DNA of 31,007 nucleotides from a virus (IMGVR_UViG_3300032304_000973:1-31007), one strand, 5' to 3'. Positions 1 to 31,007 are shown, counted from the first letter of the stretch. Translations and numbers: made by a program. Notes: generated by a model not told the origin, from the sequence alone.

Positions 1-20
1 ATTCCCCGATCCGGAGTCTG
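1..20 (+). promoter_or_regulatory. Repeated leader box, copy 1
   Basis: The window opens inside a copy of the box CCCGATCCGGAGTCT (core at 5-19). It lies 64 bases before the ATG at 84 and is followed by a stem-loop at 29-66. Upstream context is cut off. The same core recurs six more times, always in the same orientation as the following gene. Confidence 0.75.
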
Positions 21-28
21 GGAAGTGT

Positions 29-66
29 CGGCACGGCGACGACGGTTGTGATCGTCACCGTGACCG
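29..66 (+). other. Leader stem-loop between box copy 1 and the gene at 84
   Basis: Positions 29-42 pair with 52-66: three blocks (CGG/CCG, CAC/GTG, GG/CC) and an inner GACGA/TCGTC, with one bulged A and one C-A mismatch. No T-run follows, so it does not look like an intrinsic terminator. A processing or regulatory leader structure is more likely. Confidence 0.5.
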
Positions 67-83
67 GCACGAGGACCGTCCCC

Positions 84-359
84 ATGTTCAACCTGCAAGT
101 CGAGTTCGACAGCCCCTACGCCATGACATGCGTCTCGCAGTGGTTGGCGACGGAGCGTGAGTGTCGGCAAGTCATCAACGCGACGTGCGATGGGCAGACG
201 CTCTACCGCATTCTCGACCCCGACCGGAACGTGATCGTCGAGACTCGCTTCCCCGTGTTGATGGTCGCGGGCCCGACCCCGACGGACGGAGGCAAGCGGT
301 TCACCCGGTGGCTCGACGGCGCGTGGGGGGGCTGGTTCTCGGCCCCCGATGAACGCTGA
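84..359 (+). CDS. Small phage protein of unknown function, paralogue of 1357-1584
   Basis: This is a 91-residue protein starting at the ATG at 84, chosen because GAGGA lies 7 bases upstream. An in-frame GTG at 48 lacks a ribosome binding site and falls inside the leader stem-loop. I do not recognise a family. The middle and end (ECRQVINATCDG, LDPDRNVIVETRFPV) align by eye with the gene at 1357 (EARQFINRRANG, LDPDGEPMLTTRTPV), so the two are probably diverged duplicates. There is no signal peptide, membrane segment or metal-binding motif. The gene is a single-gene unit headed by box copy 1, and box copy 2 follows five bases after its stop. Likely an early accessory protein; function unknown. 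Confidence 0.7.
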   Translation: MFNLQVEFDSPYAMTCVSQWLATERECRQVINATCDGQTLYRILDPDRNVIVETRFPVLMVAGPTPTDGGKRFTRWLDGAWGGWFSAPDER

Positions 360-363
360 AAAA

Positions 364-378
364 CCCGATCCGGAGTCT
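364..378 (+). promoter_or_regulatory. Repeated leader box, copy 2
   Basis: CCCGATCCGGAGTCT sits just after the stop codon of the preceding gene and 108 bases before the ATG at 487. The bases before it (AAAAA) do not match the TTGATT(C/T)C flank of copies 3, 5 and 6, so the conserved part is the core. Confidence 0.75.
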
Positions 379-385
379 GGATTTT

Positions 386-425
386 GGTGGGACGGGATTT
401 GGCTGGTTCGACTCCAGCCCCCACC
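386..425 (+). other. Leader stem-loop with a tRNA T-arm-like tip
   Basis: GGTGGG (386-391) pairs with CCCACC (420-425), and GGCTGG (401-406) pairs with CCAGCC (414-419), closing the 7-base loop TTCGACT. The tip has the spacing and TTCGANT loop of a tRNA T-arm, and the outer stem sits where an acceptor stem would. The D-arm and anticodon arm are missing, so it is not a tRNA. A second hairpin (CGCC..GCCGC with GCGGC..GGCG) follows at 429-455. Confidence 0.5.
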
Positions 426-486
426 GTTCGCCACGCCGCAACTTCGCGGCTGGCGTGTTCGATGGTTCGCAACTGAGGAGATTCCC

Positions 487-999
487 ATGACCAAGTCCGA
501 AATCGCTGCCCTGATCGCCCAGTCGGTGTCCGCTTCCGTCAACGCGGCTTTCGGCCGGACGGCTGCCCCCGTGCCGGTTCCCGCACCCATCGCGTTTCAG
601 CGGACGGCTCCCGTGCCGACGGCTGTCCCTGCGGTGGCCGACGACGTGAAGGCCAAGCGTCTCGCGGGTCTGGAGAAGGCCCGTGCCCGTGCGGCTGAGG
701 TCAGGGCTGAGAAGGCCGCTGCGAAGGCGGCGGGTGTGATCCTGACCCCTCCCGCGAAGGCGGCTCCGGTGGCTTCCCCTGTCGCGGTGGTCGAGAAGCC
801 CGCGAAGGCTCCGAAGCAGGCGTGGAGCGTCAGGCCCCACGTTACGAAGAAAGGTGTCGCCGGGCTCATCGTGAGCGTGGGGCCGCTGGCCGCGTGGGTC
901 AAGGCGGGTGACACTGCCAAGATCAACGCGATCGTGGCCGCGTTCAACCTCATCCGCACGGGTGAGGTGAACACCATCGTCGCCGCGATGCGTGGCTGA
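487..999 (+). CDS. Ala/Pro/Lys-rich protein of unknown function
   Basis: A 170-residue protein. The start at 487 is supported by CTGAGGAG nine bases upstream; the reading frame is open further upstream but has no other good start. Residues 1-22 are a short helical segment. Residues about 27-50 carry a degenerate Pro-Ala-Val repeat (APVPVPAP, APVPTAVPAV), and residues about 55-80 are Lys/Arg/Ala/Glu-rich and probably helical. The last 60 residues (from PHVTKKGVAGL) look like a small folded domain ending IVAAMRG. I do not recognise a family. The layout, a basic linker plus a small C-terminal domain, would suit a nucleic-acid-associated protein, but that is a guess. It is a single-gene unit behind box copy 2. 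Confidence 0.7.
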   Translation: MTKSEIAALIAQSVSASVNAAFGRTAAPVPVPAPIAFQRTAPVPTAVPAVADDVKAKRLAGLEKARARAAEVRAEKAAAKAAGVILTPPAKAAPVASPVAVVEKPAKAPKQAWSVRPHVTKKGVAGLIVSVGPLAAWVKAGDTAKINAIVAAFNLIRTGEVNTIVAAMRG

Positions 1000-1022
1000 T
1001 CCCAACACGGGCTCACGCACCA

Positions 1023-1070
1023 CGCCCCGACTGTGGCTGTCGGCTTCGGCTGGCAGTCGCTTTCGGGGCG
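1023..1070 (+). other. Long UUCG-capped stem-loop in the leader of 1118
   Basis: CGCCCCGA (1023-1030) pairs perfectly with TCGGGGCG (1063-1070). The interior continues with GACTG/CAGTC-type pairing to a CTTCGG cap. A small CCTGC-GCCC-GCAGG hairpin follows at 1075-1088. A similar pair (UUCG-capped stem, then CCTGC/GCAGG) occurs in the 1900-1950 leader. There is no box copy here and no T-run. Confidence 0.55.
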
Positions 1071-1117
1071 TTCGCCTGCGCCCGCAGGACTGACCCCTAA
1101 CCCCTGAGGACAGACCC

Positions 1118-1354
1118 ATGTACGGACAGTTTGCCAGTGAAACCGGCGAGAAGTACGGCTCGTTCGAAGTGTTCCACCACGACGGCGTCCGCTTTTCGGA
1201 CGACGACTGTTGGGCAGACAGTGACGGCAACCCCATGCCCGCTGGCTGGTACTGGTGGGCCTGCTTTCCAGTCTGCATGCCCGACTCTGACCCGAACGGA
1301 CCCTTCGACACTGAGGCTGAGGCCACCGCCGACGCCCGGAACAGCGAGGACTGA
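1118..1354 (+). CDS. Small acidic, Trp-rich phage protein
   Basis: A 78-residue protein with the start set by TGAGGACAG upstream of the ATG. It is rich in Asp and aromatic residues. The segment GWYWWACFPVCMPDSDP, followed by GPFDTEAEATADA, resembles a short pattern I know from many uncharacterised phage proteins (a Trp-rich turn, then an acidic 'GPF.TE.EA.ADA' helix). No enzyme motif is visible. It stands two bases before the next ATG (1357) and is probably co-translated with 1357-1584 and 1581-1799. Function unknown. Confidence 0.7.
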   Translation: MYGQFASETGEKYGSFEVFHHDGVRFSDDDCWADSDGNPMPAGWYWWACFPVCMPDSDPNGPFDTEAEATADARNSED

Positions 1355-1356
1355 CC

Positions 1357-1584
1357 ATGTACTCAGTCACCTGCCTGTTCTCCACCCCGCGTGGACTGTG
1401 TGCCGACAGCGTCCAGTTCGACACAGAACTGGAGGCCCGGCAGTTCATCAACCGCAGAGCGAATGGCGTGAGGATGCTCACGCTGCTCGACCCTGACGGT
1501 GAGCCGATGCTCACCACGCGGACCCCTGTTCCCCTGACTGACCGAGACTCGACACCCCTTCACGAAAGGCGAGGTGCGACATGA
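1357..1584 (+). CDS. Small phage protein, paralogue of 84-359
   Basis: A 75-residue protein; the ATG follows CGAGGACTGACC. Residues about 20-55 repeat the pattern of the gene at 84: an EARQFIN helix, then a LDPDGEPMLTTRTPV strand pair. The N-terminus (MYSVTCLFSTP) is probably a beta strand. No catalytic or metal-binding residues stand out. Its stop overlaps the next start (ATGA at 1581-1584), which implies translational coupling. Function unknown; the duplication suggests the fold is useful to the phage. Confidence 0.7.
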   Translation: MYSVTCLFSTPRGLCADSVQFDTELEARQFINRRANGVRMLTLLDPDGEPMLTTRTPVPLTDRDSTPLHERRGAT

Positions 1585-1799
1585 GCGACATAGCGAAAGA
1601 ACTGCGAGAGAGATCACTGCTGGCAGAGCAGGAAGGCGAACCGTTGGCCTTGCTGGACGAGGCGGCCGACGAGATTGAGCGGCTGCGGTTCACCGACGAG
1701 GAGCGCGCGGCGTTGGAGTGGGCGGCGCATGACGCCTCGTATCGAGGGATGGAATGGACGGAGAGAGTGTTGCGAGGGGTGCTGAAACGGATAGGCTGA
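1581..1799 (+). CDS. Small helical phage protein of unknown function
   Basis: A 72-residue protein beginning in an ATGA overlap with the preceding stop, with GCGAGG upstream as binding site. It is strongly charged and predicted helical. The segment LLDEAADEIERLR, followed by TDEERAALEWAA, is a pattern common in small uncharacterised proteins of siphoviruses. No known enzymatic motif is present. It is the last gene of the 1118-1799 unit and is followed directly by a stem-loop at 1799-1826. Confidence 0.7.
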   Translation: MSDIAKELRERSLLAEQEGEPLALLDEAADEIERLRFTDEERAALEWAAHDASYRGMEWTERVLRGVLKRIG

Positions 1800-1826
1800 G
1801 AACGACGGGTTCGGGTTCCGTGTTCT
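1799..1826 (+). terminator. Possible weak terminator after the 1118-1799 unit
   Basis: AGAAC-g-ACGG (1799-1808) pairs with CCGT-GTTCT (1818-1826), starting at the stop codon. Only two T follow, so termination would be weak at best. The rest of the gap to 2013 holds box copy 3 and the leader hairpins. Confidence 0.35.
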
Positions 1827-1882
1827 TGACCGATACCGAATCACCAAGTCGTCCAACTGGTTCTGATTCGACCCCTTGATTC

Positions 1883-1897
1883 CCCGATCCGGAGTCT
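1883..1897 (+). promoter_or_regulatory. Repeated leader box, copy 3
   Basis: Core CCCGATCCGGAGTCT, preceded by CCCCTTGATTC as in copies 5 and 6. It lies 116 bases before the ATG at 2014. The UUCG-capped stem CGGGG/CCCCG (1907-1911 with 1924-1928) and a small CCTGC/GCAGG hairpin follow. Confidence 0.75.
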
Positions 1898-1953
1898 AGG
1901 TTTCAGCGGGGCGGCTTCGGCTACCCCGTTCTGACCTGCACTCCGCAGGCTCT

Positions 1954-1989
1954 CGCCCATCGCACTGTGCGGTGGGCGTTTGTGTTTCC
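1954..1989 (+). terminator. Intrinsic-terminator-like hairpin inside the leader of 2014
   Basis: CGCCCATCGCA (1954-1964) pairs with TGCGGTGGGCG (1968-1978) over 11 pairs with one T-G wobble and a 3-base loop, followed by TTTGTGTTT. It lies between box copy 3 and the gene at 2014, so a transcript starting at the box would meet it before the gene. That placement suits attenuation or antitermination. Confidence 0.55.
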
Positions 1990-2013
1990 ACCCCTGTTTC
2001 TGAGGAGGTTCCC

Positions 2014-2172
2014 ATGTCCGAGCCCATGAAGTTCGTCTCGCTGACCGCCGTCGCCAACGTGTTCAGCACCCCAGTCCCCGCGCTCGTGACCGAACTGCGA
2101 GGCATGACCGACCGCGAGCGTGCGGAGGTGGCCACGCTGGTCGCCGCCGTCGCCACCCCGACGGAGTCCTGA
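2014..2172 (+). CDS. Small phage protein of unknown function
   Basis: A 52-residue protein. The start at 2014 has an excellent site (TGAGGAGG, then TTCCC, then ATG); the in-frame ATG at 1972 lies inside a hairpin without a binding site. The sequence is mostly helical (LTAVANVFSTPVPALV, then MTDRERAEVATLVAAV) and ends in TES. No family recognised; the second helix with TDRERAE could be part of a small helix-turn-helix or oligomerisation unit, but this cannot be shown. The stop overlaps the start of box copy 4. It forms a single-gene unit. Confidence 0.65.
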   Translation: MSEPMKFVSLTAVANVFSTPVPALVTELRGMTDRERAEVATLVAAVATPTES

Positions 2173-2175
2173 TTC

Positions 2176-2190
2176 CCCGATCCGGAGTCC
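2176..2190 (+). promoter_or_regulatory. Repeated leader box, copy 4
   Basis: Core CCCGATCCGGAGTCC directly after the stop codon of the preceding gene, 98 bases before the ATG at 2289. The flank TGATTC agrees with copies 3, 5 and 6, although CCCCT is missing. Confidence 0.75.
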
Positions 2191-2198
2191 AACCATTG

Positions 2199-2240
2199 GC
2201 GGTCGAGGCCAGTCGTCACGTTGGCGGCTGGCCTCGCCGC
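2199..2240 (+). other. Leader stem-loop after box copy 4
   Basis: GCGG-t-CGAGGCCAGTC (2199-2214) pairs with GGCTGGCCTCGCCGC (2226-2240), about 15 pairs with a single bulged T. No T-run follows. Its sequence is unrelated to the stems after the other boxes, although the position is the same. Confidence 0.55.
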
Positions 2241-2288
2241 TCACCCCGATATGAAGCGGTTGCTCGATGTCTCAGTGGAGAACTAACA

Positions 2289-2651
2289 ATGGCCCTGACA
2301 GTCAAGAACTGCCGACAGGCAGTGACAGAGCGACGGAAGTTTCGTGTGTCCACTCTGTACGGCGGAGAACACACCGCATCTGATGGTACGAAGATGTATC
2401 GAGTCTGCTCGGGAGACAGTGCGTACCCGCTGTTCGTGTGGGCAGACGGCATCTGGTGCGAGAACAAGGATGCTCCCAACGCATACAGCAGACGCCGTCA
2501 TGTCCGCGCACGTCAGCAGTATTACGCCCGGCCTAGCGTGCCAGCCAGAGAGATCATGATGATGCACTGGAAGGAGATGGCGAACTTCATCCACGCTGGC
2601 GGTGAACACCACCCGAAGATGAAGAAACTTCTGGGCTGTTCGGCGGGGTGA
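2289..2651 (+). CDS. Basic phage protein of unknown function
   Basis: A 120-residue protein. I chose the ATG at 2289 because the longer frame runs back into the stem-loop; the local site (GGAGAAC, eight bases upstream) is moderate. The protein is basic and rich in His, Tyr and Met. Features include a central WADGIWCENKDAP strand-turn, a run of Arg (YSRRRHVRARQQYY) and a C-terminal helix with MMMHWKEMANFIH. The basic patch could bind nucleic acid, but no known fold is recognisable. It is a single-gene unit between box copies 4 and 5. Confidence 0.65.
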   Translation: MALTVKNCRQAVTERRKFRVSTLYGGEHTASDGTKMYRVCSGDSAYPLFVWADGIWCENKDAPNAYSRRRHVRARQQYYARPSVPAREIMMMHWKEMANFIHAGGEHHPKMKKLLGCSAG

Positions 2652-2665
2652 AGGCCCCTTGATTT

Positions 2666-2680
2666 CCCGATCCGGAGTCT
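2666..2680 (+). promoter_or_regulatory. Repeated leader box, copy 5
   Basis: Core CCCGATCCGGAGTCT preceded by CCCCTTGATTT. It is 55 bases before the ATG at 2736, the shortest spacing of the seven copies, with a terminator-like hairpin in between. Confidence 0.75.
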
Positions 2681-2688
2681 GGTTTTGC

Positions 2689-2722
2689 AGCCGGTGGCAT
2701 GGTGCCGTCGGCTTTCTTTTTT
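2689..2722 (+). terminator. Intrinsic terminator between box copy 5 and the clamp-like gene
   Basis: AGCCGGTGGCA (2689-2699) pairs with TGCCGTCGGCT (2703-2713), 11 pairs with two wobbles and a 3-base loop, followed by TTTCTTTTTT. This has every mark of a Rho-independent terminator, yet it lies downstream of the box and ends 13 bases before the start codon of the next gene. Either the box is not a promoter, or read-through here is controlled. Confidence 0.7.
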
Positions 2723-2735
2723 CCCTGAGGTGACC

Positions 2736-3563
2736 ATGAAGATTCCATCGTTCATCAAGCAGATCGTGAAGTGCTGCGACACGGAGGCAAGCAAGTACGC
2801 ACTCGGAGGCGTGAAGTGTGAGAGCGACGGACAGATCGCTCGACTCACTGCCACCGACGGCAGGGTGATGGTCAGTGTCCAGTCCGCAGACGACGGGCCC
2901 GCAGTGGATGCCGTCGTGGATGGCAAGACACTGGCTGCTATCCCCGCCGCTGCGCTCAGGTCGAAGCACAGCGTCGAGTTCTTGGGTGACAGACTGGAGT
3001 ACCACGACAAGCCGGGCTTCGTGTCGGTCAAGGTCGATCCACTGGAGGGTCGGTTCCCACGCTACGAGGACGTGTTCGATTCCATCTACGCCAGCGGGAC
3101 GGACAGACACGCAGTCGTGAAACTCGACGCTGCCATGCTCCGCAAACTGGCGGACGTGGCGGACGCGATGGACCCGGACGGCAACAGAAAGGGGATCACG
3201 CTGTTCGTGGGTGCATCAGACAAGGCGGTGTTCGCAACCTGCCGCAGTGAGGACGGGTACATCGCACGCATGGTGGTCATGCCGCGAGTCGAGGGCGAGG
3301 GCACTGACTTCTCGTTCCCAACTGCGGGCTCGACGCCTGCGTTCACCACGCCTGAGCCCAAGCCCAAGCGGGACATGGTCGTGCAGAACACGACCGTGTA
3401 TCCGGACGGACGACGGGTGCCGGGCGACACGGTGAACGTGACGACGGGCAAGGTGCTGGCACCCCCGCCCGAGATGCTCGACGACGACGCCATCGCTGAG
3501 GCGGTGACACGAGAGCCTGCCTGCATCGGGATCATCGAGGGTGACCTCGACCCGGTGTCGTGA
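2736..3563 (+). CDS. Sliding-clamp-like protein (DNA polymerase III beta-like)
   Basis: A 275-residue protein; the ATG at 2736 follows CTGAGGTGACC. Several segments match what I know of beta-clamp folds: an N-terminal helix-strand unit ending LTATDGRVMVSV, then VVDGKTLAAIPAAAL, a central GRFPRYEDVF (compare the 'FP.Y' turn of DnaN domains), a helix KLDAAMLRKLADVADAMD, and ITLFVGASDKAVFAT. A bacterial beta clamp has three domains in about 370 residues, so this would be a shortened, probably two-domain form. The last 60 residues are Pro/Asp-rich and look like a flexible tail. The likely role is holding a polymerase on DNA during phage replication. The call rests on pattern memory, not alignment; a small beta-rich unknown is the alternative. 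Confidence 0.5.
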   Translation: MKIPSFIKQIVKCCDTEASKYALGGVKCESDGQIARLTATDGRVMVSVQSADDGPAVDAVVDGKTLAAIPAAALRSKHSVEFLGDRLEYHDKPGFVSVKVDPLEGRFPRYEDVFDSIYASGTDRHAVVKLDAAMLRKLADVADAMDPDGNRKGITLFVGASDKAVFATCRSEDGYIARMVVMPRVEGEGTDFSFPTAGSTPAFTTPEPKPKRDMVVQNTTVYPDGRRVPGDTVNVTTGKVLAPPPEMLDDDAIAEAVTREPACIGIIEGDLDPVS

Positions 3564-3574
3564 CCCCTTGATTT

Positions 3575-3589
3575 CCCGATCCGGAGTCC
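3575..3589 (+). promoter_or_regulatory. Repeated leader box, copy 6
   Basis: Core CCCGATCCGGAGTCC preceded by CCCCTTGATTT, starting 12 bases after the stop of the clamp-like gene and 69 bases before the ATG at 3659. Confidence 0.75.
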
Positions 3590-3594
3590 GATTG

Positions 3595-3628
3595 GTGGGG
3601 CAGCCGTCGATGGTGGCGGTTGCCCCAC
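3595..3628 (+). other. Leader stem-loop after box copy 6
   Basis: GTGGGGCAGCCG (3595-3606) pairs with CGGTTGCCCCAC (3617-3628), 12 pairs including one G-T. No T-run follows. It occupies the same position as the stems after the other boxes. Confidence 0.55.
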
Positions 3629-3658
3629 TTCCATTACCCACACGCAAGGAGGCGTGCC

Positions 3659-3733
3659 ATGAAACCTGACCAGATGGAACTGGTTCTGTTGATCGTTCGG
3701 ATTGTTCTTCACCTCATTCAGAAAGGATCGTGA
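3659..3733 (+). CDS. Very short ORF (24 aa), possible leader peptide
   Basis: The ATG at 3659 has one of the best ribosome binding sites in the window (AAGGAGG, seven bases upstream) but opens only 24 codons. The product begins MKPDQMELVLLIVRIVL and is mostly hydrophobic in the middle. The stop lies three bases before the next ATG (3737), and its last codons carry the binding site for that gene. It could be a membrane-inserting micropeptide or a leader ORF whose translation opens the next start. Evidence is limited to the start signal and position. Confidence 0.5.
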   Translation: MKPDQMELVLLIVRIVLHLIQKGS

Positions 3734-3736
3734 CCC

Positions 3737-3952
3737 ATGCCATACCCCGATTCGGAATACCCCAGCACCCTGCGTGGACGCAGTAAGCGTGAGTCGCAGA
3801 GGCTGCTGGCTGCGGCACCTGACTTGCTTTCTGCCCTCAAGTTCATGTACGTCGAGTTCCGCGTCTTACAGGCGATGCACGACAGATGGAGTGAGTTCGT
3901 GCTCTCCGATGCGAAGGAAGCCATCGCGAAGGCGGAAGGGAGGGACGGATGA
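3737..3952 (+). CDS. Small phage protein of unknown function
   Basis: A 71-residue protein starting three bases after the micro-ORF, with GAAAGGA as binding site. The pattern RLLAAAPDLLSALKFM, followed by a C-terminal AKEAIAKAEGR helix, is very common in small uncharacterised phage proteins ('AAAPDLLEAL...AIAKA'). It is mostly helical, with no enzyme motif. Its stop overlaps the start of the LexA-like gene (ATGA at 3949-3952), so the two are coupled. Confidence 0.7.
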   Translation: MPYPDSEYPSTLRGRSKRESQRLLAAAPDLLSALKFMYVEFRVLQAMHDRWSEFVLSDAKEAIAKAEGRDG

Positions 3953-4209
3953 AACCCTCCCTCACCTACGTCGAGTTCCGCACCCTGTGCCTGATCGCCA
4001 ACGAGATCAACAAGCACGGGGTGCAGCCGTCCTACCGGGAGATCGCTGACCGGTTCGACTACTCCTCCGCTGCCTCCATCACGAACGTGATGCAAAGGCT
4101 GGAGTACAAGGGGCTCGTCACTCGCATCGGACTGCGTGCGGTTCGGTTCGACTGGCGACGGTATCTCAAGCACCCACTCAACCCGAAGGAGTTCCTGACA
4201 ACGCGATGA
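3949..4209 (+). CDS. LexA-type winged-helix DNA-binding protein without protease domain
   Basis: An 86-residue protein. Residues about 5-60 follow the N-terminal DNA-binding domain of LexA: a first helix TYVEFRTLCLIANEINKHG, the turn QPSYREIADRF, the recognition helix SSAASITNVMQRLEYKGLV, then a wing ending TRIGLRAVRFDW. LexA's autoprotease half is absent, so the protein cannot self-cleave and would be a simple regulator. The start has GGGAGGGA upstream and overlaps the previous stop. A perfect 9-bp inverted repeat begins at its own stop codon (4207-4235) and could be an operator or RNA hairpin. It probably regulates phage transcription; the targets are unknown. Confidence 0.75.
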   Translation: MKPSLTYVEFRTLCLIANEINKHGVQPSYREIADRFDYSSAASITNVMQRLEYKGLVTRIGLRAVRFDWRRYLKHPLNPKEFLTTR

Positions 4210-4235
4210 CTGGCCCGAGTGCAGTCGGCCAGTCA
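4207..4235 (+). repeat. Perfect 9-bp inverted repeat after the LexA-like gene
   Basis: TGACTGGCC (4207-4215) and GGCCAGTCA (4227-4235) are exact complements separated by 11 bases. As RNA this is a stable hairpin without a T-run; as DNA it is a dyad with arms long enough for a dimeric regulator. It lies just before a possible -35 hexamer (TTGACT at 4242). Confidence 0.55.
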
Positions 4236-4241
4236 CAACCG

Positions 4242-4269
4242 TTGACTAGGTACTGCACACATGTACACT
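4242..4269 (+). promoter_or_regulatory. Possible sigma-70-type promoter
   Basis: TTGACT (4242-4247) and TACACT (4264-4269) are 16 bases apart. The predicted start would be near 4276, on top of the AGGAGA binding site of the gene at 4287, which leaves little leader. It would sit beside the inverted repeat at 4207-4235. Treat as a weak candidate. Confidence 0.3.
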
Positions 4270-4286
4270 CACACAGGAGACGGGGT

Positions 4287-4472
4287 ATGCCACACCCTAC
4301 CACTACCCTTGCTCTCAAGCGTGAGGAAATCGAGCGGGTCATCACAGCCCTGCACGAGAGTGCCTCAGACAGAGAGCAGTGGGACGAAGTCGATGAAGCG
4401 ACAGCGTTCGTGACGCTGGAGCAGAAGTTTCTCAAGGCCCATCACACCATCATCAGGAGTTCACAGACATGA
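4287..4472 (+). CDS. Small helical protein of unknown function
   Basis: A 61-residue protein. I chose the ATG at 4287 because AGGAGA precedes it by seven bases; the frame extends back to 4206, but that start lies inside the inverted repeat. The sequence is charged and helical (REEIERVITALHESA, then EQWDEVDEATAFVTLEQKFLKAHH), perhaps a helical hairpin. No known family. The stop overlaps the next start (ATGA at 4469-4472), so it is coupled to the 289-residue protein that follows and may act with it. Confidence 0.65.
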   Translation: MPHPTTTLALKREEIERVITALHESASDREQWDEVDEATAFVTLEQKFLKAHHTIIRSSQT

Positions 4473-5338
4473 ACACCATCTCCATCGGTTCGAAGTCCGG
4501 CGGCGTCTGCATCCTCAACACCCGTGCCTGCCTGCGTGATCTCATTCAACAGGCTGCGGATGCGGTTGGGTGCGGCAAGTACATCCCGAAGCAACCGCCT
4601 GCCACCACTGTCCTTCGCCTCGCCATGCACGGCGTCGGCGTCGGGCTCTACGGCAAGCAGAGGAAGCAGCCGATCAGCGTGCGTCACGTTGACGGCAACG
4701 ACTTCGAATGCGTGCGTGTTATCCCGGACGGGGACCGCAACAAGTACCTTCACCTGTTCACTGCCACCATCGACAAGCAGTGGGGAGTGACGGTCACTGT
4801 CACCAACCCGGTGTTCGCCATCGGGGCACAGGTCGAGCCCGCACTGGCTGCCGCTGTCGGCCAACTGCGGGACTACCTGCCAGCCACCATCGTGAGCAAG
4901 GCCACTGTCCGCATCCTCCAGTCATGGAAGGGCGTGCCGATGGCTGAGGGTGGCGGCGTCTGGTTCTTGGGTGAGCAGCACCTCGACAAGTACCAGCAGT
5001 TCGCCTCCGGTGTGCGAGGGACGAACGGCAGTGGTTCCCTGTTCTCGCTCACCAAGTTCGACATCGACGCCAACCCGGAGACGGCTGGCGAAGTGCTGAA
5101 CAAGGTGCGTGAGACTGTCGCCGCTGGCGTGGCCGAGATCATGGACGACATCGCCAACAGCCCCGACGGTTTCAACGACCGGTCCATCAAGGTCCGGGTC
5201 GCCCGGTCCAACAGCATGCTCGACATGATCCGGCAGTACCGCGACCTGATGGGCGTGGACATGCCCGAACTGGTCGAGGCAATCGAGCAGGTCAAGAGTG
5301 CGGTGAGCATTCACCGACTCCTGTCCGCCAGCGTCTGA
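4469..5338 (+). CDS. Phage protein of about 290 aa, unknown function
   Basis: A 289-residue protein; the binding site CAGGAG lies nine bases before the ATG. The N-terminal half is probably mixed alpha/beta (LHLFTATIDKQWGVTVTV, then NPVFAIGAQVEPALAAAV). The middle has GGVWFLGEQHLDKYQQFASG and SGSLFSLTKFDIDANPE, and the last 110 residues are helical (AGEVLNKVRETVAAGVAEIM, RQYRDLMG, LVEAIEQVKSAVSIHRLL). Length and this layout remind me of an uncharacterised phage family (possibly DUF6744), but I cannot confirm that. It stands upstream of the MoxR/VWA module and might supply a substrate or adaptor; this is inferred from position only. Confidence 0.6.
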   Translation: MNTISIGSKSGGVCILNTRACLRDLIQQAADAVGCGKYIPKQPPATTVLRLAMHGVGVGLYGKQRKQPISVRHVDGNDFECVRVIPDGDRNKYLHLFTATIDKQWGVTVTVTNPVFAIGAQVEPALAAAVGQLRDYLPATIVSKATVRILQSWKGVPMAEGGGVWFLGEQHLDKYQQFASGVRGTNGSGSLFSLTKFDIDANPETAGEVLNKVRETVAAGVAEIMDDIANSPDGFNDRSIKVRVARSNSMLDMIRQYRDLMGVDMPELVEAIEQVKSAVSIHRLLSASV

Positions 5339-5368
5339 GTTTCACCACCCCAACAGAGGAGAGTTCCC

Positions 5369-5749
5369 ATGAAGAAGATGCGTCGCCTGACCCTCGACTA
5401 CACCCAGTTCCTTGCCGACTACAAGGAAGCGTTCGAGGCTGGCATCACGGTCAATGAGTTCTGCCAACTCATCGGCCTGTCAATCGGTGGCCTTCACACC
5501 CGGATGGAGACGCTCGCCAAGAGAGGCGTTCTACTTCCGCTGCTGAAGGGCATGCACGTCAAGTCCCGGCAGGGGGCACGCCTTGCTGGCAAGCCCATGC
5601 CCACACGTCGCAAGCCCGGCCTGATCCTCGACGCCATCCACGTCGAGCCTGTCCCCTCCCTGCCCGAGCCCGTCGCTGACGAGCCCGGCACGCAGGATGT
5701 CCCCGTCCCGGCGTTCGCCTTCACGGCATACGTCGGCTCCGGTTTCTAG
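5369..5749 (+). CDS. Putative helix-turn-helix protein
   Basis: A 126-residue protein whose ATG follows GAGGAGAG..TTCCC. Residues about 8-55 can be read as a helix-turn-helix: a first helix YTQFLADYKEAFEAG, then ITVNEFCQLIGL, SIGGLHTRMETLAKRGV as recognition helix, and a short strand LLPLLKG. Residues 60-85 are basic (KSRQGARLAGKPMPTRRKPG) and the end is Pro/acidic-rich and probably disordered. This would fit a small DNA-binding regulator or terminase-small-subunit-like protein. It is the last gene before box copy 7 and the ATPase module. Moderate certainty for the HTH, none for the target. Confidence 0.55.
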   Translation: MKKMRRLTLDYTQFLADYKEAFEAGITVNEFCQLIGLSIGGLHTRMETLAKRGVLLPLLKGMHVKSRQGARLAGKPMPTRRKPGLILDAIHVEPVPSLPEPVADEPGTQDVPVPAFAFTAYVGSGF

Positions 5750-5766
5750 TCGATGGCCGCAGGATT

Positions 5767-5781
5767 CCCGATCCGGAGTCC
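5767..5781 (+). promoter_or_regulatory. Repeated leader box, copy 7
   Basis: Core CCCGATCCGGAGTCC with GGATT before it, 79 bases before the ATG of the MoxR-like gene. This is the last copy I can find; none is seen in the rest of the window on either strand. Confidence 0.75.
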
Positions 5782-5789
5782 ATTCGGTG

Positions 5790-5823
5790 GGGGGAAGGGG
5801 TGGCACTGTGCTGCCCCTCCCCC
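5790..5823 (+). other. Leader stem-loop before the MoxR-like gene
   Basis: The left arm (GGGGG-a-AGGGG-TGGCA, 5790-5805) pairs with the right arm (TGCTGCCCCTCCCCC, 5809-5823): about 15 pairs with one bulged A and wobbles near the tip. No T-run follows. Confidence 0.55.
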
Positions 5824-5860
5824 AGTCCAGTAGGTTTCACACTCTGAGGAGTTCTCAATC

Positions 5861-6976
5861 ATGTCTCGCCCCAATCTCGGCAACGTGCCCGGCTTTCTCG
5901 CCCTTCAAGTTGCCCCCACCCTGTTTCAGGGAGGTGTCGGACTCGGCAAGTCATCCTCGCTGGAGGCGCTGGCCGGTGCCCTCAAGCGTAGGCTGGTCGC
6001 ACTGTACGGTGCGACTCACCTGCCCGAAGATTTCTCTGGTTACCCCACGCCTGACCACGAGGCTGGCGTGGTACGCATGCTGCCCACTGACCTGTGGGAA
6101 CAGACGAAGGATGGAATGGCACTCGTCTGCATCGACGAGGTGACCAACGTGCCGTCCGCCACACAGGCTGGCCTCCTGTCCGTCCTCACTGAGCGACGGG
6201 TGGGTGGCTACCGGATGCCCGAGTCCACGCTCATGGTGGGTGCGATGAACCCACCCGAACTGTGCCCCAACGCAGTGCCCCTCTCGCCTGCGATGCGGTC
6301 GCGGTTCGTCCACTTCGACTGGGTGGTGGACTACGACCACTGGTTCGCTGGCCTGCGGGCTGGCTGCGTGTGGTCTGCCCCTGAGTTCCCCATCGTGCCG
6401 GGCCACTGGACCGACATGCTTCCGCAGTTCGGCTCGCTTGTCGAGGCGTTCCTGCGGTCGGCCCCCGATGCCCGCGAGAAGTTGCCGACTGACGACACGA
6501 CCCTCGCCTTCCCCAACCTGCGGACGTGGACGTACCTCGTCAAGGTCTGTGCCGCAGCGGAAGCCTGCGGGTACGAGTGGCGGAAGGAACGGAAAGACCC
6601 CATCTACGCCACGCTCTGTGCCGGTGCGGTGGGGACGGAACATTCCAGTATGTTCCTGCGGTACGCCCAGCAACTCGACCTGCTCAACCCGGAGGAGTTC
6701 CTGAGCGGGACGGTCAACTACAAGTACGAGAACAGGCCGGACGCCAACATCTGCCTGCTGACTGGCATCGTCCGCTGCCTGCGGTCGAACCCGTCTAAGG
6801 AACGGTGGGAGCGTGCGGCTGAGGCGTTCCTTGAGATCGGCACGCATGAGATCGAGTCGTTCCTCATGCAGTTCAAGTCCTTCTGGAAGCCGGTGAAGGA
6901 CGGTGGCGTGCGGCCCGACGGGTGGACTCCCCCGAAGGAAACGCTCGCCAAGTTGATGGCACTGGTGCAGTCGTGA
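5861..6976 (+). CDS. MoxR-like AAA+ ATPase
   Basis: A 371-residue protein, the usual size for MoxR ATPases. Walker A is GGVGLGKS (residues 24-31), Walker B is MALVCIDE (86-93), sensor 1 is the Asn of GAMNPP (about 130), and LSPAMRSRF (about 141-149) supplies the Arg finger region. The C-terminal 220 residues form a helical lid. MoxR proteins hydrolyse ATP to remodel or load cofactors into partner complexes and almost always work with a VWA-domain protein; such a partner lies two genes on (7170-8594). The start follows TGAGGAG. The end overlaps the next start (GTGA at 6973-6976), so the module is co-translated. It is headed by box copy 7 and a strong stem-loop. Confidence 0.85.
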   Translation: MSRPNLGNVPGFLALQVAPTLFQGGVGLGKSSSLEALAGALKRRLVALYGATHLPEDFSGYPTPDHEAGVVRMLPTDLWEQTKDGMALVCIDEVTNVPSATQAGLLSVLTERRVGGYRMPESTLMVGAMNPPELCPNAVPLSPAMRSRFVHFDWVVDYDHWFAGLRAGCVWSAPEFPIVPGHWTDMLPQFGSLVEAFLRSAPDAREKLPTDDTTLAFPNLRTWTYLVKVCAAAEACGYEWRKERKDPIYATLCAGAVGTEHSSMFLRYAQQLDLLNPEEFLSGTVNYKYENRPDANICLLTGIVRCLRSNPSKERWERAAEAFLEIGTHEIESFLMQFKSFWKPVKDGGVRPDGWTPPKETLAKLMALVQS

Positions 6977-7173
6977 CCGCTACGCCTGCACAGATGAAGG
7001 AGGATGCACTGCGGGGGTTGTGTCACAGCGACCCCCGCAGTCCCTTCTTCATCGAACCCGATGACGACGATGCAACGCCACGCACAGTTCCGTGCGGCGG
7101 TTGCGACTGCTGCTTCTACGGCAGAGACACACTGGCCCGACACATCATCACCCTGTTGGAGGAGAGACAATGA
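6973..7173 (+). CDS. Small Cys-rich protein between the ATPase and VWA genes
   Basis: A 66-residue protein starting at GTG 6973 in a GTGA overlap with the ATPase stop; an ATG seven codons later (6994) is an alternative. The key segment is CGGCDCCFYGRDTLARH (residues about 43-59), which packs four Cys and a His and could bind zinc. The N-terminal half is acidic (EPDDDDAT). Its stop overlaps the start of the VWA gene. The tight coupling on both sides suggests it works within the ATPase/VWA complex, perhaps as an adaptor; no family recognised. Confidence 0.6.
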   Translation: MTATPAQMKEDALRGLCHSDPRSPFFIEPDDDDATPRTVPCGGCDCCFYGRDTLARHIITLLEERQ

Positions 7174-8594
7174 CCCCACGACAACTGCTCGGTCAGGCAC
7201 GGGTGCGGACGTTTGAGTACGTCCCCTACCTTGCCTCCTACATCTACAGTCTCAAGGAACGGGAGACTCCCGGCATCGGCACTACCGCTGTCGATGATGC
7301 GGGGAACCTGTACTGGGACCCCAAGTTCATAGTCGAGTGCGGAGTAGACAAGGGTGCGTACCTTGTCGCGCACGAAGTGCTGCACCTCATCTTCGACCAC
7401 CACTCGCGGGCGAAGGAGATGGTGCCGCACCCCACCCCGCAGCAGAAGTTCATCCTGAACGTGGCGGCTGACCTTGTCGTCGAGCAGACGCTCAAGGGCA
7501 TGCGTCACCTGCGGCCTGAGGGTGGCATCTGTCTGGGAGTATGCGTCCCGCAACTGGGCGGGGTGAAACTCAACTTCCCAGAGAACCGTTCGTTCCAAGA
7601 ATACTACCGACTGATCTGCGAGAAACTGAAGACTCAGTCAGAACAGGAGAAGAAGGATGACAAAAGCAAGGCACGCGGCGATGGTCGTGGCGGTGACTCG
7701 CGGAATCCCGGACAACCGGGTGATCGTGATAGCCAACGGCCGAACGGCTCTGGCCCTCAAGCGGGCAGCGATCAGTCAGGGAGCGGCGGTGACTCCGCCG
7801 ACAACCCTGCCGGACAGGGACGGGATCAGGGACATGGCGGCAGTCCTGCTGACCGTCGCCCCTGCGCTCCGGGAACTGGCGGTTCGTGTGCTGACGGCGT
7901 CAAGAGGCAGTACGAAGTCGAGAGCGATGGGTCGTGGGAAACCTACGGGCAGGACATCGCAGCGGCAGGCATCGAGAAGTACGAGAACGACAATCCCGGC
8001 TCGGTGCCCGGCACCATCAAAGACGCGATCAAGGCCCGGCTGCACCCCACGCCGGACCCGTTCGCCCAACTGAAGTCTGCCGTCTGCACTAGCGTTGCTT
8101 CGCCTGTCGGTGGGCGTGACTTCACCCACCGCAGGCGGTCGAAGAAGCAGTCGCCGGGCAAGGACGACCCGCTGCTGCACGGGCGGATGACGGTGCAGCC
8201 CTACGCTGTCGTGATCGTGGACACGTCGGGCTCGATGATGACCCCTGAGATTCAGGCGAAGGCCCTGTCTGTGATCGGGCAGGGTCTGCGGAAGTTGGGG
8301 AGGGTGAAGGTGTACTGTGCCGACACCCACGTCCGGTCGAAGGCGGAGGTGTCCAGCATCCGCTCGTTCGACTGGCATGGCGGTGGTGGCACCAACATGT
8401 CGAGGGCGGTGGAGGAGGTGGACGAGAAGGACAAGCCCGACTCGATCATCCTCCTCACCGACGCCGAGACTCACTGGTCGTCCAAGAAGCCGCGAGCCCG
8501 CGTGGTCGTGGCCTACACGGGCAAGCGTGGGTCGCACTGGCACAAGGCGATCCCGTCCTACTTCCGCACCGTCCCCCTCACGAAGGAGTCCTGA
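7170..8594 (+). CDS. HExxH metallopeptidase-like plus VWA-like domain protein (DUF2201 type)
   Basis: A 474-residue protein with the ATG at 7170 following TTGGAGGAGAGAC. Residues about 5-165 hold a peptidase-like domain with HEVLH (68-72) and further His at 77-78, as in the N-terminal domain of the DUF2201 family. Residues about 165-265 are a Gly/Ser/Asp/Gln-rich, probably disordered linker. Residues about 345-474 are a VWA-like domain with a DTSGS metal-ion site (351-355), a GGGGTNM turn and IILLTDAE. Together with the MoxR-like ATPase this forms the classic AAA+/VWA pair that remodels or activates a target. The HExxH makes cleavage of a protein possible but not proven. The target could be a host complex or the 325-residue protein that follows. 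Confidence 0.8.
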   Translation: MTPRQLLGQARVRTFEYVPYLASYIYSLKERETPGIGTTAVDDAGNLYWDPKFIVECGVDKGAYLVAHEVLHLIFDHHSRAKEMVPHPTPQQKFILNVAADLVVEQTLKGMRHLRPEGGICLGVCVPQLGGVKLNFPENRSFQEYYRLICEKLKTQSEQEKKDDKSKARGDGRGGDSRNPGQPGDRDSQRPNGSGPQAGSDQSGSGGDSADNPAGQGRDQGHGGSPADRRPCAPGTGGSCADGVKRQYEVESDGSWETYGQDIAAAGIEKYENDNPGSVPGTIKDAIKARLHPTPDPFAQLKSAVCTSVASPVGGRDFTHRRRSKKQSPGKDDPLLHGRMTVQPYAVVIVDTSGSMMTPEIQAKALSVIGQGLRKLGRVKVYCADTHVRSKAEVSSIRSFDWHGGGGTNMSRAVEEVDEKDKPDSIILLTDAETHWSSKKPRARVVVAYTGKRGSHWHKAIPSYFRTVPLTKES

Positions 8595-8595
8595 C

Positions 8596-9573
8596 ATGGA
8601 AGGGAAACTGAAGCGACTGAAGAAGAACGTGATGACGTTCGATCAGATTGACCAGCGGGTGTACCGTGCGAGGAATGGTTCCTTCACGCGGCCACCCGAC
8701 ATCTTGCACCAAGACAAGGCGGGGACGGTGACAGCCTATGTCCCATACATCGGGTGCATGGGGTACTGGCTGCACTGGAAGGGCGTCCTCAAGGAATACG
8801 GGTGCGTCTCGACAGCCGAGACTGCGACAATGACCTTCGCGTCCGTGTGGAAACTCTCGGACGGAGACACTGGCTACATCGTGTACGGGACCGAAATCGA
8901 CAGGGCGAAGGACGACTGGGAAAAGGCGAGACTGAGACTTTGGAGACGCTACGTCCGGGCCCTCACGCCGCACGATTCTCGCATAAGGATCGAGGAGGGC
9001 ACCCGCTTGTTCTATCGAGTGCGACGAGACGGGCATGTCGAGGGCCCATGGTCAGCATCGTCCGGGCCACAGAGCCGTGAGAACCCGAATCAGTTCAAGC
9101 ACGGCATGTGGAAGACTCTCCCGAAAGCCATGCGTCCGCAGCCAGAATCTTGGGCGAAGGGCGATAGCATGCGGTTCGCGGAGCATCCAAAGTTCATGTC
9201 ACGAAGCATCCGGTTCGTGCGTGAACTGCGTCGGCAACTGAAGGGAGGGCCGGAGCATGTCATTCAGTTGCTGCACAAACAGGAAGGCCGGACGTTCGGA
9301 CCAGAGTCGGTGCAGTTCTCTGTGTGCCTGCCGCCAACCCGGAATGCGAACGGGCCGCGAATCATCGTGGCGGCAGCGATGCACACCTACGAATCGCGGC
9401 ACCGCTACAGAGTTGATGGTGACTACACGCCACATCACTCGCAGTATTACGTCTGGTACGAGCAGCACGGCAGCCGATCTGAAGGGACGGATCGGTTCAA
9501 GTGCGGCAAGGAAGCGATGGCGGCGATCATCGAGTGGTACTGGAGTTTCCTCCGCATACCCGGACCGGAGTGA
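8596..9573 (+). CDS. Unknown protein of 325 aa following the MoxR/VWA pair
   Basis: The ATG at 8596 stands two bases after the VWA stop and uses AAGGAGTCC as binding site. The 325-residue product is basic and rich in Arg, Trp, Tyr and His. Recognisable segments are few: YVPYIGCMGYWLHWKGV, WEKARLRLWRRYVRAL, FYRVRRDGHVEGPW, a Lys/Arg helix RFVRELRRQLKGG, and GTDRFKCGKEAMAAIIEWYWSFL at the end. There is no Walker motif or metal cluster. Position suggests it is the third partner or the client of the ATPase/VWA system. I do not recognise a family. Confidence 0.65.
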   Translation: MEGKLKRLKKNVMTFDQIDQRVYRARNGSFTRPPDILHQDKAGTVTAYVPYIGCMGYWLHWKGVLKEYGCVSTAETATMTFASVWKLSDGDTGYIVYGTEIDRAKDDWEKARLRLWRRYVRALTPHDSRIRIEEGTRLFYRVRRDGHVEGPWSASSGPQSRENPNQFKHGMWKTLPKAMRPQPESWAKGDSMRFAEHPKFMSRSIRFVRELRRQLKGGPEHVIQLLHKQEGRTFGPESVQFSVCLPPTRNANGPRIIVAAAMHTYESRHRYRVDGDYTPHHSQYYVWYEQHGSRSEGTDRFKCGKEAMAAIIEWYWSFLRIPGPE

Positions 9574-9578
9574 CAGAC

Positions 9579-9782
9579 ATGCTTGACACCAAGTACAGCG
9601 GCTACTCCATCCGCGAGCGATGGAACGAGATGATCGGCAGGAACGACTCGACCTTCGGGTTCCTGTTGCGTCTCTGTGTCGTTGGGTTCTGTGTCGTCAC
9701 GGCACTGGACCCGCATGCCAGTTACTACATGTCACCGCAGATATGGGTGCTGGTCTGGCTGTTCATTTACTTCTACCTGTAG
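9579..9782 (+). CDS. Small membrane protein
   Basis: A 67-residue protein starting five bases after the previous stop; the upstream CCGGAG is a fair binding site. A charged N-terminus (SIRERWNEMIGRND) is followed by a membrane segment FLLRLCVVGFCVVTAL and a second aromatic one, IWVLVWLFIYFYL, that runs to the C-terminus. It probably inserts in the inner membrane as a two-pass protein. It could be a holin, a superinfection factor or a membrane anchor for the module upstream; nothing decides between these. Confidence 0.6.
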   Translation: MLDTKYSGYSIRERWNEMIGRNDSTFGFLLRLCVVGFCVVTALDPHASYYMSPQIWVLVWLFIYFYL

Positions 9783-9791
9783 GAGACACTC

Positions 9792-10529
9792 ATGCCAATG
9801 GTCTACTGTTACGGCAGGGCCTCGACTGACAAGCAGGCCCTGACCGAATCGGCACAGCGTTCGGTCTGCGAGGACTACGTCCAGAGGGCACTGACCCCGC
9901 TGGGTTTCCAGTACGGTGGCTGGCACTACGATCCCGCCACGTCCGGCAGCACCCAGATGTTCGAACGGGAGCAGGGTCGCAGGCTCTGGGTTCTGGTTCA
10001 GCCGGGCGACAGGATCGTGTGGGCGAAACTCGACCGGGCATTCCGCTCGTCATACGACTTCGTCAGCACCATGCAGTTGTTGCAGTCGAAGGGTGTGTCG
10101 TTCTCCTCGCTCGACATCGGTCTGGACAGCAGCACCCCCATCGGCAAGTGTGTGTTCACCATCATGGCGGCGTTCGCAGAACTGGAGCGTGACTTCATCC
10201 GGGAGCGGACACGCAACGGCATGCGGGCGAAGCGACAGGTCAACAAGCCCATCAACCCCCACGCACCCATCGGTTGGAAGAAGGTGGGCGTGAAGCGGGA
10301 TTCCTACTGGCTCCCCGACCCACTGGAGCGGGCTCAGGTTGACCGGATGGTGACCATGCGGGATGCAGGCACGAGCCTTGAGCGGATCGTCATCGCGTTC
10401 AGGGCCGAGAGGCGGACGAACGGCAGGTTCTGGAACATCAACTCGGTGACGCGAGCCATCACGGCAGCAAGGGCTCGCTACCCAAAAGCGTTCCAAGAAC
10501 CTTCAGTGCCACGTCCAGCCTCCGTTTGA
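9792..10529 (+). CDS. Serine recombinase (resolvase/invertase family)
   Basis: A 245-residue protein; TAGGAGACACTC precedes the ATG. The catalytic N-terminal domain shows YGRASTDKQ (Arg 9, nucleophile Ser 11), then GDRIVWAKLDRAFRS (residues 72-86, with the conserved LDR.FR), and TPIGKCVFTIMAAFAELERDFIRERT, the long helix of the dimer interface. Residues 150-235 form a small DNA-binding part (ERAQVDRMVTMRDAGTSLERIVIAFR). The length is that of a small resolvase or invertase rather than a large serine integrase. It may resolve multimers, invert a segment or act in integration. Its last 71 bases overlap the 3' end of the opposite-strand sigma gene. Confidence 0.85.
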   Translation: MPMVYCYGRASTDKQALTESAQRSVCEDYVQRALTPLGFQYGGWHYDPATSGSTQMFEREQGRRLWVLVQPGDRIVWAKLDRAFRSSYDFVSTMQLLQSKGVSFSSLDIGLDSSTPIGKCVFTIMAAFAELERDFIRERTRNGMRAKRQVNKPINPHAPIGWKKVGVKRDSYWLPDPLERAQVDRMVTMRDAGTSLERIVIAFRAERRTNGRFWNINSVTRAITAARARYPKAFQEPSVPRPASV

Positions 10530-10980
10530 TGGTTCGTGGGTCGCAGCGAGCGTAGTCCCCTATCTCCCGGAGACTGAGCCCGCGATAGTACCGCAGGTGG
10601 ATGAGCCTGCGGTAGCGTGCAGGGAGGCGGGCGATGGCTGTCTGGAGTTTGGTGGCCATGCTGTTGGGGGCAACTGCCAGTGCCTCCGCCAACTCCATTG
10701 GCACCCGGTCAGGCGAGTCGTACCGGGACCGACGGTTCCTGTCGATCTCTTTCAGCAGGGCGTTGCGAACCGCCATCGAGAAGTAGGTCGTGACCTTCGA
10801 CTTGTCGGAGTCATAGGTCTTGGCCGCACGGCACACCGCAAGGTAGGCCACACTCATGGAGTCGATCTGTCGCAGCGGCTTGCGAAGCGTCGGGTATCGA
10901 CACCTGAAGGCGATGATCGCCTTCGGGACGACAGCCATCGCCTCCTCCGCCAGTGCTTTCTGTTGGTCTGTGAGGTGCAT
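10459..10980 (-). CDS. Sigma-70 family RNA polymerase sigma factor
   Basis: A 173-residue protein. Region 2 is seen in MSVAYLAVCRAAKTYD, then KVTTYFSMAVRNALLKEIDR (residues about 41-80). Region 4 is the HTH at IARLPARYRRLIHLRYYRG, then LSLREIGDYARCDPRTIKRR, near the C-terminus. Regions 1 and 3 are missing, as in ECF-like or phage-encoded factors. It would redirect host RNA polymerase to phage promoters. The start is uncertain: AAGG directly abuts the ATG at 10980, while a well-placed AAGGAGG serves an out-of-frame ATG at 11002. It is the last gene of the long leftward cluster and overlaps the serine recombinase tail to tail by 71 bases. Confidence 0.8.
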   Translation of the reverse strand: MHLTDQQKALAEEAMAVVPKAIIAFRCRYPTLRKPLRQIDSMSVAYLAVCRAAKTYDSDKSKVTTYFSMAVRNALLKEIDRNRRSRYDSPDRVPMELAEALAVAPNSMATKLQTAIARLPARYRRLIHLRYYRGLSLREIGDYARCDPRTIKRRLDVALKVLGTLLGSEPLLP

Positions 10981-11003
10981 CCTTGCACGCTGGAGTGCCC
11001 ATG

Positions 11004-11321
11004 TCAGCCTCCTTCGCCTCCCTCGACCGGCAGCAACGCCACCGCATCAGCCAGCGGCACTATCTCCACCGTCGCCATCATCTCGGGCGTGATGTAGTCA
11101 AACGCCCCATGCAGCAAGCCGCCCGGCCCGACTTCTGAGAGAACGTCACCGCAGAGCATCCACCGGCCATCGGTGAGTTGCCGCCCTGCCGGAACGTGGC
11201 GAGGGTCGCCGTGTTCCATCTGCACTTGGTACAGGGCGGCGGCAACTTCGTATGAGTAGACAAGTGCGAGGTCTTTGCACTCGGCGTATGGCACCGGGAG
11301 CGTGAGTTCCGCGAGTGTCAT
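11004..11321 (-). CDS. Unknown protein downstream of the adhesin
   Basis: A 105-residue protein; GGAGGAATGTCTG precedes the ATG at 11321 and the start overlaps the stop of the LamG-type gene (TGATGA). The sequence has a helix SYEVAAALYQVQMEHG, a possible beta turn GRQLTDGRWMLCGDVL and an end rich in Gly/Glu (PVEGGEGG). No family recognised. As a co-translated partner of a receptor-binding-type protein it might be a small tail-associated or chaperone protein, which is an inference from position. Confidence 0.65.
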   Translation of the reverse strand: MTLAELTLPVPYAECKDLALVYSYEVAAALYQVQMEHGDPRHVPAGRQLTDGRWMLCGDVLSEVGPGGLLHGAFDYITPEMMATVEIVPLADAVALLPVEGGEGG

Positions 11322-12919
11322 CAGACATTCCTCCCCAGCGCAGTCTGGAGCGCCAGCATGGCAGCGGTGTATGCGTCAACCTGCGACTGCGAAAGTCCGA
11401 GTCCGAGTGAGTACGCCATGACCCTGCCGTTGATAAACGAGTCGGCCGTGCCTTGATTGTTGTTGGCAAAGATGAAAAACGGCCGGGCCGATGTGACTCC
11501 GGCAATCCCGCCAGAGATGTCCAGCGTTGAGTTTGCTTGCGAAACAGCGTTGTAGTAGTTGTCCAGCCTGTCTACTGCCGTGCGAGACAACACCCTGAAG
11601 CCACCAGCGGCTCCGGTCTGCGAACCTCCGGTGTTGAAGTTTGCAGTCGCACTTGCCATGTATTGCCCGAACACTGCCGATGTGCTGAAAATGCCGTTGC
11701 TAAGGTAGATTTGTGATGCAGTTGCCGTATCCCGGCAACCAATCCACGCGCGAGTTTGATCGCCTCCGCTCGGCTGCGAGTGATACACCGCGTTATGTGC
11801 GGATATGTATGACGGCAGATTGGACGGGGCGAGTCCGGTGTCAAGGTACTTGGTTGTTCCGTTGCCCGTCAGCCCGCCGCTCGCACCTGTCTCTGTGTAG
11901 TCGCCACTGATGAACGGACCGGTGTTGGTGTCGATAGTGTTGCCAAACTGCGTCCCACCAAGCGACGTTCCGCGATAGAGAGGGACGAAACAGGCGTTGA
12001 GGCCAGTTCCGGCAAACAGGTTGAGGCGATAGAAGCGGTCCCGCAGCCCCGACTCGGCGTCGATAGCGTTGCAGAACTGATTCACCGCTGCCGCCGTGCT
12101 GGCACTCACCGTGCCGCCGTTGGCGTAGACGCGATTCACCCAATCGTTCGCGTCGGCGTTGCTGACTTGCGGGGCGAGGGTGATGCCCCACTTGGCGGCG
12201 AGGTAGCGTTCGAGACGCGACACCTCCGCAGCCGAAAGGAGACGGTCGTAATAGATGAACTCCGCGATGTTGCCGTTCAGTCCGTAGATATTCGTCGGCA
12301 GCGAGAGAAAGCGAACGGCGTGGCTCCCCGCGAACGTCTGCGAGTCGGTGGTCGCGGTGCCGTACACGCCGTTTCTGTAGATTTGACCGAGCGAGGTGTC
12401 GGTCAGGCCCGCGACGATCGACCACTCGCTTGCCGCGTACCCGATGTCGGAGTGCGTCTGTGCGTTGCCAGTGCCGCCGCGCGTAGTTCGGACAGTCAGT
12501 GGGGCGTTTTGGACTGCGATTCGCGGCTGGTCGTTGATGCTCCCGCGCTGGTAGACGGCTTGGTTGAGAGCGGATGCGCGAAACACCGCGAGCGCCGTGT
12601 TCCCTGCCGTGTAGTTCCACGCAGGTGTGACGAGGGCAACGCTGCCCGTCCCGTTGTTTGCGACTGTGCTGCGGGCGTTCAGTGACGCCGCAGCGACGGT
12701 CGGCCTGCTCCCCGCCGTCGCCTGCGTTGCGTGTCGCGCGTTCCCACTCTTGTCCCCCCAGTACCCCACCGGATCGCTCGTCGCGGTGGCTGGGACCGTG
12801 CCGTCGCTGTTCTGGAACAGCGTGGATGAGTCGCTTGCGTCCAGCCACAGGGCGAGGCCGCTGATGGAGCGGGGGGTGAAGTTACTCGCCGGTCTGAGCA
12901 GGCGGGCGCTTGCGGTCAT
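11321..12919 (-). CDS. LamG/ConA-like repeat protein, probable tail receptor-binding protein
   Basis: A 532-residue protein with AGAGGAAGCG before the ATG. Residues about 15-245 form a concanavalin/LamG-like unit opening with ISGLALWLDASDSST, with VGYWGDKSGNARHA and the ending FIYYDRLLSAAEVSRLERYL that typifies phage and environmental LamG proteins. A linker with NDWVNRVYANGGTVS leads to a second, diverged unit (residues about 300-532, with SGGLTGNGTTKYLDTG and FFIFANNNQG). Such proteins bind glycans. Low Cys, high Ser/Thr/Gly/Asn content and position beside the membrane-protein cassette fit a tail tip or fibre adhesin. Overlaps on both ends (TGATGA, GATGA) show co-translation. Confidence 0.75.
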   Translation of the reverse strand: MTASARLLRPASNFTPRSISGLALWLDASDSSTLFQNSDGTVPATATSDPVGYWGDKSGNARHATQATAGSRPTVAAASLNARSTVANNGTGSVALVTPAWNYTAGNTALAVFRASALNQAVYQRGSINDQPRIAVQNAPLTVRTTRGGTGNAQTHSDIGYAASEWSIVAGLTDTSLGQIYRNGVYGTATTDSQTFAGSHAVRFLSLPTNIYGLNGNIAEFIYYDRLLSAAEVSRLERYLAAKWGITLAPQVSNADANDWVNRVYANGGTVSASTAAAVNQFCNAIDAESGLRDRFYRLNLFAGTGLNACFVPLYRGTSLGGTQFGNTIDTNTGPFISGDYTETGASGGLTGNGTTKYLDTGLAPSNLPSYISAHNAVYHSQPSGGDQTRAWIGCRDTATASQIYLSNGIFSTSAVFGQYMASATANFNTGGSQTGAAGGFRVLSRTAVDRLDNYYNAVSQANSTLDISGGIAGVTSARPFFIFANNNQGTADSFINGRVMAYSLGLGLSQSQVDAYTAAMLALQTALGRNV

Positions 12920-13131
12920 CGCTTCCTCTGCGGGCAGGTTCCGCTGACGCAGACCGTCTTGATTTCCTCCACTGCCTCCACGCCCACACGATGAGGGCTC
13001 TCACCCACCACGACTGCCCTTGCAGCAGCAACCGCAGCGGCACATCGAGCAGGCTCGCGGTCAATGGCGTGTGTGTCAGCAGAAAGCCACACCAGAACGG
13101 AGACGAGCCACTTCCAGAACAGGGCGATCAT
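12916..13131 (-). CDS. Small protein with N-terminal membrane or signal segment
   Basis: A 71-residue protein starting at the ATG at 13131 in an ATGA overlap with the GlsB-like stop; GGAGGTGGCACG precedes it. Residues 1-18 (MIALFWKWLVSVLVWLS) are hydrophobic and could be a signal anchor. The rest is Ala/Arg/Val-rich (AVAAARAVVVG) and ends TVCVSGTCPQRKR, with two Cys that could form a disulfide in the periplasm. It resembles small spanin-like or lysis-cassette proteins in layout only. Opposite-frame reading 12882-13064 is not used. Function unknown. Confidence 0.55.
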   Translation of the reverse strand: MIALFWKWLVSVLVWLSADTHAIDREPARCAAAVAAARAVVVGESPHRVGVEAVEEIKTVCVSGTCPQRKR

Positions 13132-13379
13132 CGTGCCACCTCCCCGTACTTCTTCCACAGGAACATGCAGGCGAGCGAGCCGATCACGCTCATCACCAGA
13201 CCTGCCGGTGCGTACTGGCTGCCCGACAGGATGGACCCTGCGAGGCCACCGACGACCGAGCCGACGACGCCGATGCCGATGGTCTGAATCTTGGGGCGTG
13301 GCTTGGCGGGAGGCCACAGCCACTCGGCCACAGACCCGGCGATGAACCCGAACACCAGCCAGACGATCAACTGAATCAC
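13128..13379 (-). CDS. GlsB/YeaQ/YmgE-like small membrane protein
   Basis: An 83-residue protein starting with GTG at 13379, overlapping the previous stop (GTGA), with AAGGAC upstream. The N-terminal segment IVWLVFGFIAGSVAEWL, a charged loop with PAKPRPK, the Gly-rich segment TIGIGVVGSVVGGLAGSIL and a third segment LVMSVIGSLACMFLW match the three-helix, Gly-rich pattern of the GlsB/YeaQ/YmgE family. In bacteria these are stress-linked inner-membrane proteins of unclear function. In this cassette it might contribute to membrane damage or protection during lysis; that role is inferred. Confidence 0.7.
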   Translation of the reverse strand: MIQLIVWLVFGFIAGSVAEWLWPPAKPRPKIQTIGIGVVGSVVGGLAGSILSGSQYAPAGLVMSVIGSLACMFLWKKYGEVAR

Positions 13380-13573
13380 GGCTTGTCCTTGTAGAAGTGG
13401 GTGGCGATCTTGGTGACAGCCGAAGTGGTGGCACCAGTGACGACAAAGGTGAGGAACAACTGAATCGCAACGTCCGGGTCAACCGCCCCCCAGATGCCGC
13501 CGATGGCGAGGAGTGCGCTTGCCACAGTCAGAGTGGACAGCACGACGCCAGTGATCTGATTGAGCGTGAGCAT
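13376..13573 (-). CDS. Holin-like two-helix membrane protein
   Basis: A 65-residue protein. Of two nearby ATGs I take 13573, which has GGAGGG at six bases and overlaps the previous stop (TGATG). Two hydrophobic segments are evident, QITGVVLSTLTVASALLAIGG and VAIQLFLTFVVTGATTSAV, joined by a short acidic turn (GAVDPD), with a basic tail HFYKDKP. Size, two membrane helices and a charged C-terminus match class II holins, which make the membrane hole that releases the phage's lytic enzyme. Other small phage membrane proteins cannot be excluded. Confidence 0.55.
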   Translation of the reverse strand: MLTLNQITGVVLSTLTVASALLAIGGIWGAVDPDVAIQLFLTFVVTGATTSAVTKIATHFYKDKP

Positions 13574-13884
13574 CACCATCCCTCCATGTGACACACGCCG
13601 TCCCCATCTCGATACTCGCGGCGGATTGACTGCGGAGGCGGGTCTGCCAGCACGGTCATCCACAGGCCCAACTTCGCGATCCGGGCGAGGAACCTCACCA
13701 CCGGCCTGTCGCGGGATGGACGGAACGGATTCAGCGGGTTGAATCCGGGAGCGGACGCAACCAAGTAACCGACGAAAAGGCATGCGAGGCAAGCAGCCGC
13801 GAACACGTTCCGGGTCACAGTGCCAGCGAGTGGCTGACCTTCGGAGTGTTGCGTGATGTTTGCGGGGGTGGCGGCGTCAACCAT
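13573..13884 (-). CDS. Small membrane protein of unknown function
   Basis: A 103-residue protein as given, from the ATG at 13884 with GGAG eight bases upstream, overlapping the peptidase gene by 70 bases. A GTG at 13818 overlapping the peptidase stop (GTGA) is an equally plausible start and would give 81 residues. Either way there is one strong membrane segment, VFAAACLACLFVGYLVASA, then a loop rich in Pro/Arg and a second weak hydrophobic part FLARIAKLGLWMTVLA. No family recognised. It is co-translated with the holin-like gene that follows. Confidence 0.55.
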   Translation of the reverse strand: MVDAATPANITQHSEGQPLAGTVTRNVFAAACLACLFVGYLVASAPGFNPLNPFRPSRDRPVVRFLARIAKLGLWMTVLADPPPQSIRREYRDGDGVCHMEGW

Positions 13885-14942
13885 TCCTTATGCTCCAGTT
13901 TTCTCCATGGAAACCCTGACACAGAACCGATGGCGAACGAGTCGCCCTGACGGAGGATGGACTCGATGTCGGCGCGGCTGCACCAGAACGAACCCTCAGG
14001 CTGATCTTCGGGCCAGCGTGGGCCAGTCACCCACCGCTCGCCCCAACTGTTGAGGATCAAGCAGCCGTCTCTCTTGCCGGGCCCGTCTGAGAATCTGATT
14101 CCACAGACCAGCATGCAGTGGTTCCACTGCCCGCCTCTTGGGAGGAACCCGTCCTTGTCCCTGACGTTGGTCGAGGCGAACCCGACGTTCGAACAGATGG
14201 GGACGCAGTAGCCGCTTGAGATGGCGGCGACCAGTTCGTCCCACGACGACACTTGAGCGACAGCCAGTGCCCTGTGCTGGGCAGCAGCGACTGCCACTTC
14301 TCGGGGAGGCCCGTTTGCCCCCCACTCCCTCGACATGGCGATGCTGTAGGAAGTCAGGTCGTACTTGCCGACAACCTCCCGGTACAGGATGCCGCCGACA
14401 GCAGGGTCTTTACACTTGCCAGCCACCCACCGTGCAGCCGCCGCCCCGTAACTGCCGTCGCTGTACCCCGCGAAGGTGACTGGCGGGAGCCGGGCGTAGG
14501 TTCTGGACCCCGCATACAGGGGCTCAGTCGCCACCAACTTGGGCGGCGCAGGCATCTCGCCCTGCTTCCATGACACGGCTTGACCGATGTACGATCCCGC
14601 CCCCCACCCGAACGATACGCAGGTTCCCGCCGACCCCTGATTCCATGCGGTGAAGGGCTTGCCGTACACCGCACGGTGGGCCTCGTCGGCGTAGCGGTAC
14701 AGGAACGTGTCCTTGCGGACCACGTTGTCCATGCAGTCCTTCCCCGCCTGAGCGAAGCGGGGCTGGTCCAGTTCACTGAGGAACTCGGCGGTCGCTGCCG
14801 GGTTGGGTAGGTAGCCGAAGTCGTGTTCGACATGCTCCGCCAGCAGGCCGACATACCGGCTGACCAGAGTGCCGAGAGCCGCCGCGAAGACGACGAACGC
14901 GATGGCGGAGAACGTCCAAGAACTGTCACTGCGCTGCTTCAC
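13815..14942 (-). CDS. Membrane-anchored papain-like (C1 family) cysteine peptidase
   Basis: A 375-residue protein from GTG at 14942 (GGAGGG seven bases upstream; the longer ATG start at 14987 has no site). Residues about 11-34 are a membrane anchor (FSAIAFVVFAAALGTLV). The catalytic set of papain enzymes is complete: oxyanion Gln 102 and nucleophile Cys 108 in NQGSAGTCVSFGW, His 275 in GGQWNHCMLVCG, and Asn 298 in LILNSWGERW. It should hydrolyse peptide bonds on the outer side of the membrane if the anchor is N-in. Phage lytic enzymes are rarely papain-type, so cleavage of wall peptides, of a host surface protein or of a virion protein are all possible. Neighbours are small membrane proteins on both sides. 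Confidence 0.8.
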   Translation of the reverse strand: MKQRSDSSWTFSAIAFVVFAAALGTLVSRYVGLLAEHVEHDFGYLPNPAATAEFLSELDQPRFAQAGKDCMDNVVRKDTFLYRYADEAHRAVYGKPFTAWNQGSAGTCVSFGWGAGSYIGQAVSWKQGEMPAPPKLVATEPLYAGSRTYARLPPVTFAGYSDGSYGAAAARWVAGKCKDPAVGGILYREVVGKYDLTSYSIAMSREWGANGPPREVAVAAAQHRALAVAQVSSWDELVAAISSGYCVPICSNVGFASTNVRDKDGFLPRGGQWNHCMLVCGIRFSDGPGKRDGCLILNSWGERWVTGPRWPEDQPEGSFWCSRADIESILRQGDSFAIGSVSGFPWRKLEHKEWLTPPPPQTSRNTPKVSHSLAL

Positions 14943-15474
14943 TTGCCGCCCTCCCAACGTCGCGGAACGCACTGATCCACAGGGCACGAGTCTCTGGGGT
15001 CAGCGGACCACCGTCAGTCCCAACGTGGGACTCCAGATAGGCGGCGATCTTGTCTCGTGCGACGGGCTGGCGTTCCCCGATGCTCTCGCCGCTGCACCGC
15101 AGGACGCGAGCCGCCTTCCGCAGTTGGTCGATCTGGGAGCCGGTGACGAAGTAGGGCTCCGACCGCCTGCTGTCCCACTCGATCTCGTCCGCCAGTTCGA
15201 TCAGCAGGTTGCCGACAGTCGAGGCATCCGCACTGGCAGTCTCCCCACGAAAGTCACCCTTCAGCGACAGTGGCCCGTTGTCGGGGACGGGGGTCGGCTG
15301 GTCCTCCCTGCTCCACGACGGCAAGGCGAGGAAGGCAATGATGAGCAGGCCAGCGGCCAGCATCCGCTTGGCGTCGATCTTCGTCTTCGCCACCTCCAGC
15401 CACGCCTTCAGTTTGGGCACGTCCACCCCGAACAGAAGTGCGGCAGCCACCAGCAGACACAGCACGGCAATCAT
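14926..15474 (-). CDS. Membrane protein of unknown function upstream of the peptidase
   Basis: A 182-residue protein from the ATG at 15474, with GGGGGGTAAGG before it; the open frame continues upstream without a good site. Residues 1-16 (MIAVLCLLVAAALLFG) and about 36-50 (RMLAAGLLIIAFLAL) are hydrophobic, with an amphipathic stretch between (KLKAWLEVAKTKID). The remaining 125 residues are soluble, charged and helical (GNLLIELADEIEWDS, DQLRKAARVL). It overlaps the peptidase gene by 17 bases and may anchor or control that enzyme. Family not recognised. Confidence 0.6.
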   Translation of the reverse strand: MIAVLCLLVAAALLFGVDVPKLKAWLEVAKTKIDAKRMLAAGLLIIAFLALPSWSREDQPTPVPDNGPLSLKGDFRGETASADASTVGNLLIELADEIEWDSRRSEPYFVTGSQIDQLRKAARVLRCSGESIGERQPVARDKIAAYLESHVGTDGGPLTPETRALWISAFRDVGRAASEAAQ

Positions 15475-15476
15475 CC

Positions 15477-15998
15477 TTACCCCCCTTTGCGACAAATGGC
15501 ATGAGACTGGGCACCGCGACGACCGGCCTTGCCGACGTTCTGGCGGTGGAACTCTCTGACTGACGACACCAAGTCGAAGTCCCGTTTCACTTCTGGTTTG
15601 GCCTTGCGTTTTTGGCGGCGGGACTGGAGTCGCTCCTGACTCAGGAACCAGTCCACCAAGAGATTTATGTCCCGTCTGGGCTGGCACTGTGACAGAAACT
15701 TCTCCCGGAGAATGTCGGGGTCCAGCCCCAAATCCTCACATGCCATGCCGAACGAGAACCCGCCGCCGGTGCCGCAGAACACCCAGCGGTATGCCGCCAC
15801 CTGACGGCGCAAGTCCTCCCACTCCTTCTGGGTCGAGGGTTCCATCCCGTACCGACCCAGCCGTCTGTGGCGGGCACACAGGTCTTTCAGGAGGAAGGCT
15901 GTCCGAACCAGCACCTCCCGGCAGAACCGCTTCCAGTCGTCCTCGCACACCTCAGCGATGCTCTGGTCGTCGTAGTCCTTTACGACGGCTGCGATCAT
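15477..15998 (-). CDS. Unknown protein of 173 aa
   Basis: The ATG at 15998 has AAGGAGG eight bases upstream, two bases after the previous stop. The 173-residue product is charged and helical in the first two thirds (DDWKRFCREVLVRTAFLLKDL, EDLRRQVAAYRWVF). Next comes a Gly turn GTGGGFSFG, a helix with EDLGLDPDILREKFL, and a basic tail with RLQSRRQKRKAKPEVKR. The last part could bind nucleic acid. The middle segment 'SFG.ACEDLGLDPDILRE' hints at a small HTH such as those in phage regulators, but this is weak. No family recognised. Confidence 0.6.
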   Translation of the reverse strand: MIAAVVKDYDDQSIAEVCEDDWKRFCREVLVRTAFLLKDLCARHRRLGRYGMEPSTQKEWEDLRRQVAAYRWVFCGTGGGFSFGMACEDLGLDPDILREKFLSQCQPRRDINLLVDWFLSQERLQSRRQKRKAKPEVKRDFDLVSSVREFHRQNVGKAGRRGAQSHAICRKGG

Positions 15999-16000
15999 AG

Positions 16001-16360
16001 TCACGCCTCCTTCTCTGGTCTGACGCACCCTGCACCACGCAGGGTTCCTTCGTTCAGTTCGGGCCACACCTCCAGCGAGTGGATGGCAGCCATGATGTTC
16101 CATGCCGCATGGCCCAGATGGTCTTCGCTCCTGTCGCCCGACAGGAAGATGTACAGGTGCCTGATGGCGTGGTTCAAAACGTCACTCACTGGGAGTCCTT
16201 TTTCCCAGTTGTAGGCGTCGTACTTCTTGGCCCCCTCCGCGCATGCCCGTGCCACCGCCTCCAGCCCGATGGGCGTGATGAGGTCGTACCGCACGTCCTT
16301 TGCGTCCGCAGACCGCACGGCACCGGTGTCGAACTTCGTCTTGTTGTCGTCACTCACCAT
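16001..16360 (-). CDS. dATP/dGTP diphosphohydrolase-domain-like protein (PF18909 type)
   Basis: A 119-residue protein starting at the ATG at 16360 (GGAG nine bases upstream, overlapping the previous stop). The run VRYDLITPIGLEAVARA, followed by EGAKKYDAYNWEKGLP, then VLNHAIRHLYIFLSGD and EDHLGHAAWNIMAAIHSL, is the pattern I know from phage proteins labelled 'dATP/dGTP diphosphohydrolase N-terminal' (formerly DUF5664). It forms an all-helical domain with conserved His and Asp/Glu likely to bind metal. Many phages carry it alone. It lies next to an HD nucleotidase-like gene, suggesting joint control of deoxynucleotide pools. Enzyme activity of the stand-alone domain is not established. Confidence 0.75.
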   Translation of the reverse strand: MVSDDNKTKFDTGAVRSADAKDVRYDLITPIGLEAVARACAEGAKKYDAYNWEKGLPVSDVLNHAIRHLYIFLSGDRSEDHLGHAAWNIMAAIHSLEVWPELNEGTLRGAGCVRPEKEA

Positions 16361-16890
16361 TGAACAATCTCCGAGTAAGTCTTGAGGAACTCTGTCTGCG
16401 ATTGCTGCCACGTCATGAACTCGATCTTGTGACCCTGATCTGCTTGCTGACTTGTCCATGCTTCCCAGTCATGCTCAACAGTCAGGATGTCTCGCTTCTC
16501 AGTCATCAGTGCGATGTCGTCCGCGATTGCCACTTCGCTCGGCATGGGCCATCGAAGGCCAAACCGCTGGGCGATCACACGCATGACGTGCGACTCAAGG
16601 CTGCGATAGTCAGGAAGCAGAGTCTTGAGCGGCCGGGACAGGTCACCCAGATACGCCTCACTGGCATCGTGAAGCAGCCCCCACAGGTCATTCGGCGGCT
16701 TCAGCAGTTGGCTGACGTGGACGCTGTGCTGGGCCACGCTGTACGGGAACCGTGCGTGCCCGGTGTACCGGTTGATGCACGATAGGGCGTGGGCGATGTC
16801 CTCGATGCACACGTCTTCGTGCTTGAAGTCAGCAAGGTCGATCACCCTGCCGGTGAACGTCTGCATCATCGTCTTCGTCATGGCTTTCAT
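16354..16890 (-). CDS. HD-domain phosphohydrolase (YfbR/DatZ-like nucleotidase)
   Basis: A 178-residue protein; GGAGAGGTGAG precedes the ATG. The order of motifs is that of small phage HD nucleotidases: GRVIDLADF, DIAHALSCINRYTGHARFPYSVAQHSVHVS (His 34, His 55), WGLLHDASEAYLGD (His 74-Asp 75, the HD pair) and IADDIA (Asp 124/125). These residues bind the divalent metals that cleave phosphates from deoxynucleotides. Close relatives include DatZ of diaminopurine phages, which removes dATP, but most family members occur in normal-DNA phages. It overlaps the dATP/dGTP diphosphohydrolase-like gene. Role: control of the dNTP pool during replication. Confidence 0.8.
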   Translation of the reverse strand: MKAMTKTMMQTFTGRVIDLADFKHEDVCIEDIAHALSCINRYTGHARFPYSVAQHSVHVSQLLKPPNDLWGLLHDASEAYLGDLSRPLKTLLPDYRSLESHVMRVIAQRFGLRWPMPSEVAIADDIALMTEKRDILTVEHDWEAWTSQQADQGHKIEFMTWQQSQTEFLKTYSEIVQW

Positions 16891-16891
16891 C

Positions 16892-17359
16892 TCACCTCTC
16901 CTTCAGGACTAGGGGATAAATCGCATTCAGGCTGACCTGCGGCACGAAGTACGCCACCCCGTGATTCCCGTAGTCAGCCCTGTACCTCTCCTGCTTGGCG
17001 TCACTGCACTTGATCCACCCGTGAACGATGAAGTCGTTTGGCCCGCCGGTCACGAGGACGTACACGTCGTCGTCCTTGTCGCCTTCCCTCACGATCAGGG
17101 CGAAGTGGTGTGCTGACCGGGTGCGAATCTGGATGTTCTCACCGATGTCCGGGTCTTTGAACGTGTTGACGCTGCCGCTCCAGTACCTGCCTGTCGCCTT
17201 CGCGAAGGCACACTCGCCCAGTGCCCCCAAGATGTGGCTGCCCCACTCGTCGTTGATCGGCAGTCGGCTCTTGCACCCCTTCCGCATGGCCTCGACGTTG
17301 CGAGACACACCGACGAGGGCGGCACGGCTGACTTCGAACCACTCCAGTGAGACTCGCAT
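16892..17359 (-). CDS. Possible PD-(D/E)XK nuclease-fold protein
   Basis: A 155-residue protein from the ATG at 17359 (GGAGCCATGTAAGC upstream). The segment ILGALGECAFAKATG, then FKDPDIGENIQIRTRS and HFALIVREG, follows the helix-E / strand-D / strand-(Q/E)-x-(K/R) order of restriction-nuclease-like folds. The usual E-x-K is Q-I-R here, so catalysis may be altered or absent. The protein ends in a beta-rich part with HGWIKCSDAKQERY. It lies among nucleases and nucleotide enzymes in a continuous operon. It could be a resolvase, a restriction-type nuclease or an inactive relative; moderate to low certainty. Confidence 0.5.
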   Translation of the reverse strand: MRVSLEWFEVSRAALVGVSRNVEAMRKGCKSRLPINDEWGSHILGALGECAFAKATGRYWSGSVNTFKDPDIGENIQIRTRSAHHFALIVREGDKDDDVYVLVTGGPNDFIVHGWIKCSDAKQERYRADYGNHGVAYFVPQVSLNAIYPLVLKER

Positions 17360-17361
17360 GC

Positions 17362-18060
17362 TTACATGGCTCCCTGAACTTGCTGGATGAACCGCTTGAT
17401 CTGCTCCAGAGGCAACGTCACCAGCCACTCGGTGTCGTTCTTCCGGTGCAGGACGACCGGACACAGTTCCCCGCACTGCTCACGAGACTTGTCCATCACC
17501 TCGTGCAGGTTCAGCCCACGCTCGACACGCTTGACCTCCAGCCACAGGTGCGGACAGCCCGGAGCGATCAGGTCGCTGGCTGACTCGGTGCCACTGTGCT
17601 GCTGCGACCGGCGGGCATGGGCCTGAGTGACGTGCTTGTTCCACTCGGCTGCTGCCTCCAGTTCCCCACGCTTTCCCTTCTGCCTGCTGTTCAGTGCCAT
17701 GCGATCTATCTCCGGTGGTGTTCCGTTCCGCTCCCGCCACAGGAAGACTCGGAAGGGGTATCTCTCGGGCCCATACCCCAGATGCTTCTTGTGACGGAGA
17801 GAAGCCAAGTAAGCAGGGTCATAGAACTCGTCGTCCACCTCCCGCTTCGCCGTGAGGCATTGGCCCTTCGTGATGTCGTGCTTCCCGCCCGCATGCAGCC
17901 CGTCGTGGCAGTACATGCAGAGCCGCAACAGGTTCCTCCGGTCGTTGACCCGGCCCGCCCCCTGTTGCAGGTGGTGGATGTGCAGCGGCAAGTCCCTCGC
18001 CCAGCACACCGCACAGAACGGGAACTCTTCCGCGAACTGCGAGAGGATGTCACTGCTCAT
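17362..18060 (-). CDS. HNH endonuclease domain fused to a Holliday-junction-resolvase-like PD-(D/E)XK domain
   Basis: A 232-residue protein from the ATG at 18060 (GAGGGGAGCG upstream). Residues about 12-60 form an HNH/zinc-finger unit: CAVC (16-19), HIHH (27-30), RRNLLRLCMYCHDGLH (41-56). Residues about 121-225 are a complete resolvase-like domain: SRQKGKRGELEAA (Glu 133), ARRSQQHSG, SDLI (Asp 163) and LWLEVKR (Glu 175, Lys 177). A Met at 121, with GGAG ten bases before its codon, could also start a stand-alone resolvase of 112 residues. Phages usually encode these two domains separately. Likely roles are branched-DNA resolution before packaging and DNA cleavage. Confidence 0.7.
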   Translation of the reverse strand: MSSDILSQFAEEFPFCAVCWARDLPLHIHHLQQGAGRVNDRRNLLRLCMYCHDGLHAGGKHDITKGQCLTAKREVDDEFYDPAYLASLRHKKHLGYGPERYPFRVFLWRERNGTPPEIDRMALNSRQKGKRGELEAAAEWNKHVTQAHARRSQQHSGTESASDLIAPGCPHLWLEVKRVERGLNLHEVMDKSREQCGELCPVVLHRKNDTEWLVTLPLEQIKRFIQQVQGAM

Positions 18061-18307
18061 CGCTCCCCTCTTCCAGCACAGCGTGCAGGGCAGATGCCAG
18101 TTCCTGAAGTTCCCTCGCACTGCCGCATTCAAGGACCAGCCGGAAGTGCCGGTCCACAGCCGTAGCCCCCTTGAGCGGGAACTGCTCGACCACCTCCGTC
18201 CCAATCCATGTTGTCTCGACCGCCTTACGCAGCCGCTGCACCGCCTTGACTGTCTCGCTGCTGTCTCTGAGAAGCCGAGACATCGCATTCACAATCAGGG
18301 AACCCAT
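18050..18307 (-). CDS. Small unknown protein
   Basis: An 85-residue protein from the ATG at 18307 with GGAGG five bases upstream; an ATG four codons earlier has no such site. It is helical at both ends (SSETVKAVQRLRKAVETTW; ARELQELASALHAVLEEG) with a beta pair in the middle (GATAVDRHFRLVLECG). The end overlaps the HNH-fusion gene by 11 bases. No known family; the helix-strand-helix layout could suit a small nucleic-acid-binding or adaptor protein. Confidence 0.6.
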   Translation of the reverse strand: MGSLIVNAMSRLLRDSSETVKAVQRLRKAVETTWIGTEVVEQFPLKGATAVDRHFRLVLECGSARELQELASALHAVLEEGSDEQ

Positions 18308-18308
18308 G

Positions 18309-18575
18309 TCAACCTCCATGTTCTTTGAGCCACACTGACGCCATCGAAAGCCACGACGCTATCCGCTCCAACTCCGCACTGGACGTGACCACCACTGGGC
18401 CACTGGTGTCGAACACCACAGCAGTCCGGTCGGCATGCACGAACCAGCCCAAGTCGTAGGGCGAATCATCGACCACCTCCTTCAGAACCCCGACTCCCTC
18501 CACCGGCCTGCACAGGACTCCCATGCAGCCGCCGTCAACGTCCACCACCCTCAGCAACGCAACGTCACGTCCCAT
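18309..18575 (-). CDS. Small unknown protein, beta-rich
   Basis: An 88-residue protein from the ATG at 18575 (GAGG eight bases upstream). The first 60 residues are Val/Gly/Asp-rich and probably beta (VALLRVVDVDGG, GWFVHADRTAVVFDT) and the end is a helix ELERIASWLSMASVWLKEH. It overlaps the HNH/coiled-coil gene by 11 bases and ends one base before the next ATG (18307), so it is co-translated with both. Function unknown. Confidence 0.6.
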   Translation of the reverse strand: MGRDVALLRVVDVDGGCMGVLCRPVEGVGVLKEVVDDSPYDLGWFVHADRTAVVFDTSGPVVVTSSAELERIASWLSMASVWLKEHGG

Positions 18576-19176
18576 TGCACAGCCTCATTTCTGGGGTGGC
18601 ATCGACCTCGCGGTGCCGATCCGACAGGGACTTGAGGGCACCGAAGGCGACGGACAGGTGGGACTCCAGCAACTCCACCTTTCGCTTGAGTGCGTCCACG
18701 TCGAATCTCAGGGACTCGATCTCTCTGGAAAGGTCGTGGCGGGACTTCTTTGAGTGGTGGTCGGGTGCCGCTTTGTCTTGCTGCAACCGCTCCTGCCGAC
18801 GCTCCTGCTTCGACTGACGCTTCTGCTTCTTCCGGTTCGACCACGAGTGACTGCGGGCCCGCTTCTCCCATACATCGAGTTTGATGCCGCAGCAGCGAAG
18901 CATGCGGTCGCAGAGACGGCTGTCCTTCAACTTGTAGTCGCTGACCTTCACGCCATGCTCAAACTCGACGTACTCGTGGCAGTCTTCACACAGGCTGATG
19001 AGGAGGTGCATGCAGTCGTGCCGACCATCCAGAACCTCATGGGTGTATCGCCTGTGGTGGACACACTTCGAAGCCTGAAAACAGCACTGGCACCTGTACT
19101 CGTCACGGGCGAACACACTCCCTCTGATTCGTGCCCACTTCGGACTCTTCAGATACTCGGAGTAACTCTGAGTCAT
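18565..19176 (-). CDS. HNH-type endonuclease with C-terminal coiled coil
   Basis: A 203-residue protein from the ATG at 19176 (GGGAGTTAGGG upstream); the frame is open further but lacks a site. Residues about 8-75 match the HNH pattern 'Y..S..W..IR..V..RD...C..C': YLKSPKWARIRGSVFARD, CQCC, CVHHRRY, LISLCEDCHEYV, giving a zinc site and the HH active-site region. Residues about 115-190 are very basic and then heptad-like (KKQKRQSKQERRQERLQ; SREIESLRFDVDALKRKVELLESHL), a likely DNA-binding plus coiled-coil dimer tail. Such HNH proteins occur as homing-type or packaging-linked nucleases. A 333-bp structured, gene-free stretch lies immediately upstream. Confidence 0.7.
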   Translation of the reverse strand: MTQSYSEYLKSPKWARIRGSVFARDEYRCQCCFQASKCVHHRRYTHEVLDGRHDCMHLLISLCEDCHEYVEFEHGVKVSDYKLKDSRLCDRMLRCCGIKLDVWEKRARSHSWSNRKKQKRQSKQERRQERLQQDKAAPDHHSKKSRHDLSREIESLRFDVDALKRKVELLESHLSVAFGALKSLSDRHREVDATPEMRLCNGT

Positions 19177-19509
19177 CCCTAACTCCCTGAGAGAAGAACC
19201 GCAAGAAGTAATCAAGTCTGTTGTTTGAAGGCTCTATGGGTGGACGGCGACTAATCCCCAGCCCGAAGGCTAGGGTTAGCCGCCACCACAAGTCCGCTGT
19301 TCGTTAGGACGTAGGGTGCCCTCCATGCCGCAGTTGCTGGAGAGATGCGACCTGCTTATCGAGCATCCTGCTGCCCGCGTGACTTAGCCCTGTCGCTTGC
19401 GGCTGGCTTACCCACTGCGTCACGATCCCTTCTGGTCGTGGGTCATGCGTCCGCGTGCCAGAAGGTGTCACCCAACCCACGCGGCCGTTCGTGTTGTCGA
19501 TCCGTCTGC
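19177..19509 (-). ncRNA. Gene-free 333-bp stretch with three stem-loops, candidate structured RNA or 5' UTR
   Basis: This is the only gap above 300 bases in the window. On the minus strand it contains three hairpins: 19458-19465 with 19428-19435 (8 perfect pairs plus an inner 5-pair stem), 19424-19378 (CGTGAC/GTCACG, AGCC/GGCT and an inner stem), and 19289-19240 (about 18 pairs capped by C-UUCG-G). The cap favours a minus-strand RNA, which would run from the helicase stop into the HNH gene. It could be a leader of the HNH gene, a remnant of an intron-type element or an independent RNA. No tRNA, known riboswitch or group I core could be recognised. Confidence 0.4.
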
Positions 19510-21045
19510 CTACCGCCCGCTGCGGCTGCTCACCTCCCGAAGCATCGCTGCCCTGAGTGCCATGTTTCGTCGCTCGGTTTGGGCTGCCCACTGGAGATAC
19601 CCGGTGGGAATCTCTGACAGGTGCTTGCCCTTGTACTTGCCCCAGAACATGTGCCAGCCCTTCTTGCCCTTGATCTTCTTGCCGGTCTGCTCGGGCTCCG
19701 AGAACACGTCTCGGTGGGTGTGGTCGAAGTCCACGCCGACCAGCAGTTTCTTCCGCTTGGCGTTGAGGGCCTCCTGCTCGGCGGCGTCGAAGGCGTCCTG
19801 CGTGTCGATGGCATCCACAGCAGCCACCCCTGCTTCGCCGCTGGAGGCCGACGTGTTGCGGTCCCGTCGTGACCCCGACTTCCGGGACTTGAAGTCCAGC
19901 ACGTCGAGGGCGTTGAGAATCTGGTGGCTGCGTGACGAGTCGGTGATGTCGTAGACGTGGAAGGTTGGCTTGGCACTGGCGGCGATGGCAGCCAGCCGCT
20001 CCTCACGGTTCATGCCGGGCTGGAGGACTCCGGGCAGTGTGCGGGTGCCTCGACCCAGTCGCTGCTCGTAGCGGGACAGCGACTTCTGCGGGGAGGCGAA
20101 GTAGATGTTGCGGACTTCGGGGCAGTCCCAGCCGCAGGACAGGACGCCGACGTTGATAATGACCTTCTTCTGGCCGCTGGTGAACGCAGCCATGTTCTCT
20201 GCCCGCTCGACATAGTTCTGTCGAGAATGAACGACGGCAGTCGGAAAGCCGTAGCGGTCGAACACGTCCACCAGCAACTTCAGTTGTCGGATCGAACCGG
20301 CATAGACGACTGACGGCTCATGCCGGAACGTCTTGAGGACGAGGCTGGTGACTTCCTGAGCGAGATGCTCGCCCGACAGGATGCGTGCCAGAGTTTCCGT
20401 GTCCCACTCATGCGACACCTCGTTGACCAGAGTCATGTCGAGGGACGTACTCTGTGACAGGTGGCAGGTGGGTCCGACCAGCCAGCCCTGCATGATGAAG
20501 TCGAGCATCCCGTAGGAGACTTCCGGGCGGGGCCAGTACCTCAGTGCCTTGCCCTTCCGTTTGAAAGGCGTGGCACTGAAGCCAACGACGGTCGCACCCT
20601 TCGATTCGAAGTGGGTCAGCATCGACTCCAGTGCAGGCGTGGTCCCGATGTGGCACTCGTCCACCACCACCAGACTGACGCCCTCGTAGGCAGCCATCTT
20701 GTAGCGGTCGCCAGACAGGAGACTGTCACGCGATCCCACGATGACACGGGCACGCAGCCCCTCGATCCAGTTGGCGACGTTCGGGCCCTGCTCGATCTCG
20801 CAGCCCTCGCCAAGCCGCAGTTCCAGCCGGTCTCGGGCCTGCCGCATGAGTTCAAGCAGCGGCGTCACGACCAGCGGCTGGCGGGCCAGCCTGCACAGTT
20901 CCGCGAACACCTCTGTCTTGCCAGCCCCAGTGGGCAGGGCGACGGTGATGCGGCGGGCTCCGCTTCGGGCAGCACGGCAGACTCGACTGACGGTGTCCTG
21001 CTGATAGTCACGCAGGACGACTGGCTCATGGGCGACGGCGACCAT
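19510..21045 (-). CDS. Superfamily 2 DNA/RNA helicase (DEAD/DEAH-like)
   Basis: A 511-residue protein from the ATG at 21045 (AGAGGAG ten bases upstream); the longer open frame is a shadow of the preceding gene. Motifs in order: Q-like LRDYQQDTV (11-19), Walker A ALPTGAGKT (36-44), DECH (129-132), GFSATP (155-160) and QRLGRGTR (motif VI, about 325). The enzyme unwinds duplex DNA or branched DNA using ATP. The last 40 residues (FWGKYKGKHLSEIPTGYLQWAA) form a small C-terminal module like that seen at the ends of some exonucleases and other phage proteins (DUF3820-like). It overlaps the preceding gene by 20 bases. Role: phage replication or recombination. Confidence 0.85.
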   Translation of the reverse strand: MVAVAHEPVVLRDYQQDTVSRVCRAARSGARRITVALPTGAGKTEVFAELCRLARQPLVVTPLLELMRQARDRLELRLGEGCEIEQGPNVANWIEGLRARVIVGSRDSLLSGDRYKMAAYEGVSLVVVDECHIGTTPALESMLTHFESKGATVVGFSATPFKRKGKALRYWPRPEVSYGMLDFIMQGWLVGPTCHLSQSTSLDMTLVNEVSHEWDTETLARILSGEHLAQEVTSLVLKTFRHEPSVVYAGSIRQLKLLVDVFDRYGFPTAVVHSRQNYVERAENMAAFTSGQKKVIINVGVLSCGWDCPEVRNIYFASPQKSLSRYEQRLGRGTRTLPGVLQPGMNREERLAAIAASAKPTFHVYDITDSSRSHQILNALDVLDFKSRKSGSRRDRNTSASSGEAGVAAVDAIDTQDAFDAAEQEALNAKRKKLLVGVDFDHTHRDVFSEPEQTGKKIKGKKGWHMFWGKYKGKHLSEIPTGYLQWAAQTERRNMALRAAMLREVSSRSGR

Positions 21046-21352
21046 GTTTCTGGCTCCTCTTGGGCGTGGGTGTCGGAGCCGTCCTCTTCGGCTTCGACTT
21101 CGTCTTCTTCGCTGGTGCCTTCGCAGGCACCACAGGGGCAGGCGTGGGGGCCGGTGGCGGCAGGGGCACCTCAGCGGCCCGCTCCGTCCACAGGTCAACA
21201 CGCTGGCTCACCATCCGGTTCAGCACGTCGAGTTCCGCCAGCATCTGCGGCAGGAACACACGACAGAACGTGATGGCAGCGTCAGGTTCCAGCGCGTCCT
21301 GCTGGGCCATGACTGAGATCACACGGGAGTAGTGCAGTGCTTTGTCGTCCAT
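21026..21352 (-). CDS. Small protein with basic Pro/Lys-rich tail
   Basis: A 108-residue protein; the ATG at 21352 has no Shine-Dalgarno site and directly follows the T-run of a terminator, so the start is uncertain. The N-terminal 60 residues are helical (HYSRVISVMAQQDALEPDAA, LPQMLAELDVLNRMV). Residues about 62-108 are a disordered Pro/Ala/Lys/Arg-rich tail (PAKAPAKKTKSKPKRTAP, ending SQKHGRRRP) that should bind DNA or RNA non-specifically. It overlaps the helicase gene by 20 bases and may be an accessory to it. Confidence 0.55.
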   Translation of the reverse strand: MDDKALHYSRVISVMAQQDALEPDAAITFCRVFLPQMLAELDVLNRMVSQRVDLWTERAAEVPLPPPAPTPAPVVPAKAPAKKTKSKPKRTAPTPTPKRSQKHGRRRP

Positions 21353-21354
21353 AG

Positions 21355-21388
21355 AAAAAAGTGCCGGATGGTGTGAACGCTGTCCGGC
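21355..21388 (-). terminator. Intrinsic terminator after the RecE/ERF pair
   Basis: On the minus strand GCCGGA (21388-21383) pairs perfectly with TCCGGC (21368-21363) across a 14-base loop, followed by AC and TTTTTT (21360-21355). It ends transcription after the ERF gene. Its T-run ends two bases before the ATG at 21352, leaving no room for a separate promoter and leader between them. Confidence 0.7.
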
Positions 21389-21424
21389 GCAGCGCTGAGG
21401 AGTAGGTCACACCTCCCTGATCGT

Positions 21425-22087
21425 TCAACCGGCCGATTCGGCCTTCTGTGCTTCCTGCTCGTCGAGGGCCTCTGCCACCTCGACGATGGCGTCGTAGCCC
21501 TTCTTGCTGATGGCACCCTCGCGAAGCCCCTTCTCGGCACGGGAGACTTCCGCCCACCGTGCATCGTGGCCCTTCGCAGCCTTCACCTTCTTCTGCAAAG
21601 CCAAGACGATGCGGGACTCGTCGTTGACGGCGGCGGTGACGTGGCCCTTCTCGGCCTGCTCACCGTTGTCGTCGTCGTCGGCAGCGACACCGACCAGCGC
21701 ACACAACGCCATCCGCTTCAGGTAGGTGGCCGTAGCCGCCATCTGCTGCGGTGCGACGTTGCACTTCATGGGGACATAGGACCGCTGGAACTGCCCTGAC
21801 TTGTGGCCCATCGTGGTGACCAGCACCATCGTGGTGCCATCGTCACCGAACGGCATGAACGACTGAGTGACGCTCAGTCCGTTCTTCGACAGTGCCGTGC
21901 GAACCGTGTCCAGCACAGTCGCGAGGTCGGCATAGTCGGGGATGGGTTTCCCGTCGGCTCCCTTCTTCGCGAAGTGAGAGACACATGTACGGGGGGCATT
22001 CTTCAGTTCGCCCAACGCAGCAGCGTGTGCAGCGAACAGAAGGTCGAGGGACTCAGATGCTTCCTGCCACAGGGATCGCGTATTCAC
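21425..22087 (-). CDS. ERF-family single-strand annealing recombinase
   Basis: A 220-residue protein starting at GTG 22087 in a GTGA overlap with the exonuclease stop; GAGGAAG lies upstream. The ERF domain is seen in FAKKGADGKPIPDYADLATV, LDTVRTALSKNGLSVTQS, MVLVTTMGHKSGQ, then the core APQQMAATATYLKRMALCALVGVAADDDDNG, with its usual Q..G/A..TY..R and acidic end. ERF proteins bind single strands and anneal homologous ends, working with a 5'-3' exonuclease; the adjacent upstream gene encodes one. The last 75 residues are charged (KKVKAAKGHDARWAEVS). Role: phage recombination and repair. Confidence 0.85.
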   Translation of the reverse strand: MNTRSLWQEASESLDLLFAAHAAALGELKNAPRTCVSHFAKKGADGKPIPDYADLATVLDTVRTALSKNGLSVTQSFMPFGDDGTTMVLVTTMGHKSGQFQRSYVPMKCNVAPQQMAATATYLKRMALCALVGVAADDDDNGEQAEKGHVTAAVNDESRIVLALQKKVKAAKGHDARWAEVSRAEKGLREGAISKKGYDAIVEVAEALDEQEAQKAESAG

Positions 22088-23031
22088 TGGAACTTCCTCA
22101 GTAGGTACGCCGGAAACTCCAACTCAACAACCTCGCCATGATGGTCCGGCAGCCACCAGTCGAGTTCTTCACGCAGACGGAGGTCGGCCAGTGCCCGCTC
22201 CATGAGCCGCCGCCCTTCGGCGACGACCTTGTGGGGCAGCGTCACGACTTCAACGTCGTGGCCGATGGACGTGCTGACGACGATGAAGCGGAGGGGCACG
22301 GGCTCAAGTCCCGCAGCCTCCATGCCCGCCTGATACCATGCGTCCTGAAGGTGGTATCGCCACTTGAGGACGCTCGCTGGCCACTCAGCGAGGATGCACT
22401 CGTCACTCGTCGTCTTGAGATCGAGCCAGCAGTTCTCAGTGATGGCGTCGGCACGGCACTTGAGCCGGTGGCCATCGGTGGTCTCCCACCTGAAACTCAC
22501 CTCGTGGTGGGTGACCTGCTCGATCAGTTCTCGGGCGGCGGGGTGGGCCCAGATGGCTGCCACCTCCGCCAGAATCTTGGCCCTCTCTTTGGGGGAGACG
22601 ACCGTCGCTCCCTTCGGGGCCTCTTTCTCGGCCCACTTCGCGGCTTCTTTGCCCAAGAGGCCGGTGGGTGTTAGGGTTTCAGCAGGTGGAGAGACAAGCA
22701 AGTCAAGGAAGCGGTCTCCTTCCTCCAGCCAGCGGTGAAGCAGGGTGCCGTGATCGAGGGCATCGCTGCTGTAGGGCGGGAGGATTTTGGCGACGTGGCG
22801 CTTGTAGTACAGGTGCGGGCTGTCAAGGAATGTTTTGACTCTGCTGCATGACCTGTAGGTCTCGTCAGCGTGGTATTCGGCGTTGCTCTCCTCACGCCGA
22901 ACGTCCACCACATGGGCCGCACATGCTCCTGGTGCGGGCCGTGTCAGGCCGTCGAAATCTTCAGCCCGGATGCCATGACCGGCATCGTGGGCAATATTGG
23001 TTTCGGCGGACTGGGAAGGGTCTTTTGCCAT
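22084..23031 (-). CDS. RecE/ExoVIII-like PD-(D/E)XK exonuclease
   Basis: A 315-residue protein. The order of motifs is that of RecB/RecE-type nucleases: GTLLHRWLE (95-103, with the conserved His), CRADAI (Asp 195), CWLDLKTT (Asp 204 and Lys 206) and YHLQDAWYQAG (Gln 229, Tyr 233). These form a metal-dependent nuclease site that resects 5' ends for the ERF annealing protein encoded directly downstream. The C-terminal part has WWLPDHHGEVVELEFPAYLL. The start ATG at 23031 has GAGGGGCAGAGAGC before it and shares CATG with the start of the opposite-strand recombinase, so any promoter must lie in the other gene. Confidence 0.8.
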   Translation of the reverse strand: MAKDPSQSAETNIAHDAGHGIRAEDFDGLTRPAPGACAAHVVDVRREESNAEYHADETYRSCSRVKTFLDSPHLYYKRHVAKILPPYSSDALDHGTLLHRWLEEGDRFLDLLVSPPAETLTPTGLLGKEAAKWAEKEAPKGATVVSPKERAKILAEVAAIWAHPAARELIEQVTHHEVSFRWETTDGHRLKCRADAITENCWLDLKTTSDECILAEWPASVLKWRYHLQDAWYQAGMEAAGLEPVPLRFIVVSTSIGHDVEVVTLPHKVVAEGRRLMERALADLRLREELDWWLPDHHGEVVELEFPAYLLRKFQ

Positions 23032-23845
23032 GCTCTCTGCCCCTCGTCTCGTTGATCGCTACCTCAGTGAACGCTACGTCTCGTCGGGATACGAACGAAA
23101 CATCCGACGTGTGGCGTCTGGAGTCCAGACGCTATCGGTTCCAGCCTGCAACCGCTACCTCCAGATGCGGTTGGCGAAGGTGTCCTCCATGACGGTCGCC
23201 CACGAGCGGGCGTTGCTGCACGTCCTGCTTCGGTATGCCGCCGACGCCAACCTCATGCCCGACGTTCCTCGCGGGCTGCTGAAGGTCAGGGCGTCGAGGC
23301 CACCGACTCGGGCGTGGACTTTACGCCAGTGCTGTACGGCCGTCAAGGCCACGTTCCGTTTCGATTCCGTAAGCATGCGATGCGGGTGCCCTCTCGGCTT
23401 TTTCCTTCGATGCTGGTTGCTTCTCGGATACGAATCGGGGGCTCGGCGTGGCGACCTATGGGCGATGAAGGCCGACCATTTTCATGGCGACACCTTATGG
23501 TGGACGCAGCATAAGACGGGGGAGCCGATCCCCAAGGTGTTGAGCAAGCCATGCCTCGATGCCGTCAATGCGATGCTGGCACTCTCCACCGATGGCACGG
23601 TGCTGGCATGGGCGGCGACGGCGAGCGGCGGGGCGAAGCAAATGCGGAAGTTCCTCCGGTTGCAGCGGCTCGGTGGGTCAAGCAAGTGGCTTCGTCGGAG
23701 CGGGGCGACCCATATAGAGATGGAGCATCCCGGAAAGGGTCGTCTCCATCTCGGGCACCTCACGATGGGGCTGGCTGAGAAATGCTACATCGACTGGACG
23801 CAGGTGCGTCGTGACATCCCACGCACGCCGACTCTACTCGAATAA
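23030..23845 (+). CDS. Tyrosine recombinase (integrase family)
   Basis: A 271-residue protein from the ATG at 23030 (GGAAGGG upstream). Catalytic features: box I GYESGARRGDL (Arg 139), beta-strand Lys 162 in TQHKTGEP, box II WLRRSGATHIE (Arg 222; the usual His of H-x-x-R is Lys 219), LGH (His 243) and Tyr 253 in KCYIDW. The N-terminal 100 residues are a compact core-binding domain. It is the only rightward gene between 10.5 and 31 kb, with its start overlapping the RecE-like gene and its end overlapping the 1168-residue gene by 12 bases. It may integrate or resolve the genome; the His-to-Lys change may weaken but need not abolish activity. Confidence 0.75.
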   Translation: MLSAPRLVDRYLSERYVSSGYERNIRRVASGVQTLSVPACNRYLQMRLAKVSSMTVAHERALLHVLLRYAADANLMPDVPRGLLKVRASRPPTRAWTLRQCCTAVKATFRFDSVSMRCGCPLGFFLRCWLLLGYESGARRGDLWAMKADHFHGDTLWWTQHKTGEPIPKVLSKPCLDAVNAMLALSTDGTVLAWAATASGGAKQMRKFLRLQRLGGSSKWLRRSGATHIEMEHPGKGRLHLGHLTMGLAEKCYIDWTQVRRDIPRTPTLLE

Positions 23846-26800
23846 CGAGATGGACCCGGTGTCGCTCTTCCGCTTCTTGCTCTTCTTCTTCGCCTTCTTT
23901 GGGTTCCGCAACTCTCTCCGCTCCCTGCCCAGCGCACGGGAGACGGCGAGGCGGCGGAGGGCCCACTGCGGGACGCTCGGCTGCATGGCCTCAGGGATGT
24001 ACACCTGCTTGAACTCACGGGTGTACGGGTCGATGGATTCCTCGATCTGTCGGGTGGCGTCCGACAGAACGTCCTCCTGTGCGACGGTCCGCCTCTTCAC
24101 GCCCGACAGTGCGTTGAACCCTGTGGTCAGTGCCCGGTCGAGGAGCGGCCTGTCGCCCCGCGTGTCGAGCATGGATCGGGCTGCGTACAGAGGACGACCC
24201 GCGAACGGCATGATCTCTGCCAACTTGTCGATCACGGCTGGCACGTCTGCGTTCGGGTTCCCGCTAACTGAGCGGGCGATGGCATCGAGCGAGGACGTGG
24301 ACTCACCCAGCGGTCTGTTGGTGAAGAAGTCCTGCCCTGCCATCAACTCAGCCGTGCCTCGATACAGCGGGTGCAACTGCATGGCGAACTGTCGGGCAGT
24401 GCCCATCACTGCACCGCCAACAGTTCCGGGAGTCTCCAGCATGTTGATCTGGTCGAAGCCCGGAAGGTCAACGTCAGTCAGGTATGCCTGCGATGTTGGC
24501 GATGGCTTGCCGCCCAGTTCCTCCGGGATGGCGAATGCGAACTGCGACCGCAGGCTCGACGGGATGTAGGTGTCACCGCTCTCGTCCTGTGCCGCCTCAG
24601 TTCCCCTGACCATCTGGCCGTACCGACCGCCGGGCTGTTCCGCCATCTGGCGAAGCACCTCACGGAAAATCCTGCTCTGGTACGAGTACCATGGGAAAAT
24701 CCGCTTCATCACGACCTTCTCAAACTGCGTCAGTCCTGAGTAGTCAACGTGTGCCCTCTTCATGGCACGGGCTGCGGCAGCGGGCTCCCAGTTCTGAGAC
24801 AGCAACTCGATGTACCCGGACAGACGGTTGATGCCGTCCGACAGGGTGTTCATCTTCTCGCCAGCACGCATGATCGGGTTCTGCGTGTCAACCGCTGGCG
24901 TCAGTTGCGACCGCCACGTCATGAAGTCCTTGCGGAACTGATCCCACGTCCTGCCAGACTTCGGTGCCAGTTCGCCAACGATGGACCCGGCAGTGATGGG
25001 TGTGTATCCGGGCAGTCCTGACAGTGCCCCCTTGCCCAGCATGTTCACTCCGGGCTCGTAGAACTGCGTGCCGCCCATCAGTCCGGACTGTGCCAAGTCG
25101 GCGTAGAACTCGTGAACCCCATCGGGAGTGTTGTATCGCGGGATGGTTCGGATGATGCTCAGGAACGTCTCGCTCTCCGGACCTTCCTGCATCAGTGCCC
25201 GCGCAGCCCGGATGCCCTTCACTGACGACGCCCCCTCCAGCCAGTTGCTTACCGCACCGGAGTACAGGTCACGAACGGAACGGGAGGGCCACGTCAGGAT
25301 CGAGCCACGCCACGCCTGCGTGTAGTGGTCGAGCCAGTTCAGCAGGGACTGCGATGCCTCGTCGCCAGAGAAGGCATCTCGGGCACGCAGCAGCCGGTTG
25401 ACATGCTCCTCCGGGATGCTGATCTCCGACAGCCTGATACTATCCGGGTCCGTCTTGAAGATGTTGCCAAGACGCTGACGCATCTGCTGGGCGGCACCAC
25501 GCAGTGGTCGGTTGGTCCGCCAGAGAGGATTGTCCTCGTCACCGAAGTTCTGCAGCACGTCGAAGCCAGCCTCGTCGTAGGTCTTCAGCCCCAGCCTGGT
25601 GATGGCTTCCTGCATCGAGATGTGCCGACCGCTGCCGACCTGACCACACGGCTCGGTCTTGGCGAAGGTGGCGAGCGAATCGTAGAGGGTCTCGGCAGTC
25701 GCCATCGCCTCGTTGCGGCCCTTGACGTATGACCCGATCATGTCAATCGGGTGCTGGCTGAACAGCGGCGACTTGGCGGTGATGTCGTCCGGCAGGTTGT
25801 TCATAACGCGGGCGATGTTTCTCGCCTGCTTCATGTCAACCACTTCCTGTCCGGGAGCAATCCGACCGTTCAGGAACTGCTCGATGTAGGCGGCGGCGTC
25901 GTCGTCGTTCTTGGCGAGCCGCTTCGCACCAGTGATGTACGGGTCTTGCGACAGTTCCATGATGGTGTCGCGACCACCCGGAACCTGCATCGCCTCCGTC
26001 CGTCCCAGCATGTCGCCCGTCATGTGCGACATGGCCTCACCCAACTTGCGGTTGCGAGTGGCCTCGTTCTTGAGAATCTCCTCCATCTGTCGCGGGAGGT
26101 AGTCGATGCCGTACTTGTCCCTCAGTTCGCTCGCCATCAGGCCAGCGTTCTTGGACTCGGTCAGGTAGTCCTGCCGGTTGTTGATCCACCAGTCGGCGTA
26201 CTCCTTCAGTGCCGGGCGTGAAGTGACGTAGGCTTCGTCAGCCGAAGTCATCACACTCGGGCGACCTTCCTGTGCGGCACTCCATCCCTCCAGATACCGG
26301 CCCAGTGCCTTGTTGGCATCCGGGTCTTGGAACACCTCCGGGTGCTGGGACGCAACCTTCGACAGTTGGTAGGTGTGGGCATACGTCCCGACGCCACCCA
26401 GCCGCTCCTTGTTGCGAAAGTTGGCGATGTTCGTGATCTGGCTCTCGGCGTCGAGGGCACTGTCCACCGGCTTGCTGAACATGGCGGCGGCACCTCGACC
26501 GAGAGGACTCCACCTCAGGGCAGAGCCCAGCGTGTCGAACGTGTCCGCGTACTTGTCAGCGAACGCCGATCCCAAGAAGTCGCCAGTGATAGAGGGGTCT
26601 TTGAACGGCAGTCCGATGCCGAAGTTCTTGGACACACCCTGCTGCGACCGGAGTGCGTCGAAGTCGGCGTCCCCCATGATGCCCCTGAGCGATGCCTCCA
26701 GATTCGGCGTGTCGGAGTACCGGATGGCGTCGTCCAGCGAGATGGCTCGCCGGGCGGTGTTCTTGCCGTACAGCGGGCGACCTACGGTTGCCGGGTCGAT

Positions 26801-27340
26801 GGGGGACAGGTTCCGGCCAGTCGCCTTCAGTGCCTCTTTGTTCCGGCGTGCGACAGTCGGAAGCAGGTCATCCGCGATGCCCGTGTCCAGTGCCTTCCGG
26901 GTGGCAATGATCGGGGCATCGTCCAGCACGTTGGCCTTCTGGAGTGCCCTGCCCGCTGGGGTCAGGGCCTTTGACATTCCAGACAGGTAGGCGGTCGGGC
27001 TCGTGAGAATCTCAGTCCCAAGCCCGGCGGCGAAGTTCGCCCAGTTGTCGTCAGGTCCGATGAGCCCGGCGTCCCGGAGCATCTCCCGGCCAGTCACCCG
27101 CTCGCCCGGATTGCCGGTGATGGCACCCCGAAACAGGTCGTCAGGCAGGGCCAGCAGGTCACCGACGCGAGACAGAGTCCCGCCGGTCGTCTCACCGATC
27201 TCCCGGAGGACAGAGTCCCGCTCCTCCGGAGAGACAGCCCCCAGCCCGACAGGCTCGTCGGCTAGAGCGGCCTCATCGAACAGTGGGATGTACCCGCTGG
27301 ACTTCTTCCTGCCACGATTCTGGCCAGCGAACAAGTCCAT
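23834..27340 (-). CDS. Very large virion-type protein, probable internal/ejection protein
   Basis: A 1168-residue protein with no catalytic motif that I recognise. It is helical, with many charged stretches (NRKLGEAMSHMTGDMLG, RPLRGAAQQMRQRLGNIF). Segments such as WPSRSVRDLYSGAVSNWLEG, VVMKRIFPWYSYQSRIFREV and FFTNRPLGES are typical of large uncharacterised phage proteins that are packed in the head and ejected with DNA. The extreme C-terminus is basic (NPKKAKKKSKKRKSD). Its ATG overlaps the stop of the 641-residue gene, so the three big genes form one unit. Ejection channel or internal core protein is likely; an enzymatic polyvalent protein is possible. Confidence 0.65.
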   Translation of the reverse strand: MDLFAGQNRGRKKSSGYIPLFDEAALADEPVGLGAVSPEERDSVLREIGETTGGTLSRVGDLLALPDDLFRGAITGNPGERVTGREMLRDAGLIGPDDNWANFAAGLGTEILTSPTAYLSGMSKALTPAGRALQKANVLDDAPIIATRKALDTGIADDLLPTVARRNKEALKATGRNLSPIDPATVGRPLYGKNTARRAISLDDAIRYSDTPNLEASLRGIMGDADFDALRSQQGVSKNFGIGLPFKDPSITGDFLGSAFADKYADTFDTLGSALRWSPLGRGAAAMFSKPVDSALDAESQITNIANFRNKERLGGVGTYAHTYQLSKVASQHPEVFQDPDANKALGRYLEGWSAAQEGRPSVMTSADEAYVTSRPALKEYADWWINNRQDYLTESKNAGLMASELRDKYGIDYLPRQMEEILKNEATRNRKLGEAMSHMTGDMLGRTEAMQVPGGRDTIMELSQDPYITGAKRLAKNDDDAAAYIEQFLNGRIAPGQEVVDMKQARNIARVMNNLPDDITAKSPLFSQHPIDMIGSYVKGRNEAMATAETLYDSLATFAKTEPCGQVGSGRHISMQEAITRLGLKTYDEAGFDVLQNFGDEDNPLWRTNRPLRGAAQQMRQRLGNIFKTDPDSIRLSEISIPEEHVNRLLRARDAFSGDEASQSLLNWLDHYTQAWRGSILTWPSRSVRDLYSGAVSNWLEGASSVKGIRAARALMQEGPESETFLSIIRTIPRYNTPDGVHEFYADLAQSGLMGGTQFYEPGVNMLGKGALSGLPGYTPITAGSIVGELAPKSGRTWDQFRKDFMTWRSQLTPAVDTQNPIMRAGEKMNTLSDGINRLSGYIELLSQNWEPAAAARAMKRAHVDYSGLTQFEKVVMKRIFPWYSYQSRIFREVLRQMAEQPGGRYGQMVRGTEAAQDESGDTYIPSSLRSQFAFAIPEELGGKPSPTSQAYLTDVDLPGFDQINMLETPGTVGGAVMGTARQFAMQLHPLYRGTAELMAGQDFFTNRPLGESTSSLDAIARSVSGNPNADVPAVIDKLAEIMPFAGRPLYAARSMLDTRGDRPLLDRALTTGFNALSGVKRRTVAQEDVLSDATRQIEESIDPYTREFKQVYIPEAMQPSVPQWALRRLAVSRALGRERRELRNPKKAKKKSKKRKSDTGSISLFE

Positions 27341-29265
27341 CAGAGCCCAAACGCACCCTTCAGGAACTCAGGGACACCCGTGACGAGATTGCCGACGCCA
27401 GCCCGCATCGTCGCGGTCGCCTGTCGTCCCGCCTCCCGTGCGCTCACGGGCGGAGTCGGGTTGTCGAACAGGTAGTTGGCCTGCTCGGCAGTCTGTGCCG
27501 CACCGATCTGCATGGCGAACTGGACAAACGCCGCCCGGTTGCCGGACTGTCGGATGGAGTCCAGTCGGCTCTTCACGAACGGATCGTTGAGGCCCTGCGT
27601 CCGGGCCCGGTTGCCAGCCATGAGGTTCTGCACCCGGTCAGCCACGAACGCCGGGTCGCTGTTGGGGTGCATTCCCTCCACGACACGCTGGATGGCACCG
27701 TACTGCTCCATGACCGGGAGGGCGTAGGCGTCCCGAAGTTCCCGCTCCCAGTTGGCAGCCACCGTCTTGTCGTCAGGCTTCGTGGCCGCAATCGCGGCCT
27801 GTGCTTCTTCCTGAGCCTCCGCGACCTTCCCGGCGGCGGTGCCCTGAACGGCAGCCAGTTGGCGGTTCTGCATGCCAGCCTGCGGGTTCCCGAAGATGTC
27901 GTAGACCGCAGCCATCTGGAGCGGGTTGTTGCTGGCGACAGCCTCTTGCAGCGACCGGACAGCCATGCCCGGAGCCTGATTCGGGTTCCGAAGGTCTTGC
28001 GAGATGTTGTAGTTCTGGGCCCGGTTGCGAGCGGCCTGATGCTGGTTGCCCTCCCTGATCTGCCGCAGTTTCTGGCCGAGTGCCACCATCTGATCCTTGC
28101 CGCCCTGAGTGCCAGCAGCCTGCTCGATCTGGGCCATGATCTCCTGAGCATCCTGTCCGCCAGCCTGACCCTGAAGGCCCTGATTCCGGTTGGTCAGGTC
28201 TCGGAGGAACCGACGCTGGTCCTGCATGGCCAGCCGCTCCCGGAAGGCAGCGGTCGGCTTGTAGCGGACACCACCTGCACCGGTTGGCACCGCCTCGTAC
28301 TTGCCAGCCAGTTGGTCGTGCCGCTCCTTCTCCCGCATCACGTCGGACCGGAGGAGGTCGAGGTCGTCACCGTACTTGATCGCGTCGATGCCATACGCCT
28401 GAGCGAGGGCGGCGATGTGCGAATCGGACATGGGCCCCTGAGTGGGGTCTGCCGCGATGAAGTTGGCCAGTTCCATCGCCTGAGGGCTTGGGGCTCGGGC
28501 GGACTTGGAACCGTCCGGGTTGTGGGTGAACGTCCCGCCGAACCGGGTCATCTGGATGTCCGGGTTCCGGACGTTCCGGCTCATCTCGCGGGCCTGAACC
28601 TTGCTGTAGTGGTCGGGCTCGCGGCCTTCGGGGATGGGTCGGCCTGCCAGTCTGCGTTCCTTAGCCATCATGGTCTGCTCGCCCGGAGACAGAGTGGGGT
28701 CGCCAACGGGCTTCACGCGGGGTGCCATGACTGCGGACTGCCGCATCTGGGCCAGTCGGTCAGTCGGCGGAATATCCCCGAAGTTCTCCGACAGCCAGTC
28801 GTCATAGGACATGGTGTTGCTGTGGCCACCGCCTTCGAACTTCTTCTGGAGGGACGACTGCTCGGCTGGGCTCATGGCCCGGAGGGTGTCCTGCGTAGTG
28901 ATCCGCTCTTCGCCGGGAAGGGTGCCGCTCTCGGGCTCGTCAGGAACCAGTGCATCCCGCCCATGAATGGGGCGCATGTGGCCGGTGAAAGCCTGCATGG
29001 CACGACCGGCAGTGACCGACGGCTGGGTGGGCCGGGCGACTGTGGGCTCGTCGCCGCCGGTCACATCTCGGGATGCAGCCCCCACCTGCCCAAGATCGGG
29101 CTTCTGCGGGCCGGGCATTCCGGGCAGGGTGATGCTGGTGTCCTCGTCCGGCGGTGCGGGAGGGAGTCCGATGCTGCCCGGACGCTCCGACATGCGGCTC
29201 CGGACGAACTGCTCCATCTGGCGGCGTCGTTCAGCCAGTGCCCCGATGTCGGTCCCGGTTGCCAT
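27340..29265 (-). CDS. Large structural-type protein of unknown function
   Basis: A 641-residue protein between two other large genes, one base from the upstream stop and overlapping the downstream start. The first 130 residues are disordered and rich in Pro/Gly/Asp. The rest is helical and rich in Gln, Ala, Arg and Met, with many short repeats of charged residues (YEAVPTGAGGVRYKPTAAF, AQIEQAAGTQGG, QLRQIREGNQHQAARNRAQ) and likely coiled coil. The end (MRAGVGNLVTGVPEFLKGAFG) is amphipathic. This composition suits virion core or tail-injection proteins. No enzyme motif seen. Confidence 0.6.
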   Translation of the reverse strand: MATGTDIGALAERRRQMEQFVRSRMSERPGSIGLPPAPPDEDTSITLPGMPGPQKPDLGQVGAASRDVTGGDEPTVARPTQPSVTAGRAMQAFTGHMRPIHGRDALVPDEPESGTLPGEERITTQDTLRAMSPAEQSSLQKKFEGGGHSNTMSYDDWLSENFGDIPPTDRLAQMRQSAVMAPRVKPVGDPTLSPGEQTMMAKERRLAGRPIPEGREPDHYSKVQAREMSRNVRNPDIQMTRFGGTFTHNPDGSKSARAPSPQAMELANFIAADPTQGPMSDSHIAALAQAYGIDAIKYGDDLDLLRSDVMREKERHDQLAGKYEAVPTGAGGVRYKPTAAFRERLAMQDQRRFLRDLTNRNQGLQGQAGGQDAQEIMAQIEQAAGTQGGKDQMVALGQKLRQIREGNQHQAARNRAQNYNISQDLRNPNQAPGMAVRSLQEAVASNNPLQMAAVYDIFGNPQAGMQNRQLAAVQGTAAGKVAEAQEEAQAAIAATKPDDKTVAANWERELRDAYALPVMEQYGAIQRVVEGMHPNSDPAFVADRVQNLMAGNRARTQGLNDPFVKSRLDSIRQSGNRAAFVQFAMQIGAAQTAEQANYLFDNPTPPVSAREAGRQATATMRAGVGNLVTGVPEFLKGAFGL

Positions 29266-29266
29266 G

Positions 29267-31007
29267 TCATCTCCACCCGTTGTAGTTCTGGATCGTCTGG
29301 AAGGTCGGCACCTTATTCATGGTCCCAGTGCCCCTCACGCGGTTCAACGCAGAGTTCAGTCGCTCGATCTCGGCAGCACGAGCCTCCTCCTCGTCGGCCA
29401 CACTCCCGCCGTCCGCAGCGCCCGGAGGGACAGGGATGGGGTCGAAGTTGCCGCCGCCAGCACCGCCCGGCCCGTCCGCTCCCGGCCCGCCCGGCCCGCC
29501 CGGAGGGTGCCCGCCGTTGCCGATCCGGCCCAGTCGGTCCAGTGCGATGCCGACAGGGATGGTGATCCCGGCACCGATGGCGGTGTACTTCCCGGCCCTC
29601 TTGGCTGCGTTCCACATGGTCTGGAGGATGCCGACCTTCTTGGCGGCTTCCTCCGCTGCGGCCCCTGACGTGCCGTCTGCGGGCTTGTCGGGGGCGTCTG
29701 GGCTGGACGGACGTTCAGTCGGGTCCGGGCCCTCTACGGGGCGAATGTCGTCGATGTCCTCCGCATCGTCCATTCCAATGCCTGCAGGGCGGTCGTCCGG
29801 CATGTCGATGTCGTCGGCACCGTCCGCACCCAGCGTTTTCGAAACAGGGGGTTCGTCGGGCGGGCCCATCCCGGCACCACCCGGCGCGGGCTTGGCGGTC
29901 GCCCGCTTTCCGCGACCCGGTTTGGCGGCGGGCTGGGGGGCCGGTGCGGTGGCGGTCGTCGTGGGGGTGGGGCCGGTCCCGGTGACTGGGGTGATCCCGG
30001 CTGCCTTCCGGGCGGCGACCTCCGCATCGACGTGCTTCTTCCGGGCCGCTCGGGCTGCGGCGTCGGCTTCCTCCGGAGAAACCCCGTCCGCCAGAGCCTC
30101 CTTCCGGGCCTGCTTCTCGACCGCGTTGGCCTCCTTCTGGATTTCCTCCATCGTCTTGGGGCTGGCACCGGTCACCGTCTTGGACGGTTCCACGACAGCA
30201 CTCGCGGCTGGCTTGGCCGCTGCCTTCTTCCCTCGACGCCCGCCCTTTGGCTTGGCTTCCGGAGTCAGTTCCTCGACAGGGCCCAAGTCAGTGGCCGACT
30301 GGCCGAGATTGTCGATCTGGTCGGCAGGGGCGTCAGTGACAGGGGCGATCTCCGCCGGTGCAGGAGCGGCCTTCGCCACCGACTTCGCCGGGCCTTCCCC
30401 AGCGGACGGCATGTACCGGTCGAGAAGCGCCGAGATGCTGGAGTGTGCCGCCTCGTAGGACCGGCCACCCTTCTCGGGCTCGGCGGTCTTCGGGTACTGG
30501 GACTGCTTGGACAGCACCTCGTTCGAAATCGAGGCAGTGTCCGGGAACAGGAGTCCCCCAGTTTCCGGGTCCACCATCTCACGCGGGTTCCACAGCCCGA
30601 ACCGCCGGGACTTGAGCATCGCCTGAAGCGAGTTGGCCGACCGGCTGTCGGATCGCGAACCGCCCAGACGACCGTCCTTGCCACGCTGTCCCAGAGGAAC
30701 AGTCGGGTCAGTCGCATCAGGCCCGTCGTCCATCAGTTCGGCGGCATCGGACCCAAACTCACTGTCTGCCTCGTCGCGGAGGGCAGCCCGATCCTTCGCA
30801 CTCAGGTCGGCCTTGCCACGCTCGATGAACCGCTTGTCCGGGTTCTTGAACCCAGTCATGCCGCCGACGATGTCGTCGTAGGTCTGGGCAGGGCCAGCAC
30901 GGTTCAGTGCCCGGTCGCTCGGGCTGTAGACGGCACCGGCCTTCTTGTCGAGGTCGCCATACGCTTCGTCGATCTTCTTGGTGGCTTCCAGTGCAGCGGG
31001 GTTCGAC
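29267..31007 (-). CDS. Large Pro/Ala/Gly-rich protein, 5' end outside the window
   Basis: The frame is open to the edge, so 579 residues are visible and the true start lies beyond 31007. An ATG at 30859 is not needed. The N-terminal visible part is charged (SNPAALEATKKIDEAYGDL, RGKADLSAKDRAALRDEAD). The central 300 residues are low-complexity Ala/Pro/Lys/Asp (GRRGKKAAAKPAAS, TTTATAPAPQPAAKPGRG). Next come a hydrophobic patch (YTAIGAGITIPVGIAL) and a Gly-Pro run (GGPGGPGADGPGG), and it ends in QTIQNYNGWR. It is probably a virion or scaffolding-type protein, cotranscribed with the 641- and 1168-residue genes. Confidence 0.6.
   Translation of the reverse strand, partial: SNPAALEATKKIDEAYGDLDKKAGAVYSPSDRALNRAGPAQTYDDIVGGMTGFKNPDKRFIERGKADLSAKDRAALRDEADSEFGSDAAELMDDGPDATDPTVPLGQRGKDGRLGGSRSDSRSANSLQAMLKSRRFGLWNPREMVDPETGGLLFPDTASISNEVLSKQSQYPKTAEPEKGGRSYEAAHSSISALLDRYMPSAGEGPAKSVAKAAPAPAEIAPVTDAPADQIDNLGQSATDLGPVEELTPEAKPKGGRRGKKAAAKPAASAVVEPSKTVTGASPKTMEEIQKEANAVEKQARKEALADGVSPEEADAAARAARKKHVDAEVAARKAAGITPVTGTGPTPTTTATAPAPQPAAKPGRGKRATAKPAPGGAGMGPPDEPPVSKTLGADGADDIDMPDDRPAGIGMDDAEDIDDIRPVEGPDPTERPSSPDAPDKPADGTSGAAAEEAAKKVGILQTMWNAAKRAGKYTAIGAGITIPVGIALDRLGRIGNGGHPPGGPGGPGADGPGGAGGGNFDPIPVPPGAADGGSVADEEEARAAEIERLNSALNRVRGTGTMNKVPTFQTIQNYNGWR

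Follow-up and report, generated by a model that had tools for sequence, protein, structure and literature searches.

Seven oriented repeats in front of the rightward genes of a virus (IMGVR_UViG_3300032304_000973; the window, meaning the whole stretch of DNA analysed, measures 31,007 nucleotides) are probably promoters, read by the host RNA polymerase together with the phage's own ECF-type sigma factor, which is encoded on the minus strand (10459-10980). This reading is drawn from sequence comparison. A preliminary description of the same DNA had proposed a phage-specific promoter, an operator or an RNA element; the first is the best-supported option, whereas the other two fit fewer facts. The box signal, the hairpins which follow it and the sigma gene recur in approximately 20 uncultured relatives.

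The 14-mer CCCGATCCGGAGTC is present in exactly seven copies in the window, starting at positions 5, 364, 1883, 2176, 2666, 3575 and 5767, all on the plus strand. No copy was found on the minus strand of the 31-kb window, nor any further copy in the whole window when up to two mismatches were allowed; the chance expectation for an exact 14-mer in 31 kb is about 0.0002 on a uniform-base estimate. The distance from the end of the box to the next ATG is approximately 56-117 nt. The preliminary description had reported seven identical cores at these positions, each on the strand of the next gene and 55-116 bases ahead of its start, with none in the leftward half, and all of this was confirmed. It had also set the core at 14 bases: the identity of the copies holds, but conservation extends over about 27 nt, to which an upstream element is added when space allows. 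With the 13-mer CCGATCCGGAGTC numbered as positions 0-12, the cores lie at 6..18 (box 1, putative start G27), 365..377 (box 2, G386), 1884..1896 (box 3, A1905), 2177..2189 (box 4, G2198), 2667..2679 (box 5, where the pyrimidine-purine step discussed below is shifted to C2688 A2689), 3576..3588 (box 6, putative start G3597) and 5768..5780 (box 7, G5789), all on the plus strand. They belong to a rightward gene block (84..9782, plus strand) composed of small unknown ORFs, a clamp-like protein, a winged-helix (wHTH) protein, an HTH protein, an AAA ATPase and a DUF2201 metallopeptidase/VWA protein, and nearly all its small genes or gene pairs are preceded by a box.

When the AAA ATPase located after box 7 (5861-6976) was used as query, 25 loci were recovered at 50-86% identity. 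Their box copies, all on the plus strand, comprise CCGCTGCGGAGTC (160 copies), CCGATGCGGAGTC (8) and CCGGTGCGGAGTC (3), and 17 related IMG/VR phage contigs carry CCG[C/A/G]TGCGGAGTC at the corresponding places. Across 17 contigs, 16 of them box-bearing, 141 of 142 exact cores lie on the strand of the block, and in one block. Of the 165 gaps measuring 60-200 nt in the block, 143 contain a box, and of the 122 shorter ones, 1 does; the box typically begins 3-6 nt past the upstream stop (median 5) and 56-150 nt ahead of the next gene. Approximately a dozen further cores fall within called genes, and the several which lack the downstream signature may be due to chance or coding. A 27-nt weight matrix applied to three near-complete genomes of 60-63 kb scored the intergenic sites at about 22-39 bits and, outside the block of the same genomes, gave no site above 14.7 bits, while a search of viral and GTDB contigs outside the family returned single, scattered, chance-like matches, along with a few extra family contigs. 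Random scatter, occurrence in both orientations and lack of conservation in relatives, which the preliminary description had named as grounds against a function, are not what these data feature.

Downstream of the box, the logo continues as TG-NN-T-NN-Y-R. The pyrimidine-purine step follows the box at a distance of eight nt (positions 20/21) in 118 of 128 leaders compared with about 25% elsewhere, and it is shared by nearly all leader types. Here the AT fraction drops from 0.44-0.88 at positions 15-20 to 0.12-0.31 at positions 21-29, and the mean pairing probability climbs from about 0.5 to 0.8 at positions 21/22; in the window, the hairpins of leaders 2 and 3 begin exactly at the step and the others at most two bases from it. 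Upstream, boxes whose preceding stop codon is 14-30 nt away (n=26) share an element near TTTCCCCGCAGTTTTC (TTT-CCCC-GC-A-G-TTTTC), which spans several unrelated leaders and whose TTTCCCC part is placed at -37..-31 relative to the step; this -35-like element is clear where the upstream ORF leaves room (n=26) and poor in most stop-adjacent boxes. The box itself ends in GTC-TG, followed at a fixed distance by the step, as expected of the -10 element of a sigma-dependent promoter, some 5-8 nt ahead of a purine start, if the step is taken as the putative start. A -10 of the GTC-TG type is preferred by ECF sigma factors, and the -35-like element is unlike GGAAC, which is usual for ECF; this, like its poor state in most stop-adjacent boxes, speaks against the promoter reading. 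The -35-like element, the -10-like GTC-TG and the putative start together form what is, judged by sequence, the geometry of a promoter.

In the proposed mechanism, the purine at position 21 would be +1, and the -10 region would coincide with the 3' end of the box, with GTC at -11..-9, then TG and AT-rich sequence as far as -1. The remaining part of the box would lie in the spacer (-21..-12), the TTTCCCC would act as a -35-like element at about -37..-31, and each mRNA would begin at the foot of its hairpin. Promoter spacers are usually little read by sigma factors; that the box falls mostly in the spacer and is more invariant than usual is an observation which speaks against the promoter reading.

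The fixed step, the AT-rich run and the hairpin foot are all predicted by a transcription start, and specific cleavage would predict them too. The box could in that case be a processing signal, with an endoribonuclease cutting a long transcript 8 nt downstream so that each mRNA keeps its 5' hairpin. The position of the step at the hairpin foot agrees with such a cut, as does the resemblance of some leaders to a tRNA acceptor and T-arm, an RNase P-like shape; however, processing leaves the -35-like element unpredicted and we know of no nuclease which reads a GC-rich 13-mer, so this explanation is very improbable.

The strong hairpins reported between box and gene in the preliminary description were recovered in every leader, all on the plus strand and starting at 25, 386, 1905, 2199, 2689, 3595 and 5790. 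Hairpin 1 (25..70, slot LT2) shows compensatory changes across 15 phages and hairpin 7 (5790..5823, slot LT3) across 16. Hairpin 2 (386..425) has the shape of a tRNA acceptor and T-arm minihelix with the loop TTCGACT and, like hairpin 3 (1905..1930), begins at the putative start. Leader 3 contains a second, terminator-like hairpin (1954..1978) followed by TTTGTGTTT, and hairpin 5 (2689..2713) is likewise terminator-like and followed by TTCTTTTTTC. Hairpin 4 (slot LT4) occupies 2199..2240 and hairpin 6 3595..3628, and a small hairpin, CACGC-AAGGAG-GCGTG (3641..3656, plus strand), holds a ribosome binding site in its loop. Shuffle z-scores of whole leaders range from +0.15 to -5.3 in the window, and the family leaders (n=128) average -2.9 compared with -1.55 in 50 control gaps. 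An Rfam search at the boxes matched no RNA family.

The claim that the hairpin sequence is not conserved stands between slots and fails between phages at one slot: the median leader identity is 0.81 for the same slot in different phages, compared with 0.60 for different slots of a single phage and 0.57 for shuffled pairs. In one-slot leader alignments, 96.9% of the cells of the first-slot hairpin pair, with 13 double changes, and 90.6% of those of the AAA-gene hairpin, with 19 double changes; none of 500 shuffles and no slid control reached the covariation score of either. These compensatory changes within slots support the earlier suggestion that the structure is under selection. Most likely the hairpins would serve to protect the 5' end and keep the ribosome binding site free, and possibly also to insulate.

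Terminator-like hairpins, with a T-run after the stem, are found in 56 of 154 leaders compared with about 16 in shuffles; most leaders are devoid of the run. In the promoter reading, this third or so of the hairpins may stop read-through from the preceding gene. Terminator-like hairpins directly after a start site are nevertheless odd for plain promoters, an observation against that reading. Their excess is also what would be expected if the box acted on RNA polymerase after initiation, as put-, nut- or qut-like antitermination sites do, letting the polymerase pass such hairpins. A canonical terminator directly after the variant box of one relative (L042) fits this explanation, and the conserved block with a hairpin that precedes box 1 could be part of an upstream promoter. 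Antitermination is unlikely, however, since neither the fixed pyrimidine-purine step nor the AT-rich stretch nor the -35-like element would be expected from it, the T-run is missing from most leaders, and an antiterminator gene was not recognised.

The proposed reader of the boxes is a protein of 173 aa (10459..10980, minus strand) which scores above the curated cut-offs of Pfam Sigma70_r2, r4 and r4_2 (PF04542, PF08281, PF04545) and of NCBIfam TIGR02937 (58.7 bits, cut-off 42.9), and on these matches, as a short protein with no other domain, it is an ECF-type sigma factor. An initial test of 10 contigs, one of them the window, detected the gene in every one; 10 of 11 additional records have it as well, and so do the family loci which reach its genomic place. 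The gene is found where the opposite transcription module ends, beside tail genes, and has no box of its own, a placement which speaks against the proposed reading. The sigma proteins weakly resemble the Q-like PHROG 79, in region 4 only.

Identity to the window sigma is 61-85% in box phages, whose region-4 recognition helix, DPRTIxRRL, is almost invariant; it is 60% in L042, where the box takes the variant form GTGCTGCGGAGTC, and approximately 51% in L044 and L045. L044 is without the box and features, in four copies on a single strand, a motif of its own, TTTTCAGGNNCTGGAGAACA, some copies being preceded by a similar CCCC..TTTTC; in two copies the motif overlaps ribosome binding sites. The window box, in turn, differs from that of the relatives at two positions in all seven leaders, while the window leaders are still 73-82% like their best counterparts. 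Across the window, L042 and L044, box and sigma thus appear to change together. Six residues of the window sigma occur in none of the other sixteen, among them Y143 and K152, which belong to the region-4 HTH; this is to be taken as a lead only. As the variable box positions lie at -18 and -16, these region-4 changes would not directly explain the altered box, which speaks against the proposed reading. The retention of the sigma, and not of the box, in the L044 phages is an observation against the sigma as reader.

Other candidate readers were considered. The preliminary description had drawn a parallel with T7-type promoters, which are also numerous on one strand and associated with 5' hairpins, promoter and polymerase changing together. 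That parallel was not borne out with regard to the polymerase: a single-subunit RNA polymerase (PF00940) was found in 0 of 17 contigs, in a search which matched no control genome either, the three largest unassigned ORFs are unlike polymerases, and an ECF sigma is encoded instead. An antisense RNA was rejected, as no conserved complementary stretch was found.

Two DNA-binding proteins of the block, a LexA-type winged-helix protein (3949..4209, plus strand) and a second HTH protein (5369..5749, plus strand), were likewise disfavoured, as their recognition helices vary among phages and the box does not. With either of them as its ligand, the box would be an oriented operator similar to the stoperators of cluster A mycobacteriophages, asymmetric and oriented 13-bp sites bound by the phage repressor. 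The asymmetric 13-mer, its single orientation, its intergenic position and the presence of the LexA-type gene within the block would all suit an operator. Yet the candidate repressors do not track the box, their helices varying widely even among phages with identical boxes, and the start-like step and hairpin foot are left unexplained; to our knowledge, neither feature occurs at stoperators. Such an operator is extremely improbable.

It is also quite unlikely that the boxes are promoters for a host sigma factor and that the phage sigma serves other promoters. The promoter geometry would fit equally, and the window phage could infect a different host whose specificity differs slightly. Against this, when one genome per species (84,980 species) was scanned with the extended motif, the 29 hits obtained came from unrelated taxa and in no genome did such sites cluster, and the minus-strand gaps show no other shared repeated motif on which the phage sigma could act. 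As to the host, a search of species genomes found no relative of the AAA protein, the terminase is only about 23% identical to those of Arthrobacter phages, and no tRNA genes were found.

Across phages the slots follow one another in a constant order, while what differs is the protein behind the leader. The first leader is followed by at least six unrelated small proteins and LT4 by eight protein groups, the groups being defined by BLAST at 1e-4 on short proteins, so that distant kinship could be missed. Slot LT6 was left out of this argument, its first ORF being a tiny conserved peptide. In two slots, the leader is constant and unrelated small ORFs are swapped behind it. A tentative explanation, which we regard as possible rather than probable, is that the box-leader units serve as address labels in an array of cassettes: promoter and hairpin leader would stay in place at each slot, inter-phage recombination would replace one small ORF behind them by another, unrelated one, and the leaders within a genome would be held dissimilar to keep this recombination in register. 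Accessory genes would in this way be swapped under a private sigma.

Phage sigma factors with private promoters are already known, the nearest described cases found being gp36 of phiEco32 and gp47 of phage 7-11. The former (phi32_gp36) has its own middle and late promoters, six of them mapped, with a single AT-rich element, tAATGTAtA; it is described as being without homology to region 4 and is annotated as an ECF sigma in the near-identical phage SU10 (PMC8948821, PMC4281155). As in phiEco32, where the start lies 6-8 bp past the element, a phage-encoded sigma is here paired with its own consensus; unlike in phiEco32, the consensus is GC-rich and longer, approximately 6-12 boxes precede single small genes or gene pairs, and the sigma has region 4. 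The box-phage family has weak SU10/P22-type portal matches. In phage 7-11, SaPh711_gp47 does have region 4, as the sigma described here, and recognises bipartite late promoters, GTAAtg-16-aCTA, at eight late-gene sites; the consensus is different, and a hairpin-leader array was not found described for that phage (PMC8948821). The layout of the box array is similar to that of the Start-Associated Sequences (SAS) of cluster K mycobacteriophages, 13-bp asymmetric repeats, almost all in one orientation, which precede non-structural genes only, of different families, and which have a partner motif that differs between subclusters (PMC3203893). SAS typically lie 3-7 bp ahead of the start codon and contain the ribosome binding site (AGGAG), and RNA pairing of their inverted repeats is unsupported (PMC3203893), whereas the boxes are at least 56 nt from the start in nearly all cases, outside the SAS definition, and the hairpins here support RNA pairing.

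If the promoter reading is true, both the signal and its reader would be identified in a phage family which metagenomes alone have revealed, and sigma and promoter would form a natural pair open to testing, with an unusually long, GC-rich consensus. The window would represent a natural shift in specificity, with the same two positions altered in all seven promoters, and the family would feature a genome layout where promoter-leader slots persist while the genes behind them get exchanged.

Across related phages (slots LT2 and LT4, loci L021-L043), the order of the leaders, the hairpin-bearing stretches between box and gene, is constant, while the small ORFs downstream of the same leader are unrelated. 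Some leaders take the shape of a tRNA acceptor stem and T-arm (TTCGACT loop), with the D and anticodon arms absent, as at 386-425 in the window and in the related loci L040 (2302), L131 (3722) and L113 (12366). The first base of these tRNA-like leaders lies at the putative start site or adjoins it, and their stems vary in sequence from phage to phage with pairing retained.

Downstream of one box, conserved tiny ORFs of 24-31 aa are found in the window (3659-3733) and in L021 (5365), L023 (7705) and L036 (8021), with the peptide patterns M.PDQMELVLLIVRIV... and M..WTHTEIEL...; in the window, the hairpin loop before this ORF holds its ribosome binding site. Further along, a DUF2201 metallopeptidase/VWA protein (7092-8594) adjoins the AAA ATPase (5861-6976), and the pair is kept together with the block and is present also in L044, which carries the sigma gene without the box.

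The stretch of ~270 nt from the SSB gene to box 1 is strongly conserved (L043 2180-2452 and alignment A6) and contains GGGAAAAAATCCAGGAGGGGAACGTAACT, a G run and a TTCACGC...GCGTGAA hairpin; it could serve as an origin or as a promoter lying upstream, and L044 has a similar stretch. A near-palindrome 5' of the SSB gene, CTATACAGGCGCCCAGTATAG (L043 2210-2235), is a possible operator.

The box itself varies in L025, where five of about 11 copies read CCGCTGCGGCGTC, with one core position changed from A to C; this variant is a partial shift inside a single genome.
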